A stretch of DNA of 64,000 bases. It comes from Embleya scabrispora DSM 41855 (lineage in GTDB: Bacteria; Actinomycetota; Actinomycetes; Streptomycetales; Streptomycetaceae). The stretch spans positions 1-64,000 of the forward strand of contig NZ_KB889662.1 in NCBI RefSeq assembly GCF_000372745.1. The letters are read 5' to 3'. The translations under genes and the position numbers were made by a program. A model generated the notes under the pieces. It was given only the letters and a program-made list of their open reading frames with translations. It was not told the origin of the DNA and searched no databases. Positions 1-64,000 of the stretch are shown here, piece after piece. How positions within the stretch are numbered: position 1 is the stretch's first letter; the number at the start of each line of letters is the position of its first letter.

Positions 1-1
1 G

Positions 2-1840
2 CGCGAGGGTCGCTGGATCCAGGTGCACGACGGGGTGATGGACTTCCGCCGGTTCGGCATCCTGGACGACAAGGTCCCCGCCGACGCCGCGCTGGACGCG
101 ATGGTCAACGACCCGTACGTCCACCGCGTCGAAGCGCACAGCGACCTGCTGTTCGTCAAACGGCACACCTTCGGCCGCTCCCGGATCGTGCTCGACTTCG
201 GCGGACACACCGTCCGCACCACCGGCATCGAGAAGAACACCCACGACAACCCCTTCGGCGCCGTCCTGTACTTCAAGGGCAAGGTCACCGACACGGTGAT
301 CAAGTACCCGCTGGCCGAGACCGTCATCGAACTCACCGACGCCTTCCCAGTCCCCGACTCGGGCGCGTTCAAGGTCGGCGAGTGGTGGACGGTCGAGATC
401 GATGCGATCGCCGGTGGCGGCACCTACGAGCGCGAGTTGCAAAAGCTTGTCGAGATCACCCAGATCGTCGACGGCAAGCACATCCGGGTGGACTATCTCA
501 ACGGCTGGGAACTGGCCGCCGGACGCGGCATCACCTGGACCCGGGTCGAACCGGTCCGGCGCGCGGACGTGCGCAACATGGTGTTCTTCGGAGCAGGCCC
601 AAACGACGACGAGTACACCGGCTCGCATCCGATCGCCTACGAGTACGCGGTGCGCTGCGACGTGAGCGGGATCGAGGCCACCGGGTCGTTCTGGCCGGTG
701 ATCATGCGCCGTTGGTGCACCCACTTCCACACCGCGCGTTCCTCGCTGAAGAACCCGCCGACGGTGATGTACGGCGGCGCGGGCTACCTGACCCAGCAGA
801 TCTACTGCCTGTACGGCCGGGTCGAGGACTGCGTGTCGAGCAACGCCCGGCACCTGAACGACCTGACCGCGTCCGCCTACTGTCACGTGGTCAACTGCCA
901 CGGCGACGGCGACGACCAGGGCGGCAATCCGTTCACCACGCACGGCCAGTACGAGCACGACCTGCTCTTCGAGGGCAACTCCGGGCTGATGGACATCGCC
1001 AACTCCGGTGTTCTGTGGGGAACTTCGGCCAAGCGCATCACCGTGCGCGACCACACCTGCTCGTGGTTCGTCGCGGGCACGAAGATCACCGACCTGACCC
1101 TGGAGAACGTCCGGGTGGTCCCCCGGCCGACGTTCGACCCGGGCGGCACGCTCCAGGTGAACGCGGACGGCGTGCAGCTGCGCGGGTGCGTGGCCCGTAC
1201 GTTCGCGATCGGACAACGCTCGGCCCGCTCGACCCGGCCGAACACCATCGAGGGCTGCACGTTCGACCTGCCCGCGAAGCAGGTGCTCGTACAGACTCCG
1301 GTGACCAACACCGTGCATTTTCGGGACTGCACGTTCACCGGCGTGGACGGTGCGATCCTGCGCGGCTCGGGCGAGGTCGACTTCGACGGGTGCACGATCG
1401 TCGGGGCCTCGCCCGCGGCCGCGCCGCTGGAGGTCGGCTCGGCCGTGCTGCGGCTGACCGCGAGCACGCTGAGCAACACCGGCGTACTGCTCTCCGCGGT
1501 CCGCGACCAGAGCGTGCACGTGAGTGCCGGCACCCGGATGACCGGCGGCAACGGCGCCGGCGCGCTGCTGTCCCGGGCCGCCGGAACGGGCGTGGCACGC
1601 TGGCAGTTGCACGATGCGGCGTCGACCACCGACGGCGCACACGTCCGCCTGGACTCCGGGGTCAACCACTGGATGGCCACCGGAACCCGGTTCACCGGCG
1701 GCCGGTTGGAGCTGCGCCCGCAGGCGTTCGCCGGCGCGTCGTCGGTGCTGCACACCACGTGCGTGGAGGACGGCGTCACCCGGACCGCGCTGCCGGCCGA
1801 CGGCGCACGAGTGGTCACCACCGGGAACCTGGCGATCTGA
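2..1840 (+). CDS. Right-handed beta-helix (pectate-lyase-like) protein, 5' partial
   Basis: The frame is open to the window edge and reads sensibly through base 2, so the true start is probably upstream; the first internal start is GTG at 23. About 610 residues are visible. The N-terminal third is a mixed beta region. From about residue 270 the protein is built of short repeating beta segments ending in N, D or G with regularly spaced cysteines, as in right-handed parallel beta-helix folds. Such folds are common in polysaccharide lyases and surface proteins. I see no catalytic residues that allow a substrate to be named. Its stop is one base before the next start, so it is probably the first visible gene of a three-gene operon with an acetyltransferase and a lactonase. 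Confidence 0.65.
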   Translation, partial: REGRWIQVHDGVMDFRRFGILDDKVPADAALDAMVNDPYVHRVEAHSDLLFVKRHTFGRSRIVLDFGGHTVRTTGIEKNTHDNPFGAVLYFKGKVTDTVIKYPLAETVIELTDAFPVPDSGAFKVGEWWTVEIDAIAGGGTYERELQKLVEITQIVDGKHIRVDYLNGWELAAGRGITWTRVEPVRRADVRNMVFFGAGPNDDEYTGSHPIAYEYAVRCDVSGIEATGSFWPVIMRRWCTHFHTARSSLKNPPTVMYGGAGYLTQQIYCLYGRVEDCVSSNARHLNDLTASAYCHVVNCHGDGDDQGGNPFTTHGQYEHDLLFEGNSGLMDIANSGVLWGTSAKRITVRDHTCSWFVAGTKITDLTLENVRVVPRPTFDPGGTLQVNADGVQLRGCVARTFAIGQRSARSTRPNTIEGCTFDLPAKQVLVQTPVTNTVHFRDCTFTGVDGAILRGSGEVDFDGCTIVGASPAAAPLEVGSAVLRLTASTLSNTGVLLSAVRDQSVHVSAGTRMTGGNGAGALLSRAAGTGVARWQLHDAASTTDGAHVRLDSGVNHWMATGTRFTGGRLELRPQAFAGASSVLHTTCVEDGVTRTALPADGARVVTTGNLAI

Positions 1841-1841
1841 G

Positions 1842-2747
1842 ATGGAACTGCGCACCACCACCGCGGCCGACGACCCGGCGCTGCACGCCCTGTGGGCGGT
1901 GGCCTTCCCGGACGCGCCCGGTCTGCCGGCACTGCACGCACACGACCCGGGCCGGCACCGCCGCACCCTGGTCGCGGCCGACGAGGGCACGATTCTCGCC
2001 GTCCTGCACTGGCAGCCCCGCGCGATCCGCGACGCGGCGGGCGGAGTCGCGGTGGTCGGTTGCGTGGGCAGCGTGGCCAGTGCACCCCGGGCACGCGGCC
2101 GGGGACTGATCCGCCGGCTGCTGGCGATGGCGATCGACGACATGACCCGGTACGGCTGCGCGTGGTCGCTGATGTTCAGCGGCACACCGGGCGTGTACAC
2201 CGGGTCCGGATGGGAGACGTTCCCGGCGCCGTACCTGCGCGGCGTGGCCGGTCCCGAAGCCGGGTGGGGCGACCTTCGGGTGCGGTTGGCGCAGCCCGCC
2301 GACCTGCCCCGGATGGTCGCGGCGCACGCCGCCTCGAATGCGAACCGGGCGCTGACCACGGTGCGTTCGTCGGCCGACTGGGCGCACCGCTTCCCGCACT
2401 GGTACGCCACGCCCGCCCGGGTGTTGGTCACCGAGGACGGCGACTACGCGGTGGTGCGCCCGGACGCCGGCGAGGTGGTCGAGCTGGCCTGCGGCCCGGG
2501 CCGTCCGTACGCGCTGCCCGCGCTGTTGCGTCAGGCGCTGTGCGAACTCGGCGGCCCGGGCACGGTGGTGACGTTGCGGGTGCCGATCGATGCGGCGCTC
2601 ACCCGGGCGATCGGCACGCTGCTCACCGATCTGAGCACCGGCCACACCACGTTCGGCCTGGCCCGGCCGATCCAGAGCGACCGGGCGCGAGTGCGCGCCA
2701 CGGTCACCGCCCCCGGTGCGATCCACTGGCTGGGGGATGCGTTCTGA
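1842..2747 (+). CDS. GNAT family N-acetyltransferase
   Basis: A 301-residue protein starting at ATG, one base after the previous stop. An acetyl-CoA-binding motif of the GNAT type is visible around residues 80-95 (APRARGRGLIRRLL, matching R-x-x-G-x-G/A). It follows a beta strand with VVGCVGSVAS, and a YTGSGWE segment marks the far side of the acetyl-CoA site. The rest resembles the second half of the Eis-like, two-GNAT-lobe architecture, though the protein is shorter than Eis (about 400 residues). The acceptor cannot be predicted. Its stop overlaps the next start (ATGA), which indicates translational coupling with the lactonase. Confidence 0.75.
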   Translation: MELRTTTAADDPALHALWAVAFPDAPGLPALHAHDPGRHRRTLVAADEGTILAVLHWQPRAIRDAAGGVAVVGCVGSVASAPRARGRGLIRRLLAMAIDDMTRYGCAWSLMFSGTPGVYTGSGWETFPAPYLRGVAGPEAGWGDLRVRLAQPADLPRMVAAHAASNANRALTTVRSSADWAHRFPHWYATPARVLVTEDGDYAVVRPDAGEVVELACGPGRPYALPALLRQALCELGGPGTVVTLRVPIDAALTRAIGTLLTDLSTGHTTFGLARPIQSDRARVRATVTAPGAIHWLGDAF

Positions 2748-3778
2748 TGGATCGTCAGGACGCTCGCACACCGCCCGGCTCGGCGAGGAATCACCCCGTG
2801 CCGCCGAGCCGGGCACCGATCCTGATCGGCGCCGACACCACCGTGGTGTGCGAAGCCGATCCGGACACCGGCACGCTGGTCGAGACCGGGTCGCCGCTCC
2901 CGGTGCGCACCGCGTACGCGGCCGCTCATCCGCGCCTGGATCTGGTCTACGGCGTGGACGAGGCACTCGACGGCTCGATCACCGTGATCGAGCCGGGCCC
3001 GGACCCGCGACTTCGCCATCGGGCGTCCTCGCGCGGCTCGGTCCCGTGCCATCTCGCGGTCTGCCCGGACGGCGGGCATCTGATCACGGCCAACTACGGC
3101 AGCGGCGACCTGATCGTGCATCGCCTCGACGAACACGGCTCGCTCGCGGGCGTGAGCGAGCAGGTCGCCCTGCCCGGGCCGGGGTCGAGGGCGCACCCGA
3201 AGCGGCAATCCGCGGCGCATCCCCACCAGGTCGTGTTCGAGGACCACGACACGCTCACCGTCGTCGACCTGGGCGGCGACGTCCTGCTCACCTACCGGCT
3301 GAGCGCGGGCCGACTTCGGCTGCGCTCCACGCACCGCGTCCCGACCGGCACCGGACCCCGTCACCTCAGCGGCCGTTGGCTGCTGGGCGAGCTCGACCCG
3401 GCGATCCTGAGCCTGCCCGATCTGACCCGCCATCCGCTCGCCGCGCCGGGCCTGCCCTCGGCCATCGTCACCTCCCCCGACGGCGCGCACGTGTACGCGG
3501 CCAACCGCGGCCCCGGCACGATCACCACCCTGGCCACGGCCGCCCCGCACCCGATGTCCGACCTGCCCGCCGGCGGCGCCGACCCGCAGGACCTGGCGTT
3601 CGTCGGCGACCTGCTGTACGCGGCCCTGCCCGACGCCGATGCCGTCGGCGCGTTCCGCTGGACCCCCGGCACCGGCATGCTGCGCCCCCTCGGCACGGCG
3701 CTGCGCACCCGCGATCCGCGCTGCCTGTTGCCGCTCCGCCGGCTGCGCCCGAAGGCACCCCGACCCCGCCGGGGCTGA
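2747..3778 (+). CDS. Lactonase family beta-propeller protein
   Basis: A 343-residue protein whose ATG overlaps the upstream stop by one base. The sequence shows repeated propeller-blade signatures: PCHLAVCPDGGHLITANYGSGDLIVHRL, the HPHQVVF segment and SPDGAHVYAANRGPGTITTL. These are typical of the seven-bladed 6-phosphogluconolactonase (YbhE/Pgl) family. The His of HPHQ and the downstream DLGGD lie where family members place their active-site and central-channel residues. The family hydrolyses sugar lactones, but many actinomycete members are uncharacterised, so the substrate is open. It is the last gene of the operon and converges on the response regulator with a 39-base gap. Confidence 0.8.
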   Translation: MDRQDARTPPGSARNHPVPPSRAPILIGADTTVVCEADPDTGTLVETGSPLPVRTAYAAAHPRLDLVYGVDEALDGSITVIEPGPDPRLRHRASSRGSVPCHLAVCPDGGHLITANYGSGDLIVHRLDEHGSLAGVSEQVALPGPGSRAHPKRQSAAHPHQVVFEDHDTLTVVDLGGDVLLTYRLSAGRLRLRSTHRVPTGTGPRHLSGRWLLGELDPAILSLPDLTRHPLAAPGLPSAIVTSPDGAHVYAANRGPGTITTLATAAPHPMSDLPAGGADPQDLAFVGDLLYAALPDADAVGAFRWTPGTGMLRPLGTALRTRDPRCLLPLRRLRPKAPRPRRG

Positions 3779-3817
3779 GCCGACACGTGCCTGGCCCACG
3801 GATCCCGGCCGCCCGGA

Positions 3818-4495
3818 TCAGCGCCCCTCGCCCGCCCGCACCACGCCGTTCTCGTACGCGAACACCGCCGCCTGGGTGCGATCGCGCAGATTCAGCTTGG
3901 CCAACAGTCGGCTCACATGCGTCTTGACGGTCTGTTCGCCGACCACCAACCGCGCGGCGATCTCGGCGTTGGACAACCCCTGCGCGATCAGCGAGAGCAC
4001 CTCCGTCTCCCGCTCGGTGAGTTGCTCGACCCGGGCGCGCGGCCCGCCGGTGGGTGGGCCGAGTCGGGCGAACTCGGCGATCAGCCGGCGCGTGACGGTG
4101 GGCGCGAGCAGCGCATCGCCGGCGGCCACCACCCGTACCGCGTGCGCGAGTTGCAGCGCCGAGGCGTCCTTGAGCAGGAATCCGCTCGCACCCGCGCGCA
4201 GCGCCTCGTAGACGTACTCGTCCAGGTCGAACGTGGTCAGCACCAGGACCCGGGTCGTACCGCCCGGGTCGGCGGTGATCTCGCGGGTCGCGGCCAGCCC
4301 GTCCAGCACCGGCATCCGCACGTCCATCAGCACCACGTCCGGGCGCAGTGCGGCGACCTGCTCGACCGCGTCGCGTCCGTGCACGGCCTCGCCGACCACA
4401 TCGATCCCGGGCTGCGCGCCGAGCAGGACGGAGAAACCCTCGCGGACCATCATCTGGTCGTCGGCGATCAGTACCCGGATGGCCATCGATGTCAC
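3818..4495 (-). CDS. NarL/FixJ-type response regulator
   Basis: A 225-residue two-domain regulator. The receiver domain has the acidic pair D12-D13, phosphoacceptor D58 in VVLMDVRMP, and the conserved Lys in GFLLKDAS. A LuxR-type helix-turn-helix (LTERETEVLSLIAQGLSNAEIAARL, then VKTHVSRLLAKL) fills about residues 155-215. The GTG start overlaps the stop of the upstream histidine kinase (GTGA), so kinase and regulator are translated together. An ATG three codons later is an alternative start. No target genes can be deduced, although the neighbouring acyltransferase gene lies in the same direction upstream. Confidence 0.92.
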   Translation of the reverse strand: MTSMAIRVLIADDQMMVREGFSVLLGAQPGIDVVGEAVHGRDAVEQVAALRPDVVLMDVRMPVLDGLAATREITADPGGTTRVLVLTTFDLDEYVYEALRAGASGFLLKDASALQLAHAVRVVAAGDALLAPTVTRRLIAEFARLGPPTGGPRARVEQLTERETEVLSLIAQGLSNAEIAARLVVGEQTVKTHVSRLLAKLNLRDRTQAAVFAYENGVVRAGEGR

Positions 4496-5832
4496 TGCTC
4501 CTCGGTCGGCAGGAAGACGTCCACGTGGTAGCCCCCGTCGGGAGTATGCCCTGCCTCGAGGGTGCCGCCGATCATCGCCGCCCGTTCGCGCATGCCCATC
4601 ACGCCGTGTCCGGAGCCGTCCCGCGCGGGTGCTTCGGGGTGCGGCGCGGGCTCGTTGTACACGCGCAGACCGATCCCGGTCGGTACGTACGCGACCTCGA
4701 CCCGCACCCGGGCACCGGGTGCGTGCCGCAGCGCGTTGCTCAGTGCCTCCTGGCCGATCCGATAGGCGGACAGGTCGACGCCCTGTGGCAACGGGCGCGG
4801 GACGCCGACCGTGACGCAGTCCACCGTCATACCGGCCGCGCGCACGTTCTCGATCAGCTCGGGCAGCCGCTCCAGGGTGGGCAGCGGAGCCGGCCGGCCC
4901 TGCCCGTCGAACTCGCCGCCCTCCTGCTCGGTGCGCAACAGACCCAGTACGCGGCGTAGTTCGGCAAGCGCGTCGACCGCGTTGGCGCGGATCGTGACGA
5001 AGCTCCGGACCAGTTCGGGCGGTGGGTCGGCGACCCGATACCGGGCCGCCTCGGCCTGGATCGCAATCACCGACATGTGATGTGCGACCACGTCGTGCAA
5101 CTCACGGGCGATCCGCGCACGTTCCTCCAGGAGCGCGCTGCGCTCGCGCTCGGTGGCGGTCAGATCGGATTGCAGCGCGAGTTGGCGGCGCGCGTCGCTG
5201 CGCCCCCGGAAGGCGACCACGACCACCATCACGATCGCGGTCAGCATCGCGACCGCCGGCATCGTGCCCCAGTGCGAAGGGTCGTGCTGCGCGTTGCGGA
5301 CCAGCACCAGGCCGAGCAGCGCGGTAATCATCCACGTCTCCACAACGATGCGCAGCCGGGCGTGGAAGGCCACGTAGGCCATCACCACGACCTGCGCAAA
5401 GATACCCACGGCCGTCCACGGCCACTGGATGTGGTCGTGCCCGTTCGACTCGCCGGCGAGGGCACACGCCACCGTCGCGCCGAGCGACATCCACCACGCG
5501 ACGAGCGGCCGTTGCGGCGCGAGCAGGATCGGCACACCGGTGGCCAGGCCCAGCACGAAGGCCAGGCCGCCGGACACCCCGGGGTAACCCGCCAGGACCG
5601 CACCCTGGATGCCCACGGTGATCACGACCGCCGCGTAGAGCAGGCCGCGCGCGACCGCCACGCTGCTGAACGGGGCCGGCGGGCGCTTGGTCCGGACCCG
5701 GACGTCGAACAGGTCCTCGCGCAGCGCGGTCAACCCTCGGTTCACCCGACCGGCCCGAGCCGCAGCACCGCCGGCCACGTCGAACGCCCCGGCATCGCCC
5801 ACTCGCTTCGCTCTGCCCGCCTCGACGCTCAC
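4492..5832 (-). CDS. Sensor histidine kinase (HisKA_3 family)
   Basis: About 446 residues from the proposed GTG. An N-terminal block of several hydrophobic helices (about residues 50-200) is followed by a coiled linker. The dimerisation and phosphoacceptor motif ERARIARELHDVVAHHMSVI has its His near residue 245. The HATPase region includes IGQEALSNALRHAPGA and the glycine-rich GHGVMGMRERAAMIGG. It pairs with the response regulator that overlaps its stop by four bases. The frame stays open upstream to 6063, but the residues there are Arg/Cys/Pro-rich and overlap the acyltransferase gene on the same strand. I therefore place the start after that gene ends; a GTG at about 5747 is another possibility. 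Confidence 0.85.
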   Translation of the reverse strand: MSVEAGRAKRVGDAGAFDVAGGAAARAGRVNRGLTALREDLFDVRVRTKRPPAPFSSVAVARGLLYAAVVITVGIQGAVLAGYPGVSGGLAFVLGLATGVPILLAPQRPLVAWWMSLGATVACALAGESNGHDHIQWPWTAVGIFAQVVVMAYVAFHARLRIVVETWMITALLGLVLVRNAQHDPSHWGTMPAVAMLTAIVMVVVVAFRGRSDARRQLALQSDLTATERERSALLEERARIARELHDVVAHHMSVIAIQAEAARYRVADPPPELVRSFVTIRANAVDALAELRRVLGLLRTEQEGGEFDGQGRPAPLPTLERLPELIENVRAAGMTVDCVTVGVPRPLPQGVDLSAYRIGQEALSNALRHAPGARVRVEVAYVPTGIGLRVYNEPAPHPEAPARDGSGHGVMGMRERAAMIGGTLEAGHTPDGGYHVDVFLPTEEQ

Positions 5833-5899
5833 TCGCAGCAGGCTACGAGGCGCCGCCGGTGCGCGGCATCCCCGCCCCGGGTGATCCGGGGTGTCCCTC

Positions 5900-7033
5900 T
5901 CAGGAGTTACTCCGGGGGTCGCCGCGGCCCGGGGCGCCCGTTTCCCAGCGATGGAACACCGCCCACAATCCGAGCAGCACGCCCGCGAACACCGGCATCC
6001 ACCCGATGCGCGCCCCGACCCAGGGCACCTCGTCCGGCACCGTGCCCAGGCCGGGCAGCCCACCGAGCGCGATGCCGAGCGAGGTCACCGCGAGCATCGC
6101 GCTCTGGTGCCACAGGAACACCGTCATCGCGGACAGGTTGACCAGCGCGACCACCGCCCACGTACGCGGGTGCCGGCGCAGTGCCCGCCGCAGCGGGGCT
6201 CGGACCAGCAGCGCGAGCCCGCACTGGGCCAGGCCGAAGGCGACCGCGGCCGACGTGGGCGGGTTCAGGTTGGAGATCGCCTCGCCCGGGACACCCACCA
6301 TGCTGACCGGGTATCCGCCGTAGCGGATCAGCCCGGCACAGGCGATCGTGCCCGCCACCAGCAGCGGGCCGCCGAGCCGCTCGATCCGCGCCCGGTGCGG
6401 CCCCGCCCAGAGCACGCCCAGGCTGTACGGGACGAGCCACCCGGCGAGCACGTTGAGCCAACCGACCACCGCCGGCCCGTCGGCGGCGAAGCGGATCAGG
6501 TCCACCGCCAGGACCGTGCCGATCGCGAGCACGGGCCCGGTCCGGCCGAGCCGGACCACGAGCGGGGTGAGCGCGGTCAGGCCCGCGTAGACGAGCACGA
6601 ACCACAGCGGTGACAGCACGAGTCTGCCGACCGTGTACAGGGTCTCGCCGGCCACGAAGTCGGCGAGCAGCGCCATCGAGACGGTCCACACCACGAGCAG
6701 CGCGGCGATCGGCCGGCCGAGCCGGATCATCCGCCGCCGGGCCCACGGTCGGTAGCGGTCCGCGCGCGCCTGGGACTGCGCGGCCACATACCCGCCGACC
6801 AGGAAGAACACCGCGAGCGGCTGGAGCAGCCAGGTGAGCGGCGCATAGTCGGGCAGGTGTCGCAGCGGGCTGTCGGTCTGCCAGTGGTCGGCGCCCGCGT
6901 ACACGCCCGTGACGATCCAGTGGCCGAACACGACGCCCAGGATGGCGATCGCCCGCAGGCCGTCCACCTCACGCTCGCGCTCCACCGGTGTCGAGCTTTC
7001 GATCCGACGAACCAGGACGCCGGGTTCACGCAT
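5900..7033 (-). CDS. Acyltransferase family 3 membrane protein
   Basis: A 377-residue integral membrane protein. The N-terminal motif EVDGLRAIAILGVVFGHW contains the conserved R and H of acyltransferase family 3 (OafA/NodX-like). About ten hydrophobic helices follow, with FFLVGGYVAAQS and WFVLVYAGLTALTPLV as family-typical segments and NLSAMTVFLWHQSAM near the end. Members O-acylate sugars, lipids or antibiotics at the membrane; the acceptor is not predictable. Its start overlaps the stop of the upstream secreted hydrolase by eight bases, so the two are co-transcribed. Its end lies about 70 bases ahead of the histidine kinase start. Confidence 0.88.
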   Translation of the reverse strand: MREPGVLVRRIESSTPVEREREVDGLRAIAILGVVFGHWIVTGVYAGADHWQTDSPLRHLPDYAPLTWLLQPLAVFFLVGGYVAAQSQARADRYRPWARRRMIRLGRPIAALLVVWTVSMALLADFVAGETLYTVGRLVLSPLWFVLVYAGLTALTPLVVRLGRTGPVLAIGTVLAVDLIRFAADGPAVVGWLNVLAGWLVPYSLGVLWAGPHRARIERLGGPLLVAGTIACAGLIRYGGYPVSMVGVPGEAISNLNPPTSAAVAFGLAQCGLALLVRAPLRRALRRHPRTWAVVALVNLSAMTVFLWHQSAMLAVTSLGIALGGLPGLGTVPDEVPWVGARIGWMPVFAGVLLGLWAVFHRWETGAPGRGDPRSNS

Positions 7034-7997
7034 GGGTCACCTCCGTGGCGCGGCCGCGCGCGATCAGCGCGAGGTTGTGCAGGGCCGGCCCACCGGGCCG
7101 CAGGTAGTCGGAGTGGCCACCGCCGCCGGCCGCGAACTCGCGGGCGCCGAAGCCGTCCGCGGTCGGGTCGGCGCCGAAACCGACGGTGGTGTCGAAGAAC
7201 GGGATGCGCACGTTGGGCACCAGGTCGATCCAGTCCGAGCCGCCCCGCCCGGCCCAGACCCGGGCGCCGGTGCCCAGTTCGTCCCGGTCGCCCACGCCCA
7301 GCCCGGGGCTGCCGAACACGGCCAAGTCGGCGACGTCGATTCGGGAGACCACCCGCCCGCAGACCACCGAGCCGTACGAGTGGCACAGCAGCGAGAGCTG
7401 CGCGGCCGGCGCCACCGCGTAGAGCCCGGCAACGAATCGGCGCAGCTCGCGCGCGCCGTCGTCGGCTCGGCCGGTGGTGAGCACGTCGAGGCTGATCGTG
7501 TGCGGCGGCGAATAGCCCAGCCAGGCGATCACCGCGACCCGCGCGCTCGGGTCCTGGGCGCGGATCTCGTCGTACAGCGCGCGGGCGCCGCCGGCGGGCG
7601 TGGAGTACGGCTTGTCGCCGCGGGTGTCGAAGTGGTCCAGGTCGCTGTCGCTGCCCGGAACCAGGACCGCGATCCGGTCCGCGCCGGCCAGGTCGCCGAG
7701 CACCTCGACCGCGCGGACCCGGCCGGCGCGGCCGTCGAAGGCCAGGAAGGTCCGGGCCGGGTCGGCCATCCGCGCGAGGTGGTCCGCGCGTCCCGCGTGT
7801 CCGGTGTCCCGGGCCAGGCCGGCCGCCTCGGCGATGGCCCGCTGATTGGCCGTGTAGCGCTCGACCAGGGTCGCCGCGGACATCGCGGGCAGCGTCGGCG
7901 GCTTCGGTGCCGCGGCCTGCGCCGCGCCGACGCCGGGTCCGGCCAACGTTCCGGCCACCAGCGCCGCGACCAAGCCCATTCGCAGTCGACCCCGCAT
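7026..7997 (-). CDS. Secreted alpha/beta hydrolase (DUF1023-like)
   Basis: A 323-residue protein with a classic Sec signal (MRGRLRMGLVAALVAGTLAG...AAQAAA, cleavage near residue 31). The mature part has the DUF1023-type alpha/beta-hydrolase pattern. VAVLVPGSDSDLDHF forms the oxyanion strand, LSLLCHSYGSVVCG holds the nucleophile Ser, SPGLG follows, and a GGHSDYLRPGGP segment carries the catalytic His. The ATG at 7997 has a GGGAG Shine-Dalgarno sequence about ten bases upstream, which is why I prefer it to the longer open frame reaching 8147. It overlaps the acyltransferase start. The substrate is unknown; family members are lipases or esterases at the cell surface. Confidence 0.85.
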   Translation of the reverse strand: MRGRLRMGLVAALVAGTLAGPGVGAAQAAAPKPPTLPAMSAATLVERYTANQRAIAEAAGLARDTGHAGRADHLARMADPARTFLAFDGRAGRVRAVEVLGDLAGADRIAVLVPGSDSDLDHFDTRGDKPYSTPAGGARALYDEIRAQDPSARVAVIAWLGYSPPHTISLDVLTTGRADDGARELRRFVAGLYAVAPAAQLSLLCHSYGSVVCGRVVSRIDVADLAVFGSPGLGVGDRDELGTGARVWAGRGGSDWIDLVPNVRIPFFDTTVGFGADPTADGFGAREFAAGGGGHSDYLRPGGPALHNLALIARGRATEVTHA

Positions 7998-8266
7998 GTC
8001 CCGCTCCCGTCCTCGAAGTACCGGACACGAAGCTAGGAATGGGCGTCGGTAGCCTGCGTCGCGCCAGGGAGTGGACTCGACGGGTAGCTCTCGAGGACTA
8101 CGCGGGTCAGCCGCGCGCCACCGAACCGGACAAACCGCGATGGGCATGCCTGCCCGCGATTCACGCGGCGGCGGACCGGCCGACGCGGGGGCGAGCCTCA
8201 GGTACCACCCCGGCTCTCCTCCGCTGGGGTGACGCGCGCCGGCCCAGGCCGGCTACCGTTGAATCC

Positions 8267-9655
8267 GTGACTTTTCGCCCCGTCGAGTCGGCCCGCCGCC
8301 CGTTCCCGTCCTGGTCCCCGGCCCGACGCTCGCGCGTCTTCGACGTCACACTCGCGGTCTCGGTCGGGACGCTCACCGCCGGGCTCAACTTCGCCCAGCA
8401 CCTTCGGGATTCGGGCGGCGACTTCACCGACGCCGGCGCCCGGATGTCCTTCGCCGTCGAGTTGATCGCCGGGCTGGTGCTGGTCATCCGGCGGCGGCAT
8501 CCCGTGCTGTGCGCGTGGATCGCCGCGCTCACGCTGTTGCGGGAGCAGGCCCTGGGCGGTTGCTTCGCGGCCTACGCCGTCGCGGTGTACGTGAGCGATC
8601 GGCGCAGGATGTGGCTGACCATCGGGGTGCTGTGCGTGGCCACCTGGCACCCGTGGGATTGGCGGGATCTGGGCAACGGCACCGCGAACATGCTCGCGAT
8701 CCTCACTCCCGCGTGCTACGGCCTGTACATCGCCTCCCGCCGCCGACTCATCGCCGCGCTCGGCGAGCGCGCCGAACGCGCGGAGCGGGAACAGGAGTTG
8801 CGTGCCGAGCAGGCCCGCGAGGAGGAGCGCAACCGGCTCGCCGGGGACATGCACGACATCGTCACGCACCGGGTCAGCCTGATGGTTTTGCAGGCCGGCG
8901 CCATGCGCTCGCGCGCGCCCGACGACGCGACCCGTTCGGCGGCCGAGGACCTGCGCTCGACCGGCTGTCAGGCGTTGGCCGAACTGCGGGACCTGGTCGC
9001 GGTGTTGCGCACCGCCGAGGAGCGCAACGCGGGAGCTCCGGTGGAGCCCGCCGTGCTCGACCTGTCCGCCCTGGTCGACGAGTCGCTCGCGGCGGGTGTG
9101 GATGTGCGGCTGGACGTGGAGGGCAGCGTGCGGCCCGCCTCGCCGGTGGTGGTGCGCACCGCGTATCGGGTGGTCCAGGAGTCGCTGACCAACGTGCACA
9201 AGCACGCCCCCGGCGCCTTCGTCCGCGTACTGCTCCGGTATGCCCCCACCGAGGTGCGGATCACCGTCACCAACACCGCGGCCACCCGTCCTCGCGAGAT
9301 CGAACTGGGCGCCGGCGGCACCGGACTGGTCGGCCTGGCCCGGCGGATCGAGTTGACCGGCGGCACCTTCGGTGCGGGCCCGCGGCCGAACGGCGGTTTC
9401 GCGTTGGACGCGCGGCTGCCCCTCGCGCCGGCGGAGTCGGGCGAGCCGACGAACCGGCCGACACCGGGCCCGACCCCGCCGCAGCGCGCCGCGGCGTCGG
9501 ACCCGGTCGAATCGCCCGGCGCGGCCGAGCGGCCGACGCGATCGCATGCGTTGCGGGTCGCCGGCCGAGCACAGCGACCGGCCGTGCGCCGATCGCAGGA
9601 GGAACCGGAATCGGCACCCGGAGTGCTCACCGGGTCACGCCCCGAAACCGGCTGA
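8267..9655 (+). CDS. Orphan sensor histidine kinase (HisKA_3) with disordered tail
   Basis: A 462-residue kinase from GTG 8267. Four to five hydrophobic segments span about residues 25-155. A basic coiled linker precedes EEERNRLAGDMHDIVTHRVSLM, whose phosphoacceptor His is near residue 195. The HATPase domain includes VVQESLTNVHKHAPG and the G-box GAGGTGLVGLARRIEL. After the domain ends (about residue 385) there is a Pro/Ala/Arg-rich tail of some 75 residues with no predicted fold, unusual for the family. No response-regulator gene is adjacent: the neighbours are a divergent hydrolase and an outward-facing flavin oxidase. The GTG choice gives a domain-complete protein; the frame runs further upstream without recognisable sequence. 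Confidence 0.82.
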   Translation: MTFRPVESARRPFPSWSPARRSRVFDVTLAVSVGTLTAGLNFAQHLRDSGGDFTDAGARMSFAVELIAGLVLVIRRRHPVLCAWIAALTLLREQALGGCFAAYAVAVYVSDRRRMWLTIGVLCVATWHPWDWRDLGNGTANMLAILTPACYGLYIASRRRLIAALGERAERAEREQELRAEQAREEERNRLAGDMHDIVTHRVSLMVLQAGAMRSRAPDDATRSAAEDLRSTGCQALAELRDLVAVLRTAEERNAGAPVEPAVLDLSALVDESLAAGVDVRLDVEGSVRPASPVVVRTAYRVVQESLTNVHKHAPGAFVRVLLRYAPTEVRITVTNTAATRPREIELGAGGTGLVGLARRIELTGGTFGAGPRPNGGFALDARLPLAPAESGEPTNRPTPGPTPPQRAAASDPVESPGAAERPTRSHALRVAGRAQRPAVRRSQEEPESAPGVLTGSRPETG

Positions 9656-9985
9656 TACCCGGCGGAACCGGCGGCGCCCGTTTCCGCATCCTCGACACGT
9701 GTCACCGGCGCTTGGGTGTTGACTTGGCAAGCCCTCGGATGGACCCTCGGGCCAGCCACATCGCGGGCCGCCGGCGGCGGGCGCCGACTCGGCATCGCAC
9801 CGTCCAGGCACGCCGTCACGTCGTGGAGCCGGGCACGCGCACCGGACACGGCGCAGCACCGACATCGCGATCCACCAGGTAAGTCGGCACCGCAGCATAT
9901 CGATCGTCCGGAATCGGAATCTCCGCTTCCGCATGTCGAATTCCCCCGGGCTGCAGGCCCTCGGGACGCCCCGAAAGGCGACCTG
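9656..9985. other. Intergenic region between orphan kinase and flavin oxidase
   Basis: About 330 bases without a supported gene. It is high-GC and contains no strong inverted repeat or recognisable RNA. The last 15 bases hold the AAGGCG ribosome-binding site of the flavin oxidase. The promoter of that gene presumably lies here but I cannot point to convincing -35/-10 boxes. Confidence 0.5.
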
Positions 9986-11779
9986 ATGCCACGACCGAGC
10001 GACACGAATCCGGATCACCCCACCGACCCCCCGGCCGGCGCGTCGAACCCCCTGCCCGGCGTACCCTCGCGCCGGGCGATCCTGGGCGGCATCGCCGGCG
10101 CCGCCGCACTGGCCGCGACCGGGTGGACTCCCGTCGGCCTGATCCCGGCGACCCGGGCGGGCGCCGCGCCCGCTCCGCCGAACTTCCCGCCCGGCATCAC
10201 GCTGGGCGTGCAGCAGTACCGGAACTGGTCCGGCGAACTGCGCGCCGACGACGTCTGGACCGCGGTACCCGCGCGCCCCTCGGATGTCGTGGTGTTGGCG
10301 AACTGGGCGCGGGCCAACGGCTATCGGCTGCGCCCGCGCGGAATGAGCCACAACTGGTCGCCGATCCTGATCCCCGCCGGCGCGGACACCTCGCACACCC
10401 TGCTGGTCGACACCACGCAGAATCTGACCGCGCTGGTGGTCAACCCGGGATCGCCCACCACGGTGACCGTGCAGACCGGGTGCAGCGTCGAGCGCCTGCT
10501 GACCCAATTGGAGCAGGCCGGGCGCGGGATGATCGCGACCACGGCGCCGGGCAAACTGAGCGTGGGCGGCGTACTGGCCATCGGCGCGCACGGCAGCGGG
10601 ATCCCGACACCGGGCGAGACCCTGCCCCAGGGCGGCACCTACGGCACGCTGAGCAATCTGGTGTTGTCGCTGACCGCGGTGGTGTGGGACCAGGCCGCGG
10701 GCGCCTACGTACTCAAGACCTTCCAGCGCAACGACCCGGAGATCGGCCCGTTCCTGGTCCACCTGGGCCGCGCCTTCGTCACCGAGGTCACCCTCCAGAC
10801 CAACGCGAATCAAAGGCTGCGCTGCCAGAACTTCTACCACGACCAGATCGGCACGCTGCTGGGCCCACCCGGCGGCGGCGGCAAGAAGCTCGCCGACTAC
10901 ATCCGCGACTCGGGCCGGGTCGAGGTGATCTGGTTCCCGTTCACCACCGTGCCCTGGCTCAAGGTGTGGAGCGTGGCACCGAGCAAGCCGTGGGTCTCCA
11001 CCCGGATCGACAGTCCGTATCCGTACACGTTCGCCAACTTCGTCACCGAGGACCAGGCCCACTTCCTCGCCGACATCGCCACCGGCAATGTGAGCGCCAC
11101 CGAGGTGTTCACCAACGCCGAGATGGCGGTGGTGGGTTCGGGCCTGATCGTGACCTGGACCTGGGACGTCTGGGGGTGGTCGAAGAACACCCAGCTCTTC
11201 GTCGAACCGACCACACTGCGCATCCACGAGGGCGGCTGGGCGGTGTTGACCGCGCGGGCCGACGTGCAGCGGGTGCTCAACGAGTTCTTCGCCAAGTACA
11301 CGGCGTTGTTGGGCGCGTACAAGGCCAACGGCCAGTATCCGTGCAACAGTCCGATCGAGCTGCGGGTGACCGGCGTCGACCGGGCGAGCGAGGTGGTCAC
11401 CGCGAACGCGGTCGAGCCGACGTTGTCCGCCGCCCGCCCGCGCCCCGACCACCCCGAGTGGGACACGGTGGTCTGGCTGGATGTGGCCACCCTGCCCGGG
11501 ACGCCCGCCAACCACGACTTCTACCAGCAGATGGATGCCTGGATCTGGGGCAACTACACCGGCGACTACGCGTGCGTGCGGCCGGAGTGGTCCAAGGGCT
11601 GGGCGTACGGGGTCGGCGGCGCGTGGACCGACACGGCTGCCGTGACCGGCCGAATCCCGAATTCCTTCCGCACCGGCCTGCCCACGACGAGCAACTTCGA
11701 CGCCGCCCGAGCCACGTTCGCCAAGTACGACCCGGGCCGGATCTTCTCCAACTCCTTCCTCGACGTCCTGCTGCCCTGA
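9986..11779 (+). CDS. Tat-exported FAD oxidase, cholesterol oxidase type II-like
   Basis: A 597-residue protein with a twin-arginine signal (S-R29-R30-A-I-L-G-G followed by an Ala-rich hydrophobic stretch), so it is exported folded. The FAD domain of the vanillyl-alcohol-oxidase type is visible: RPRGMSHNWSP around residue 118, whose His near 122 is the likely covalent flavin attachment, then TVTVQTGCSVERLLTQLE and GKLSVGGVLAIGAHGSG. The remainder matches the cholesterol-oxidase substrate-binding domain found in class II (BSTO-type) enzymes. The predicted reaction is sterol + O2 to 3-keto sterol + H2O2. The ATG has an AAGGCG site about eight bases upstream. It sits alone, with no sterol catabolism genes nearby, so the true substrate could be another secondary alcohol. 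Confidence 0.82.
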   Translation: MPRPSDTNPDHPTDPPAGASNPLPGVPSRRAILGGIAGAAALAATGWTPVGLIPATRAGAAPAPPNFPPGITLGVQQYRNWSGELRADDVWTAVPARPSDVVVLANWARANGYRLRPRGMSHNWSPILIPAGADTSHTLLVDTTQNLTALVVNPGSPTTVTVQTGCSVERLLTQLEQAGRGMIATTAPGKLSVGGVLAIGAHGSGIPTPGETLPQGGTYGTLSNLVLSLTAVVWDQAAGAYVLKTFQRNDPEIGPFLVHLGRAFVTEVTLQTNANQRLRCQNFYHDQIGTLLGPPGGGGKKLADYIRDSGRVEVIWFPFTTVPWLKVWSVAPSKPWVSTRIDSPYPYTFANFVTEDQAHFLADIATGNVSATEVFTNAEMAVVGSGLIVTWTWDVWGWSKNTQLFVEPTTLRIHEGGWAVLTARADVQRVLNEFFAKYTALLGAYKANGQYPCNSPIELRVTGVDRASEVVTANAVEPTLSAARPRPDHPEWDTVVWLDVATLPGTPANHDFYQQMDAWIWGNYTGDYACVRPEWSKGWAYGVGGAWTDTAAVTGRIPNSFRTGLPTTSNFDAARATFAKYDPGRIFSNSFLDVLLP

Positions 11780-11840
11780 CGGCACCATCCCGGCACCCGG
11801 CCCCGGTCACCCGCCTGCCGCGGAGCGACCCGCGCGGCGC

Positions 11841-11872
11841 CCTCCCCACCCGGTCCCGGCCGGGCGGGGAGG
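11841..11872 (+). terminator. Hairpin after oxidase gene, overlapping next gene's RBS
   Basis: CCTCCCCACCCGG at 11841-11853 pairs with CCGGGCGGGGAGG at 11860-11872, 12 of 13 pairs with a 6-base loop. It lies downstream of the oxidase stop. The right arm contains the GGGGAGG that is the only plausible ribosome-binding site for the gene starting at 11885, so it could both terminate and mask translation. Confidence 0.5.
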
Positions 11873-11884
11873 TACCGTTTTGCG

Positions 11885-12424
11885 GTGCGCACCGTGGAAC
11901 TGACCCTGGACGAACCAACCGAACTGGCGGTCCGTCGGGTGTGGGACGAGTTGGCCGAGCTCGGCCTGCCCGGGCAAGGGCTGCGGCCGTCCGCCGCCAA
12001 CCGCCCGCACCTCACCCTCGGCACATGTCCCGAACTCACCGACCCGATGCGCGCGTCACTCGCCGAGGCGCTCACCGCACTGCCCCTGGAGGTGGAGTTC
12101 ACCCGCCCGGTGCGCTTCGGTGGCAGATCGCGCACCGTCGCGTGGGAGGTGTCGCCGACCGACGCGCTGCTCGCACTTCAACTGCGGGTGTGGCGCATCA
12201 TCGATGCGCCGAACCCGTACCACCACCCGGCGGTCTGGACCCCGCACGTCACGCTCGCGCGCACGCTGCGCCCCGGTGACGCGTGGCAGGAGCGCGCGTG
12301 GCGGCTGCTTCGGGGACGGCCCGCCATGCCGGCCGTGCTGACCGGCGCGCGCAGCTACGACCATGCCACCGACTCGGCCGAGGACCTGCCGCCCGCCGAC
12401 CGGGCCGCGCCGACAGAGGAGTGA
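11885..12424 (+). CDS. 2'-5' RNA ligase family (2H phosphoesterase) protein
   Basis: A 179-residue protein with the two histidine signatures that define the 2H phosphoesterase fold: HLTLG (His about residue 42) and HVTLA (His about residue 120), spaced as usual for LigT/YjcG-like enzymes. The family acts on cyclic phosphates or 2'-5' linked RNA; the cellular substrate in actinomycetes is unknown. The GTG start has GGGGAGG twelve bases upstream, inside a hairpin arm. It converges on the next gene across a strong bidirectional hairpin. Confidence 0.82.
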   Translation: MRTVELTLDEPTELAVRRVWDELAELGLPGQGLRPSAANRPHLTLGTCPELTDPMRASLAEALTALPLEVEFTRPVRFGGRSRTVAWEVSPTDALLALQLRVWRIIDAPNPYHHPAVWTPHVTLARTLRPGDAWQERAWRLLRGRPAMPAVLTGARSYDHATDSAEDLPPADRAAPTEE

Positions 12425-12431
12425 CCCGACT

Positions 12432-12461
12432 CGACCGGGCCGGCCTGGGCCGGCCGGGTCG
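12432..12461. terminator. Bidirectional terminator hairpin
   Basis: CGACCGGGCCGGCC (12432-12445) pairs with GGCCGGCCGGGTCG (12448-12461), 13 of 14 pairs. It fills the gap between two convergent genes exactly, so it probably ends transcription from both sides. Confidence 0.7.
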
Positions 12462-13163
12462 TCACCGCGCGTTGGCGCCGGCGCCGTCGAGCCAGCCGTC
12501 ATCCAACGCACCGTTGTCGTCGTGGACGACGAACTCGCGTTCCACCGAGGCGATTTCGTACCCGGTCAGCGCGCTCACCAGGGCCGCCGCCGCGGCTGCG
12601 GCAAACTCGTCGCCGACCCGGTGGCAGCGCTGGGTGACGAACCGTTCGGATCGCCCGTCCGCCCGGACGCGACGCGCGTTGTGCGACAGGTGCGCGCCGT
12701 GCCCGACCACCTCGGCGGCCAGTGCGGCCAAGTCGGCATCCCGGGTCAACACGAGCTTGAGGTGGTGCTCGAAGTACAGGTCGGGCCCGAGCGCACGCGC
12801 GTCCGCGTCCGTGCGCGGCACGCCGGGATGCCACGGCGCCGCCTCGATCTTGGTCCGGGTCACCGCGTATCCGTCCCGGCGCAGCACCACCGCCAACGCG
12901 GCGGCTCGCTCGCGGGCCCGGGCCAGGGTCGTGGTCGCCCGTTCGGTCAGCATCGGCTGGGACGTCGTGCGCCCGCGCGCGAGCACGATGTGGGTCAGCC
13001 CGACCCCGTATCCACCGGCCCTGCGAGCCAGTGTGTCCACGTCGTCCGTACCCACCGTGACGTGTGTCTCGAACTCCCCGACCAGGTCCGCGGGGAAGGC
13101 GCGGAGCTCGTCGCCGGCTCGGTGGGCCCGGCTGGTCTTCGTGGTTTCGGTCGACGCGTGCAC
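12462..13163 (-). CDS. Uncharacterised protein with an internal duplication
   Basis: A 233-residue soluble protein from GTG 13163. I do not recognise the family. Two halves resemble each other. FETHVTV...DTLARRAGGYGVGLTH...PMLTERATTTLARARERAAALAVVLRRDGYAVTRTKIEAAP covers about residues 31-110. FEHHLKLVL...LAALAAEVVGHGAHLSH...RFVTQRCHRVG...ALTGYEIASVEREFVVHD covers about 131-222. The shared elements (F-E-x-H, L-A-x-x-x-x-G-x-G-x-x-L-S/T-H, G-Y-x-x-x-x-x-x-x-E) suggest a tandem pair of small alpha/beta domains. The longer open frame to 13337 would overlap the divergent gene at 13239, so the GTG is preferred. Confidence 0.68.
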   Translation of the reverse strand: MHASTETTKTSRAHRAGDELRAFPADLVGEFETHVTVGTDDVDTLARRAGGYGVGLTHIVLARGRTTSQPMLTERATTTLARARERAAALAVVLRRDGYAVTRTKIEAAPWHPGVPRTDADARALGPDLYFEHHLKLVLTRDADLAALAAEVVGHGAHLSHNARRVRADGRSERFVTQRCHRVGDEFAAAAAAALVSALTGYEIASVEREFVVHDDNGALDDGWLDGAGANAR

Positions 13164-13238
13164 CGCTTCATCCTCGCAGCAGGCCGCGGAGGGCACCGGG
13201 AATAATCGGAGCGCGGGCCACCTGCTCGGCTCCGCATA

Positions 13239-16200
13239 ATGGCCCGCATGCCGACCCGAGCGGAAGAACTCGCCAGCACCCTGGACGCGCTGCCCCACCG
13301 CGAACGTACGCGGGAGATCGCCCGCGTCGCCCGGCAACTCCGCGACTCGGCCGAACTACCGACAATGCTGGGGGAGTTGGCCGGCCCCACCGGCTACGAG
13401 CGCGGGCTCGCGTTGACCATGGCGATCGTCGCGGGTGACGTCGAGTACGTGGTGCGGGCCACCCGCGATCGTGATCTCGCCCTGGCCCGGCGCGCGGTGA
13501 GCGCGGCCCGGACGCTCCCGGTGCCCGACGCGGTGTTGGCCGATTTGCTGGACGACGCCCCCTCGGCGCTGCGCGACACGATCTACCGCACCATCCGCAC
13601 GGGCCGGCGCACCGCGCCGGCGGATCGCCTCATCGCGCGGGTGCTCGCGGTGCGCGGACCGACCGAGGCGGCCCGGGTGCTGCCGGCGTGCGGTCCCACC
13701 GCGGCGGCCGAGTACGTCGGGGTGCTCGGCCACGTCGACCGGGTCTGGGACACGTTCGTGCGCCGGTATCCGGCACTGGGCCTGGACGACGCGGAGCGCC
13801 GGCTGGCCGCCCTGCCCGTCTCGGACCGGGACGGGTGGTGGGCTCGGCACTGCGCCGGTGTGGTCGCGGCCGGTGAACGGTTCCCGCATCGGGTGCTCGA
13901 CCTGATCGAGCGTCACCCCACCCGCGGGCCGCTGCCCTGGGCCTTCGTCGGCGGCGTCCAGCCGTTCGTCACCGCCGATCGGGCCCGGGTGCTGCGGCTG
14001 CTCGCCGCCTCAGAGCGGCGCGGTCGCACGTTGTCCGGGGTGAGCACGAGCGCGCTGCGCCGACTGGCCGCCGCCGGTCCCGGCTCCGCCGAACTGCTCG
14101 CGCTGGGCCGCGCGGTGCGCGACGACGAGGCGAGCACGGTCCGGCTGCTCAAGGCGCTGGCACCGAGCCTGCGCTCGGCTTTCCTCGACGCCGTACACGC
14201 CGACCGGGATCGCAGCCGGGACCTGCTCGGCGGTGCCCTGCTCGACGTGCTCCCGCACGCGCGTCGCCATGCCGAGGCGCGTCGGATGCTCGCGCTGCCC
14301 TCGATCGCGGCCGACGAACCGCGTCGGCTGCCCCTGCTCGCCTACCTGCCGCTCGCCGAGGCGCGAGCCGAACTCACCGCGACCACCCGGCTGCCCGACG
14401 CCGGTGCCCGAGCCGAGGGCTATCGGCGGCTGATCGCGTGTGCGGCCCGGTCCGGTGACCTCGAGCAGTTCGGCGCGACGCTGCGCACACTGACCCGACT
14501 GCGCAACGAGCAGGACCCGGTGCGCGGGGCCGCGTTGTCGGCGATCGCCGAGGCGCATCCGCGCCTGTTCGGCGCGGATGCGGTGGACGTGCTCACCGAG
14601 TTGGTGCGCGACACACTGGAGGCGCGGGACACCTCCTATCGCACCCGAGCCGCGCTGACAGACCTGGCCGGACGGCTGTTGACCCATCATGTCGTGGGCG
14701 GCGCACCGGAGTTGACCGGCTGGTCGCTGACCACCTTCGAGCGGGTGGCGGGCCGGTCGGGCACGATCCGCCTGGCCGGGCTCGCCGACAATCTGCGCCG
14801 AGGTCGCGAGCGGGAGATCCTGGAGGCACTGCTGCCGTGGATTCGGGCCCAGGTCGCCCGGGGCGACCTGTGGCTCGCCTTCGCCCTCGCCGGGACGCTG
14901 GGCCGGCGGGCCTGGGCACTGGAGCCGTTGCAGGAGATCCTGCACGAGGCCACCGGCGCCGGGTCGGACGCCGTCGCGAGCACCGCGATCTCGCTCTGGT
15001 TGGCCGATCCGCGGCGGCGCGCCGAACGGGTCGCCGAGCTGATCGGCCGGGACGAGTCGACAGCGACCCTGCCGGTGGTCCTGCGCGCGCTCGCCCAGCG
15101 GCGGACCGACCTGCTCGACGGCTACCTCGACGGCCGCACGTTGCGTGGCCGATTCGCCACGCGTGGCGTGCGGTGGATTCCGTACCTGCCGTTCGAGGCC
15201 ATGGCCCGGCTGTTGCCCAGGCAACAGCGCGCCTATGCGGCGCGCTTGGTCGAACTCGCCGACGACGTCCGCCAGCACGGCGACACCCGGGTGGACGCGA
15301 TCCGTCGGCTGGCCCGGGTGCCTCGGTTCGGCCGCCCGGAGTTGCTGCGCTATCTGACCGCCACCGAGGTGCCGTTGGTCGAGGCCGCACTGAGCGGGCT
15401 CACCCATACCGACGACCCCGGCGCGGCACTGCCGATCCTGCTGGCACACGTCGGCGACGACCGGGCCCGGGTGGCCGCGTACTCGATGGCGCGCGCCGCC
15501 CGGTACGTGGCGCCGAGCGTGCTCGAACCGGCGCTGCGCCGGGTGTTGTTCGAGCCGGCCAAGGTGACCTCGCGCAAGGAGGCGGCCCGGATCGCGTTGC
15601 GCGAGGCGCTGCCGGGCGCGGTGGAGCTGTTGGCGCAGGCGTGGTCGGCACCGGATCAGCATCGTGACGTGCGTGGCGCCATCGCGGCCCGATTGTCCAC
15701 CCGACTGGACGACGAACGGTCGTGGGCCGTGCTGCGGGCGGGGATCGAGGGTCCGCGGGAGGCGGCCCAGGCGATCGTGGCCCGGCCGCCGGCCGCACTG
15801 GCGCCGGCCTGGCGGCCCGGGTACGCGCAGTTGCTCACCGCCGCGTGTGCGAGCGAGGACGTCCAGGTGCGGCGGGCCGCCTATCGGGCCTTCCCGCGCT
15901 GGGCCCGATACTCGCCCGCCGGTGTCACCGCGATCGCGAACGCGGTCCTGGACCCGACCGACCCGATCGGCCGGCGCGAGGCGGCCGACGCTCTGCACAC
16001 CTTCACCACGGACGGCGTCGCACCGACGACCTACCTCGACGTGATCACGTCGTTGATCGCACAGGACGGCGCACCGGACGCGCCGAACGCCGAGCCGGAT
16101 CGGGATCGACCGGCCCGGCGGCGGCTGACCGTGCTGCTCGACCGGGCGCGAGCGTGGGCGGAGCACAGCCCGGCCGAGTCCGCCGCGGTGTTGCGCCCGG

Positions 16201-16604
16201 TGCGCGCCGCGCTGGCCGCCGTGCCGGAGTTGCGGATCGAGGCGGCCACGCTGACCGCGTCCGGTCTGCCGTTGACGGGCGACGCGGTCGAGGCCGAACT
16301 GACCGACCTGGTCGAGCTGTGTGCCGGCCGGGCGTTGCCCGCGATCGCCGCGGCCGGCGTACTGCGTGATCGCCTCGCTCGGGCCGGCGCGCCGATCGAG
16401 TCGGCCGCGTCGGCGGCCGCCGCACGCGCGCTGGCCGCGCATCCGGCCCTTGCGGCCGGACTGTTCGGCTGCGAGCTGGTCCGGGCGCTCGGCGCCCGGG
16501 CCGGTTGGCCGGCCGAGTGGCGCGCGCTGCTGCGCGAGTTGCGCGCGCACCCGGACCCGGACGTGCGTGAGACGGCGTTGGCGATGCGCACCACCTCGTC
16601 CTGA
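13239..16604 (+). CDS. Large HEAT-like helical-repeat protein
   Basis: A 1121-residue protein with no signal peptide or membrane segment. It is made almost wholly of short Ala/Leu/Arg-rich helices, many ending in a P-x-x-x-x-x-L or D-x-x-x-R-x-x-A pattern, as in HEAT or armadillo-like solenoids. Clear examples are LPILLAHVGDDRARVAAYSMARAARYV (about residue 730) and DVQVRRAAYRAFPRWARYSPAGVTAIANAV (about 870). No catalytic motif is visible. Such proteins usually act as binding scaffolds; large uncharacterised members occur in streptomycetes. It starts at ATG 13239, with a second ATG three codons later. It is convergent with the next gene and is not in an operon. Confidence 0.75.
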   Translation: MARMPTRAEELASTLDALPHRERTREIARVARQLRDSAELPTMLGELAGPTGYERGLALTMAIVAGDVEYVVRATRDRDLALARRAVSAARTLPVPDAVLADLLDDAPSALRDTIYRTIRTGRRTAPADRLIARVLAVRGPTEAARVLPACGPTAAAEYVGVLGHVDRVWDTFVRRYPALGLDDAERRLAALPVSDRDGWWARHCAGVVAAGERFPHRVLDLIERHPTRGPLPWAFVGGVQPFVTADRARVLRLLAASERRGRTLSGVSTSALRRLAAAGPGSAELLALGRAVRDDEASTVRLLKALAPSLRSAFLDAVHADRDRSRDLLGGALLDVLPHARRHAEARRMLALPSIAADEPRRLPLLAYLPLAEARAELTATTRLPDAGARAEGYRRLIACAARSGDLEQFGATLRTLTRLRNEQDPVRGAALSAIAEAHPRLFGADAVDVLTELVRDTLEARDTSYRTRAALTDLAGRLLTHHVVGGAPELTGWSLTTFERVAGRSGTIRLAGLADNLRRGREREILEALLPWIRAQVARGDLWLAFALAGTLGRRAWALEPLQEILHEATGAGSDAVASTAISLWLADPRRRAERVAELIGRDESTATLPVVLRALAQRRTDLLDGYLDGRTLRGRFATRGVRWIPYLPFEAMARLLPRQQRAYAARLVELADDVRQHGDTRVDAIRRLARVPRFGRPELLRYLTATEVPLVEAALSGLTHTDDPGAALPILLAHVGDDRARVAAYSMARAARYVAPSVLEPALRRVLFEPAKVTSRKEAARIALREALPGAVELLAQAWSAPDQHRDVRGAIAARLSTRLDDERSWAVLRAGIEGPREAAQAIVARPPAALAPAWRPGYAQLLTAACASEDVQVRRAAYRAFPRWARYSPAGVTAIANAVLDPTDPIGRREAADALHTFTTDGVAPTTYLDVITSLIAQDGAPDAPNAEPDRDRPARRRLTVLLDRARAWAEHSPAESAAVLRPVRAALAAVPELRIEAATLTASGLPLTGDAVEAELTDLVELCAGRALPAIAAAGVLRDRLARAGAPIESAASAAAARALAAHPALAAGLFGCELVRALGARAGWPAEWRALLRELRAHPDPDVRETALAMRTTSS

Positions 16605-16638
16605 GCCGCCGGCGAGGCGAGCGCACCGAATCGGGCGA

Positions 16639-17388
16639 TCAGCTCTGTTCGGTGCGCAACAGCCGCAGGAACGCCTTGATTCCGGAGATCACTTCCTGGT
16701 TGTCCGTCAACCGGCTGATGGTGTCCTCGAATCGCCGACCGAGGGCGTCGATCTTGTGGTCGGTCGCGTGGAATTGCTCGGTCGTGCGCTCGGCGTCCTG
16801 TCCGGTCGTGGTCTTGAGCGAGCCGACCGTCTCGATCAGTTCCCTGGTCCGCTCGTCCAGGCCGTCGACCCTGCGCTCCAACGTGCCGACCCGCTCGATC
16901 AGCGCGAGCACGTCCTCACGCGGATGGGTCACCTCGCGCAGCATGTTCCGCAGCCGCTGACCCAGGTACTCCAGGTATGCCTGGCTGGGTCGGAACAGGG
17001 TGCTGAGCAGGTAGAACCCGGCGAACCAGTAGCCGACCACGCCACCGGAGGCCCAGGTGACCACCGCGATCACGGCCGCCGAGACGACATGCGCGCCGAT
17101 CGCTCCCCACAACAACCGACGGGCGATCCGGCGCGCCTCCGGGTCGCGCCCCTCCGGGACCGCGAGGCCCTTCTCCCGGCTGATCGCGATCTCCTGGATC
17201 AGCTGTCGGGCCCGAAAATACAGATTCCACGGCACGGTCAGCACCGCGATCAGCCAGAACAGGCACAACGCGCCCGCGCCCAGCGACAACAGATCGGCCA
17301 ACGACGTGTCGTTGACGAAATACAGGACGATGCCCAACACCGTCGTCCCGACCAGCAGCAAAGCTCCCAAGCCTTTGGCCGCGCTCAC
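16639..17388 (-). CDS. Membrane protein with C-terminal coiled coil
   Basis: A 249-residue protein from GTG 17388, which has GGAGTGGAG just upstream. Hydrophobic segments lie at about residues 7-24, 30-50, 100-120 and 125-140. From about residue 160 the protein is a long heptad-rich helix (LALIERVGTLERRVDGLDERTRELIETVGSL...), likely cytoplasmic and oligomeric. I do not recognise a named family. The region upstream to 17553 is open in frame but unlike protein. It converges on the HEAT-like gene. Confidence 0.7.
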   Translation of the reverse strand: MSAAKGLGALLLVGTTVLGIVLYFVNDTSLADLLSLGAGALCLFWLIAVLTVPWNLYFRARQLIQEIAISREKGLAVPEGRDPEARRIARRLLWGAIGAHVVSAAVIAVVTWASGGVVGYWFAGFYLLSTLFRPSQAYLEYLGQRLRNMLREVTHPREDVLALIERVGTLERRVDGLDERTRELIETVGSLKTTTGQDAERTTEQFHATDHKIDALGRRFEDTISRLTDNQEVISGIKAFLRLLRTEQS

Positions 17389-17552
17389 CCGAACTCCACT
17401 CCCCCACCCGGCGATCCGGTCGCCCGTGCCGGGCGACCTGCTCGGACTGTAGGGCAAGCCGGTCCCGCCCGCTGTGCCACCGGGGCGAACGGGCACACGC
17501 GTGCCCGGGATCCCGCGCCGGGCGGGCCGCGCGTCTCGCCGGCAACTTCGCA

Positions 17553-17589
17553 CCGGCCCGACGAAAGGCGGGCCGGGGCAACAAGCCCC
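17553..17589 (-). terminator. Terminator downstream of threonine aldolase
   Basis: CCGGCCCG (17553-17560) pairs with CGGGCCGG (17569-17576). An adjoining, partly overlapping GGGGC-aacaa-GCCCC hairpin covers 17575-17589. Both lie just past the stop of the aldolase gene and before the next minus-strand gene. Confidence 0.5.
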
Positions 17590-17616
17590 GACCCGCCGAT
17601 CATCCGTGCCGATGGC

Positions 17617-18684
17617 CTACCGCGCGCCCAACTCCTCGGCGAGCGCGCTCGCGAACGCGTCGACGTCACCCTCGGTGGTGTCGAACGCAGTCATCCAGCG
17701 CACCTCACCGATCGACTCGTTCCACGTATAGAACCGGAACCGCTTCTGCATGCGCTCGGTGACGTCCGCGGGCAACACCGCGAACACCGCGTTCGCCTGC
17801 GGCATCCGGCTCAGCGTCACGCCGTCGAGGTCGGCGACCTTCTCCGCGAGCAGGGTCGCCATCGCGTTGGCGTGCCGCGCGTTGCGCAGCCACAGGTCGC
17901 CCGCGAGCAGCGCCTCGAACTGCACCGACACGAAGCGCATCTTCGAGGCCAGTTGCATCGCGGCCTTGCGCAGATACCCGACGCCACGCGCCGCGTCGGG
18001 GTTGAGCACCACGACGGCCTCGCCGAACATCAGGCCGCTCTTGGTGCCGCCGAAGGACAACACGTCCACACCGACGTCGGTGCTCAGCGCGCGCAGCGGC
18101 ACGTCCAGCGCCGCGGCCGCGTTGGCCAGACGCGAGCCGTCCAGGTGCGCGAGCATGCCGTTCTCGTGCGCGTGCGCGACCAGCGCGGCGATCTCGTCCG
18201 GCGTGTAGACCGTGCCCAGTTCGGTGCTCTCCGCGAAGGAGACCACACGCGGCTGCGCCCGGTGCTGGTCACCCCAGCCCCACGCGTGGGTGTCCACGAG
18301 TTCGGGGGTGAGCTTGCCGTCGGGAGTTTCCACGGTGAGCAGTTTCAGGCCGGCCACCTTCTCCGGCGCCCCGCACTCGTCCACGTTGATGTGCGCGGAC
18401 GCCGCGCAGATCACCGACTCCCACCGGTCGGTCATCGACTGGAGGCCGACCACGTTGGCACCGGTGCCGTTGAACACCGGGAACACCTGGGCGCGTTCAC
18501 CGAAGTGCGCACGGAAGACGTCGGTGAGGTGCTCGGTGTACACGTCCTCGCCGTACGCGATCTGATGCCCGCCGTTGGCCGCGCCGATCGCGGCCAGCAC
18601 CTCGGGGTGTATGCCCGCGTAGTTGTCGCTGGCGAAGCCGCGCGCGTCGGGGTCGTGACGCGGGGTCAGGGAACGTTCAGGCAC
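17617..18684 (-). CDS. Low-specificity threonine aldolase
   Basis: A 355-residue PLP fold-type I enzyme. FASDNYAGIHPEVL at the N-terminus, VFNGTGANVVGLQ, the HINVDECGAPE segment and the LSFGGTKSGLMFGEAVV motif with the Schiff-base Lys are all typical of threonine aldolases (threonine to glycine + acetaldehyde). The GTG start overlaps the end of the upstream SDR gene by 19 bases, so the pair is translationally coupled. It is the last gene of a three-gene operon with the SDR and the DUF6421 gene. Glycine and glyoxylate are linked by transamination, which may connect this operon to the purine and glyoxylate genes further right. Confidence 0.9.
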   Translation of the reverse strand: MPERSLTPRHDPDARGFASDNYAGIHPEVLAAIGAANGGHQIAYGEDVYTEHLTDVFRAHFGERAQVFPVFNGTGANVVGLQSMTDRWESVICAASAHINVDECGAPEKVAGLKLLTVETPDGKLTPELVDTHAWGWGDQHRAQPRVVSFAESTELGTVYTPDEIAALVAHAHENGMLAHLDGSRLANAAAALDVPLRALSTDVGVDVLSFGGTKSGLMFGEAVVVLNPDAARGVGYLRKAAMQLASKMRFVSVQFEALLAGDLWLRNARHANAMATLLAEKVADLDGVTLSRMPQANAVFAVLPADVTERMQKRFRFYTWNESIGEVRWMTAFDTTEGDVDAFASALAEELGAR

Positions 18685-19367
18685 AGTCTTTTCCCGTTCA
18701 GGTCGATTGCCGCGGTGGTCCACAGGCCGGCGATCTCGTCGGCCAGATCGGCCACGTCGGTGAAGCCGGCGAATTTGGCGTTGGGTCGAGCCTCTCGCAT
18801 CGCGTCGTTGACGAGCGCCTTGACCACGAGGATGGTGGCCGCCGCGTCCGTCTCGGCGAACGCGTCGGCGAGCGCGAGCGTCCAGGTCTCCGCGGCCGCC
18901 TTGGCCGCAGCGTAGCCCGCGTTGCCCTGGGTCGGTCGGCCGGCCGCCGCCGCGGAGATCAGCACGAACCGCCCGCGCGCACTGCGGGCGAGCGCCTCGT
19001 GGAAGGCCAGGCTGGTGTGTTGCACGGTACGCACGAGCAGGTCGTGCAGGAACGCCCAGTCCTCCAGCGAGTTGTCGCCGAACTTCTTGCCCCCGCGCCA
19101 CCCGCCGACCAGGTGCACGAGCCCGTCCACGCGCCCGTGCTCGCGCTCGACGTCCGCCGCCCACCGGTGGGTGGCGGCCACGTCGAGCAGGTCCACCACC
19201 GCGCCGTGTGCGCCGGGCGCCGCGTCCACGCTCTCCCGCAACCGTTCGGCGTCCGCGTCCGCGCCGTACACATGCGCACCGGCCCGCGCCAGCCGGGCGA
19301 GCACCGCGCGTCCGGTCGGCCCACCCGCGCCCGCGACCGCGATCACCGCGCCGTCGAGACCGTTCAT
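18666..19367 (-). CDS. SDR family NAD(P)-dependent oxidoreductase
   Basis: A 233-residue short-chain dehydrogenase. The cofactor motif is GAGGPTGRAV near the N-terminus. The catalytic pattern is present as ISAAAAGRPTQGNAGYAAAKAAAE (Ser ... Tyr-x-x-x-Lys). The ATG at 19367 has GAGGAG nine bases upstream. It lies between DUF6421 (121-base gap) and threonine aldolase (overlap), and probably acts in the same unknown pathway. The substrate cannot be predicted. Confidence 0.87.
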   Translation of the reverse strand: MNGLDGAVIAVAGAGGPTGRAVLARLARAGAHVYGADADAERLRESVDAAPGAHGAVVDLLDVAATHRWAADVEREHGRVDGLVHLVGGWRGGKKFGDNSLEDWAFLHDLLVRTVQHTSLAFHEALARSARGRFVLISAAAAGRPTQGNAGYAAAKAAAETWTLALADAFAETDAAATILVVKALVNDAMREARPNAKFAGFTDVADLADEIAGLWTTAAIDLNGKRLCLNVP

Positions 19368-19488
19368 CACACCCACTCCTCGTTCACCGTGCCGTTCGTC
19401 TCGGCCTTGCCCAAGCTCGCCGCGCGGGCCCGGCGGGCCCCGCGACCTCGTTGCGCGCACCCTCGCCGAGCCGGGTGCGGCGTACCGG

Positions 19489-20877
19489 TCACGACGCCTC
19501 GGCCGCCCGCCCCGTCGAATCCTTCGCGAGGTCCTGCATCGGGCTGTCCGAGGTGATCCCCCGGGTCGAGGCGATCACGTCGCGCAGCCGCCGGTTGAGC
19601 GCCTCGTAGAACATGCTCAGCGGGAACTCGTCCGGCAACACCGCGTCCACGAGCGCCTTGGGCGGCCCGTCCATCGGCAGCGCGGCGGGCCCCTTCGCCC
19701 ACACCGAGCCGGGGTGCGGCGGCACGTACTCGGCGACCAGCGTGTAGCCGGCCAGCCAGTGGCCGACCTTCGAGCGATCCACACCCTCGCGGTAGAGCCG
19801 GTCCACCTCGTCGTAGAGCCCGAGCACCGCGTCGGTGATCCGGTCCCAGTCCACGACGAGCCGATTGTCCGCCCACTCCAGCACGCCCGCCCGGTGCAGG
19901 TAGGCGAACAGCAGTTGCCCGCCCAGCCCGTCGTAGTTGCGCACCCGGCCACCGGTGACCGGGAAGCGGAACAGCCGGTCGAAGATCACCGCGTACTGCA
20001 CCCGGCGCGCGGTCGACACACCCTCGGCGGCCAGCGTGACCGCCTCGCGGAACGCGGTCAGGTCACACCGCAGCTCCTCCAGCGCGTACATCCAAAACGG
20101 CATGCGCTGCTTGATCATGAACGGGTCGAACGGCATGGGGCCGCGCATGTGGCTGCGGTCGTGGATCAGGTCCCACAACACGAACGCGTCCTGGGCGAGC
20201 TGCTGACTCTGCACCAACTCCGCGGCTTCCGACGGAAGGTCCAGGCCGAGCGTCTGCGACGCGGCGGCCGCGACCCGACGAAAGCGCGCCGCCTCACGGT
20301 CGCAGAAGATGCCGCCCCAGGTGTACGTGGGCACCTCGCGCACGGCCACCGTCTCGGGGAAGAGCACCGCCGAGTCGGTGTCGTAACCGGCGGTGAAGTC
20401 GACGAACGCGATCGGCACGAACATCGCGTTGTCGTAGCGCCCGGCCTCCAACTCGGCCAGCCACTGCGGCCACACCACGCGCAACAGCACCGCCTCGACG
20501 TTGCGGTTCGGGTTGCCGTTCTGGGTGTTCATCGGAAACACCACGAGGTGCTCCAGTCCGTCCCGGCGGTCCCGCTCCGGGCGGAACGCCACGAGCGAAT
20601 CCAGGAAGTCGGGGCGGCCGAAGCCCCCCGCCGACCAGCGCCGGAAATCGGCCACGACCGCGTCGAGGTACGCCTCGTCGTGCGGGAACAGCGGTGCGAG
20701 CCCGGTGATCGAGGAGGTGATGTCGGCGACCAGCGCCCGCGCGGACTCATGGCCCGACGGCTCGATCGAACCGTCCTTGGCCTGCAGCGGACGCAGGTCG
20801 GCGACGGATTGCTTGAGCACGGGCCACAACGGGTGATCGACGGCGGTACGGACGGCTACGGGGGTCATGTTGGACAT
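19489..20877 (-). CDS. DUF6421 family protein
   Basis: A 462-residue soluble protein that I recognise as the actinomycete family DUF6421, with no established function. Notable features are a conserved-looking WDLIHDRSHMRG stretch (His at about residues 238 and 243, arranged like metal ligands), NTQNGNPNRNVEAVLLRVVWPQW near residue 120, and many aromatic residues in the C-terminal half. The ATG start has a GAGAGGG sequence seven bases upstream. It is the first gene of an operon with an SDR and threonine aldolase, which implies an enzymatic role. Its leader carries an inverted repeat (20959-21008) and, further upstream, two copies of the palindrome found at purine-catabolic promoters. Confidence 0.8.
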   Translation of the reverse strand: MSNMTPVAVRTAVDHPLWPVLKQSVADLRPLQAKDGSIEPSGHESARALVADITSSITGLAPLFPHDEAYLDAVVADFRRWSAGGFGRPDFLDSLVAFRPERDRRDGLEHLVVFPMNTQNGNPNRNVEAVLLRVVWPQWLAELEAGRYDNAMFVPIAFVDFTAGYDTDSAVLFPETVAVREVPTYTWGGIFCDREAARFRRVAAAASQTLGLDLPSEAAELVQSQQLAQDAFVLWDLIHDRSHMRGPMPFDPFMIKQRMPFWMYALEELRCDLTAFREAVTLAAEGVSTARRVQYAVIFDRLFRFPVTGGRVRNYDGLGGQLLFAYLHRAGVLEWADNRLVVDWDRITDAVLGLYDEVDRLYREGVDRSKVGHWLAGYTLVAEYVPPHPGSVWAKGPAALPMDGPPKALVDAVLPDEFPLSMFYEALNRRLRDVIASTRGITSDSPMQDLAKDSTGRAAEAS

Positions 20878-21156
20878 GGAACCCTCTCAGGAGAAAGCAG
20901 GAACCACGGTCAGATGAACCTACGTCAAAAGATTTTAACGCCGCAAGGCCCTTTCAAACGCAATCTTATCGTCACGGGTACGTTTTGCCCGAAAAAGTTG
21001 AGATTGCGATCAAGGTGCTTCCGATCACATCCGCAGGTCGACGCACCTCGGGACGGCGCTTGGCGGAAGACACAAGGTTTCGCCGGCTCGGCCGGCGAGG
21101 GCTGTGGCTGTGGCTGTGGCCGTCGACCGTCCATCCGACGCCTCCCTACAGTCTCG

Positions 21157-21171
21157 TTCCATTGAACGGAA
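21157..21171. promoter_or_regulatory. Putative IclR-type operator, copy 1 upstream of DUF6421
   Basis: TTCCATTGAACGGAA matches the TTCCG-N5-CGGAA palindrome seen upstream of hyi and aceB, with one arm base changed. It lies 280 bases upstream of the DUF6421 start. Confidence 0.45.
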
Positions 21172-21177
21172 TATTGA

Positions 21178-21192
21178 CTCCGCATAACGGAA
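21178..21192. promoter_or_regulatory. Putative IclR-type operator, copy 2 upstream of DUF6421
   Basis: CTCCGCATAACGGAA matches TTCCG-N5-CGGAA at nine of ten arm bases. It is spaced 21 bases from copy 1, the same spacing as the pair upstream of hyi. Confidence 0.45.
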
Positions 21193-21465
21193 TAGTGGCC
21201 AGGGGGACGCCCCGGCCCCGTATCCACTCCCACTGCCCGATCCTGCGATCCCATACATCCGATGCGCCGGGCCGTGGCGCGACGGCACGATCCCGGCCAT
21301 CCCGCCGGGTCGGGGGGACGGCAGCGCCCCGGGCCGCCCATCGTCGGCGGCCCGGCCGCTCCGGTCCCGCAACCGGTCCTCGGCGGCGCGGGCATCGTGC
21401 CGATCCCGGGGCCGGCAACGCCCTTCGGTCGCGGGCCACTTGCCTCGACGGCGCCCGAACACGGG

Positions 21466-21500
21466 CGTAGGCCCCGCCGAAGTACTCGGCGGGGCCTACG
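21466..21500 (-). terminator. Terminator downstream of the Rpf gene
   Basis: CGTAGGCCCCGCCGA (21466-21480) pairs perfectly with TCGGCGGGGCCTACG (21486-21500) around the loop AGTAC. It lies 14 bases past the Rpf gene stop. Confidence 0.8.
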
Positions 21501-21513
21501 TCGTGACGGTGGA

Positions 21514-22257
21514 TCAGATGGCGAGCTGGGTGCCCACGGCGATCACGTTCGGGTTGCCCCCGATGACGCTCGCGTTGGCGGCGTACAGGGCCTTGTAGCC
21601 ACCCTTGACGCCGAGCTTGGCGGCGACCCCGGACAGCGTGTCACCGGCCTTGACGGTGTAGGCGCCGGAGCCCGAAGACTGCTTGGTCGCGGCGGACTTC
21701 GGCGCGTCGTGCTTCGGTGCGGCCTGCTTCGGCTGCACCCGGACCTTGGCCGTGTCGTCGGCGGGGGTCTTCGGCGCGTTCTCGGTCACGGACTCGGCCT
21801 TGGGTGCGGCCTTCGGCTCGACCTTGCTCTTGGTCTTGCCGGTGGTCGACGAGTCGGCCGTGGCGGAGGCGTTGCCGCCCTTGCCCAGACCGGCCTTCTG
21901 CGAGCAGATCGGCCAGGCGCCGGGACCCTGGCTCGCCAGGACCCGCTCGGCGACCGCGATCTGCTGGTCCTTGGTGGCGTGCGCGGCGCTGGGGGCGTAC
22001 TGGCTGCCGCCGAACGCGTTCCAGGTGCTCGGGGTGAACTGCAGACCGCCGGTGAAGCCGTTGCCCGTGTTGATGCTCCAGTTCCCGGTGCTCTCGCACT
22101 GGGCGACCGCGTCCCACGTGGACGAGGACGCGGCGCTCGCGCTGCCCGCCATGCCCATGAGGGGAAGGACGAGACCCGCACCGGCGGCGACGGCGATGCC
22201 GGCGCGACGGCCACGAGAGAGCGAGCGAACGGGAGCGGTGATGGCACGGAAGGTCAT
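21514..22257 (-). CDS. Resuscitation-promoting-factor-like transglycosylase with LysM
   Basis: A 247-residue secreted protein. The signal peptide ends near residue 43 (GSASA-ASS). The Rpf/transglycosylase-like domain begins STWDAVAQCESTGNW, with the catalytic Glu at residue 55 and paired cysteines (C54 and the C of WPICS). It continues GLQFTPSTWNAFGG. A Lys/Ala/Pro-rich linker follows. A LysM domain (AYTVKAGDTLSGVAAKLGVKGGYKALYAAN) ends the protein and binds peptidoglycan. Rpf enzymes cleave cell-wall glycan and promote germination or regrowth. The leader holds a c-di-AMP riboswitch, as known upstream of rpfA in Streptomyces. It is monocistronic with a strong terminator. Confidence 0.92.
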   Translation of the reverse strand: MTFRAITAPVRSLSRGRRAGIAVAAGAGLVLPLMGMAGSASAASSSTWDAVAQCESTGNWSINTGNGFTGGLQFTPSTWNAFGGSQYAPSAAHATKDQQIAVAERVLASQGPGAWPICSQKAGLGKGGNASATADSSTTGKTKSKVEPKAAPKAESVTENAPKTPADDTAKVRVQPKQAAPKHDAPKSAATKQSSGSGAYTVKAGDTLSGVAAKLGVKGGYKALYAANASVIGGNPNVIAVGTQLAI

Positions 22258-22643
22258 TGATTACCTCGTCGGGCGCCTACGAAGTTAGCTGTCGGGTTCG
22301 GACGATTGGCCCGGCCTCGCCTGGAACAGGCATGGCTTCACCCCAGACATCGACATGGCCGATGTCGGCACTCACTTGGTTCCCCCGCTCCTGCCGCCAG
22401 TCGATATCGACTGCGTCCCTCGGGCGGCGGCAGGATTCGGCGTACCGCCCGGGGAGTCCGCTTGTGCGAACAACCACGAAGCTACGCACCGCTCCGCCGG
22501 GCCGGCAAACATTTCGGGTGATTTGTGAGGTGCCCCATAGGGAGGAATAGCACCGATTTGCCCGATATGTCGCCAACCTTGCAGGTCACGGCGCCGGCGC
22601 CCACGGTGCGCGGCCGCGTGATCACCCGTGCTTCAGCGACGAG
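22258..22643. other. Leader of the Rpf gene and upstream spacer
   Basis: The 386 bases between the Rpf start and the EthD stop hold the c-di-AMP riboswitch (22271-22450). The remaining 190 bases probably contain the Rpf promoter; they are locally less GC-rich around 22500-22570. I see no gene. Confidence 0.6.
22271..22450 (-). ncRNA. ydaO-yuaA (cyclic di-AMP) riboswitch
   Basis: Read on the minus strand, the leader contains the hallmarks of this class in order: GCCGAATCCTGCCGCC at the 5' end, CGGGGGAACC, TGGGGTGAAGCCATGC, and the 3' terminal CCCGACAGCTAACTTCGTAG. It sits about 15 bases ahead of the Rpf start codon. Known members bind cyclic di-AMP and switch off expression, and upstream of rpf genes in Streptomyces they link resuscitation enzymes to c-di-AMP level. 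Boundaries are approximate. Confidence 0.9.
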
Positions 22644-22979
22644 CTATTCCGTCGCGGGCAGCTCCACAGGTACGACTACCCGTTCCTCGTCCCAGAGGAA
22701 CGTCGCACCGCCGGTCGCGAAATTGGCGAGATCGGCCACCGTGGCCCGGCCCTGCGGCGAATCCAGGGTCGCTTCGATACCCGCGCGAGTCGGTGCGTAC
22801 AGCCCGACCACCAGGTAATAGGGCGGCTGCGCGCCGGACGGATCCGGTTCGCACTTGCCGATGGTCCAGCCGGTCAGCCCGGGCATGGTGCGGGCGAGCG
22901 GCAGGTGCTTCTCCCAGTAATAGGTGTCGAACGCCGCCGGGTCCTCGGGGCGGCCATAGAGCACGGTCAGCTTGTACAC
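22644..22979 (-). CDS. EthD family protein
   Basis: A 111-residue protein of the EthD dimeric alpha+beta-barrel family. It shows the N-terminal YKLTVLYGRPEDPAAFDTYYWEKHLPLARTMPGL pattern, in which the H-x-P-L-A motif is conserved. Some family members assist oxygenases or act as small cyclases, but most are uncharacterised. It follows the TIM-barrel gene by 92 bases on the same strand and may be the third gene of that operon. Confidence 0.85.
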   Translation of the reverse strand: MYKLTVLYGRPEDPAAFDTYYWEKHLPLARTMPGLTGWTIGKCEPDPSGAQPPYYLVVGLYAPTRAGIEATLDSPQGRATVADLANFATGGATFLWDEERVVVPVELPATE

Positions 22980-23071
22980 GCCGACTCCTCACGATCGTGC
23001 GGTGGATGTGTGTCCTGCGGGTGGTGCCCTGTGCGTCCGGCGGATGGTGCCCGGATGGGTTCGCGCGTGCG

Positions 23072-23896
23072 CTAGCGGACGGCGATGCCCTTGAACGCCC
23101 GTGCCTGGTCGGTAATGGCCACCTCGGTCGGCAGCCGTTCCATGCTGGAGGCGCCGAAGAAGCCCACCACGCCGGTGGTGTGGGCCAGCACGTACGCGGC
23201 GTCCTCGGGTTCGGCGATCGGCCCGCCGTGGCACAGCACCAGCACGTCGGGGTTCACCTCCGCCGCCGCGTCGCGCATGCGTTGCACCCGCTCCACGGCC
23301 TGGTCGAGCGAGACCGCGGTGGTCGCGCCGATGCTGCCCTTGGTGGTCAGCCCCAGATGCGGGACCAGGATGTCGGCGCCCGCCGCGGCCATCGCGCGGG
23401 CCTGCTCGGCGTCGAAGACGTAGGGGGCGGTGAGCAGACCGCGCTCGGCGGCCAGCCGGATCATCTCCACCTCCAGGTCGTAGCCCATCCCGGTCTCCTC
23501 CAGGTTCTGCCGGAAGACGCCGTCGAACAGGCCGACCGTGGGGAAGTTCTGCACACCCGCGAAGCCCATCGCGGCGAGCTGGTCCAGGAAGTGCGGCATG
23601 ATCCGGAACGGATCGGTGCCGCACACACCCGCCAGTACCGGGGTGCGCCGGACCACGGGCAGCACCTCGCCCGCCATCTCGACCACGATCGCGTTGGCGT
23701 CGCCGTAGGGCAGCAGCCCGGCGAGTGAACCCCGGCCGGCCATTCGGTAGCGGCCCGAGTTGTAGATGATGATCAGGTCCACGCCGCCGGCCTCGGCACA
23801 CTTGGCCGACAGTCCCGTGCCCGCGCCCGCGCCGATCACGACGCCGCCCTGCTCGACCGTCCGGTGCAGCCGGCCCCGCGCCTCGCGTCCGTTCAT
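23072..23896 (-). CDS. Phosphoenolpyruvate hydrolase family (TIM-barrel) protein
   Basis: A 274-residue protein from ATG 23896. The family signature [47 protein letters not shown] starts near residue 19. It continues with [16 protein letters not shown] and [18 protein letters not shown]. It is a TIM barrel related to IGPS/phosphoenolpyruvate-mutase-like folds (PF09370) and equals the C-terminal half of the plant Tm-1 protein. The ATG is one base after the stop of the Tm-1-like ATP-binding gene, so the two are coupled. A GTG four codons earlier is an alternative start. The reaction in bacteria is not firmly established. Confidence 0.85.
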
Positions 23897-23897
23897 C

Positions 23898-25142
23898 TCA
23901 GTCCACACGTCCCTTCGTGATCATTTCGTGCAGTCGATCCGCAGCCGCCGTGGCGAACTTCGGATCGTTGATGTCCGTCGCCGCCTCGTGCAACTCGACG
24001 GAGCTATCCGCGAGTCCGGCTCGCAGTTCGTCGAACAGCGCCTTGTCGGCGACGGAATCGTAGAAGGGCGCGCCCTCGACGTCGATCGCCGAGACCCCGT
24101 GCAGTGGCAGGTAGAGCGCGGTGGGACCGGTCGCGGCGGCCAGCTTGGCGGCGATCCGGCGACCCAGCTCGGCGTTCTCCGCGGGTGTGGTGCGCATCAG
24201 CGTCACCGTCGGGTTGTGCACGTACAACTGCCGCTCCTCGAACCGCGCGGGCACGGTGTCGCGCGGGCCGAAGTTGACCATGTCCAGCGCTCCCACGCTG
24301 ACCACCTGCGGCAGCCCCATCCGCCCGGCCGCGGTCAGCCGCTCGGGGCCCGCGCTGAGCACCCCGCCGACCAGGTCGTCGGCCAGCTCGGTGGTGGTCA
24401 GGTCGAGGATCCCGGCCAAAAAGCCCGCCTCGGCCAGATTCTCCATCGACGTGCCGCCCGCGCCGGTGGCGTGGAAGACCAGCACCTCGTAGCCCAGCTC
24501 GGTGAGCCGCTCGCGCGCGGCGTCCACCGCCGGGGTGGTCACCCCGAACATCGACGCGGCAACCAAAGGACGCCCCTCGCCGGTCACTCCCGCGACCGCC
24601 GCGCGATCCTCCGCGTAACCGCCGGCCATCCCCGCGATCGCATCCGCCGCGTTGCCCAGGATGCGCTCGGAGAGCCGGTTGATCCCGGCGATGTCCACGA
24701 CGCTGTACATCATCGTCACGTCCACCGCGCCGACGTACGGCGACACGTCGCCCGCCGCCATCGTGGAGACCAGCAGCTTGGGCACGCCCACCGGCAGCGC
24801 CCGCATCGCGTGGGAGGCGATGGCCGACCCGCCCGAGCCGCCCATCGCGAGCACGCCGTCCACCCGGCCCTCCTCGTAGAGCTCGCGCAGGATCGACGCG
24901 GCTCCCTCGGCCATCGCGGTGGTCGCCGCACCCCGGTCGGCCCGGGTGCGCAGGTCGGCCAGATCGGTGCCGGCCGCCGCCGCGACATCGGCCGCCTGCA
25001 CGTCGGCCTGGGCGAGCGACTCGCCGAGCACGCCCACGTTCATCAACACCACCTCGGCTCCCCTGGCACGCAGCCGGTAGGCCAACCACGCGTATTCGGA
25101 TCCCTTGGTGTCGAGCGTTCCGATCAGTACGACGGTGGGCAT
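23898..25142 (-). CDS. Tm-1-like ATP-binding domain protein (UPF0261)
   Basis: A 414-residue protein beginning [20 protein letters not shown], the family hallmark. The ATP-site glycine-rich segment [18 protein letters not shown] lies near residue 100. The second domain carries [20 protein letters not shown] and [17 protein letters not shown]. It equals the N-terminal half of the tomato Tm-1 protein, which binds a viral replicase; the role in bacteria is unknown. GGAGG stands six bases before the ATG. It is the first gene of an operon with the TIM-barrel and EthD genes, and divergent from an SDR gene. Confidence 0.88.
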
Positions 25143-25298
25143 CGGTGCCTCCGGTGGGTCGGTAGGGCTGGCCGGGTTGACGCTTCGGCGGCGAACGGCC
25201 GCGCACAGTAACCCAACCGGATGATCATGGCGATTGAAAGCACCGTGCGGTAGGACGGGAGGCGAGTTCCGAAGATTTGGCACGTCACGGAGGTATCG

Positions 25299-26084
25299 AT
25301 GACGGAGGAACCGGACGGACGGGTCGCAATCGTCGCCGGAGCGGGCGACGGCATCGGGCGCGCCTGCGCGCTGGCCCTGGCCCGCACCGGTGCGGATCTG
25401 GCGCTGGCCGCGCGACGACCCGAGCCGTTGCGGCAACTCGCGGACGAGATCCGCGAGCTGACGGGCCGTCGGGTGATCGCGGTGCCGACCGACCTGGCCG
25501 ACCAGGCCGGGTGCCAAGCGCTGGTGGACACCGCGGCGGGCGAACTCGGCCGGGTGGACGTGGTGGTCAACGTCGCGACGTACAACCCGCCGGGCCGGCT
25601 GGAGGAGTTGGATCCGGCGGAGTTTCGGCGGGCGTTCGAGATCAACGTGCTCGGCGTACTGGCCGTCTCGCGTGCCGCGCTGCCGTACATGCGCGCGGTC
25701 GGCGGTGGGTCGATCGTGCAGATCAGCTCCGAGGCGCCGCGCGCGAAACTGGTGAACCTGGGCGCCTACGCGGCGACCAAGGCCGCGATGGAGGTCGCCT
25801 CCGGTGTGCTGGCCAAGGAGGTCGGCCCGGACGGCGTGCGGGTCAACGTGGTCGTCGCGGGCTACACCGACAACGCCAAACTGGCCGCGTACATCGCCGA
25901 CATCGCCGCACGCCGGGACGTGCCCGAGGCGGAGGTACGCGCCGAGATGACCAAGTCGTCGGCGCTGCGCCGGATCACCCGGCCGGAGGACATCGCGGAC
26001 GCGGTCGCGTTCCTGGCCTCGTCCGGGGCCCGGGCCATCACCGGCACGATCACCCCGGTCACCTCGGGCGTCTCCTTCGGCTGA
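25299..26084 (+). CDS. SDR family oxidoreductase
   Basis: A 261-residue classical short-chain dehydrogenase. It has AIVAGAGDGIGRACALALA (cofactor site), NVATYNPP replacing the usual NNAG, IVQISSEAP with the catalytic Ser, and YAATKAAME with Tyr-x-x-x-Lys. GGAGG precedes the ATG by six bases. It diverges from the Tm-1-like operon and may share its regulation. The substrate is unknown. Confidence 0.88.
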   Translation: MTEEPDGRVAIVAGAGDGIGRACALALARTGADLALAARRPEPLRQLADEIRELTGRRVIAVPTDLADQAGCQALVDTAAGELGRVDVVVNVATYNPPGRLEELDPAEFRRAFEINVLGVLAVSRAALPYMRAVGGGSIVQISSEAPRAKLVNLGAYAATKAAMEVASGVLAKEVGPDGVRVNVVVAGYTDNAKLAAYIADIAARRDVPEAEVRAEMTKSSALRRITRPEDIADAVAFLASSGARAITGTITPVTSGVSFG

Positions 26085-26149
26085 CCGCGGAGCTCGCGGC
26101 GGCGCACGGCGGCCCACATCCGCCACACCCGCCACACCCGCGAGCGCGC

Positions 26150-27769
26150 TCAGCGCAGCTTGAGCGCCAGGAAGAAGTCCACCTTGTCCTCCAGCCGGGC
26201 CAGTCGACGCCCGGTCAGCTCCTCGATCCGGCCGATCCGATAGCGCAGCGTGTTCACGTGTACGTGCAACCGCGCCGCGCACCGGGTCCAAGACCCGTCG
26301 CAGTCCAGGAACACCTCCAGCGTGCCCGCCAGATCGGCCTGGTGGCTCGCGTCGTACGCGCGCAGCGGCTCCAGCAGCCGCCCGCGAAACGCCCGCCGCA
26401 CGTCCTCTGGCACCGCGGCCAACAGCGCCACGTGCGAGGCGAGTTCGGCGTGCCCGACCACCTCGACCCGGCCGGACCTGGTGCCGGCGATCCGGCCCGC
26501 GTGCCAGGCTTCCTCGAGCGCGCCGCGCAGCCCGTCCGCGCGGGCCACCGGCGCACTCACCCCGATCCGCACCCGCACGCCGCCCGCCGCCGGTCCCTCC
26601 AGCGCGGCCAACCGCTCGCGCAGCAGTCGGGTGGTGGAGTCCGGCTCGGTGCCGTCCCGATCCGGTGAGCCCTCACCGGGAACAAGGGCCACCGCGCCCG
26701 GCCCGGTCTCCGACACCAGGGCGTCACTCGGTTGATCCGCCAACGCCTCCTCAAGGAGCACCCGGGCCAGCCGCCGGGCGTCGCGCGAGGGCAGATCCGC
26801 GATGGTGGCGGTGACGAACCGCCAGTGCGTCCGGTCCGCACCGTCCGGTTCCGCGACCCGCAGCCGCGCGGCCACCTCGACCGGGTCGGCGCCGGCCGCG
26901 AGCAGGTTCAGCACGTCCTCGGACAACCGCCGGGTGCGCCGGCGCCGATCCTCGACCCGGTCCCGGCCCACCGACACCAGCCGGACCAGCTCACCCAGCA
27001 GCGCCTGGTGCCGGTCCGGCCAGTCGGTGACGTCGTCCTCGACCGCGAGGAACCAGTCGCCCCACGTGTCCAGGTCGACCGAGCCACCCGCCTCGGGCAC
27101 CGGAAGCAGCGAGAACGAGCGCCCGTCGACCCGATGGCGATACGGCACTCCGGCCTTGCGCTCGCGCGCGGCGAAGTGCGCGCGGGCCATCTTCACCCGC
27201 AGCCCCGGCGCCAGATCGGGCCCACCGGCCGCGGCCTGGCGCCCGGTCAGCGAAAGCACCCAGCAGTGGATGTCGATGTCGGCCGCGATCAGCCCGAGCA
27301 CCCCGTCCAGGCCCGCCCCGCCGGCGGCGGCCTGCACCAGCCGTCGATGCCGGTCGACCACCGCGGTCAGGTCGGTCGCCCGTTCGGCGGAGATCCGACG
27401 AATCACGAATTCGGTCAGATGCGCGAAGGAGAGCTCCTCCTCGACCGCGAACAGCGGCAGGTGGTGCCGCTCGCACGCCCGCATCAGATCCACCGGGATG
27501 TCGCCGATCTCGGCCTGCCCGGCGGCCAACGCGGTGGCCCCATGCGCGGTCAGGACTCGGACGAAGCGATCCGAGTCCTCAGGCCCCGCACGCCAGCCCA
27601 TGCCGGTCAGCACCAGGGCGCCGGCGGTCAGGTATCGACTGGGATCGTGCAGGTCGGTGGTCATCACGGCCCGCACCGACCGGTCCAGCTCCTCCTCGCC
27701 CACCAGCAGCCGGATCCCGGGTATGCCGACACCGGTCATGCCATCGCCGAGAAGTGCGCGCAATCGCAT
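26150..27769 (-). CDS. PucR family transcriptional regulator
   Basis: A 539-residue regulator. The N-terminal PucR domain (about residues 5-125) includes RSVRAVMTTDLHDPSRYLTAGALVLTGMGWR. A central GGDEF-like region follows, and the C-terminal helix-turn-helix is FLDCDGSWTRCAARLHVHVNTLRYRIGRIEELTG (PucR C-terminal type). The family senses purine-degradation metabolites in Bacillus. Here the gene is divergent from the xanthine dehydrogenase operon across a 270-base gap, which supports control of that operon. AGAGGGGG lies just upstream of the chosen ATG. Confidence 0.9.
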   Translation of the reverse strand: MRLRALLGDGMTGVGIPGIRLLVGEEELDRSVRAVMTTDLHDPSRYLTAGALVLTGMGWRAGPEDSDRFVRVLTAHGATALAAGQAEIGDIPVDLMRACERHHLPLFAVEEELSFAHLTEFVIRRISAERATDLTAVVDRHRRLVQAAAGGAGLDGVLGLIAADIDIHCWVLSLTGRQAAAGGPDLAPGLRVKMARAHFAARERKAGVPYRHRVDGRSFSLLPVPEAGGSVDLDTWGDWFLAVEDDVTDWPDRHQALLGELVRLVSVGRDRVEDRRRRTRRLSEDVLNLLAAGADPVEVAARLRVAEPDGADRTHWRFVTATIADLPSRDARRLARVLLEEALADQPSDALVSETGPGAVALVPGEGSPDRDGTEPDSTTRLLRERLAALEGPAAGGVRVRIGVSAPVARADGLRGALEEAWHAGRIAGTRSGRVEVVGHAELASHVALLAAVPEDVRRAFRGRLLEPLRAYDASHQADLAGTLEVFLDCDGSWTRCAARLHVHVNTLRYRIGRIEELTGRRLARLEDKVDFFLALKLR

Positions 27770-28039
27770 CGACGGCCCCCTCTCGATCGTGCCGGCACGG
27801 CCCGGGCGCACACGGCGGATCCGTCATACCGGTTCGACGACCGGACCGACACTTGGAGAAAAGTACGGGAACCACGCCCACTTGACACGCCTGGGTCATG
27901 TCTTTGGTGGGTACTCACAGTGACCCTCGTCTCGGTGTACTGGTACGCACCCTTCGATCCGTCAGGCCCGAAGCGAAGCGCCCCCGCGGCGGGTACAAGG
28001 ACGTCAGGGCCATACGCAAGGCAGAAGGAGACACCCGTC

Positions 28040-28924
28040 ATGGAATTCCTGCGGCCCGCGACGTGGGAGGAGGCGCTCGCCGTCAAGGCGCAGCACCCGT
28101 CCGCGGTTCCGATCGCCGGTGGCACCGACGTGATGGTCGACCTGAACTTCGACCGCCATCGTCCCGACGCACTGCTCGATCTCAACCGTATCCACGAGCT
28201 GCACACATGGCAGATCGCGGACGACGACACCGTGCGCCTGGGTGCCTCCGTGCCGTACTCGAAGATCATCGACGCATTGCCCGACCGGCTCCCGGGCCTG
28301 GCGCTGGGCGCGCGCACGGTCGGGTCACCACAGATCCGCAACCGGGGCTCGGTCGGCGGCAACCTGGGCGGCGCATCGCCCGCCGGCGACGCGCACCCGC
28401 CGCTGCTCGCGTCCGGCGCCACGGTCGAGGCCGCCTCGGTACGCGGCACCCGACTGATCCCGATCGACGACTTCTATCTCGGGGTCAAGCGCAACGCACT
28501 GGAGCCGGACGAGCTGATCCGGGCGATCCACATCCCCTCGGCGACCGGGCCGCAGCAGTTCGCCAAGGTCGGCACGCGCAACGCGATGGTGATCGCGGTC
28601 TGCTCGTTCGCGGTCGCGCTGCACCCGCGGGCCCGCGACGTGCGCACCGGGATCGGCTCCGCGGCGCCCACCCCGCGCCGGGCGAGCGAGGCCGAGGCGT
28701 TCATCCGTGCCGAACTCGACGACACGGGCCTGTGGACCTCCGCCGGCGAGCTGCCGCTGTCCACCGCCAAGCGCTTCGGCGAACTGGTGGCCCGGGCCGC
28801 CGCGCCGATCGACGACGTGCGCGGCTCGGCCGCGTATCGCCGGCATGCGCTCGCCGTAATGGCCCGCCGCACCTTGCTTTGGACCTGGAACGACCACCGC
28901 GCCACCGGGAGGGCCGCCGCATGA
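28040..28924 (+). CDS. Xanthine dehydrogenase family, FAD-binding subunit
   Basis: A 294-residue subunit starting at an ATG preceded by GAAGGAG. It shows the FAD-binding PIAGGTDVMVDLN near residue 24 and GARTVGSPQIRNRGSVGGNLGGASPAGD near 95, typical of the medium (CoxM-like) subunit. It passes electrons from the iron-sulfur subunit to NAD+. Its stop overlaps the start of the 2Fe-2S subunit (ATGA). In this purine-catabolic setting the holoenzyme is expected to convert hypoxanthine and xanthine to urate. Confidence 0.92.
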   Translation: MEFLRPATWEEALAVKAQHPSAVPIAGGTDVMVDLNFDRHRPDALLDLNRIHELHTWQIADDDTVRLGASVPYSKIIDALPDRLPGLALGARTVGSPQIRNRGSVGGNLGGASPAGDAHPPLLASGATVEAASVRGTRLIPIDDFYLGVKRNALEPDELIRAIHIPSATGPQQFAKVGTRNAMVIAVCSFAVALHPRARDVRTGIGSAAPTPRRASEAEAFIRAELDDTGLWTSAGELPLSTAKRFGELVARAAAPIDDVRGSAAYRRHALAVMARRTLLWTWNDHRATGRAAA

Positions 28925-29421
28925 AGGTCACATTCACCGTGAACGGCCGCCCGACCGAGGCGGACGACGTGTGGGAGGGCGAGAGCCTGCTCTACGTGTT
29001 GCGCGAGCGGGTCGGGCTGCCCGGTTCCAAGAACGCGTGCGAGCAGGGCGAGTGCGGTTCCTGCACGGTCTATCTGGACGGCGATCCGGTCTGTTCGTGT
29101 CTGGTCGCGGCCGGCCAGGTGCAGGACCGCGAGGTCGGCACCGTCGAGGGCCTGGCGCAGGGCGACACGCTGGACCCGGTCCAGCAGGCGTTCGTGGACG
29201 CGGGCGCCGTGCAGTGCGGATTCTGCACGCCGGGCCTGCTGGTCCAGACGCACGACCTGTTGAACCGGGCGCATCACCCCTCGGACGCGGAGATCCGCGA
29301 GGCGCTCTCCGGCAACCTGTGCCGCTGCACCGGCTACGAGAAGATCATGGACGCGGTCCGCCTGGCCGCCGCCCGCAAGGCGGACGCCCGCGATGCGGCC
29401 CCGACCGGCCTGGAGGGCTGA
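28921..29421 (+). CDS. Xanthine dehydrogenase family, 2Fe-2S subunit
   Basis: A 166-residue small subunit. CEQGECGSC with a following Cys binds the plant-type 2Fe-2S cluster, and CGFCTPG with CRCTGY binds the second cluster. Both cluster motifs are complete. Its ATG overlaps the FAD-subunit stop by four bases, and its stop is three bases ahead of the molybdenum subunit start, so all three subunits are translationally linked. Confidence 0.95.
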   Translation: MKVTFTVNGRPTEADDVWEGESLLYVLRERVGLPGSKNACEQGECGSCTVYLDGDPVCSCLVAAGQVQDREVGTVEGLAQGDTLDPVQQAFVDAGAVQCGFCTPGLLVQTHDLLNRAHHPSDAEIREALSGNLCRCTGYEKIMDAVRLAAARKADARDAAPTGLEG

Positions 29422-29424
29422 GCC

Positions 29425-31791
29425 GTGGCCGCTCTGACCAAGCCGAAGAACCTTCAGGACGTGGCCGCGCCCGGCCGGGACGGCGTCGGCGCCTCGCCGC
29501 TGCGCCCGGACGGCATCCTCAAGGTCAAGGGCGACTTCGCCTATTCCTCGGACCTGTGGCACGAGGACATGTTGTGGGGCATGGCGCTGCGCAGCCCGCA
29601 CGCCCGGGCCCGGATCCTGTCCGTGGACGTCTCCGCGGCACTCGCCCAGCCGGGTGTGTACGCGGTGCTCACCCACGAGGACATCCCCGGCAGCAAGTTC
29701 TACGGCCTGGAGATCCGGGATCAGCCGGTGCTCGCCATCGACGAGGTGCGCTTCCACGGCGAACCGATCGTGATCGTCGCGGCCGACCATCCCGAGACGG
29801 CGCGGCGCGCGATCGCCAAGATCGTGGTCGAGTACGACGTGCTGCCCTCGATCGGGCCGGTCGAGGCGTTGGACCCGGAGCGGTACGGCTACGTGCACGC
29901 CCCCGCCGACTACAAGGCACACGCCTTCGGCAACATCGTGCACAGCCAGCACATCCACCACGGCGACGGGGACTCGGCCGAGGTGCGCGCGCTCGCCGAC
30001 GTGATCGTGCGCGGCGAGTACGAGGTCGGCATGCAGGACCAGGCGTTCCTGGGCCCGGAGTCCGGTCTCGCGGTGCCCGCCGAGGACGGCGGCATCGACC
30101 TGTACATCGCCACCCAGTGGCTGCACGTGGACCGACAGCAGATGTGTCCGGTGCTGGGCCTGCCGCCGGAGAAGGTGCGGCTCACCCTGGCCGGCGTCGG
30201 GGGTGCGTTCGGCGGGCGCGAGGACATCTCGATGCAGGTGCACGCGTGTCTGCTCGCGCAACACACCGGCAAGCCGGTCAAGATCGTCTACAACCGCGAG
30301 GAGTCGTTCTTCGGCCACGTGCACCGCCACCCCGCGACGATGGTGTTCGAGCACGGTGCCACCCGGGACGGCAGGTTGGTCTTCGTCAAGGCCGAGATCG
30401 TGCTGGACGGCGGCGCCTACGCCTCGACGTCGCCCGCGGTGGTCGGCAACGCGGCCTCGCTGGGCATCGGCCCGTATGTGATCCCCCATGCGGCGGTCGA
30501 CGCGACCGCGGTGTACACCAACAACCCGCCGTGTGGCGCGATGCGCGGCTTCGGCGCGGTGCAGATGTGCTTCGGCTACGAGACGCAGATGGACCGACTG
30601 GCCGCCGAACTTGGCCTGGATCCGGTCGAGTTGCGCCGGATGAACGCGATGGAGCAGGGCTCGGTACTGCCCACCGGGCAGGTCGTGGACGCCCCGGCGC
30701 CGGTCGCCGAGTTGCTCCGGCGGGTCAAGGAGATGCCGCTGCCGGAGGTGGAGAACTGGCGTACGGCGGACGGGCCGGACGTGCGCGAGCTGCCCGGCGG
30801 GCTGTCCAACACCACGCACGGCGAGGGCGTCGTGCGCGGGATCGGCTACGCGGTGGGCATCAAGAACGTCGGCTTCTCCGAGGGCTTCGACGACTATTCG
30901 ACGGCCCGGGTCCGACTGGAGGTGATCGGCGGCGCGCCGGTCGCGCTGGTGCATACCGCGATGGCCGAGGTCGGGCAGGGCGGGATCACCGTGCACGCGC
31001 AGATCGTGCGCACCGAGTTGGGTGTGGACCAGGTGACCATGGCGCCGGCGGACACCCGGGTGGGCTCGGCCGGTTCGACGTCCGCGTCCCGGCAGACGTA
31101 CATGACCGGCGGTGCGGTCAAGCAGGCGGCCGAAGCGGTGCGCGCCGTGGTGCTCGCCCGGGGTCGGGACCGGTACGGCTGGGCGCCCGCGTTCGCGGCG
31201 GGCCTGCGCCTGGCCGGCGGCAAGGCGCTCACCGCCGCGGGCGAGGTGGTCGCCGACCTGGTGGACCTGCTCGGCGACGAACCGGTGGACGAGACCACCG
31301 AGTTCCGCCACCGCCCGACCGAGGCGTTCGACAAGGTCACCGGGCAGGGCTTCGGGCACGTCCAGTACACGTTCTGCGCCCACCGCGCGGTCGTGGACGT
31401 GGACGTGGAACTGGGCCTGGTCAAGGTGATCGAGCTGGCCGCCGCGCAGGACGTCGGCAAGGCGATCAACCCGCTCGCCGTGGTCGGCCAGATTCATGGC
31501 GGCAGTACCCAGGGGCTGGGCCTGGCGGTGATGGAGGAGATCATCGTCCGGGACGGCAAGGTCCGGAACCCGTCGTTCACGGACTACCTGATCCCCACCA
31601 TCCTGGACACCCCGCCGATGCCGGTGGACGTGCTCGAACTGGCCGATGCCCACGCCCCGTACGGGCTGCGCGGGGCCGGCGAGGCACCCACGCTCTCCTC
31701 CACGCCGGCCATCGTCGCGGCGATCCGCGCGGCGACCGGACTGCCGCTGAACCGGGTGCCGGTTCGGCCGGAACACCTCACCGGGACCTGA
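29425..31791 (+). CDS. Xanthine dehydrogenase family, molybdopterin subunit
   Basis: A 788-residue large subunit from GTG 29425. Molybdopterin-binding segments are visible: GGAFGGREDISMQVHACLLA, PCGAMRGFGAVQMCF and the Moco-contact TAMAEVGQGG. The C-terminal GAGEAPTLSSTPAIVAAI contains the active-site Glu near residue 753. The length fits bacterial xanthine dehydrogenase large subunits. A 63-bp stretch of this gene (31186-31248) is copied into the xdhC remnant 850 bases downstream. Substrate specificity within the family is inferred from the purine gene neighbourhood. Confidence 0.92.
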   Translation: MAALTKPKNLQDVAAPGRDGVGASPLRPDGILKVKGDFAYSSDLWHEDMLWGMALRSPHARARILSVDVSAALAQPGVYAVLTHEDIPGSKFYGLEIRDQPVLAIDEVRFHGEPIVIVAADHPETARRAIAKIVVEYDVLPSIGPVEALDPERYGYVHAPADYKAHAFGNIVHSQHIHHGDGDSAEVRALADVIVRGEYEVGMQDQAFLGPESGLAVPAEDGGIDLYIATQWLHVDRQQMCPVLGLPPEKVRLTLAGVGGAFGGREDISMQVHACLLAQHTGKPVKIVYNREESFFGHVHRHPATMVFEHGATRDGRLVFVKAEIVLDGGAYASTSPAVVGNAASLGIGPYVIPHAAVDATAVYTNNPPCGAMRGFGAVQMCFGYETQMDRLAAELGLDPVELRRMNAMEQGSVLPTGQVVDAPAPVAELLRRVKEMPLPEVENWRTADGPDVRELPGGLSNTTHGEGVVRGIGYAVGIKNVGFSEGFDDYSTARVRLEVIGGAPVALVHTAMAEVGQGGITVHAQIVRTELGVDQVTMAPADTRVGSAGSTSASRQTYMTGGAVKQAAEAVRAVVLARGRDRYGWAPAFAAGLRLAGGKALTAAGEVVADLVDLLGDEPVDETTEFRHRPTEAFDKVTGQGFGHVQYTFCAHRAVVDVDVELGLVKVIELAAAQDVGKAINPLAVVGQIHGGSTQGLGLAVMEEIIVRDGKVRNPSFTDYLIPTILDTPPMPVDVLELADAHAPYGLRGAGEAPTLSSTPAIVAAIRAATGLPLNRVPVRPEHLTGT
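31186..31248 (+). repeat. 63-bp direct repeat, copy A (inside molybdopterin subunit)
   Basis: Identical to 32037-32099 except for one base (G at 31239, A at 32090). This copy is in frame within the large subunit and is evidently the source. Confidence 0.9.
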
Positions 31792-32036
31792 GACACCGTC
31801 AGTTCCGGTTCTTCGACCGCGGTACGGTCCCGGCGGCGGCGCAGACGTCTCCCCCGGGACCGGACCGGACCGACCGAGCACGGCCGATCGCCGTGTCGTC
31901 GAACGGACGCGCCCCCACGCAGGAAGGTCGCCGCACTCGCCTGCCCGAAGGAAGGACTCGGGCGGCTTCGACGCGGCGATCGGCTCCACCCCAACAACGC
32001 CTAGGACACTTGGGAGTGGGAAGTGGCTCAGACCTC

Positions 32037-32099
32037 CCCGCGTTCGCGGCGGGCCTGCGCCTGGCCGGCGGCAAGGCGCTCACCGCCGCAGGCGAGGTG
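32037..32099 (+). repeat. 63-bp direct repeat, copy B (upstream of xdhC remnant)
   Basis: A near-perfect copy of 31186-31248 placed immediately before the surviving xdhC sequence, where the xdhC start region should be. Confidence 0.9.
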
Positions 32100-32106
32100 C
32101 GCCGTA

Positions 32107-32458
32107 CGCCCTGGCCATCGTCGTCGACGTCGGCGGGAGCGCGCCCCGCCTTCCGGGCGCGGCGCTCGCGGTGGCCGCCGACGGCACGGTCGTCGGCAGC
32201 GTCTCGGGCGGGTGTGTGGAGGGCGCGGTGTACGAGCTGTGCCGCGCGGCGCTGGAGAGCGGTCTCCCGGTGCTCCAGCGCTTCGGCTACAGCGACGAGG
32301 ACGCCTTCGCCGTCGGGCTGACCTGCGGCGGAGTGCTGGACGTGTTCGTCCAACGCGGCGGCGACCCCGCTGCGGAGGCGGCCTTGGCCGCGGCCGAGCG
32401 GGACATCCCCGTGGCCGCGGCGTACGGGCACGACGCCGCTCCGGCCCCGACGGGGTGA
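32107..32458 (+). pseudogene. xdhC: xdhC/coxI-like maturation factor, truncated at both ends
   Basis: The frame reads YALAIVVDVGGSAPRLPGAALAVAADGTVVGSVSGGCVEGAVYELC...LQRFGYSDEDAFAVGLTCGGVLDVFVQ. That is the conserved N-terminal XdhC/CoxI domain, including the GGCVEGAV motif. Full-length proteins are roughly 300-380 residues and begin some 15-20 residues earlier. Here the start region is replaced by a copy of molybdopterin-subunit sequence, and the protein ends after about 115 codons with the stop inside a terminator hairpin. An internal GTG at 32171 could give a 95-residue peptide. XdhC inserts the sulfurated molybdenum cofactor into xanthine dehydrogenase, so its loss could leave the enzyme inactive unless another copy exists. 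Confidence 0.8.
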
Positions 32459-32486
32459 GGCCCCCGGCTGGAGCCGGGGGCCTCAC
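32455..32486. terminator. Strong bidirectional terminator
   Basis: A perfect 14-bp stem, GTGAGGCCCCCGGC with GCCGGGGGCCTCAC, and a 4-base loop. It lies between the xdhC remnant and the convergent csbD-like gene and covers the remnant's stop codon. Confidence 0.85.
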
Positions 32487-32507
32487 GACATACTGGCGAG
32501 AGCAGGG

Positions 32508-32717
32508 TCAGTCGCGCTTCATCGACCCCTTGATCTTGTTGATCGCCTCGTTGGCCTTGTCCTTGGCGCCCGCGACGGCTTCCTTGGCTTTGGCCGAGCC
32601 CTGGTCCTGCTGACCCTCGTCGCGCAGATCCTCGTTTCCGGTCGCCTCGCCGAGCTTCTCCTTGGCCTGGCCGCTGACGTCCTGGGCCTTGTTGCGGATG
32701 TTGTCGTCGGTGCCCAT
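32508..32717 (-). CDS. CsbD family stress protein
   Basis: A 69-residue, highly charged protein matching CsbD: MGTDDNIRNKAQDVSGQAKEKLGEATGNEDLRDEGQQDQ with alternating Lys/Glu and no hydrophobic core. Members are general-stress proteins under sigma-B-type control in Bacillus; the molecular role is unknown. It lies downstream of the encapsulin gene on the same strand but with a 116-base gap, so it probably has its own promoter. Confidence 0.88.
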   Translation of the reverse strand: MGTDDNIRNKAQDVSGQAKEKLGEATGNEDLRDEGQQDQGSAKAKEAVAGAKDKANEAINKIKGSMKRD

Positions 32718-32833
32718 GTCTCGGGTCTCCTGTCGCGATTGACCGCGCGCGTCCGTTGATCGCGCGACGTCCAGCCCGACCTATAACCGCAATCGACCCA
32801 TTCGACACACTTTCGTGATACTCGTGACCTTTG

Positions 32834-34246
32834 TCACCTGGGTCGGGAGATCTCCACGTTCTCCAGCACACCCAGCGCGTCGGGCACCAGGACCGCCGCC
32901 GAGTAGTACGCCGTGACCAGGTAGGAGATCAGCGCCTGCTCGTTGATACCCATGAAACGCACCGACAGGCCGGGCTGGTACTCGTCCGGCAGCCCGGTCT
33001 GATGCAGACCCACGACACCCTGGTCGTCCTCACCCGTACGCAGTACCAGAATCGAACTGGTGCGCGCCTCGGAGATCGGGATCTTGTTGCACGGGAAGAT
33101 CGGTACGCCGCGCCAGGCCGGGATCTGGTTGCCGCCCACATCCACCGTGGTCGGGTACAGGCCGAGCCGACTGCACTCGCGGCCGAACGCGGCGATGGTG
33201 CGCGGGTGGGCCAGGAACAGCCGCGAGCCGCGCCGGCGACTGAGCAGTTCGTCCATGTCGTCCGGCGTCGGCGGGCCGGCCTGGGCCTGGATCCGCTGTT
33301 CGTAGTCCGCGTTGTGCAGCAGACCGAACTCGGGGTTGTTGATCAGCTCGTGTTCCTGCCGCTCGCGCAACGCCTCGATGGTCAGTCGCAGCTGCTGCTC
33401 GATCTGATCCATCGGGTGGTTGTACAGGTCGGCCACCCGGCTGTGCACCCGCAGCACGGTCTGGGCCGCACTCAACTCGTACTCGCGCGGGTGGAGTTCG
33501 TAGTCCACGAAGCTGCCCGGCAGCACCGCCTCGCCGTGATGGCCGGCGGACATCGGGATCTCCGCCTCGCCCCTCGCGTTCTGCGGGCGGGCGCTGCTCT
33601 CGGCGTATTCCGCGAGGTGCTCGCGCAGGCTGTCGGCGTGCAGCCCGTCGAACGCGTCCCTGGGCAGCTCCAGCACGATCACCGAAGTGGCCGCCGTGGC
33701 CGTGTAGTCCCACGACGATTGACGGTCGACGAGCATCTTCTCGCCGAAGTGGTCACCGTCGCCGTGCAGCCCGAGCGAGGTGCGATCGCCGTAGGGGCCC
33801 ACCCCGGATTTGGCGATCTTGCCGTGCACGACCAGGACCACCCGGTCGTTCGGCTCGCCCATCGTCGCGAGCGTCTCCCCCGCCGCGTATTCCCGGCGTA
33901 CGAAGCGGTCCGCCAGCGTGCGCAGCACCTCGTCGTCCGCGAACCCGCGCAGCGGAGCGAGTTCGCACAACTCCGCCGGAATCACCCGGACTTCGGATCC
34001 GGTCTGGACGAACTGCACGCGCCCGTCGCCGATCCGGTAACTCAGCCGCCGGTTGACCCGATACGTACCACCCGACACCTGGACCCACGGCAACATCTTC
34101 AGCAGCCACCGCGACGTGATGTCCTGCATCTGCGGGACCGTCTTGGTGGTGGTCGCGAGATTTCGCGCCGCCGCCGTCGCAAGGCTCGAACGAGCCTGCG
34201 TGTCCCGGGCTTCACTTTCCGTGCCGGCCCCAGCATCGATCGACAA
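32834..34246 (-). CDS. Family 2B encapsulin shell protein (with cNMP-binding insert)
   Basis: A 470-residue protein from TTG 34246, preceded by a strong AGGGGAGG site that decides the start. The N-terminal [46 protein letters not shown] and the C-terminal half ([20 protein letters not shown]...[17 protein letters not shown]...[20 protein letters not shown]) are the HK97-fold shell of family 2 encapsulins. A cyclic-nucleotide-binding-like domain (about residues 95-205, [35 protein letters not shown]) is inserted, which defines 2B. Such shells enclose an enzyme loaded through a disordered extension. No usual cargo (terpene cyclase, polyprenyl synthase, cysteine desulfurase) is adjacent. The upstream neighbour is allantoicase, 203 bases away. 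Confidence 0.88.
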
Positions 34247-34449
34247 CGATTTCGCCTCCCCTGGATGAGCCGGCCCGCTCCCCTGGCTGAACCGGTCTGC
34301 GCGAACAATCGTTGCGGGTGTGAAGGCAGCCGGCCATTACCCGATCGGGTGAGACTGGACAGGCGCGGAAGTGGCTAAGTAACTACGGTCGCCTGTGCGG
34401 TTCGCGCCCGGGTGCCCCGGCTCCGGTGCCCGCTCGGGCGCCTGCTCCA

Positions 34450-35520
34450 TCAGCCGTTCCGGAAAGGTGCCGGCGCCGGCTGGTTCGGGGTGTCGAAACG
34501 CTTTCGAAGGGCCGTCAGGCCGGCCTCGGTCAGCCGGCCCGGCAGCCGCAGTCGGGCCACCCCACCGTCCGGGAAGACCTCGATGCGGACGTGCGTGACG
34601 GGCCGCACGTCGGCGAGTCGAAAGCGGTGCCGGGTGTCCGGCTGGACCCGGGTGCGTGGCAACAGGTCGAACCACACGTCCGGGTCCTCGCCCGCGTCGC
34701 TGCCGACGAGCGCGACCCAACCAGGCGCATTGCCCAAGTAGTTGTCGATGTCGATCTCCGCGGCCAGGATCTCGGCCTGCCCGACCAGGCGCACCCGCAC
34801 CCAGTCGTGCCCGTCGTCGCGCCGGCGCCGGGTCTCCCAGCCCTCGCCCATCACCCGCGAGCGGCCCGGCGCGTTGAGGTTGTGCGGCGAGGAGAAGTAG
34901 CGGTCACTGGCCGCCTCGGCCACCGCACCGTACTCCTGCGCGGCCAGATCCACGGTGAGCCCGTCCAGCCAGGCCGGATCCGGCACCGCCTCGCCGTATA
35001 CACGCAGCCGGGCCACTCCGCCGTCCGGGAAGATGTTCAGCCGCACGTGGGTGAACCGCCGCGCGGCGGTGATCGCGAACGGGTGCGCCGTATCGCCCTT
35101 CAGGTCGGTGCGCGCGACGATCGTGGTCCACCGCACGGCCGGGTCGAGCAGTTCCTCCACCGAGGGTGTGCCGGGTACGGCCGCGGCCTCCACCGAGGCA
35201 CTCGGCGGGTAGTTGCCGGTGAAGAACGCGGTGTCCACCACGATCCCGCGCAGCACGCCGGGCACGCCGAGCCGGATGATCGCCCAGTCGTGCGCGTCCG
35301 CGTCGGGATGCGGGTGCTCGGCGGAGGCACCGCGCCGGCGGCGGGTCTCCCATCCGTCCATGATCTGACCCTTGGGCCCGAACGTATGCGGGGTGAAGAC
35401 CGGCGGTTCGGCCCTGAGCAGGTTCTCCTTCTCGGCGAACCACTCGTCGTTGGCGGCCACCACGCCTGCTCCGAGGGCGCGCGCGGCGAGGTTGACGTAC
35501 TCGGTGAAATCGGCGGTCAC
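34450..35520 (-). CDS. alc: Allantoicase
   Basis: A 356-residue enzyme with the expected two-fold internal repeat. DGWETRRRR near residue 54 recurs as EGWETRRRR near 228. THVRLNIFPDGGVARLRVYG recurs as THVRIEVFPDGGVARLRLPG. Each half is a jelly-roll allantoicase domain. It hydrolyses allantoate to ureidoglycolate and urea. GTG start. It lies 109 bases downstream of allantoinase on the same strand and is the last metabolic gene of the hyi-glxR-(gcl)-glxK-allB-alc run. Confidence 0.93.
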   Translation of the reverse strand: MTADFTEYVNLAARALGAGVVAANDEWFAEKENLLRAEPPVFTPHTFGPKGQIMDGWETRRRRGASAEHPHPDADAHDWAIIRLGVPGVLRGIVVDTAFFTGNYPPSASVEAAAVPGTPSVEELLDPAVRWTTIVARTDLKGDTAHPFAITAARRFTHVRLNIFPDGGVARLRVYGEAVPDPAWLDGLTVDLAAQEYGAVAEAASDRYFSSPHNLNAPGRSRVMGEGWETRRRRDDGHDWVRVRLVGQAEILAAEIDIDNYLGNAPGWVALVGSDAGEDPDVWFDLLPRTRVQPDTRHRFRLADVRPVTHVRIEVFPDGGVARLRLPGRLTEAGLTALRKRFDTPNQPAPAPFRNG

Positions 35521-35629
35521 GGTCGATCTCCTTGTACTGAGCGGGAATTGGCGGATCGGTGACGACTCGGGACGGTGCGGGGCGGGCCGTGGCCGCGCCG
35601 GCGGCGGCGGCGGCCCATCCTTGCGGTGC

Positions 35630-36973
35630 TCACCGGGCGGTCCGCGTCCGGTCCAGAAGCCGCCCGCGCGGGCTGCCGTGCACGTCCACGGGCGCGCCCG
35701 CGAGCCACGTGGTGCGCACCGCGCCGGTGAGCGAACGGCCCGCGTACGGGGTGACCGGGTTGCGGTGGTGCAGTCCGGCCGGGTCCACGGTGAACTCCGC
35801 GTCCGGGTCGAACGCGACCAGGTCGGCGTCGTATCCGGGCGCGATCGCGCCCTTGCGAGCCAGGCCGACCAGTCGGGCCGGACCGGCGGACATCAGCGCG
35901 ACCACGTCGGCCAGCGCGAAGCCGCGGGCCCGGGCCTCGGTCCACACCGTGCTCAGGCCCAGTTGCAGCGACGCGATGCCGCCCCAGGCCGCGGCGAAGT
36001 CGCCGACGTCCAGCCGTTTGAGGTCGGCGGTACACGGCGAGTGGTCGGAGACCACGGCGGCGAACGAACCCGCCCGGATCCCGCGCCACAGCCGGTCGCG
36101 GTTGTCCCGGGAACGAATCGGCGGGCAACACTTGAACGCGGTGTCACCCGCCGGGACACCCTCGGCGACCAGGGTCAGGTAGTGCGGGCAGGTCTCGGCG
36201 GTGACCGCGACCCCGGCCGCGCGGGCGGCGTCCAGGAGCGGCAACACATCGGCCGAGGACACGTGCAGGACGTGTACGCGGGCACCGACGCGTCCGGCCG
36301 TGTCGAGCAGTTGCCCCACCGCGACGGTCTCGGCCGCGTCGGGCCGCGATGCCAGGAAGTCGGCGTACGCCCGGCCGGGCACCTGCGGCGCGGCGTCCAG
36401 CACGTGCGGCGCCTCGGCGTGGATGATCGCCAGTGCTCCGAGCCGGGCCTGCTCGGTCAGCGCCTCGGCCAGTCGGGCCGCGTCCACGTGCGGGAACTCG
36501 TCGACGCCGGAGGGCGCGAGGAAACTTTTGAAGCCGTACACGCCGGCCCGATACAGGGACTCCAATCGGTCGGTGTTGCCCGGAATCGCGCCGCCCCAGA
36601 AACCCACGTCCACGTACACCCGGCCGCGCGCGACCTCCTGCTTGACCCGCAGCGCATCGAGGGTGACGGTGGCCGGGATCGAGTTCAGCGGCATGTCGAT
36701 CAGCGTGGTGACGCCGCCGGCCGCCGCGGCCCGGGTCGCGGTGGTGAAGCCCTCCCACGCGGTGCGGCCCGGCTCGTTGATGTGTACGTGGGTGTCCACC
36801 AGGCCGGGCAGCAGGGCGAGTTCACCCAGGTCCTCGACCGGTGCGCCGTGGGCGGTGCGGTACGGCAGCACATCCGTGATCCGGTCGCCGGCCACGGCCA
36901 CGTCGGCCGGCCGCTCGCCGGTCGGGGTGAACACCCGGCGCGAGCGCAGTACGAGAGTGGGGGTGCGGGTCAC
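35630..36973 (-). CDS. allB: Allantoinase (cyclic amidohydrolase)
   Basis: A 447-residue cyclic amidohydrolase. Metal and active-site motifs are complete: [10 protein letters not shown], the carboxylated-lysine site [23 protein letters not shown] and the Asp of VVSDHSPCT. It opens the hydantoin ring of allantoin to give allantoate. The GTG start overlaps the stop of glycerate kinase (GTGA), proving tight coupling. The length is normal for allantoinases. Confidence 0.94.
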
Positions 36974-38115
36974 GACGCGTCCTCCGGATCCGCTCGGTGC
37001 GCCTGCTCGGCCCGATCGGCCGGCAGGTCCCGGGCCAGTAGCTCGCCCGCGTCCTCGACGAGTTCGCCCGCGCGGGTCATGCTGTCCGCGCCGAGGTCGG
37101 CCAACGCATAGGCCGCCACGATGCCGGCCGCGTCGAGCTGAGCCCGGCTCAACTCGACGCGGCCGCAGACCACCGCCACGGGTACGCCCCGTTCCCGGGC
37201 GGCGGCGGCCACCCCCGCCGGTGCCTTGCCGTGCAGGGTCTGCCGGTCCAGGCTGCCCTCCCCGGTGACCACGAGCTCGGCCCCGTCGAGCAGTTCGTCG
37301 AAGCCGAGGAGTTCGAGCAGCAGGCCGATGCCGGGCCGCACGCTCGCGTCGAGAAACGCCAACGCGCCGTAGCCGGCCCCGCCCGCGGCTCCCGCGCCGG
37401 GCACGTCGGCCCATTCCGGCCCGACCACCTCGGCCCAGCGCGCGAGCGCGGCGTGCAATACGCGCACATCCTGCGGCGTGGCGCCCTTCTGCGGCCCGTA
37501 CACCGCCGCGGCCCCCTTCGGACCGAGCAGCGGATTGTCCACGTCCGAGGCGATCACCACCTCGACGCCGGTCAAGCGGGCCGCCGGGTCGTCCCGCTCG
37601 ATCCGGTCCAGCCGCAGCAGTGCGGCGCCGCCGGGAGGCAACTCCGCGCCCGCCGCGTCCAGCAGCCGAGCCCCGAGGGCGCGGGCCGGCCCCGAGCCGC
37701 CGTCGGTGGAGGCCGCGCCGCCCAGTCCGAGCACGATCCGGGTGCAGCCCAGCTCCAGCGCCCGGGCGATCAGCTCGCCCACACCGGTGGTGTCCGCCGT
37801 CAACGGCGCGGGCCCGGCCGGGAGCAGCGCGAGTCCCGAGGACTGGGCCAGTTCGACCACGGCGGTGCGACCACGCACGGCCGGCGCCGCGTCCACCGGC
37901 CGCCCGATGGGGCCGGTGACCCGCGCCGGGATCCGCGCGAAGCCGGCCGCCACCGCCGCGTCCACGGTGCCCTCGCCGCCGTCGGCGATCGGCAACATCC
38001 GTACGTCCGCGTCCGGACGGACCCGCCGGATCGCGGCACCGATCCCGGCTGCGGCCTGCACCGCGGTCAACGTGCCCTTGAACTTGTCGGGGGCCAGGAC
38101 GACGACCGGTCCCAT
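36970..38115 (-). CDS. glxK: Glycerate kinase (GlxK family)
   Basis: A 381-residue kinase beginning [21 protein letters not shown], the family hallmark. It shows [12 protein letters not shown] near residue 42, [13 protein letters not shown] near 130, [25 protein letters not shown] near 190 and [16 protein letters not shown] near 285. It phosphorylates D-glycerate, the end step of the gcl-glxR route from glyoxylate. It lies just downstream of the gcl remnant and overlaps allantoinase by four bases. Confidence 0.93.
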
Positions 38116-38151
38116 GTACCGCTCCTTCGGGTGGGCTGTCCAGAGGCACAG

Positions 38152-38397
38152 TCAACTACGTGGCCGCCGCTCCCGGAGGGATCGACGGGGCCGGCGACCG
38201 CCCGGTGACGCGGGCGCGACACCGGTGATGGGATCAGCGTCCCCCGGCGGCATCGGGTGCTCGATGCCGCCGACCGCCTCCAGTGCGGCGTAGAGGGGCA
38301 GGATCGCCGCGCCGGGGCAGCCGAACGCGGTGTCCACGCCTTCGGACTTGAGCACCTCCACGACGGCGTTCATGACCGGTACACGACGCGGTGCCAT
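38152..38397 (-). pseudogene. gcl: Glyoxylate carboligase remnant (N-terminus only)
   Basis: The 81-codon frame starts at an ATG that shares a base with the glxR stop (TGATG). Its first ~47 residues, VPVMNAVVEVLKSEGVDTAFGCPGAAILPLYAALEAVGGIEH, are the N-terminus of glyoxylate carboligase, a thiamine-diphosphate enzyme of about 590 residues. After that the sequence turns into Pro/Arg-rich non-homologous codons and stops. The pyrophosphate- and cofactor-binding domains are absent from the 280 bases before glycerate kinase, so more than 90% of the gene has been lost. Gcl joins two glyoxylates into tartronate semialdehyde, the substrate of the gene directly upstream. Confidence 0.85.
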
Positions 38398-39317
38398 CAG
38401 TTGTCTCCCTGCTTCGAACCACTGGCGACGGGGCGGCCGTTGAGCCGTTCCAGGCCGAGCAGCAGACCGCAGTGGTCCAGGCCGCCGCCGCCCTGGGCGC
38501 GCAGGGATGCCACCAGTCGCGCGGTGAGGCCGGCGAGCGGCAGCACGAGGCCGAACTCGCGGGCCGACTCGGTGACGATGCCCATGTCCTTGTGGTGCAG
38601 GTCGATGCGGAACCCGGGCTTGAAGTCGCGGTCGCGCATCACCCGCGCCTTGCGATCCAGGACCGTGCTGCCGGCCAGGCCGCCGGCGAGCACTCTCAGA
38701 CCGGCCTCGGTGTCCACACCCGCGCGTTCGAGGAACAGCAGCGCCTCGGCGACGAGTTGGATGTTGCCGGCGACGATCAGCTGGTTCGCCGCCTTGACCG
38801 TCTGGCCGGCGCCGTGCGGGCCGACGTGTATGACGGTCTTGCCGAGCACCTCGAACAGGGGCAGCGCGGCGGCGAAGTCCGCCGCCTCACCGCCGACCAT
38901 GACGGACAACACCGCCTCGATCGCGCCCGCCTCGCCGCCGCTGACCGGCGCGTCCAATACCCGCAGCTCGCGCTCGGCGCCGGCCTCGGCCACCGCGATC
39001 GAAGTGCCGGGCTTGATCGAACTCATGTCGATCACGAGGGTGCCGGGCTTGACGGTGCGCAATACGCCGCCGCCGCCGAACATCACCTTCTCGACGTGTG
39101 GGTCGGCCGGGACCATGGTGATCACCACGTCCGCGTCGCGCACCGCCTCGGCGATGGTCGCCGCGCCCTTGCCGCCGAGCGCGATCAGCCGGTCGATCGC
39201 GTCCCGTTCCAGGTCGAACCCGGTCACCTCGTGGCCGGCCCGAACCAGGTGGGCGGCCATCGGGCCACCCATGATGCCGAGACCGACGAATGCGATCCTC
39301 TTGCGTACGCCGGTCAT
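38397..39317 (-). CDS. glxR: 2-hydroxy-3-oxopropionate (tartronate semialdehyde) reductase
   Basis: A 306-residue beta-hydroxyacid dehydrogenase. The N-terminal RIAFVGLGIMGGPMAAHLVRAGH is the Rossmann motif, and DAPVSGGEAGA near residue 120 and GAGQTVKAANQ near 168 (catalytic Lys) are diagnostic. It reduces tartronate semialdehyde to D-glycerate. GGGGAGGGG lies before the ATG, which overlaps the hyi stop (ATGA). The gene is intact although the gcl gene that should supply its substrate is not. Confidence 0.93.
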   Translation of the reverse strand: MTGVRKRIAFVGLGIMGGPMAAHLVRAGHEVTGFDLERDAIDRLIALGGKGAATIAEAVRDADVVITMVPADPHVEKVMFGGGGVLRTVKPGTLVIDMSSIKPGTSIAVAEAGAERELRVLDAPVSGGEAGAIEAVLSVMVGGEAADFAAALPLFEVLGKTVIHVGPHGAGQTVKAANQLIVAGNIQLVAEALLFLERAGVDTEAGLRVLAGGLAGSTVLDRKARVMRDRDFKPGFRIDLHHKDMGIVTESAREFGLVLPLAGLTARLVASLRAQGGGGLDHCGLLLGLERLNGRPVASGSKQGDN

Positions 39318-40156
39318 CCGGCCCCTCCCCGGGTGCCGCGCAACTCGCGCGGGAGCCAGCCGAAGCTGTCCGCGCTCGGGCCGACGGGCTTGTATTCGAG
39401 GCCGACGCGCCCGGTGTATCCGGCGGCCACGAGTCGGCGGAACAGGTCTGCGAAGTCCGTTCCGCCGGTGCCGGGTTGCCCCCGTCCAGGGCTGTCGGCG
39501 AGCTGCACGTGGCCGAACCGGTCGGCGTGGCTGTCGATCACGGCGGTGAGGTCCTCGCCGTTGCGGGCGAGGTGGTACAGGTCGCACAGGAAGGCCGCGT
39601 TGCCCAGGCCCGTCTCGGCGTTGACCTTGTCCACGACGGCCACCGCGTCGGCGGCGGTGACCAGCGGGTAGCGCGGGTTCTCCGGTGCGCCGAGTGCCTC
39701 GATCAGCACGACCGCGCCGATTCGGTGCGCGGCCTGGGCAGCCAACGTCAGGTTCTCCAGGGCCAGTTCGTCCTGTGTCTTCGGCTCCACGCCGTCCTGC
39801 CGGTTGCCGTACAGCGCGTTCAGCGCACGGCAGCCCAGGCGCTCGGCGAAGCCGGTCGCGACGGCGATGTTGTCCCGGAAGCGCGCGGAATCGGAGGGCC
39901 GGGACAGCAGGCCCCGGTCGCCGGCGGGCATGTCACCGGCGTCGAAGTTCAGGCCGACCAGATCGACGCCCGCGTCGCGGATGGCCCGGGAGAGCGCATC
40001 CAGGTCGGCGTCGGCGGGGATCGGGCCGGCGAAGGGCCACCACAGCTCGATCTCGGTGAAGCCGGCCGACGCGGCGGCAGCGGGCCGTTCCAGGAGCGGG
40101 AGTTCGGTGAAGAGGATCGAGAGATTGATGTCGAAGCGCAGTCCACGAGCGCTCAC
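39314..40156 (-). CDS. hyi: Hydroxypyruvate isomerase family protein
   Basis: A 280-residue TIM-barrel sugar isomerase from GTG 40156 with GAGGTG upstream. It shows FDINLSILFTELPLLERPAAAASAGFTEIELWWPF and the metal-site segments VVLIEALGAPENP, CDLYHLARNGEDL and HVQLADSPGRGQPGTG with terminal GLEYKP. It interconverts hydroxypyruvate and tartronate semialdehyde. It is the first gene of the operon, and three palindromes lie within 90 bases upstream of its start. Confidence 0.9.
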   Translation of the reverse strand: MSARGLRFDINLSILFTELPLLERPAAAASAGFTEIELWWPFAGPIPADADLDALSRAIRDAGVDLVGLNFDAGDMPAGDRGLLSRPSDSARFRDNIAVATGFAERLGCRALNALYGNRQDGVEPKTQDELALENLTLAAQAAHRIGAVVLIEALGAPENPRYPLVTAADAVAVVDKVNAETGLGNAAFLCDLYHLARNGEDLTAVIDSHADRFGHVQLADSPGRGQPGTGGTDFADLFRRLVAAGYTGRVGLEYKPVGPSADSFGWLPRELRGTRGGAG

Positions 40157-40178
40157 GGGATCACCTCTTCCACGTCGG

Positions 40179-40193
40179 TTCCACAATGCGGAA
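40179..40193. promoter_or_regulatory. TTCC-type palindrome 1 upstream of hyi
   Basis: TTCCACAATGCGGAA, a TTCC-N7-GGAA inverted repeat, 23 bases upstream of the hyi start. It forms a pair with the next site at 21-base spacing. Confidence 0.6.
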
Positions 40194-40197
40194 GGAA

Positions 40198-40216
40198 GAT
40201 TCCGCTGATCGGAATC
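40198..40216. promoter_or_regulatory. TTCC-type palindrome 2 upstream of hyi
   Basis: GATTCCGCTGATCGGAATC has perfect 7-bp arms around five bases and is the clearest TTCCG-N5-CGGAA site in the window. It lies between hyi and the divergent thiamine-binding-like gene, so a bound repressor could control both. Confidence 0.7.
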
Positions 40217-40228
40217 ATGCCACGCGAC

Positions 40229-40245
40229 TTCAACAGTTTGTCAAG
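40229..40245. promoter_or_regulatory. TTCAACA-type site upstream of hyi
   Basis: TTCAACAGTTTGTCAAG, a degraded version (12 of 17 bases) of the perfect palindrome found between aceB and the IclR gene. Confidence 0.5.
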
Positions 40246-40287
40246 GGCGGCCCGGCGCGGAGTTCGGCCGGACGCTAGGGTTTCGGC

Positions 40288-40545
40288 GTGCGATTGCGGA
40301 TTGAGTTCTCGACCGAACCGTTCGACCTGGACGGCGTACCGGCCCATGCCCTGGAGGCCCGACGAGTCATCGGCGAGGCGGGCCTCGACGTGGAGGTCGG
40401 CCCCTTCGGCACGACCGCCGAGGGCGAGGCGGACCTCGTCCTGGCGGCGCTCGACAAGGTGTTCCGAGGCGCGCTCGGCGTCGGCGCGACCCGGATCTCG
40501 GTACAGCTCACCACCATGCCGGAAACACCGGGAGGCCGCGCGTGA
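40288..40545 (+). CDS. Thiamine-binding-like (DUF77/YqgV) small protein
   Basis: An 85-residue protein. Its central DVEVGPFGTTAEGEADLVLAALDKVFRGALGVGATRISVQL matches the small ferredoxin-like thiamine-binding (MTH1187/YqgV) family pattern V-G-P-x-G-T-x-x-E-G-x-x-x-x-V. The function in purine clusters is unknown; it could sense a small ligand. GTG start. The stop overlaps the next start (GTGA). It diverges from hyi across the palindrome-bearing region. Confidence 0.65.
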   Translation: MRLRIEFSTEPFDLDGVPAHALEARRVIGEAGLDVEVGPFGTTAEGEADLVLAALDKVFRGALGVGATRISVQLTTMPETPGGRA

Positions 40546-40904
40546 GCCCCGCCGAACACCCGCTGTCCGCCGCGATCAAGCCCCTGGTGACCGCGATCGG
40601 CGCCCGGTTCGTCACCCCGGAGGAGGCCGGCCCCGAGGACGTGGTCCTGGACTGGGAGGGCGAGCCGGTCGTCGCCGTCCGCCTCCCGGGCCTGGCCACC
40701 GCCCTCGACCGCCTCCTCGGCGACGCGGAACGCCAGTACGGCCCCCTGACCGACCTCGACCGCGAGGCCAAACAACGCGTGGTCCGCACCCTCGAACAGC
40801 GCGGCGCCTTCACGATCCGCCACGGCGTCGAAACCGTAGCCGCAGCCCTCGGCGTAAGCCGCTTCACCGTCTACAACTACCTCAACCGAGAAACCCGAAC
40901 CTGA
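40542..40904 (+). CDS. Small helix-turn-helix DNA-binding protein
   Basis: A 120-residue protein. The C-terminal third, EAKQRVVRTLEQRGAFTIRHGVETVAAALGVSRFTVYNYLNRE, forms a Fis-like helix-turn-helix with the recognition helix VSRFTVYNYLN. The N-terminal part (VLDWEGEPVVAVRLPGLATALDRLLGDAERQYG) has no known domain. It is translationally coupled to the thiamine-binding-like gene, so the pair may form a ligand-responsive regulator of the neighbouring glyoxylate genes. That role is inferred from context only. Confidence 0.75.
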   Translation: MSPAEHPLSAAIKPLVTAIGARFVTPEEAGPEDVVLDWEGEPVVAVRLPGLATALDRLLGDAERQYGPLTDLDREAKQRVVRTLEQRGAFTIRHGVETVAAALGVSRFTVYNYLNRETRT

Positions 40905-40911
40905 CGCCCCA

Positions 40912-41352
40912 TCACCGCAAGAACCGGTTCCGCCACGCCCAGCCGATCCGCGCCCGGGCCGCGCGCGCCTCCGCCTCCAGCCCGGCGGCCCGCTGTTGCA
41001 GGTGGCTCAACTGGTCGGCCCATGCCTGCAACACGGCTCGCGTCGACGTGAAGGCAGCGTCCATGCCCACGAACTTCGGCCGCAGCAAAATCAATCGCGC
41101 CCGCATCCCGTCGGCCGCCGGGCCGGTCCACGCGGCCGTGGCCCCCGCGGCCTGATCGATGGCGTTCAGGATGGTTGCGGACCGGTCCACCGCGCGCTGC
41201 ACATTCGACGCCAACGCGCCGATGGCTGCCGGAAGACCCGGGGTCGGATTCACCAGCAGCCCCGGGAAGTTCGGGTCCGCAGGCACGCCAAGACCACCAA
41301 GACCGCCCCCGGCACGCCGGACGGCCCAGAGATAGTCCTCGTCCGCGCTCAT
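40912..41352 (-). CDS. WXG100/ESX-like protein, putative type VII substrate
   Basis: A 146-residue protein with long amphipathic helices. The central helix is VQRAVDRSATILNAIDQAAGATAAWTGPAADGMRARLILLRP (W-T-G resembles the W-x-G turn), and the C-terminal helix is ALQAWADQLSHLQQRAAGLEAEARAARARIGWAW. This matches the N-terminal trafficking domain of actinomycete type VII secreted polymorphic toxins, but no toxin domain follows. Its ATG overlaps the stop of the next gene, another ESX-like protein. Confidence 0.65.
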   Translation of the reverse strand: MSADEDYLWAVRRAGGGLGGLGVPADPNFPGLLVNPTPGLPAAIGALASNVQRAVDRSATILNAIDQAAGATAAWTGPAADGMRARLILLRPKFVGMDAAFTSTRAVLQAWADQLSHLQQRAAGLEAEARAARARIGWAWRNRFLR

Positions 41353-41786
41353 GACTCGGGGTTCAACACGGCCCGGATCGTGCTGCGCTCAGGAGCGGGA
41401 GGCGTCACGGGAGCGGCCCGGGGCGTCGGCCCCTGACCCGAACCGCCGGGCACGGCCTGCGACGCGCCAGGCGCGACAGGTCCGCCGGACGCACCGGGTG
41501 GCGTGAACACCGACTGCACCGCCCCCTCCGTCTGCGCGTAGTTCGCCCGTGCGAGCCGGATCGCGTCCGCGACGTGCCCGAGGTCCTCGCGCATGAATTT
41601 CAGGCCGTGGTTCCAGTTGTCGTGAAACTTGCCGCACGCGTGGTCCAGGTCCTTGTGGCCGGTGCGGATCGGGCCGGTTTCCTTGAGCGCGTCGAGCGAC
41701 TGTTCGAGTACATCAGTGCCCTGTCGCAAGTCGCTCGCGAGTCGATCGAGCCAACTGAAATCGACCGCGAATTGCCCATCAGGCAT
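41349..41786 (-). CDS. ESX-like partner protein with Pro-rich tail
   Basis: A 145-residue protein from ATG 41786, with a GGGGGG run upstream as a weak ribosome-binding site. The first 95 residues are a helical hairpin (FAVDFSWLDRLASDLRQGTDVLEQSLDAL...DLDHACGKFHDNWNHGLKFMREDLGHVADAIRLARANYAQTE) like WXG100 proteins. The rest is Pro/Gly/Ala-rich and probably disordered. It is the upstream member of an overlapping pair and may form a heterodimer with the downstream protein. No ESX secretion machinery is in the window. Confidence 0.65.
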   Translation of the reverse strand: MPDGQFAVDFSWLDRLASDLRQGTDVLEQSLDALKETGPIRTGHKDLDHACGKFHDNWNHGLKFMREDLGHVADAIRLARANYAQTEGAVQSVFTPPGASGGPVAPGASQAVPGGSGQGPTPRAAPVTPPAPERSTIRAVLNPES

Positions 41787-42087
41787 GAGCCCCCCGCTCA
41801 CTTCGAACGCCTGTTGCACGAGTCGCGACGAAGCTGGCACAGTGCGTGATCCGCGGTCGTGGGATTCGCCCGCGTGCGTCCGCTTCGCGAATATCCGGAA
41901 GCTGCGGCTCCGTTCGAGGTGTTGCGGGTGGTCGAAGACCGCGGGCCTCGGTGATCTGCTTCAACAAACTGTTGACGGCGGTGATTGGGAGCACCTAGCG
42001 TTCCGGCCATCGCCGCATCGGGGTACCCGCTCGGGTGCGGCGTTCACCTCTGGTCGGGGAGACCCGCCGAGTGAGGAGGTTCCCGAG
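41787..42087. other. Divergent promoter region between ESX pair and urate operon
   Basis: 301 bases without a gene. It contains the TTCAACA-type palindrome at 41960-41976 and ends with the GAGGAGG site of uraD. Nothing else is recognisable. Confidence 0.6.
41960..41976. promoter_or_regulatory. TTCAACA-type palindrome upstream of the urate operon
   Basis: TTCAACAAACTGTTGAC matches the aceB/allR palindrome at 14 of 17 positions and lies about 110 bases before the uraD start. Confidence 0.6.
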
Positions 42088-42585
42088 ATGTCGTCAGCGC
42101 CAGGACTCGACAGGCTCAACGACGCGTCCGCCGACGAGGCGATCCGGCTGCTCGGCGAGGTTTGTGCGAGTGGTGCCTGGATCGGCGCGGTGCTCGTGGC
42201 TCGGCCCTACGGCGACCCGGACGAGCTGTACGCGTGTTCCGACCGGGCGGTCGCGGCGCTCACCGCCGACGATCTCCGGGAGGCGATCGACGGCCATGCC
42301 GTGATCGGCCGGCCGCGCCACGACGATCCGCAGTCGGCGCGCGAGCAGTCGGGCGTGCACCAGGCGGGTGACGCGGTGTTGGCCGACCTGCGGGCCGGGA
42401 ACATCGCGTACCGGAACCGGTTCGGCCGGGTCTTCCTGATCTGCGCGAGTGGTCGCAGCGCCGCGGAGATGCTCGCCGAGCTGCGGCACCGACTCGACAA
42501 CGACCCGGCGTCCGAGTGGGAGGTCACCCGCGAGGAGCTGCGGAAGATCAACCGCCTGCGTCTGAAAGGGCTGATCTCCGCGTGA
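42088..42585 (+). CDS. uraD: OHCU decarboxylase
   Basis: A 165-residue protein of the 2-oxo-4-hydroxy-4-carboxy-5-ureidoimidazoline decarboxylase family. Diagnostic segments are LNDASADEAIRLLGEVCASGAWIGAVLVARPYGDPDELYACSD, the catalytic-His GHAVIGRP, SAREQSGV and the substrate-site RFGRVFLICASGRSAAEMLAELRHRLDNDP. It converts OHCU to S-allantoin. GAGGAGG precedes the ATG. Its stop overlaps the HIU hydrolase start (GTGA). Confidence 0.92.
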   Translation: MSSAPGLDRLNDASADEAIRLLGEVCASGAWIGAVLVARPYGDPDELYACSDRAVAALTADDLREAIDGHAVIGRPRHDDPQSAREQSGVHQAGDAVLADLRAGNIAYRNRFGRVFLICASGRSAAEMLAELRHRLDNDPASEWEVTREELRKINRLRLKGLISA

Positions 42586-42923
42586 TCTCCACCCACATCC
42601 TGGACACCAGCGAGGGCCGACCGGCGACCGACGTCCCGGTCGAGTTGTCCCGGCGCGCGGCCGACGGAACGTGGACCGTGCTCGGCACCTCCGCGACGAA
42701 CGCCGACGGCCGCTGCCCGGACCTGCCGCCGCTGGACGTCGGACCGGACGCCGGACCGGTCGACGTCCGACTGGTCTTCGACGTCGCCGCGTACCGCCGC
42801 GCCCGCGGCGAGACGCCGTTCTTCCCGGAAGTCCAGGTCGTCTTCACCGCCGACCCCGGCACCCGCTACCACGTACCGCTCTTGCTCAACCCGTACGGAT
42901 ACTCCGTTTATCGAGGGAGCTGA
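42582..42923 (+). CDS. uraH: 5-hydroxyisourate hydrolase (transthyretin-like)
   Basis: A 113-residue protein beginning ISTHILDTSEGRPATDVPVEL and ending in YHVPLLLNPYGYSVYRGS. Both are signatures of HIU hydrolase: the H, R and H catalytic set and a C-terminal Y-R-G-S. It hydrolyses 5-hydroxyisourate to OHCU. It starts inside the uraD stop and ends five bases before urate oxidase, giving a decarboxylase-hydrolase-oxidase operon. Confidence 0.95.
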   Translation: MISTHILDTSEGRPATDVPVELSRRAADGTWTVLGTSATNADGRCPDLPPLDVGPDAGPVDVRLVFDVAAYRRARGETPFFPEVQVVFTADPGTRYHVPLLLNPYGYSVYRGS

Positions 42924-42928
42924 CAGGC

Positions 42929-43843
42929 ATGCCCATGGTGCTCGGCCAGAACCAGTACGGAAAGGCGGAGACCCGCGTGGTCCGGGTCCGCCGCGACACC
43001 GAACGGCACGAGGTCAAGGACCTCAACGTCAGCGTCGCACTGTCGGGCGAGTTGTCCGACACCCACCTCACCGGCGGCAACGACAAGGTACTGCCGACGG
43101 ACACCATGAAGAACACCGTGTTCGCGTTCGCGCGGGAACACGGCATCGAATCGGCCGAGGGCTACGGCGTGCGCCTGGCCCGGCACTTCGTCGAGTCGCA
43201 GCCCTCGATAACCCGGGCTCGGGTGCGGATCGAGGAGTACCCGTGGAACCGGATCCCCACCGCCGAATCGCACAACCGCTTCATCGGCGCGGACAAGATC
43301 CAACACTCGTTCGTCCGCGACGGCGGCGAGACCCGGACCACCGAGGTCGTCTGGGAGCACGGACGGGTCCGGGTGATCTCCGGCCTCGACGATCTGACCG
43401 TGATGAACACGACGTCCTCCGAATTCCGGGGCTACATCAAGGATCGGTACACCACCCTCCAGGAGGCGTACGACCGGATCCTGGCGACTCGGGTCCGCGC
43501 CCGCTGGCGGTTCTCCTTCGACGCGGGCGAGGGCGCGGTCGAGCCGAACTGGGAGCGCTCGTACGCCCAGGTGCGCCGACACCTGCTGGAGGCGTTCGCC
43601 GAGACCTACTCCCACTCGCTCCAGCAGACCCTGTACGCGATGGCCAACCGGGTGCTCACCCAACGCCGGGAGGTGGACGAGGTACGGCTGTCACTGCCGA
43701 ACAAGCACCACTTCCTCGTCGACATGGAGCAGATCGGCATCACGAACGACAAGGAGGTGTACTACGCCGCCGATCGACCCTACGGTTTGATCGAGGGCAC
43801 GGTGCACCGCGAGGGTGTCACGCCATTGATTCCGGTGGACTGA
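42929..43843 (+). CDS. Urate oxidase (cofactor-free uricase)
   Basis: A 304-residue protein with the tandem T-fold of uricases. It shows NQYGKAETRVVRVRR with the active-site Lys, LPTDTMKNTVFAFARE with the active-site Thr, PNKHHFLVDMEQIGI near the C-terminus, and NTTSSEFRGYIKDRYTTL. It oxidises urate to 5-hydroxyisourate with O2, producing H2O2. The length is typical. AGGGAG lies about ten bases upstream. It is the third gene of the uraD-uraH operon. Confidence 0.95.
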   Translation: MPMVLGQNQYGKAETRVVRVRRDTERHEVKDLNVSVALSGELSDTHLTGGNDKVLPTDTMKNTVFAFAREHGIESAEGYGVRLARHFVESQPSITRARVRIEEYPWNRIPTAESHNRFIGADKIQHSFVRDGGETRTTEVVWEHGRVRVISGLDDLTVMNTTSSEFRGYIKDRYTTLQEAYDRILATRVRARWRFSFDAGEGAVEPNWERSYAQVRRHLLEAFAETYSHSLQQTLYAMANRVLTQRREVDEVRLSLPNKHHFLVDMEQIGITNDKEVYYAADRPYGLIEGTVHREGVTPLIPVD

Positions 43844-43970
43844 ACACCGGGCCGCTCGGGCAGTCACTCCCGGAGGATTCTCCATCCGCCGTCCCGCCTC
43901 CGGGGCCCGCACGCAGGATCAGACGGCGGTACGTTCGCACGTTGGACCGCTGCCGCGAGGGGACTTGCCC

Positions 43971-45419
43971 ATGTCTGTAGGGAAATCCATAGGGAAATCC
44001 GCACGGAACGCCGCAGAAAGCGCCGCCGGGACCTCCGCCGGGCCCCCCGTCGACGCCCCCGCCCCCGGACGTATCGTCATCGAGAACTGCGCGATCGCGA
44101 CCGTGGACGCGCGAGACACCGAGCACGCCTTCGGCCACATCGTGATCGCGGGCAACCGCATCGAGTCGGTCGGCGCCGGGGCCGCCCCCGCCGGCCTCGA
44201 AGACGTCGTGCGCCGGATCGACGGAACCGGCCACCTGGTCACGCCGGGCCTGGTCAATACGCACCACCACTTCTACCAATGGATCACCCGCGGCCTCGCC
44301 CAGGAGTGCAACCTCTTCGACTGGCTCGTGACGCTGTACCCCACCTGGGCGAAGATCGACGACGAGATGTGTTACGCCGCCGCGCAGGGCTCGGCGGCCG
44401 CGCTGTTGCGCTCGGGCTGCACCACCTCGACCGATCACGCGTACGTCTTCCCCAAGGACGGCGGCGACATCCTGGGGGCGGAGATCCGCGCACTGGCCGA
44501 ACTGGGCATGCGCTTCCAACCCACCCGGGGCTCGATGGACCTCGGCCGCTCGCAGGGCGGACTGCCGCCGGACGCGTGCGTCGAGGACACCGACGCGGCG
44601 CTCGCCGCGACGGCCGAGGCGATCGACACGTGGCACGACGCGTCCTTCGACTCGATGGTGCGGATCACCGCCGCGCCCTGCTCGCCGTTCTCGGTCACGC
44701 CGCAACTGCTCGGCGGGGCTGCCGAGTTGGCCCGTGCGAAGGGCGTCCGACTGCACACCCACGGCTCCGAGACGGTGGAGGAGGAAGCGTTTTGCCACGA
44801 GAAGTTCGGCATGGGCCCCACCGACTACCTGGAGAGCGTGGGCTGGCTGGGCGAGGACGTGTGGATGGCGCACTGCGTACACATGAACGACTCGGACATC
44901 ACCAAGTTCGCGGCCACCGGCACCGGCGTGGCGCACTGCCCGTCCTCGAACGCCCGGCTGGCCGCGGGCATCGCGCGTGTTCCGGAGATGGTGGCCGCTG
45001 GCGTACCGGTCGGCCTGGGCGTCGACGGCACCGCCTCCAACGAGTCGGGAGAGCTGGGTACGGAACTGCGCAACGCGCTGCTGATCGCCCGACTGCGCGG
45101 CGGCCCGGCCGCGATGACGGCCCGTCAGTCGTTGCGGCTGGGCACGATGGGCGGCGCGAAGGTGCTCGGTCGCGAGCGCGAGATCGGCTCGCTGGAGCCC
45201 GGCAAGCTCGCCGACCTGGCGATGTGGCGGGTGGACGGCGTGCTGCACTCGGGCATCGTCGACCCGGTCGCGGCCCTGGTCCTGGGCGCGGCTGCGCCGC
45301 TGACCCTGCTGCTGGTGAACGGCCGCGAGGTGGTCGAACAGGGTCACCTGTCCCGGGTCGACGAGGAAGAGATCGCCCGCAACGTGGCCCACGCGGCGGC
45401 CCGGCTGCGCGCCGAGTGA
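43971..45419 (+). CDS. 8-oxoguanine deaminase-like amidohydrolase
   Basis: A 482-residue ATZ/TRZ-type amidohydrolase. Metal and catalytic motifs are complete: NTHHHFYQWITRGLAQ, HTHGSETVEEE, MAHCVHMNDSDI and GLGVDGTASNESG. The TRGLAQ and NESGE variants are those of the 8-oxoguanine deaminase subgroup rather than guanine deaminase. It would convert 8-oxoguanine to urate, feeding the operon immediately upstream. Some 30 extra residues rich in Ser/Ala/Gly precede the fold. An AGGGGA site lies before the ATG, and a strong hairpin follows the stop. Confidence 0.85.
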   Translation: MSVGKSIGKSARNAAESAAGTSAGPPVDAPAPGRIVIENCAIATVDARDTEHAFGHIVIAGNRIESVGAGAAPAGLEDVVRRIDGTGHLVTPGLVNTHHHFYQWITRGLAQECNLFDWLVTLYPTWAKIDDEMCYAAAQGSAAALLRSGCTTSTDHAYVFPKDGGDILGAEIRALAELGMRFQPTRGSMDLGRSQGGLPPDACVEDTDAALAATAEAIDTWHDASFDSMVRITAAPCSPFSVTPQLLGGAAELARAKGVRLHTHGSETVEEEAFCHEKFGMGPTDYLESVGWLGEDVWMAHCVHMNDSDITKFAATGTGVAHCPSSNARLAAGIARVPEMVAAGVPVGLGVDGTASNESGELGTELRNALLIARLRGGPAAMTARQSLRLGTMGGAKVLGREREIGSLEPGKLADLAMWRVDGVLHSGIVDPVAALVLGAAAPLTLLLVNGREVVEQGHLSRVDEEEIARNVAHAAARLRAE

Positions 45420-45440
45420 ACCACATGCACCCCTGACATA

Positions 45441-45484
45441 CCGTCACGCGGCCGAGCACCCCCGGGACTTCGGCCGCGCGACGG
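45441..45484 (+). terminator. Terminator after the amidohydrolase
   Basis: CCGTCACGCGGCCGA (45441-45455) pairs with TCGGCCGCGCGACGG (45470-45484), 14 of 15 pairs. It lies 22 bases after the stop. Confidence 0.7.
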
Positions 45485-45544
45485 CCCGGCCGGTGCAGCG
45501 GGTACAGCCGGCGTGGACGGTGCGGCCGACACAGCCGGTCCCGC

Positions 45545-45901
45545 TCAGCCGCCCGATGTCGCGGCCTTCGCGACCAGTGCCAGCGGTACGGTCGCGCACT
45601 GCGTCGCGGAAGCCACCGTCATGGTGCGCACCCCGGTCCGCCCGGCGATGTCGACCAGGCGCGCCGCATCGCACAGGTAGGGCTGGGCATGCGGCACGTC
45701 CCGGGCGCAGGTGGCCGCGTCGACGAACGCGGGCAACCACGGCTGCCCGTCCTGCCCGTGGATGAAGACCACCGACTCGGTGTCGTCGACCGGGATCACC
45801 ACGCCGCCGGCCACGATCTCCGTGAGCAGGTCGGCGGGGTCGGTCTCGGTGTCGTCGGCGCGGTCGAGGATGGCGGCCAGGGCCGGGTTCGCGACAGTCA
45901 T
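45545..45901 (-). CDS. SseB-like small protein
   Basis: A 118-residue protein resembling the SseB N-terminal domain. VANPALAAILDRADDTETDPADLLTEIVAGGVVIPVDDTESVVFIHGQDGQPWLPAFVDAATC has the typical strand-turn pattern ending in PAFVD. The function of SseB-like proteins in actinomycetes is unknown, and some lie near type VII loci. The start is uncertain: ATG 45901 lacks a clear ribosome-binding site and the frame extends to 45940. Confidence 0.65.
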   Translation of the reverse strand: MTVANPALAAILDRADDTETDPADLLTEIVAGGVVIPVDDTESVVFIHGQDGQPWLPAFVDAATCARDVPHAQPYLCDAARLVDIAGRTGVRTMTVASATQCATVPLALVAKAATSGG

Positions 45902-46032
45902 GCCAAGATCATATGGGCCCCGATTGTCGGGATTGGGCACCGCCGATCACCACGGCGCCCGGCGGACGCCGCAACGGGCGGGTCCGACCCGGTCGGACCC
46001 GCCCGTCGTCCTCGAAGCCGGGCGGGGCGGCC

Positions 46033-46422
46033 CTACACCTCGCGCCCCAGCGTCCGCAGATAGGCGCGCCAGCCGCCGAACTCGGTGATCTCCTTGTGCC
46101 GGCCCGACTCCGATTCGCCGCGCCGCAGGATCATCGAGAAACAGGCCGAGCCGTCCTCCAGCTTGATGATCCCGAACTCCAGCTCGGCCGGCTCGGTCGG
46201 CAACAGGTTGTCGCGCAGCACCTCGTCCGGCACCTCGTACACCTCCCCCGCGATCTGCGCCTCGCTCGCCGGGTCGGGCAACAGCCCCGGGCAGCGGTCG
46301 CCGATGGAGAAGAAGCGATAGCCGGGCGCGGTGCGGGCCTTGGCGAGCAGCGGCGCACCGTCGAGGTGGTGATGGAACGGACCACCCTCCATCGCCTGGC
46401 CGTTGAGGAACATCCGTGCCAT
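46033..46422 (-). CDS. Allophanate-hydrolase-C-domain-like (GGCT-fold) protein
   Basis: A 129-residue protein. MFLNGQAMEGGPFHHHLDGAPLLAKARTAPGYRFFSIGDRCPGLLPD followed by GEVYEVPDEVLRDNLLPTEPAELEFGIIKLEDG matches the gamma-glutamylcyclotransferase-like fold found at the C-terminus of allophanate hydrolases. AGGAGG before the ATG fixes the start. It lies 142 bases downstream of malate synthase on the same strand, within the purine region. Ureidoglycolate breakdown is the only step of the pathway without an assigned gene here, so this is a candidate for it. That is a guess from position and fold; a regulatory or unrelated amide-processing role is equally possible. Confidence 0.72.
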   Translation of the reverse strand: MARMFLNGQAMEGGPFHHHLDGAPLLAKARTAPGYRFFSIGDRCPGLLPDPASEAQIAGEVYEVPDEVLRDNLLPTEPAELEFGIIKLEDGSACFSMILRRGESESGRHKEITEFGGWRAYLRTLGREV

Positions 46423-46564
46423 GTGCTGCCTCCTGTTCGATGTCGCGGCCGAAGCGCTGCGAGAAGGTGCGGAACGACCGGGCCTGCCCGATTGCACGCG
46501 CCCCCACGACCCCCGGGGTGGGACCGGCCGTTCCGCGTATCGGGGAAACCGCGAACGGCGTGAC

Positions 46565-48184
46565 TCAGTCGAGGAGTTCGCATCCCGGCAGGGTGAGGAA
46601 GTCGACGAACTCCTCGGCGAGAGCCACCGTGAGGAACAGGTCACGGGCGGCCGTCCAGCGGCCCGCCTCGAACCGAGCGTCGCCGATCTCCTCGCGCAGT
46701 GCGCCCAGTTCCTCGACGACCAGGCGTCGGACCAGGTCCGCGGTCACCTTCTCGCCGGTGTCCGAGAGCAGCACGCCGTTGTTGATCCACTGCCATACCT
46801 GGGACCGGGAGATCTCCGCGGTCGCCACGTCCTCCATCAGGCCGAAGACGCCGACCGCGCCGTATCCGCGCAGCCACGCCTCCAGGTAGCGCAGCCCGAC
46901 CCCGACCGCCGCGTGCAGTCCGGCGCCGGTCGGCGACCCGTCCGCGGACGCCACGTCCAGGAGCTGATCCGCCGTCACCTCGACGTCGTCCCGGGTGCGT
47001 TCGATCTGATTCGGCCGATCGCCGAGCACCGCGTCGAACGCCTCGCGGCAGACCGGCACCAGGTCCGGGTGGGCCACCCACGAGCCGTCGAATCCGTCGC
47101 CGGCCTCGCGGTCCTTGTCGTCCCGCACCTTGGTCAGCGCCGCCGCGTTGGCCGCGGCGTCCCGCCGGGAAGGGATCACCGCCGCCATCCCGCCGATCGC
47201 ATGCGCCCCGCGCCGATGGCAGGTGCGCACGAGCAGTTCGGTGTACGCGCGCATGAACGGCGCGGTCATGGTGACCGCGTTGCGGTCCGGCAACACGAAC
47301 GCGTCCCCCGCGTCGCGGAAGTTCTTCACGATGCTGAACAGGTAGTCCCAGCGACCCGCGTTCAGGCCCGACGCGTGCTCGCGCAGTTCGTACAGAATCT
47401 CGTCCATCTCGAACGCGGCCGTGACCGTCTCGATCAGCACCGTGGCGCGGATGGTGCCGCGCGGGATGTCGAGCAGATCCTGGGCATGCCCGAACACGTC
47501 GTTCCACAACCGCGCTTCGAGGTGGCTCTCGATCTTCGGCAGGTAGAAGTACGGGCCCAGGCCCCGATCGAGCAGGCGGGCCGCGTTGTGGAAGAAGTAC
47601 AGCCCGAAGTCGACCAGCGCACCGGCGGCCGGCGCCCCGTCGACCAGGATGTGCCGTTCGTCCAGGTGCCAGCCGCGCGGGCGCATCACCACGGTCGCCA
47701 GTTCCTCGTCCGGGCGCAGCCGGTAGGTCTTTCCCTCGGCGGTGGAGAAGTCGATCCGCCGGTCGTAGGCGTCGATCAGGTTGAGCTGATGCGCGACGAC
47801 GTTGTGCCAGGTGGGCGCCGAGGCGTCCTCGAAGTCGGCGAGCCAGATCCGGGCACCCGAGTTGAGCGCGTTGATCGTCATCTTGCGATCCGCCGGCCCG
47901 GTGATCTCCACCCGCCGGTCGCGCAGCGCGGGCGGCGCCTCGGCCACCCGCCAGTCGGCGGCGCGCACGTCGGCGGTCTCCGGCAGGAAGTCCAGCCGCC
48001 CGGTACGCGCGATCTCCTCGCGTCGGGCCCGGCGCAGGTCGAGCAACGCGTCGCGCCGGCCGCCGAACCTGCGCTGCAGGCTCGCCACGAAACGCAGCGC
48101 CTCGGTGGTGAGCACCTCGTCCGCTCGCGGCACGGAGCCGCCGGTCGCCGTGCCGTGCTTGACCACGATGGCCGGTGCGCTCAT
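46565..48184 (-). CDS. aceB: Malate synthase A
   Basis: A 539-residue enzyme of normal length for malate synthase A. ATVLIETVTAAFEMDEILYELREHASGLNAGRWDYLFSIVKNFR carries the family signature H-x-x-G-L-N-x-G-x-W-D-Y. Catalytic Arg and acidic metal ligands lie in ADFEDASAPTW and the segment just quoted. It condenses glyoxylate with acetyl-CoA to malate. AAGGAGAG precedes the ATG. It is divergent from the IclR-type regulator, and two palindromes lie between them. With gcl broken it is the only complete glyoxylate-consuming gene visible. Confidence 0.95.
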   Translation of the reverse strand: MSAPAIVVKHGTATGGSVPRADEVLTTEALRFVASLQRRFGGRRDALLDLRRARREEIARTGRLDFLPETADVRAADWRVAEAPPALRDRRVEITGPADRKMTINALNSGARIWLADFEDASAPTWHNVVAHQLNLIDAYDRRIDFSTAEGKTYRLRPDEELATVVMRPRGWHLDERHILVDGAPAAGALVDFGLYFFHNAARLLDRGLGPYFYLPKIESHLEARLWNDVFGHAQDLLDIPRGTIRATVLIETVTAAFEMDEILYELREHASGLNAGRWDYLFSIVKNFRDAGDAFVLPDRNAVTMTAPFMRAYTELLVRTCHRRGAHAIGGMAAVIPSRRDAAANAAALTKVRDDKDREAGDGFDGSWVAHPDLVPVCREAFDAVLGDRPNQIERTRDDVEVTADQLLDVASADGSPTGAGLHAAVGVGLRYLEAWLRGYGAVGVFGLMEDVATAEISRSQVWQWINNGVLLSDTGEKVTADLVRRLVVEELGALREEIGDARFEAGRWTAARDLFLTVALAEEFVDFLTLPGCELLD

Positions 48185-48233
48185 GGGTGGCTCTCCTTCG
48201 CCGTAGACGCTCTTTTGTAGAGTGGACATTAGT

Positions 48234-48248
48234 TTCCGGGAAACGGAA
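48234..48248. promoter_or_regulatory. TTCCG-N5-CGGAA operator between aceB and allR
   Basis: TTCCGGGAAACGGAA, perfect 5-bp arms, 50 bases from the aceB start and 43 bases from the regulator start. Confidence 0.65.
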
Positions 48249-48249
48249 G

Positions 48250-48266
48250 TTCAACAACTTGTTGAA
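48250..48266. promoter_or_regulatory. Perfect 17-bp palindrome between aceB and allR
   Basis: TTCAACAACTTGTTGAA, perfect 8-bp arms with one central base. It lies 25 bases before the regulator start and next to the TTCCG site. Related copies precede uraD and hyi. Confidence 0.75.
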
Positions 48267-48290
48267 ATATTCTCGACGGAGGATCGCGCC

Positions 48291-49094
48291 GTGGCCGCAC
48301 TCGACTCAGGTAGCAATGGCACGAGCGGTGGCGTGCAGTCCCTGGAACGCGCGTTCGACCTCCTCGAACTGCTCGCCGACGCGGATGGCGTGTTGACGCT
48401 CAGCGAACTCGCCGCGCGTTCAGGATTGCCCATGCCCACCATCCACCGCCTGGTACGCACGCTCGTGTCGCTGGGCTATCTGCGCCAGGACGCCTCCCGC
48501 CGCTACACCCTCGGCCCGAGACTGATCCGGCTGGGCGAGACCGCGGGCCGACTGCTGGGCAGTTGGGCCCGGCCGTACCTGGCCGAACTGATGGAGACCA
48601 CCGGCGAGACCGCCAATCTCGCGGTGCTCGAGGCGGGCGAGGTGGTCTATGTCGGCCAGGTGCCCAGCCGGCACTCGATGCGGATGTTCACCGAGGTCGG
48701 CCGACGTGTGCAGCCGCACTGCACCGCGGTGGGCAAGGTCCTGCTCGCCCAACTGCCCGAGGCCGACGCCGCACGTATGCTCGGCGGTCGACCGCTGGCC
48801 GCGCACACCGCGCACACGGTCACCGATCCCGCCGAGCTGCTCGCCCAGTTCCCGCGAATCAGGGCGCAGGGTTATGCGATCGACGACCAGGAGCAGGAAC
48901 TGGGCGTGCGCTGCGTCGCGGTCGTGGTGCCGGGAGCGCCCACCGCGACCGCGCTGTCCGTATCCGGGCCCGAGGGTCGGATCCGGGCGATGGAGGAGCA
49001 GTGGATGACCACCAGGATGCAGGGGATCGCGGCCCGCCTTGGCGCGCGCCTCGGCGGCACCGAGCCGGACGCGCGGCCGGTGTCCACGGGCTGA
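48291..49094 (+). CDS. allR: IclR family regulator, probable AllR
   Basis: A 267-residue IclR-type regulator from GTG 48291 with GGAGG nine bases upstream. A winged helix-turn-helix (SLERAFDLLELLADADGVLTLSELAARSGLPMPTIHRLVRTLVSLGYL) is followed by the IclR ligand domain with the hallmark PHCTAVGKVLLAQLP and GYAIDDQEQELGVRCVAVVV. It diverges from malate synthase. In Streptomyces coelicolor an IclR protein, AllR, represses the allantoin and glyoxylate genes, and synteny supports the same identity here. The 3' end overlaps the convergent TetR frame by 236 bases. Confidence 0.88.
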   Translation: MAALDSGSNGTSGGVQSLERAFDLLELLADADGVLTLSELAARSGLPMPTIHRLVRTLVSLGYLRQDASRRYTLGPRLIRLGETAGRLLGSWARPYLAELMETTGETANLAVLEAGEVVYVGQVPSRHSMRMFTEVGRRVQPHCTAVGKVLLAQLPEADAARMLGGRPLAAHTAHTVTDPAELLAQFPRIRAQGYAIDDQEQELGVRCVAVVVPGAPTATALSVSGPEGRIRAMEEQWMTTRMQGIAARLGARLGGTEPDARPVSTG

Positions 49095-50409
49095 CGCGCA
49101 CACCGCCCGGCCGATGCCCGGCGCGCCCGACCGCGCCTTCGCGCGAATCCACCACACGGCACCCGGGAGCGGTCAACTGCCGGCGCGCGGCGGCGGGTTC
49201 GGGCTGCCCGACCGGATCCAGCCCGAGCACCGCGCCGGCCACCGCGGCCGGCGTCGCGGCCACGCCGGCGGTGTCGCGCAGGTGTCGGGTGCGCGCCACG
49301 TCGTTGATCGCGGTCAGCGCGGCGTGCACCCGGATCCGAGCCCGCGCCGTGCCGTACTGCGGGCGCACGGCGCACAGCAGGTGCGCCCACTCCATCAGGT
49401 AGTCCGCCTGCGACTGCCGCGCCCGGTGCCGAGCCGATGTCGGCAGATGCGACACCTCGGTGAGCAACAGCGAGACCAGGTCGCTGTGCTCGGCCGCGAA
49501 CCGGATGTATGCCTCCAGCAGGGCGCGCAGCGCGGCCTCGGGATCCCCGGCGCCGGCGAGCGCGCACGTCATGTCCATCGCCAACCACTCGATGCCCCGG
49601 GTCATCGCCGCCGAGAGCAGGTCGCCCTTGCTCTCGAAGTGGTTGTACACGCTCGGGCCCGCGATCCCGGCCGCCGCCCCGATGTCCTCGATGGCGACGC
49701 CGGCATACCCCTGCTCGGCGAACATCCGTACGGCCGCGGTCAGCAGCGCCTCGCGTCGCGAGCGCGGCGTGATCCCGACCGGCTGCTGCGGGCGGGCGAT
49801 CGGCGCCGGTTCGGCGGGCGGTGCGGCGACCGCCGCCCGGCCCAGTTCCACGAGCAGCCGCACGTACTCCGGGCGGGGGAGTTCGATCCGATGGAAGGAC
49901 GGACTGAGCAGTACGCCCAGGCCGCACCACGCGAGCAACTCGGCCTGTTCGGGCGACAATCGCGGGCGGGCGTCCCGGATCAGCGCGGCCACCGCGGCGG
50001 TCACCGCACGGATCTCGCGACGGACCTCGGCCCGCTCCGCCGCCGGCAACAACCGGCCCTCGCGCTGCCACAACACGCCCACCTCACGATGGTCGAGGGT
50101 GACCACGACCACCGCACGCGGCACGGTGTCCGGATCTTCGACCGTGCTGCGGGCCAACGCGTCACGCACCGGCGCGACTCCGTCGAGCACGACCTGCACG
50201 AGCAGGTGCTGCTTGCTCCGGAAGTGCCGGTACAGAGCAGAGGGCCCCATACCCACCGCCTCGGCGATGTCTCTCATGCCCACGTCCGCGTACCCGCGGC
50301 GGTGGAACAACTCGGCCGCCGCGGCCAGGATCAGCGCGCGCCGATTGCGTGGCCGGGTCCCCCGGGCGGGCGGCACGAGTCCACCGACCTTGCGTGCCGC
50401 AGCCACCAT
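48859..50409 (-). CDS. Tandem TetR-domain regulator with overrunning C-terminus
   Basis: A 516-codon frame with two TetR DNA-binding domains: RNRRALILAAAAELFHRRGYADVGMRDIAEAVGMGPSALYRHFRSK (about residues 22-66) and SRREALLTAAVRMFAEQGYAGVAIEDIGAAAGIAGPSVYNHFESK (about 218-262). Each is followed by a ligand-type helical region. The fold should end near residue 395. The last ~120 codons are Pro/Arg/Ser-rich and 79 of them are antisense to the IclR gene, so the original stop may have been lost or shifted. GGAAGGAAG precedes the ATG. It is divergent from an SDR gene it may control. Confidence 0.78.
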   Translation of the reverse strand: MVAAARKVGGLVPPARGTRPRNRRALILAAAAELFHRRGYADVGMRDIAEAVGMGPSALYRHFRSKQHLLVQVVLDGVAPVRDALARSTVEDPDTVPRAVVVVTLDHREVGVLWQREGRLLPAAERAEVRREIRAVTAAVAALIRDARPRLSPEQAELLAWCGLGVLLSPSFHRIELPRPEYVRLLVELGRAAVAAPPAEPAPIARPQQPVGITPRSRREALLTAAVRMFAEQGYAGVAIEDIGAAAGIAGPSVYNHFESKGDLLSAAMTRGIEWLAMDMTCALAGAGDPEAALRALLEAYIRFAAEHSDLVSLLLTEVSHLPTSARHRARQSQADYLMEWAHLLCAVRPQYGTARARIRVHAALTAINDVARTRHLRDTAGVAATPAAVAGAVLGLDPVGQPEPAAARRQLTAPGCRVVDSREGAVGRAGHRPGGVRVSPWTPAARPARCRRGARQGGPRSPASWWSSTAPPSPGSDPRARIRTARSRWALPAPRPRRSARPVPAPGRRSHNPAP

Positions 50410-50624
50410 CGCGTACTTCCTTCCGGGATCCGCCCCGGCGCCATTGTTTCAGCCTGCCGCGCCGCGCACCGCCCGTGCGCGAACCGGGCCGCCGGAGCAC
50501 CGGAGGGGCCGCCGCCGACCCGATGGGCACACATGCTCGACCGGGCCGCGGTGCCGGCGCTCACCGGCAGTGCCGCGGGCGTGCCCGGCGGACCGCGGTG
50601 CGTCCGGTTACTACGCTGGGCGAC

Positions 50625-51404
50625 ATGACGACCTCACTGATCACCGGCGCCACCTCGGGCCTCGGCGCCGCGTTCGCCCGACGGCTCGCCCACGAAGGGC
50701 ACGCCCTCGTCCTGGTCGCGCGCGACCGGGAACGGTTGGCCGAATCCGCCCGCGACCTGCGCGAGGAGCACGGCGTGGCGGTGGAGGTGCTGGCCGCGGA
50801 CCTGTCCCTGGACGAGGGAATCGCGGCGGTCGAGGCCCGACTCGCCGATCGTGCCGCGCCGGTGGACGTGTTGGTCAACAACGCCGGCTTCGGCAACCGG
50901 GGCGGTTTCCTGGACGCGTCCACGGCCGACGAGGTGCGCATGCTCAAGGTGCACTGCGAGGCGGTGCTGCGGCTGACCACCGCCGCGAGTGCGGCGATGC
51001 GCGAGCGCGGCCGCGGCTGGGTGATCAACGTGGCGTCCGTCGCCGCCTTCCTGCCACGCGGCACCTACGGCGCGAGCAAGGCGTGGGTGGTCAGCTTCAC
51101 CGAGGGCGCTGCCCGCGAACTCGCGGGCAGCGGCGTGCGGTTGATGGCGCTGTGTCCGGGCTTCGTGCGTACCGAGTTCCACCTGCGGGCCGGGATGGGC
51201 ACGTCCAACATCCCCAACTGGATGTGGTTGGACGCCGATCGGGTGGTCGCCGCCGCGATCCGCGACCTCGCGGTGGGCCGCACGGTCAGCGTGCCGGACC
51301 TGCGCTACAAGGCGGTGGTCGGGTTGGCCAAGCTCACTCCCCGCGGCCTCTTCGGCAGCGTGTCCACCAGGACCGGCCGGGTGTACGGGCCGACCCGCAC
51401 CTAG
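50625..51404 (+). CDS. SDR family NAD(P)-dependent oxidoreductase
   Basis: A 259-residue short-chain dehydrogenase of the DltE/YqjQ-like type. It has SLITGATSGLGAAFARRLA (cofactor), LVNNAGFGNRG, VINVASVAAFLPRGTYGASKAWVVSFTEGAARE with Ser and Tyr-x-x-x-Lys, and CPGFVRTEFH. It starts at ATG 50625, divergent from the tandem TetR regulator (215-base gap). A hairpin follows. The substrate is not predictable. Confidence 0.88.
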   Translation: MTTSLITGATSGLGAAFARRLAHEGHALVLVARDRERLAESARDLREEHGVAVEVLAADLSLDEGIAAVEARLADRAAPVDVLVNNAGFGNRGGFLDASTADEVRMLKVHCEAVLRLTTAASAAMRERGRGWVINVASVAAFLPRGTYGASKAWVVSFTEGAARELAGSGVRLMALCPGFVRTEFHLRAGMGTSNIPNWMWLDADRVVAAAIRDLAVGRTVSVPDLRYKAVVGLAKLTPRGLFGSVSTRTGRVYGPTRT

Positions 51405-51422
51405 GGAGTTCGGCACACGCCA

Positions 51423-51455
51423 CAGGCCCCGCCGACACGAGGTCGACGGGGCCTG
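51423..51455. terminator. Terminator between SDR and small basic protein genes
   Basis: CAGGCCCCGCCGAC (51423-51436) pairs with GTCGACGGGGCCTG (51442-51455), 13 of 14 pairs with a 5-base loop. It serves the SDR gene and perhaps the convergent small gene. Confidence 0.7.
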
Positions 51456-51572
51456 CGGGCGCGTACCGGGCGGGGCGGTGGGGTCCTCACGCCCCTCCCC
51501 CGGGCATCCGCGAGGTCCCGGGCCGGTCACCTCGGGCCGAGCGCCCGGGGCGCCGTCCGAGACGCCGGGCCG

Positions 51573-51746
51573 TCAGCGCCTCGGGCGGCCCTTGGGCCGG
51601 TCGCTCTTGCCGCGCCGGGCGGCCTTGGGGGATTCGACAGCGTCCGTCGCCTCAGCTGCCGGTGCCGGTGCGGAGTCTGCACGCTCGGCTTCGACGAACA
51701 GCGAGTTCTTGTTCTGAAGGTGGGGTTTCGACTTCTGCTTGGCCAT
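51573..51746 (-). CDS. Small basic protein (57 residues), unknown function
   Basis: A short frame starting at ATG 51746 with AGGAGG nine bases upstream. The N-terminus is MAKQKSKPHLQNKNSLFVEAE, the middle is Ala/Glu/Pro-rich, and the C-terminus is a Lys/Arg cluster (ARRGKSDRPKGRPRR). There are no hydrophobic or cysteine residues. Short Lys-rich proteins of this type are widespread but uncharacterised in streptomycetes. The strong ribosome-binding site and actinomycete codon use support it as real. It diverges from the hydroxyproline operon. Confidence 0.7.
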   Translation of the reverse strand: MAKQKSKPHLQNKNSLFVEAERADSAPAPAAEATDAVESPKAARRGKSDRPKGRPRR

Positions 51747-51919
51747 GGCCTTTTCCTCCTACGGAGAACCGATGGTCGGTCGTCATCCACTCTCACACCG
51801 ATCATCACGCACCGCATGTCGAGAACTACCTGCTGTGACCACCCGATTCGCGATGACGCGACGCACCTCCGGTCGGCGGACACGCTCCCGGCGGCTGTCC
51901 ACGTATGGGCGTCGACAAA

Positions 51920-51937
51920 CCCTTTACCTCGTAAGGG
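51920..51937. promoter_or_regulatory. Imperfect palindrome in the hydroxyproline operon promoter
   Basis: CCCTTTACCTCGTAAGGG is an inverted repeat with one extra T in the left arm. It lies 21 bases before the operon's GTG start, where a -35 box would fall. No Shine-Dalgarno sequence is visible between it and the start, so the first gene may be translated from a leaderless or very short-leader transcript. Confidence 0.45.
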
Positions 51938-51957
51938 CAATGTGACATTTTACAGAC

Positions 51958-53103
51958 GTGAGCGAACTCCGTCCCAGTGATGTCGTCGTCATCGGCGCGG
52001 GCGTGGTCGGCGCCGCGTGCGCCCACTACGCCGCGCGTGCCGGCCTGTCGGTCACCGTCCTCGATCGTGGTCCGGTCGCGGGCGGGACCACCGGAGCCGG
52101 CGAGGGAAACCTGCTGGTCTCCGACAAGCAGCCCGGGCCCGAGCTGGAGCTGGCCCTGCTCTCGCTCCGCCTGTGGGCCGAACTCGCGGATGGCGAACAC
52201 GATTTCGAGTACCAGCGCAAGGGCGGTCTGATCGTCGCCCGGACCGACGCCGAGGCGAGCGCGATGGCCGCCACGGCCGCCACGCAACGTGCCCGCGGAA
52301 TCATCGCCCACGCCGTCGACGCCGCGGACCTGCCCGCCTATGAACCACACCTGTCCCCGGACCTGACCGGCGCGACGCACTACCCGCAGGACGCCCAGGT
52401 GCAACCGGCACTGGCCGCCGCCGCGCTGCTGCGTTCGGGGGTGCGGCTGCACACCGGGGTCACCGTCACCGGCTTCCGACGCGGGCGCGACGATCGAGTG
52501 CTCGGCGTACGCACCTCGCACGGCGAACTCGCCGCCGGCGCGGTGGTGAACGCGGCCGGCACCTGGTCCGGTGCGGTGGCCGCGCTCGCCGGCGTATCCC
52601 TGCCGATCCTGCCCCGTCGCGGCTTCGTGCTGGTCACCGAGCCGCTGCCGCCGATGGTGCGACACAAGGTGTATGCCGCGAGCTACTCCGGGGACGTCGC
52701 CGGCGACGACGCGGACCTGGCCTCGTCGGCCGTGGTCGAGGGCACCCCGGCCGGCACCATCCTGATCGGCGCGAGCCGCGAACGGGTCGGCTTCGACCGC
52801 TCGTTCCCGATCCCGGTGTTGCGCCGACTGGCCGCGCAGGCGATCGAGTTGTTCCCGTTCCTGGCCGGTGTCTCGGTGCTGCGCGCCTATCGGGGGTTCC
52901 GGCCGTACTGCCCGGACCACCTGCCGGTGATCGGCCCGGATCCGCGCGTGCCCGGCCTGTGGCACGCATGCGGCCACGAGGGCGCCGGCGTGGGCCTGGC
53001 GCCCGCCACCGGACACCTCGTCGCCCGGGGTCTGACCGGCAAGGACCCCGAGTTCGACCCCACCCCATTCGCCCCGACCCGCTTCGCGGAGGTGTCCTCG
53101 TGA
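51958..53103 (+). CDS. FAD-dependent oxidoreductase, D-hydroxyproline dehydrogenase beta-like
   Basis: A 381-residue DAO-family flavoprotein. VVVIGAGVVGAACAHYAARAG is the dinucleotide site. AGGTTGAGEGNLLVSDKQPGPE and the C-terminal YRGFRPYCPDHLPVIGPDPRVPGLWHACGHEGAGVGLAPATG complete the fold. With the two following genes it forms the three-part amine dehydrogenase (FAD protein, 2Fe-2S protein, FAD/NAD protein) known from hydroxyproline and octopine catabolism. It would oxidise cis-4-hydroxy-D-proline. The stop overlaps the next start. Confidence 0.82.
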   Translation: MSELRPSDVVVIGAGVVGAACAHYAARAGLSVTVLDRGPVAGGTTGAGEGNLLVSDKQPGPELELALLSLRLWAELADGEHDFEYQRKGGLIVARTDAEASAMAATAATQRARGIIAHAVDAADLPAYEPHLSPDLTGATHYPQDAQVQPALAAAALLRSGVRLHTGVTVTGFRRGRDDRVLGVRTSHGELAAGAVVNAAGTWSGAVAALAGVSLPILPRRGFVLVTEPLPPMVRHKVYAASYSGDVAGDDADLASSAVVEGTPAGTILIGASRERVGFDRSFPIPVLRRLAAQAIELFPFLAGVSVLRAYRGFRPYCPDHLPVIGPDPRVPGLWHACGHEGAGVGLAPATGHLVARGLTGKDPEFDPTPFAPTRFAEVSS

Positions 53104-53387
53104 CCGGCGCACCCGAACCCACCCCGGTCCACCCACCCGGCACGGACCACTTCCGGATCGGCGTGGACGGCCGGCACATCCCCGCGGAGGCCGGGCAGAC
53201 CGTCGGCGCCGCGATGCTCGCCGCCGGGATCCGGTCCTGGCGCACCACCCGTTTCGCCGCCAAGCCGCGCGGGTTGTTCTGCGGCATCGGAGTGTGCTTC
53301 GACTGTCTGGTCACGGTGAACGGCACCCCGTCCCTGCGCGCCTGCCTGGTCGACGCCCGTCCCGACGACGAGGTGAGCACCACATGA
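53100..53387 (+). CDS. (2Fe-2S)-binding protein, dehydrogenase gamma subunit
   Basis: A 95-residue ferredoxin-like subunit with CGIGVCFDC and a later Cys (LRACLVD), the compact 2Fe-2S motif of HcnA/OoxA-type small subunits. EAGQTVGAAMLAAGIRSWRTTRF is family-typical. It starts inside the previous stop (GTGA) and ends inside the next start (ATGA). Confidence 0.9.
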   Translation: MTGAPEPTPVHPPGTDHFRIGVDGRHIPAEAGQTVGAAMLAAGIRSWRTTRFAAKPRGLFCGIGVCFDCLVTVNGTPSLRACLVDARPDDEVSTT

Positions 53388-54697
53388 TCCACGACCTGGT
53401 CGTCGTCGGCGCCGGGCCCGCCGGCCTCACCGCAGCCGTCACCGCCGCCGGCTTCGGACTGCGCGTCGCCGTCCTGGACGCCGGCTCCCGGGCGGGCGGC
53501 CAATACCACCGACACCGCGCCGGCCGGCCGCCGGCCTGGCCGCCGCTCGCCCGTCTGCACACCGTCGAGCACCTCGCCGAACATCGCGTCTGGGCGGTCG
53601 AACGCGTGGCCGACGGGTTCGCCGTACATGCCGTGGCCGGCGAACGGGAGGGCACGCCGGTGACCGTGACCGGCCGCCGGCTGCTCCTGGCCACCGGGGC
53701 CTACGACCGGCAACTGCCCTTCCCCGGTTGGGATCTGCCCGGCGTGCTCACCGCAGGCGGCGCGCAGGCCCTGATCAAGGGCAACGGCGTGGCGCCCGGT
53801 CGACGCGCGGTCGTGGCCGGCACCGGCCCGTTCCTGCTGCCGGTCGCCGTCGCGCTGGCCGACGCGGGTGTCGAGGTGAGCGCCGTACTGGAGGCGTCCC
53901 GGCCCACGCCGCGCGCCGCCGCGCTCGCGCCGCACAGCCCCGCGCGCGTGGTCGAGGCGGCCGGCTACGCGGTCGCCCTGGCCCGGCGGCGCATCCCGTA
54001 CCGGACCGGCCGGGCCGTGATCGCCGCGCACGGCGACCACACGGGCCTGACCTCGGTCACCGTGGCCCGCCTCGACGCCGACTGGCGGCCCCGCCCCGGG
54101 ACCGCCGACGAACTGGACTGCGACACGCTCGCGGTCGGCTACGGATTCACCCCGCAACTCGAACTGGCCGAGCAACTCGGCTGCGCGACCACCCCGGACG
54201 GTTTCGTCGCGGTCGACGCCCGGCAGGCGACGGACATCCCGGGCCTGTCCGCCGCCGGCGAGAGCACCGGCATCGGCGGGGTCCATCTCGCCGCGGCCGA
54301 GGGGGAGTCGGCCGGGTACGCGATCGCCGGCCGGACGCCGCCGCGCGCGCTGCTGCGTCGCCGGGCCGCACTCACCCGGTTCGCCGCCGGGTTGCGCGCG
54401 CTCTACCCGGTCCGACCCGGGTGGCTGTCCTGGTCGGACCCGGACACCCTGGTCTGCCGTTGCGAGGAGGTACCGCGGGGCCGGATCGAGGACGCGGCCC
54501 GCCTCGGCGCCGACGACGTGCGTTCGGTCAAGCTGCTCACTCGCGCCGGAATGGGCTGGTGTCAGGGCCGGATGTGCGCCGAGGCCACCGCGTGCGTGTT
54601 GTCCGACGTGCTGGACCGACCGATCGCCGCGCCACCGCCCACTCGTCCGATCGGTGTGCCCATCCGTCTCGGAGACCTAGCCCAAGGAGCCTCATGA
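53384..54697 (+). CDS. NAD(P)/FAD-dependent oxidoreductase, dehydrogenase alpha subunit
   Basis: A 437-residue flavoprotein of the HcnB/OoxA type. The N-terminal DLVVVGAGPAGLTAAVTAAGFGL, the middle LLLATGAYDRQLPFPGWDLPGVLTAGGAQALIK and the C-terminal CRCEEV...GMGWCQGRMC cysteine motif ([2Fe-2S] BFD-like domain) are all present. It is coupled on both sides by ATGA overlaps. It completes the heterotrimeric dehydrogenase. Confidence 0.87.
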   Translation: MIHDLVVVGAGPAGLTAAVTAAGFGLRVAVLDAGSRAGGQYHRHRAGRPPAWPPLARLHTVEHLAEHRVWAVERVADGFAVHAVAGEREGTPVTVTGRRLLLATGAYDRQLPFPGWDLPGVLTAGGAQALIKGNGVAPGRRAVVAGTGPFLLPVAVALADAGVEVSAVLEASRPTPRAAALAPHSPARVVEAAGYAVALARRRIPYRTGRAVIAAHGDHTGLTSVTVARLDADWRPRPGTADELDCDTLAVGYGFTPQLELAEQLGCATTPDGFVAVDARQATDIPGLSAAGESTGIGGVHLAAAEGESAGYAIAGRTPPRALLRRRAALTRFAAGLRALYPVRPGWLSWSDPDTLVCRCEEVPRGRIEDAARLGADDVRSVKLLTRAGMGWCQGRMCAEATACVLSDVLDRPIAAPPPTRPIGVPIRLGDLAQGAS

Positions 54698-55629
54698 GCC
54701 CGCACCCTGCCTCCTCGTCCCCGGCCGCCCCGGACCACCCCGCCGGCCGGCAGCCGTGGCACGGCGTCGTGGTGGCCACCGCGCTGCCGCTGCGCGAGGA
54801 CCTGTCCGTGGACTTCGACGCGTATGCCGAACACGTGCGATGGCTCGTGGATTCGGGCTGTGACGGGGTCTGCCCGAACGGCTCGCTCGGCGAGTACCAG
54901 TCGCTCACGCCACAGGAACGGGCCAAGGTGGTCAGCGTCGCGGTCGAGGCGGTGGGCGGGGACCGGGTGCTGCCCGGCGTCGCGGCGTACGGCGCGGCGG
55001 AGTCGCTGCGCTGGACCGAGCAGGCCGCCGAGGCGGGCGCCCGGGCGGTGATGCTGCTGCCGCCCAACAGCTACCGAGCGGACACCCGCGCGGTGCTCGA
55101 CCACTACCGCACGGTGGCCCGCGCCGGCCTGCCGATCGTCGCGTACAACAACCCGTTCGACACGAAGGTCGACCTGACCCCCCGACTGCTGGCGGACCTG
55201 TACGAGGAAGGTCTCGTGGTCGGCGTCAAGGAGTTCACCGGGGACGTACGCCGGGCCTACGAGCTGGCCGAACTCGCGCCCGGCCTGGATGTGTTGATCG
55301 GCAGCGACGATGTGGCGCTGGAATTCGGGCTGGCCGGCGCGGTCGGCTGGATCGCCGGCTACGCGAACGTCTTCCCGCGGGCGAGCGTCGAGTTGTATCG
55401 CGCGGCGATCGGCGGCGACGTACGCGCCGTGCTGCCGCTGTACCGACTGTTGCATCCGCTGCTTCGGCTGGATTCGCGCACCGAGTTCGTGCAGTCGATC
55501 AAGCTGTCGATGGACCTGGCCGGGCGCCGCGGCGGCCCGTCGCGCGCGCCGCGACTCCCGCTGCTGCCCGAACAGGAGGCTTCGGTGCGCGAGTTCACCG
55601 AGAAGGCGCTCGCGGAGGGACTGGCCTGA
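54694..55629 (+). CDS. DapA-family lyase, probable hydroxy-pyrroline-carboxylate deaminase
   Basis: A 311-residue dihydrodipicolinate-synthase-family TIM barrel. It has CPNGSLGEYQSLTPQERAKVV, YNNPFDTKVDL and the Schiff-base Lys near residue 179 in GVKEFTGDVRRAYEL. In hydroxyproline clusters this position is occupied by the delta1-pyrroline-4-hydroxy-2-carboxylate deaminase, giving alpha-ketoglutarate semialdehyde. A Pro/Ala-rich 20-residue N-terminal extension precedes the fold. The ATG overlaps the preceding stop. Confidence 0.83.
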   Translation: MSPHPASSSPAAPDHPAGRQPWHGVVVATALPLREDLSVDFDAYAEHVRWLVDSGCDGVCPNGSLGEYQSLTPQERAKVVSVAVEAVGGDRVLPGVAAYGAAESLRWTEQAAEAGARAVMLLPPNSYRADTRAVLDHYRTVARAGLPIVAYNNPFDTKVDLTPRLLADLYEEGLVVGVKEFTGDVRRAYELAELAPGLDVLIGSDDVALEFGLAGAVGWIAGYANVFPRASVELYRAAIGGDVRAVLPLYRLLHPLLRLDSRTEFVQSIKLSMDLAGRRGGPSRAPRLPLLPEQEASVREFTEKALAEGLA

Positions 55630-56630
55630 TGCGTTCACGACACGTCTTCCACGCGGTCGACTCGCACACCGAGGGCATGCCGACCCGGGTGATCACCGGT
55701 GGCGTCGGTGTGATCCCCGGCGCCACGATGGCCGAACGGCGAGTGCACTTCATGGCCCATCTGGATCACCTGCGCACGCTGTTGATGCACGAGCCGCGCG
55801 GACACGGCGCGATGAGCGGCGCGATCCTGCAACCACCGACCCGCCCGGACGCGGACTACGGCGTGCTGTTCATCGAGGTGTCGGGCTGTCTGCCGATGTG
55901 CGGGCACGGCACGATCGGAGTGGCCACCGTGCTGGTCGAGACCGGCATGGTCGAGGTGGTCGAACCGGTCACCACGATCCGGTTGGACACGCCCGCCGGG
56001 CTGGTGGTCGCCGAGGTCGAGGTGCACGACGGCGCCGCTCGCTCGGTGACGCTGCGCAACGTGCCCTCGTACGCACACACCCTGGACGCGACCGTGGACG
56101 TGCCCGGGCTCGGCGCGGTCGGCTACGACATGGCCTACGGCGGCAACTTCTACGCGATCCTGCCGATCGACAAGGTCGGCCTGCCGTTCGACCGGGCCGA
56201 GGGCGGGCGCATCCTGGAGACCGGCCTGGCGATCATGGCGGCGATCAACGAGCAGGCCCGGCCGGTGCATCCGGAGGATCCCGCGATCGCGGGCTGCGCC
56301 CATGTGCAGTTCCTCGCGCCGGGCTCGGACGGCACGCTCTCGCGCAACGCGATGGCGATCCACCCGGGTTGGTTCGACCGTTCGCCGTGCGGCACCGGAA
56401 CCAGCGCGCGGATGGCCCAGTTGGCCGCACGCGGCGAGCTGGCGCCCGGGCAGCCGTTCGTCAACGAGTCGTTCATCGGTACCCGGTTCCACGGGCGGAT
56501 CCTGGAGCGGACCGAAGTGGGCGGGTATCCGGCCGTGGTCCCGCAGATCACCGGACGGGCCTGGATCACCGCCACCGCGCAATACCTGCTCGACCCCGAG
56601 GACCCCTTCCCGGCCGGGTTCCGCCTGTGA
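55629..56630 (+). CDS. Proline racemase family, probable 4-hydroxyproline 2-epimerase
   Basis: A 333-residue protein with both catalytic cysteines of the family: near residue 91 in SGCLPMCGHGTIG and near 254 in SPCGTGTSARMA. Having two Cys, not Thr at the second site, points to a racemase or epimerase rather than a dehydratase. With the dehydrogenase and deaminase genes it fits trans-4-hydroxy-L-proline epimerisation, the first step of the route. The start shares one base with the previous stop (TGATG). Confidence 0.88.
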   Translation: MRSRHVFHAVDSHTEGMPTRVITGGVGVIPGATMAERRVHFMAHLDHLRTLLMHEPRGHGAMSGAILQPPTRPDADYGVLFIEVSGCLPMCGHGTIGVATVLVETGMVEVVEPVTTIRLDTPAGLVVAEVEVHDGAARSVTLRNVPSYAHTLDATVDVPGLGAVGYDMAYGGNFYAILPIDKVGLPFDRAEGGRILETGLAIMAAINEQARPVHPEDPAIAGCAHVQFLAPGSDGTLSRNAMAIHPGWFDRSPCGTGTSARMAQLAARGELAPGQPFVNESFIGTRFHGRILERTEVGGYPAVVPQITGRAWITATAQYLLDPEDPFPAGFRL

Positions 56631-56743
56631 GGGCGACCGAACCGGGGTCGGCATCGCGGCACCCGATCGCCCGAATCGCCCGAATCGCCCACTCACGCTC
56701 CGTGGTTGCCCGTACTCACAGTTCCGATCCCGCCCACAGGGTG

Positions 56744-56756
56744 ACTGACCGTCAGT
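56744..56756. promoter_or_regulatory. Palindrome upstream of the GntR gene
   Basis: ACTGACCGTCAGT, perfect 6-bp arms with one central base, 22 bases before the GntR start. It is a candidate autoregulatory operator. Confidence 0.45.
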
Positions 56757-56777
56757 AGCATGGCGGGAGGAGGCACC

Positions 56778-57464
56778 ATGGAGACGGGACACGGAGCGCT
56801 CGCGCTGCCGTCCTTCGACGATCGACCGATCCTGCGGGACCGGGTGGCACGAGAGTTGCGCGCGGCGTTGATCGCGGGCGAAATGCGGCCCGGCGTGGTC
56901 TATTCCGCGCCCGCGTTGGCCGCGCAGTTCGGCGTGTCACCGACGCCGGTCCGCGAGGCGATGCTCGACCTCGCCAACGAAGGGCTGGTCGAGGCCGTTC
57001 GCAACAAGGGCTTTCGGGTCACCGAGCTCTCCGACCGCGAGTTGGACGAGTTCACCGAGGTCCGCGCGCTGATCGAGGTACCGGTGGTGGCCCGCCTCGC
57101 GGGCGTGGTCACCCCGACCCAACTGGCCGCGCTGCGCCCGGTCGCCGAGGAGATCGTCGCGGCGGCGGAGGTGGGCGACCTGATCGGGTACGTGGAGGCG
57201 GATCGTCGGTTCCATCTGTCGTTGCTCGCGCTGGCGGGCAACGAACACCTGGTCCGGGTGGTCGGCGACCTGCGCAAACGCTCGCGCCTGTACGGCCTGT
57301 CCCGGCTCGCGCAAAACGGCCGCCTCGCCGCGTCCGCCGCCGAGCACCTCGAACTCCTGGACGCGCTCGCCACCGGCGATCCCGCCCGGGCCGAGGATGT
57401 GATGGCCCGGCACATCGGCCACGTCCGCAACCTGTGGGCGGATCCGCCCGACCGGCCGAGCTGA
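56778..57464 (+). CDS. GntR family regulator (FCD type)
   Basis: A 228-residue regulator from ATG 56778, with GGGAGGAGG just upstream; an ATG 18 bases earlier is in frame but lacks a site. The winged helix (ILRDRVARELRAALIAGEMRPGVVYSAPALAAQFGVSPTPVREAMLDLANEGLV) is followed by an all-helical FCD domain with metal-type residues (EVRALIEVPVV, DRRFHLSLLALAGNEHL, EHLELLDAL). It is 147 bases after the epimerase and probably controls the hydroxyproline operon. Confidence 0.88.
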   Translation: METGHGALALPSFDDRPILRDRVARELRAALIAGEMRPGVVYSAPALAAQFGVSPTPVREAMLDLANEGLVEAVRNKGFRVTELSDRELDEFTEVRALIEVPVVARLAGVVTPTQLAALRPVAEEIVAAAEVGDLIGYVEADRRFHLSLLALAGNEHLVRVVGDLRKRSRLYGLSRLAQNGRLAASAAEHLELLDALATGDPARAEDVMARHIGHVRNLWADPPDRPS

Positions 57465-57471
57465 ATCCGAC

Positions 57472-57510
57472 CCGGCGGCCCGATCCGAGGGACTCGGATC
57501 GGGCCGCCGG
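57472..57510. terminator. Perfect 18-bp-stem terminator
   Basis: An 18-bp arm at 57472-57489 pairs without mismatch with 57493-57510 around a 3-base loop. It lies between the convergent GntR and peptidase genes and would stop transcription from both. Confidence 0.88.
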
Positions 57511-57528
57511 TGCGATCGGTGGGGCCGG

Positions 57529-58800
57529 TCAGACCCGGCCGGCGACCATGTCCATCAGGCGGTCCAGGATCGCGCCGCCGGAGGCGTTGGAGCCGTCGTG
57601 CTCCCACTCGTTGGTGACCCACGCACGCACGTTGGCCACCCTGCGGGCGGTGTCCAGGGACAGGTCCGCGTCCACGTACATGTCGTCGAAGAACACCGCC
57701 GCCGCGACCGGGACCGGGTTGGTCCGCAGCCGCTCGACGTCGTACAGGACCGGCCAGTCGTCGTGGTGCGCGAGCAGGTCGGCGGCCTCGCGGAACGGGC
57801 GCAGCGCGGCTATCTCCTCGAACATCCAGGGGTACATCATCTCGCCGGTGAACAGCAGCGGATCGGCGGTCTCGGCGAACTCCGGCAGCCCCGCGTGCAC
57901 CTTCTCCGCCGCCCAGCCGGTGGCGACCTTGCCCTGCCCGTAGATCGGCTCCTGGAGCACGGCCCACAGGGGCTGGTCGGTGAGCGCGGTGGCGTGCATC
58001 GCGGCGGCGCGGAAGGTGTCCGAGACCCGGTCCCCGTCCCACGCCTCGTCCAGCATCCAGTGCACCCGCTCGAATCCGTCACCCATGCCGAACACCTGGC
58101 CGATGAATCGGAGCCGGCGCGCGGTGAGCCGATCGCCGTCGGGCAACCGCACGTCGTTGGCGGCGAGGTGGTCGGCCAACCGCCTGACCGCCTCGACGTC
58201 GTCCGGATACCGGGCGTAGTACTCGGCGTTCTTGGCCCGCACCCGGGGATAGGTGCGGTGGTAGACGTCCTCCGCGGTGCAGTCCAGGCCGATCAGCCCA
58301 CCGGTGACGTAACAGGACTTCAGACCCTCGGGCGCCCGCGAGAGGTAGGCGAGCGTGATGAAGCCGCCGTAGCTCTGCCCGAGCGTCTCCCACGGCTCGT
58401 CGCCGCACAACCGACGGCGGATGAACTCGGCGTCGGCCACGATCGCGTCCGCGCGCATGTGCCGCAGCAGGCCGGCGAGTGCCTCGGGCGCGGTGCGGGC
58501 CGCCAGGCTCGGCGTGATCGGCGTGCTGCGACCGGTGCCGCGCTGGTCGAGGAGAAGGACGCGGTGGGTGCGCAGCGCCCGCTGGAGCCAGCCGACGGCG
58601 CGATTGGGCCGTCCGGCCTTGCCGCCCGGGCCGCCCTGGAGGAAGCACAGCCACGGCCGTTGCTTGTCCGACGCCGTGGGGTCCACCACCTCGCGCGCGA
58701 ACACTTCGATGGTCGGCCCGTCCGGACGGGAGTGGTCGAGCGGAACGGTGAACGTGTGGTCGATGAGAGCCATCCCCGGTATCCGGGTGATGCGGGTCAT
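57529..58800 (-). CDS. Prolyl iminopeptidase-like alpha/beta hydrolase
   Basis: A 423-residue alpha/beta hydrolase. FLQGGPGGKAGRP is the oxyanion-hole motif, VLLLDQRGTGRSTP is the proline-iminopeptidase signature, and LGQSYGGF holds the nucleophile Ser near residue 142. A helical lid follows, and NEWEHDG supplies the catalytic His region at the C-terminus. GGGGAGAA precedes the ATG. Release of N-terminal proline or hydroxyproline would suit the adjacent catabolic operon, although it is transcribed towards that operon from its own promoter. Confidence 0.85.
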   Translation of the reverse strand: MTRITRIPGMALIDHTFTVPLDHSRPDGPTIEVFAREVVDPTASDKQRPWLCFLQGGPGGKAGRPNRAVGWLQRALRTHRVLLLDQRGTGRSTPITPSLAARTAPEALAGLLRHMRADAIVADAEFIRRRLCGDEPWETLGQSYGGFITLAYLSRAPEGLKSCYVTGGLIGLDCTAEDVYHRTYPRVRAKNAEYYARYPDDVEAVRRLADHLAANDVRLPDGDRLTARRLRFIGQVFGMGDGFERVHWMLDEAWDGDRVSDTFRAAAMHATALTDQPLWAVLQEPIYGQGKVATGWAAEKVHAGLPEFAETADPLLFTGEMMYPWMFEEIAALRPFREAADLLAHHDDWPVLYDVERLRTNPVPVAAAVFFDDMYVDADLSLDTARRVANVRAWVTNEWEHDGSNASGGAILDRLMDMVAGRV

Positions 58801-59101
58801 GCGGATTCTCCCCAGGCTGGTCGTGCGGTGGTCGGTTCCGGGTGACGGTTGTGTGTCGTGTGGCGTGTGTCGTGTGTCGTGTGTCGTGTGACATTTCATC
58901 GGAGAAATGGGGTTCCTGTCGCGCTTCCCGCGGAAGCGATATCCGCCGTCCGACGGGCGTTTCCGCCGGCCGGGCGGTAGAGGGGGCATGGGAACAGGTC
59001 TGCCCCGACGTGCGGGTGTCGACTCGTTCGGCCCTTCCGTACGCCCGACGGGTGCGAAAGGGTCGGGGATCCGGATTCCGCTCGGCGAAAGGTGTGCGGT
59101 C
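58801..59101. other. Divergent promoter region with a 7-bp tandem repeat
   Basis: About 300 bases between the divergent peptidase and oxidase genes. It contains the 7-bp tandem repeat at 58852-58886. The frame of the oxidase stays open through 58907, but the residues there look non-coding. Confidence 0.5.
58852..58886. repeat. Short tandem repeat TGTGTCG x5
   Basis: Five consecutive 7-bp units (TGTGTCG, one with TGTGGCG) followed by a partial sixth. They lie 50 bases upstream of the peptidase start, in the divergent promoter region. Confidence 0.85.
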
Positions 59102-60286
59102 GTGGTCGATGGTGCCGACGCTGCCGGTCCCTATTCCGCGTTCCAGGACTCGATCTACCTGGACGGTCTGCTGACCGGAGCGACCCCCGCGTATCCCACG
59201 GACGCCGCCGCCCTGGAGGTGGCCGCCGGCGAACGGCTCGATCCGGGTCCGCGCGGCTACGTCCTGGGCGGCGCGGGCGGTGGGGCGACGATGCGGGCCA
59301 ATCGGGCGGCATTCGAGCGGCGCCGGATCGTTCCGCGCATGCTGCGCGACGTGGGTACGCGCGACCTGTCCTGCTCCGTACTGGGCACCGAGTCGCCCGC
59401 GCCGGTGCTGCTCGGGCCGGTCGGGGTGCAGTCCATCGTGCATCCCGAGGGGGAGTTGGCGACCGCGCGCGCCGCGGCCGCGCTGGGATTGCCGATGGTG
59501 TTGAGCACGGCGTCGTCCCATTCGCTGGAGGAGGTCGCCGCCGCGTCCGGTTCGGGTCCGCGCTGGTTCCAGCTCTACTGGCCGAGCGACGACGACGTGA
59601 CGATCAGCCTGCTCGCCCGGGCCCGGGCGGCGGGGTACACCACGCTCGTGGTCACCCTGGACACCTGGTTCCTGGGGTGGCGCCCCGACGACCTGGATCG
59701 GGCGTACCTGCCCTTCCTGCGCCGGGTCGGCATCGCGAACTATCTGAGCGATCCGGCCTTCCTGGCCGGGCTGAGCAAACCGGTCGCGGAGGACCCGACG
59801 GCGGCGATCGCGCACTGGGCGGGGATGTTCTCCGATCCGACCAAGACCTGGGGCGACCTGGCGTTCCTGCGCGAGAACTGGATCGGGCCGATCGTACTCA
59901 AGGGCATCCTGCATCCGGACGACGCGCGCCGGGCCCGCGACGCCGGTCTGGACGCAGTCGTGGTGAGCAATCACGGCGGGCGCCAACTCGACGGCGCCGT
60001 GGCCGCGTTGGACGCGCTGCCGGCCGTGGTGGAAGCGGTTGGCGAGAGCCTGACGGTGCTCTTCGACAGCGGCGTACGCACCGGGACGGACCTGCTCAAG
60101 GCGCTGGCCCTCGGCGCCCGGGCGGTCCTGGTGGGCCGGCCGTACGTCTACGGCCTGGCGCTGGGTGGCGAGGCCGGCGTCAGGCACGTACTGCGGTGCC
60201 TGTTGGCCGAGTTCGACCTGTCCATGGCCCTGTCCGGGCACACTCGCCCGGACGAGTTGCATCCCTCGGTTCTGACGTCGGACTGA
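59102..60286 (+). CDS. FMN-dependent alpha-hydroxy-acid oxidase (lactate 2-monooxygenase-like)
   Basis: A 394-residue FMN TIM barrel from GTG 59102, with GAAAGG seven bases upstream. YSAFQDSIYLDGL, YVLGGAGGGATMRANRAAFERRRIVPRML, TLDTWFLGWRPDDL and VVSNHGGRQLDGAVAALDAL (catalytic His) are present, with FDSGVRTGTDLLKALALGARAVLVGRPYVYGLALGG binding FMN phosphate. The long middle loop with YLSDPAF resembles lactate 2-monooxygenase. It would oxidise lactate or a similar 2-hydroxy acid. The frame continues upstream to 58907 but without family sequence. Confidence 0.86.
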   Translation: MVDGADAAGPYSAFQDSIYLDGLLTGATPAYPTDAAALEVAAGERLDPGPRGYVLGGAGGGATMRANRAAFERRRIVPRMLRDVGTRDLSCSVLGTESPAPVLLGPVGVQSIVHPEGELATARAAAALGLPMVLSTASSHSLEEVAAASGSGPRWFQLYWPSDDDVTISLLARARAAGYTTLVVTLDTWFLGWRPDDLDRAYLPFLRRVGIANYLSDPAFLAGLSKPVAEDPTAAIAHWAGMFSDPTKTWGDLAFLRENWIGPIVLKGILHPDDARRARDAGLDAVVVSNHGGRQLDGAVAALDALPAVVEAVGESLTVLFDSGVRTGTDLLKALALGARAVLVGRPYVYGLALGGEAGVRHVLRCLLAEFDLSMALSGHTRPDELHPSVLTSD

Positions 60287-60291
60287 GCGGC

Positions 60292-60309
60292 GCGGGCCCG
60301 AATGCCCGC
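60292..60309 (+). terminator. Short hairpin after the hydroxy-acid oxidase
   Basis: GCGGGC and GCCCGC around six bases, just past the stop. A weak terminator candidate. Confidence 0.35.
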
Positions 60310-60387
60310 TCGAAATTGGCCTATTTGCTGCGGGTGATTCCGATATTCTCCGCGCATGATCACGCCCGTGACGAGAGGAACCGCTCC

Positions 60388-61614
60388 GTGAGCGACTCCG
60401 CACGCCCTGTCGCTCCACACGCCATTCTGCGGCGCATGACCTCCCGCGACACCGCCGAAGAGCATCGCGCGTCCACCCCGCTGGAACTTTTCTTCGACCT
60501 GACCTTCGTGGTCGCGGTGGCCCAGGCCGGCAGCCGACTGGTGCACTCGCTGGCGGAGGGGCACCCCGGGCACGGGCTCACGGGCTATCTGTTGGTGTTC
60601 TTCGCGATCTGGTGGGCGTGGGTCAACTTCACCTGGTTCGCGTCCGCGTACGACAGCGACGACCCGCTGTACCGGGTCGCGACGCTCGTCCAGATCACCG
60701 GTGTCCTGGTGTTGGCCGCCGGGGTACCGCGCGCGTTCGAGAACAACGACTACGCGGTCGCCATCGTCGGCTACCTGATCATGCGCCTCGCGCTGACCTT
60801 CCAGTGGCTGCGGGCGGCCCACGACGAGACCGACGCCGCGGCCCGGCGCACCGCGCTGCGCTACGCGGCCGGGCTGGTGCTGGTGCAACTCGGCTGGGTG
60901 TTGCTGCTGCTCCTGCCGGACGCCGCGTGGACAGCGGGATTCCTGCTTCTGGTGGTCGCCGAACTCGCGGTACCGGCGATCGCCGAACGCGACCACCCCA
61001 CCACCTGGCACCCGCGTCACATCGCCGAGCGGTACGGACTGTTCACCATCATCATGCTCGGCGAGAGCGTGTCCGCCGCGACCATCGCGATCCAGACCGC
61101 GCTCGACGACGAGGCCGCGTTGGACGAGCTGTTGCCGATCGCCGCGGGTGGGCTGCTGATCGTGTTCGCGGCGTACTGGATCTACTTCGCGGTGCCGATC
61201 CACGACTACCTCGCGTCCAACCGTCAAGCCTTCCTCTGGGGTTACGGCCACTACGTGGTCTTCGGTTCGGCGGCGGCGATCGGCGCGGGCCTGGAGGTCG
61301 CCGTCGAACAGGCCGTGGGCGAGGCGCACATCTCCCGGACGGCCGCGTCGGCGAGCGTGACGATCCCCGCGGCGCTGTTCCTGCTGAGCACGTTCGCGCT
61401 GCACTCCCGGCACCACAAGGTCGGCCCGGCCCAGAAGGCGACCCTGCCGACCGCGGGTGTGTTGATCCTCCTGTGCACGTTCCTGGGCGCGGCGGCGGTG
61501 CCGGCGGCGGGTGCGGTGGCGGCGCTGACGGTCGCGGTGGGCACGGTGTTGTCGGCCCGGCAGGGCGAGGGGGACGTGCGGCCGGGGCGCCGGCGGGCGA
61601 CGGCGGATGGGTGA
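60388..61614 (+). CDS. Low temperature requirement A (LtrA) membrane protein
   Basis: A 408-residue membrane protein from GTG 60388, with GAGAGGAA eight bases upstream. STPLELFFDLTFVVAVAQAGSRL near residue 35 is the LtrA signature. About ten to twelve hydrophobic helices follow, with IAERYGLFTIIMLGESVSAATIAIQ conserved in the middle. LtrA was named for a Listeria cold-growth mutant; the molecular function is unknown. It lies 101 bases after the oxidase, on its own or weakly linked to it. Confidence 0.9.
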   Translation: MSDSARPVAPHAILRRMTSRDTAEEHRASTPLELFFDLTFVVAVAQAGSRLVHSLAEGHPGHGLTGYLLVFFAIWWAWVNFTWFASAYDSDDPLYRVATLVQITGVLVLAAGVPRAFENNDYAVAIVGYLIMRLALTFQWLRAAHDETDAAARRTALRYAAGLVLVQLGWVLLLLLPDAAWTAGFLLLVVAELAVPAIAERDHPTTWHPRHIAERYGLFTIIMLGESVSAATIAIQTALDDEAALDELLPIAAGGLLIVFAAYWIYFAVPIHDYLASNRQAFLWGYGHYVVFGSAAAIGAGLEVAVEQAVGEAHISRTAASASVTIPAALFLLSTFALHSRHHKVGPAQKATLPTAGVLILLCTFLGAAAVPAAGAVAALTVAVGTVLSARQGEGDVRPGRRRATADG

Positions 61615-61640
61615 GGGTCGCTCGGGCTGGAGTGGGGGCC

Positions 61641-61661
61641 GGGTGTGGGTGTGGGTGTGGG
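61641..61661 (+). repeat. Hexamer repeat forming a G-quadruplex motif
   Basis: GGG recurs at 61641, 61647, 61653 and 61659, separated by TGT: a perfect G3N3 four-tract motif on the + strand, in the convergent gap between the LtrA and Lrp genes. Confidence 0.7.
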
Positions 61662-61711
61662 TGCGGCGCTGCGGATGTGAGGCCGCGGGTGCCGGGCCGG
61701 GCTGGGCTGGG

Positions 61712-62218
61712 CTATCCCGCCGTCAGGCGTCGGGCCGGGCCCTGGGGCTCGGGTGGGAGCAGGGGGCCGCCCTGCCATTGCTGGAATATCAGCATGGTGT
61801 GTACCTGGGTCACCTCGGTGCGCGCCGTGAAGCCGTCCACCACCAGCCGTTGCAGCCCTGTCGCGTCGGCGACCGCGACGTGCACGAGGAAGTCGTCGGG
61901 ACCGGCCAGGTGGTAGAGCGCACGGGTCTCCGGCAGCTTGAGCACGTGCCCCACGAACGGGTTGAGCACGACGCGGTGGTGCGGCCGCACCCGAACCGCG
62001 AGCATCGCCTGGAGCGGTCGGCCCAGCGCCGCCGCGTCGACCTCGACCGTCGCCCCCTTGACCACCCCGGCCGAGCGCAGTCGGGCGACTCGATCCAGGC
62101 ATGTCGAGGGCGCGATCCCGACCTCGGCGGCGAGCGCCTTGTTGCTGATCCGGGCATCGTTCTGGAGGGCGCGGAGAATTCCGAGATCGATCGGATCAAG
62201 GGCGATGGATTGGCTCAT
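61712..62218 (-). CDS. Lrp/AsnC family regulator
   Basis: A 168-residue regulator. The N-terminal LDPIDLGILRALQNDARISNKALAAEVGIAPSTCLDRVARLRSAGVV is the Lrp winged helix. The RAM domain follows, with YHLAGPDDFLVHVAVADATGLQRLVVDGFTARTEVTQVHTMLIFQQW. It diverges from the PLP gamma-lyase family gene, a common arrangement in which the Lrp protein controls methionine or cysteine breakdown. Confidence 0.92.
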   Translation of the reverse strand: MSQSIALDPIDLGILRALQNDARISNKALAAEVGIAPSTCLDRVARLRSAGVVKGATVEVDAAALGRPLQAMLAVRVRPHHRVVLNPFVGHVLKLPETRALYHLAGPDDFLVHVAVADATGLQRLVVDGFTARTEVTQVHTMLIFQQWQGGPLLPPEPQGPARRLTAG

Positions 62219-62269
62219 CGGGCGATGATAGTTCGGCGGGCGGCCGGATTCTCCGGGGATCGGCGGACC

Positions 62270-63685
62270 ATGACGGGCATGGATGACCTCCGAGTGGATC
62301 TTGACGGGCGTGCCGGGTCGACCGCCGTGGGTGGCGCGAGTGGTGCGAGTGGTGCGGGTGGTTTGGCTGCTTCGGCCGGCTCAGGTGGTGCAGGTGGTTG
62401 TGGTGGCGGGCGGCACATGTTCGAGACTCGTGCGGTGCATGCCGGCCGGGACGACCTCGCCGCGCTGGGTACGCACGCCGTGCCGATCGATCTGTCCACC
62501 ACCTACCCGCTGCCGGACCTGCCGGCCGCGGCGCTCGCGCTCGACGCGTACGCGGAGGGGGAACTCCCCGACGGCTCGCCGATCTACGGCCGATTGACCA
62601 ATCCGACGGTGCGCCGCTTCGAGACCGCGCTCGCGGAGTTGGAGGGGTGCGCCGACGCGGTCGCGTTCGCCAGCGGCATGGCGGCGGTCACCGCGTGCCT
62701 GCTGGCCGCCGCCGCACGCGGCAGGCGGCATGTGGTCGCGGTACGGCCGCTGTACGGCACCACGGACCACCTGCTCACGAGCGGGCTGCTCGGCACCGAG
62801 GTCACCTGGGTCGATCCGGACGGGGTGGCCGGGGCGCTGCGGCCGGACACCGGGCTGGTCATGGTCGAGACACCGGCCAATCCGACGCTGGCCGAACTGG
62901 ACCTGGCCGAGTTGGCCGCCCGGGCCGGGGACGTACCGCTCCTGGTGGACAACACGTTCGCGACACCGGTGTTGCAGCAACCCGCTCGGTCCGGCGCGCG
63001 GATGGTCCTGCACAGCGCGACCAAGTTCCTCGGCGGACACGGGGACGTGATGGGCGGCGTGGTGGCCTGCGACCGGGAGACGGCCCAGGTGCTGCGGCAG
63101 ATCCGGTTCGCGACGGGGGCGTTGCTGCATCCGCTCGCGGGCTACCTGCTGCTGCGCGGCCTCGCGACGCTGCCCATCCGGGTCGCGAAGGCGTCCGCGT
63201 CGGCGGCGACGCTGGCCGGACGACTGGCCGCCCACCCCGCGGTCGAGCGGGTGCGCTACCCGAGCATCGGCGGCGCCCTGGTGGCCTTCGAGCCGACGGG
63301 TGACCCGATGGAGCTGGTCGGCGCGCTGCGCTTGATCACGCCTGCGGTCAGCCTCGGCGGCACCGACACGCTGATCCAGCATCCGGCCTCGCTGACCCAC
63401 CGCGTGATCGACGACGCGGCGCGTGACGAGGGCGCCATCGGGCCGAAACTGCTGCGCCTTTCGGTGGGGCTGGAACACGAGGACGACTTGTGGGACGACC
63501 TGTCGACGGCCTTGGAGCACGCTTCGGGGCAGGGTGCCGGGTCGGCGCGGGATGTCGGATCGACGCAGGGGGCAGGGGCGGCGTCGCCTGCCGGGTCGGC
63601 AGTCGAGTGGGTGGAGGCGACGGATGCGCAGGCGTCGCCTTCGGTGGTGACGCTTCGTCAGGAGCAGCCCGCGGCTCACGTTTGA
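62270..63685 (+). CDS. Cys/Met metabolism PLP enzyme (gamma-lyase/synthase family)
   Basis: A PLP fold-type I enzyme with FETRAVHAGRDD, PIDLSTTYPLPD, YGRLTNPTVRRFETALAELEGCADAVAFASGMAAVTA, VETPANPTL and the Schiff-base Lys in LHSATKFLGGHGDVMGG. The end SLGGTDTLIQHPASLTH matches methionine gamma-lyase and cystathionine gamma-synthase. From ATG 62270 it has a 49-residue Gly/Ala/Ser-rich lead encoded with many codons ending in T or A, unlike the rest. ATG 62417, at MFETRAVHAGRDD, is the usual family start and may be the true one. The C-terminal ~50 residues are also low-complexity. Confidence 0.85.
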   Translation: MTGMDDLRVDLDGRAGSTAVGGASGASGAGGLAASAGSGGAGGCGGGRHMFETRAVHAGRDDLAALGTHAVPIDLSTTYPLPDLPAAALALDAYAEGELPDGSPIYGRLTNPTVRRFETALAELEGCADAVAFASGMAAVTACLLAAAARGRRHVVAVRPLYGTTDHLLTSGLLGTEVTWVDPDGVAGALRPDTGLVMVETPANPTLAELDLAELAARAGDVPLLVDNTFATPVLQQPARSGARMVLHSATKFLGGHGDVMGGVVACDRETAQVLRQIRFATGALLHPLAGYLLLRGLATLPIRVAKASASAATLAGRLAAHPAVERVRYPSIGGALVAFEPTGDPMELVGALRLITPAVSLGGTDTLIQHPASLTHRVIDDAARDEGAIGPKLLRLSVGLEHEDDLWDDLSTALEHASGQGAGSARDVGSTQGAGAASPAGSAVEWVEATDAQASPSVVTLRQEQPAAHV

Positions 63686-63840
63686 TGTGAGCGGGTGGTA
63701 CTCGGTGAGGCTGGGCCGGTCCTCCTCGGGCTCGGCGGGGCTTGGTCGGGCATGGCGAGGCGTGGTCGGGCGCGGGGAGGCTCGCCGGGTGGCCCCGGCC
63801 GGGTCTCCGCAAGGATCCGGCCGGGTCACGCCGAGGCTGG

Positions 63841-64000
63841 TCAGCGGAAGTGATCGCGGATGACCTCACCGGCCAGGCGGCGTCGCGCCTCGGCGAGTTC
63901 GACCTCGATGGCGGCATTGCCGACGGCGTCGAGGCGGACTCGGCCCGGGTACCGTTCATCGGTCACCACGCGACGCCGGCGCAGATGGGTCGGCGGGTGC
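63841..64000 (-). CDS. 3' end of an unidentified gene (5' end beyond window)
   Basis: Reading from the right edge, the minus strand encodes about 52 residues ending RVRLDAVGNAAIEVELAEARRRLAGEVIRDHFR, with strongly biased third positions and a TGA at 63843-63841. The composition (a strand, then an amphipathic helix rich in E, A and R) looks like a genuine soluble protein C-terminus. Too little is present to name the family. Between it and the PLP gene are 155 bases of GC-rich sequence with no gene. Confidence 0.5.
   Translation of the reverse strand, partial: HPPTHLRRRRVVTDERYPGRVRLDAVGNAAIEVELAEARRRLAGEVIRDHFR

Follow-up and report, generated by a model that had tools for sequence, protein, structure and literature searches.

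Has Embleya scabrispora DSM 41855 lost its glyoxylate carboligase (Gcl), and if so, how recently, and what kind of enzyme was it? In a 64,000-nucleotide stretch of the genome (contig NZ_KB889662.1, positions 1 to 64,000; hereafter the window), hyi, glxR and glxK lie beside allantoin genes on the reverse strand, and the frame between glxR and glxK is only 81 codons long. We compared this locus with those of the congeners, by which we mean the three other genomes of the genus compared (G001, G002 and G003), and with G004, which belongs to another genus of the same family; G000 is the window genome. The features discussed are as follows.

34450..35520 (-): allantoicase (TIGR02961 386.8 bits, cut-off 277.9)
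35630..36973 (-): allB, allantoinase (TIGR03178 569.6 bits, cut-off 357.85), with a 4-bp overlap with the end of glxK
36970..38115 (-): glxK, glycerate kinase, intact (TIGR00045 350.5 bits, cut-off 168.45)
38116..38255 (-): sequence of the former spacer between gcl and glxK, lacking the first 16-17 bases relative to G001 and G002, from congener comparison
38152..38397 (-): 81-codon frame made up of the gcl stub and former spacer sequence that is now read in frame, from comparison and profile matches
38197..38249 (-): hairpin element of the spacer, of which 11 of 13 pairs form in the window
38254..38257 (-): deletion junction, placed between 38256 and 38255 on the assumption that the congeners represent the ancestor
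38256..38397 (-): surviving gcl 5' end, 47 codons plus one base, aligned with G001-G004
38397..39317 (-): glxR, tartronate semialdehyde reductase, intact (TIGR01505 391.3 bits, cut-off 340.75)
39314..40156 (-): hyi, hydroxypyruvate isomerase, intact (TIGR03234 287.7 bits; start codon picked by alignment)
46565..48181 (-): malate synthase A, candidate remaining glyoxylate sink (TIGR01344 798.5 bits, cut-off 594.5; start provisional)

The beginning of the frame is recognized by both available Gcl profiles. Residues 5-48 matched the NF008431 glyoxylate carboligase profile at positions 3-46 of 591 (E 3.2e-13) and residues 7-48 matched TIGR01504 at positions 4-45 of 589 (E 1.4e-10). The scores, 49.1 bits for NF008431 (cut-off 791) and 40.4 bits for TIGR01504 (cut-off 711.2), are too low for the stub to count as a functional glyoxylate carboligase. 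The original start codon and the upstream GGGAGACAACTG are kept, the stub ATG and the glxR stop overlap by 1 bp, and 36 bases separate the end of the stub from the glxK ATG. The initial annotation, made from the sequence alone, had described about 47 residues of the Gcl N-terminus downstream of glxR, a glxK start 36 bases past the stub, and intact neighbouring genes. The profiles, the identity to the congeners and the coordinates bear this out, and glxR, hyi and glxK are all open and recognized by profiles; hyi scores below its TIGR03234 cut-off of 353.45, a shortfall shared by every one of the 41 genomes searched. Nearby genes encode xanthine dehydrogenase, uricase, 8-oxoguanine deaminase, allantoinase, allantoicase and malate synthase A, each scoring above its own NCBIfam cut-off. 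The purine-degradation genes also surround a Family 2B encapsulin shell protein with a cyclic-nucleotide-binding domain (32834-34246, (-); NF041163 763 bits, cut-off 400), and a stand-alone 157-residue protein with an allophanate hydrolase C-terminal domain (PF21986; 46033-46506, (-)) is encoded near the malate synthase and allantoin genes.

Comparison with the same operon in close relatives, which the initial annotation had proposed as a check, identified an intact homologue at the same place in each of them. Full-length gcl lies between glxR and glxK in G001, G002, G003 and G004, at 571, 571, 578 and 573 codons, so that no second genome with the stub occurs among the three other genomes of the genus. 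Residues 1-47 of the stub are 100, 91, 89 and 85% identical to the gcl start in these four genomes. The remainder of the frame had been described as non-homologous sequence. Instead, the tail matches the gcl-glxK spacer of G001, G002 and G003 at 67, 74 and 67% over 33, 19 and 30 codons, and has no match in the G004 spacer; the codon and DNA alignments led us to reject a foreign or inserted origin of the tail. Measured from the gcl start to a common spacer anchor, the net deletion is 1,590, 1,591 and 1,693 bp relative to G001, G002 and G003. Against G001 and G002 the lost segment extends from gene base 143 to 16-17 bases past the stop and removes 524 of 571 codons, in agreement with the earlier estimate of more than 500. 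The two flanks have at most 1-2 exact bases in common at the junction, which makes recombination between repeats and assembly collapse at a repeat both unlikely.

We regard it as very probable that the strain recently lost a full-length gcl-type gene through a single deletion, leaving a presumably inactive stub in an operon that still makes Hyi, GlxR and GlxK, with glyoxylate predicted to pass mainly to malate synthase A. On this account the complete gene stood between glxR and glxK until recently, and the congener comparison shows that one deletion of ~1.59 kb fused its first 47 codons to the spacer. Translation now continues into the spacer and ends at a chance stop 36 bases before glxK. The resulting 81-residue product would be inactive, as nearly all of the thiamine-diphosphate-binding and catalytic parts are gone.

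The substitutions in the surviving codons bear on the age of the loss. Codons 1-47 differ from those of G001 by 13 synonymous bases and by no amino-acid change. Where G001, G002 and G003 agree against the window, all seven changes assigned to the window branch are synonymous (four more are ambiguous), compared with a synonymous share of 27% expected for random single substitutions in these codons with no transition bias. This implies that constraint on the gene persisted through most of the branch. On sequence grounds the deletion thus looks recent, as had been proposed, although a stub kept for its own sake would give the same pattern. In the rest of the operon, hyi, glxR and glxK retain open frames that are under constraint, with dN/dS of 0.14-0.37 in comparisons with G000. 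For hyi, pairs with G000 gave 0.364-0.367 and other pairs 0.197-0.315; the corresponding ranges were 0.220-0.283 and 0.260-0.294 for glxR, and 0.137-0.226 and 0.145-0.268 for glxK, for which G003 contributes 69 codons only. The slightly raised hyi values with G000 could reflect an early relaxation of the remaining operon.

A second full-length gcl elsewhere in the genome, a search also proposed in the initial annotation, was not found in the draft assembly (11,390,904 bases or 11.39 Mb, 190 contigs, completeness 98.34%). Searching with TIGR01504 returned eight stretches, one of which is the stub, and none exceeded the cut-off of 711.2. The best match other than the stub, at 378.8 bits, was considered as a second gcl and rejected, as it is an acetolactate synthase (PRK07789 1050 bits, cut-off 881). 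The congener protein likewise gave nothing in the window genome at E up to 1e-140.

We also surveyed how gcl, hyi and glxR occur together. In the window genome and 40 relatives, full gcl is present in 21 of 41 genomes (the copy of G037 is in two pieces on two contigs), glxR in 24 (E up to 1e-85) and hyi in 23 (E up to 1e-50). Both hyi and glxR occur in 22 genomes, 21 of which have gcl; the sole exception is the window genome. None of the other 19 genomes that are devoid of gcl has both genes, with glxR only in G020 and G025 and hyi only in G019. A further 80 loci were picked by similarity of their glxR to that of the window. Using Val-type and Glu-type for the residue at position 51 of E. coli Gcl (see below), the fetched flank contained a Val-type gcl in 41 of these loci, a Glu-type gcl in one (L143) and a gcl cut by the locus end in nine. 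Of the remaining 29, 26 gave no match at E up to 1e-10, one had an unrelated enzyme in this place and two had degenerate copies; all 29 genomes without an intact gcl near glxR carry a gcl above the cut-off elsewhere, which in G047 is in two pieces in different frames. Among these non-random samples, the combination of hyi and glxR without gcl was met in the window genome only.

In nine of the loci, from seven Kitasatospora and two Streptomyces (L073, L075, L076, L078, L079, L080, L082, L101 and L105), glxK comes next after glxR without an intervening gcl, and the spacers between the two genes contain no gcl remnant at E up to 1. We rejected them as a precedent for a strain devoid of Gcl, since gcl is present elsewhere in their genomes. 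In the genome of L082, Streptomyces sp. CB01881, the Val-type gcl at G047:C1:10543193-10545021 appears as two overlapping matches in different frames, possibly a second broken gcl or a sequencing error. Streptomyces nigrescens HEK616 (L148, 6888-8096) has a 402-residue Gcl-like frame behind hyi-glxR in which most of the middle domain is missing and VRDAEA replaces VRHEEG. The same shortened gene in Streptomyces endophytica HNM0140 (L118, 6888-8080) is in pieces in different frames and is apparently decaying; both of these genomes have a full Val-type gcl elsewhere.

Three explanations would remove or alter the loss described above. The assembler may have joined the two flanks of a gcl that is whole in the strain, and the draft state, with 190 contigs and an estimated contamination of 3.37%, is compatible with such an error. 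However, the junction lies inside a contig of 192,990 bases, the flanks provide no repeat to collapse given how few exact bases they share, and the missing 1.6 kb is absent from the rest of the assembly, making an artefact very unlikely. The gene could instead reside elsewhere in the strain, in a gap between contigs or on a replicon that was not sequenced. Separation of gcl from glxR is frequent in Streptomyces and Kitasatospora, and all 29 surveyed genomes without an intact gcl near glxR do have one; the completeness, moreover, is 98.34% and not 100%. Against this, no match above the cut-off and none to the congener protein was obtained in the window genome, and in the congeners the gene is the operon copy, so that we judge a displaced gcl highly improbable. 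The stub itself might be retained as a small protein or leader peptide, for example for translational coupling between glxR and glxK, consistent with its preserved ribosome-binding region and start, its lack of amino-acid change relative to G001 and a frame that continues to 36 bases before glxK. A merely recent deletion predicts equal conservation, however, the other genomes of the genus (3/3) have the full gene, and the tail is former non-coding spacer; we consider retention extremely unlikely.

The nature of the enzyme that was lost was judged from the congeners' gene. Its protein aligns collinearly with Gcl and shares 52% identity with the Val-type Gcl of G018. The G001 protein passes NF008431 (887.4 bits, cut-off 791) and fails TIGR01504 (678.4 bits, cut-off 711.2), and six Gcl sequences are its closest matches among solved structures. 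Where E. coli Gcl has residue 51, the aligned chains 7ct6, 8i05 and 2pan have Val and the congener has Glu. One report describes Val51 as a hallmark of glyoxylate carboligases as a whole and takes it to indicate that the mechanism differs (PMC3534367). We found Glu at this position in G001-G003 and in all 41 loci of this type, comprising 13 among relatives and 28 from a class survey (L017-L029, L164-L191); the residue was called by script in 38 loci and by reading the alignment in three. glxR lies directly upstream on the same strand in 41 of 41 Glu-type loci, and hyi lies upstream of glxR in all 13 from relatives. The degenerate copies of L148 and L118 have no Glu at the Val51 position. The congener protein was matched in 75 of 394 genomes drawn from the class; the 47 other than the Glu-type genomes gave matches at 50-56% identity, and the two that were checked at this residue both have Val. 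In our sample, 68 alignment columns are fixed differently between the Val and Glu types.

In a tree of 33 rows with acetolactate synthase as the outgroup, from which two wrongly oriented acetolactate synthase rows and six near-duplicates had been dropped, 18 Glu-type rows (93/80) and eight Val-type rows (99/98) each grouped together and jointly formed one clade (100/100); the program warned of possible attraction between the long acetolactate synthase and Val branches. Sampling was limited to ten Val-type and 18 Glu-type rows from this bacterial class or relatives, with no E. coli row. Trees that included wrongly oriented acetolactate synthase rows did not clearly unite the Glu type (two changes with 59 rows, three of them reversed; 37/0 with 41 rows, two of them reversed). 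With the two types as sister groups, Val is the derived state by parsimony.

From genetic context and kinship we infer that the Glu type catalyses the same reaction as Gcl. The initial annotation had stated that Gcl makes tartronate semialdehyde; this stands for Gcl itself and is presumed, rather than known, for the congeners' Glu51-type relative, whose scores fall on either side of the two cut-offs (678 below 711 for TIGR01504, 887 above 791 for NF008431). The literature matches listed, mostly from outside subscription journals, hold no account or assay of a Glu-type Gcl. There is about an even chance that the lost gene belonged to a clade that keeps the ancestral catalytic Glu of thiamine-diphosphate enzymes, is sister to the Val51 enzymes and performs the same reaction in hyi-glxR operons of many actinobacteria. 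If true, Glu would not be incompatible with Gcl chemistry, the view that Gcl works without the canonical glutamate being one that rests on Val51 enzymes, and the window genome would be a natural knockout of the Glu-type enzyme with no backup. The competing explanation is that another thiamine-diphosphate carboligase of the same operon family was lost, in which case the loss says little about glyoxylate. The Glu at a site where Val is described as family-wide in PMC3534367, the score below the TIGR01504 cut-off and the 68 differently fixed columns all point this way. We nevertheless think this doubtful, as the protein passes NF008431, has Gcl sequences as its six nearest solved structures, is the sister of Val-type Gcl against acetolactate synthase, and is encoded directly behind glxR in every Glu-type locus and behind hyi-glxR in every such relative.

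The spacer that was fused to the Glu-type gcl remnant contains an inverted repeat, and the deletion ends immediately before it. In G001-G003 (L156, L157, L158) the repeat has 13-base arms and a loop ending in TCG(T/C)GCCCG, and the nine Kitasatospora-type glxR-glxK spacers have a hairpin of equal arm length with a similar loop. Pairing holds in 97.9% of cells over 11 distinct rows, and changes on both sides occur in 15 cells (0 of 500 shuffles were as high for either), for a structure that was derived from the same sequences. Pairs with double changes (4; 159 of 500 shuffles) and extra pair types (8; 462 of 500) showed no excess over shuffles, and sliding the partners lowered pairing to 42-64%. 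The Kitasatospora hairpin pattern occurs once in seven of those nine genomes and is absent from the other two and from G000-G003; the reversed pattern was unmatched. In the window two of the 13 pairs are broken and the 5' arm is damaged beside the junction. The fold z-score is -0.9 in the window, no better than shuffles, compared with -3.0 in G001, -5.6 in G002 and -5.4 in L080. Rfam gave no match in window positions 37950-38450, and a match in L079 (6860-7420) was rejected as chance, at 21 bits against a gathering score of 99. No promoter-like or terminator-like site was found in window positions 38000-38500. The hairpin might have played a part in the deletion, or might act in processing or regulation of glxK.

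If the stub is inactive, Hyi, GlxR and GlxK would at most convert hydroxypyruvate or tartronate semialdehyde of other origin into glycerate and 2-phosphoglycerate. The main outlet for purine-derived glyoxylate would then be malate synthase A, the likely remaining glyoxylate sink, whose gene lies 8 kb away. As malate synthase A requires acetyl-CoA, allantoin is predicted to be usable for nitrogen, but poorly or not at all as the sole carbon source. In P. aeruginosa, one study describes gcl, hyi and glxR insertion mutants for which allantoin as the only carbon source does not support growth, although glucose plus allantoin does, and a GlxR that favours tartronate semialdehyde over hydroxypyruvate (PMC12694930). 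By analogy, the window strain should lose allantoin as a carbon source and keep it as a nitrogen source. For isocitrate lyase, the genome gave nothing above the cut-off (best 48.5 bits against 275.9), so that malate synthase may serve purine-derived glyoxylate rather than the glyoxylate shunt. A classical ureidoglycolate lyase (PF04115) was not found in the genome either, which weighs against this account, since glyoxylate may not be released by the classical route, or at all.

Judged from sequence, the loss itself looks like an ordinary recent deletion pseudogene, one deletion in one draft genome. The strain offers a natural test of Hyi, GlxR and GlxK without the carboligase, given an operon that is otherwise complete and no backup that we could find. 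The Glu-type clade is a better lead than the gene loss, as it bears on whether the missing Glu is needed for Gcl chemistry or only correlated with it.

Compared with known systems, the locus resembles other pseudogenes formed by internal deletion, with a cut from inside the gene to just past its stop, a fused 3' flank and open neighbouring genes; it has nothing unusual apart from the lack of a detected backup gene. The congener protein is like Gcl (TIGR01504 and NF008431; 2pan, 8i05, 7ct6) in being collinear over nearly its whole length, and differs in having Glu at the E. coli Val51 position and in scoring under the TIGR01504 cut-off. The operon shares with the gcl-hyi-glxR-glxK cluster of E. 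coli and P. aeruginosa (PA1498-PA1502) the same enzyme set by purine and allantoin genes. In contrast to those clusters, gcl here is reduced to 47 codons while hyi, glxR and glxK are intact, and the congeners' Gcl is of the Glu type, whereas the P. aeruginosa Gcl is given as 74% identical to the E. coli enzyme in PMC12694930.
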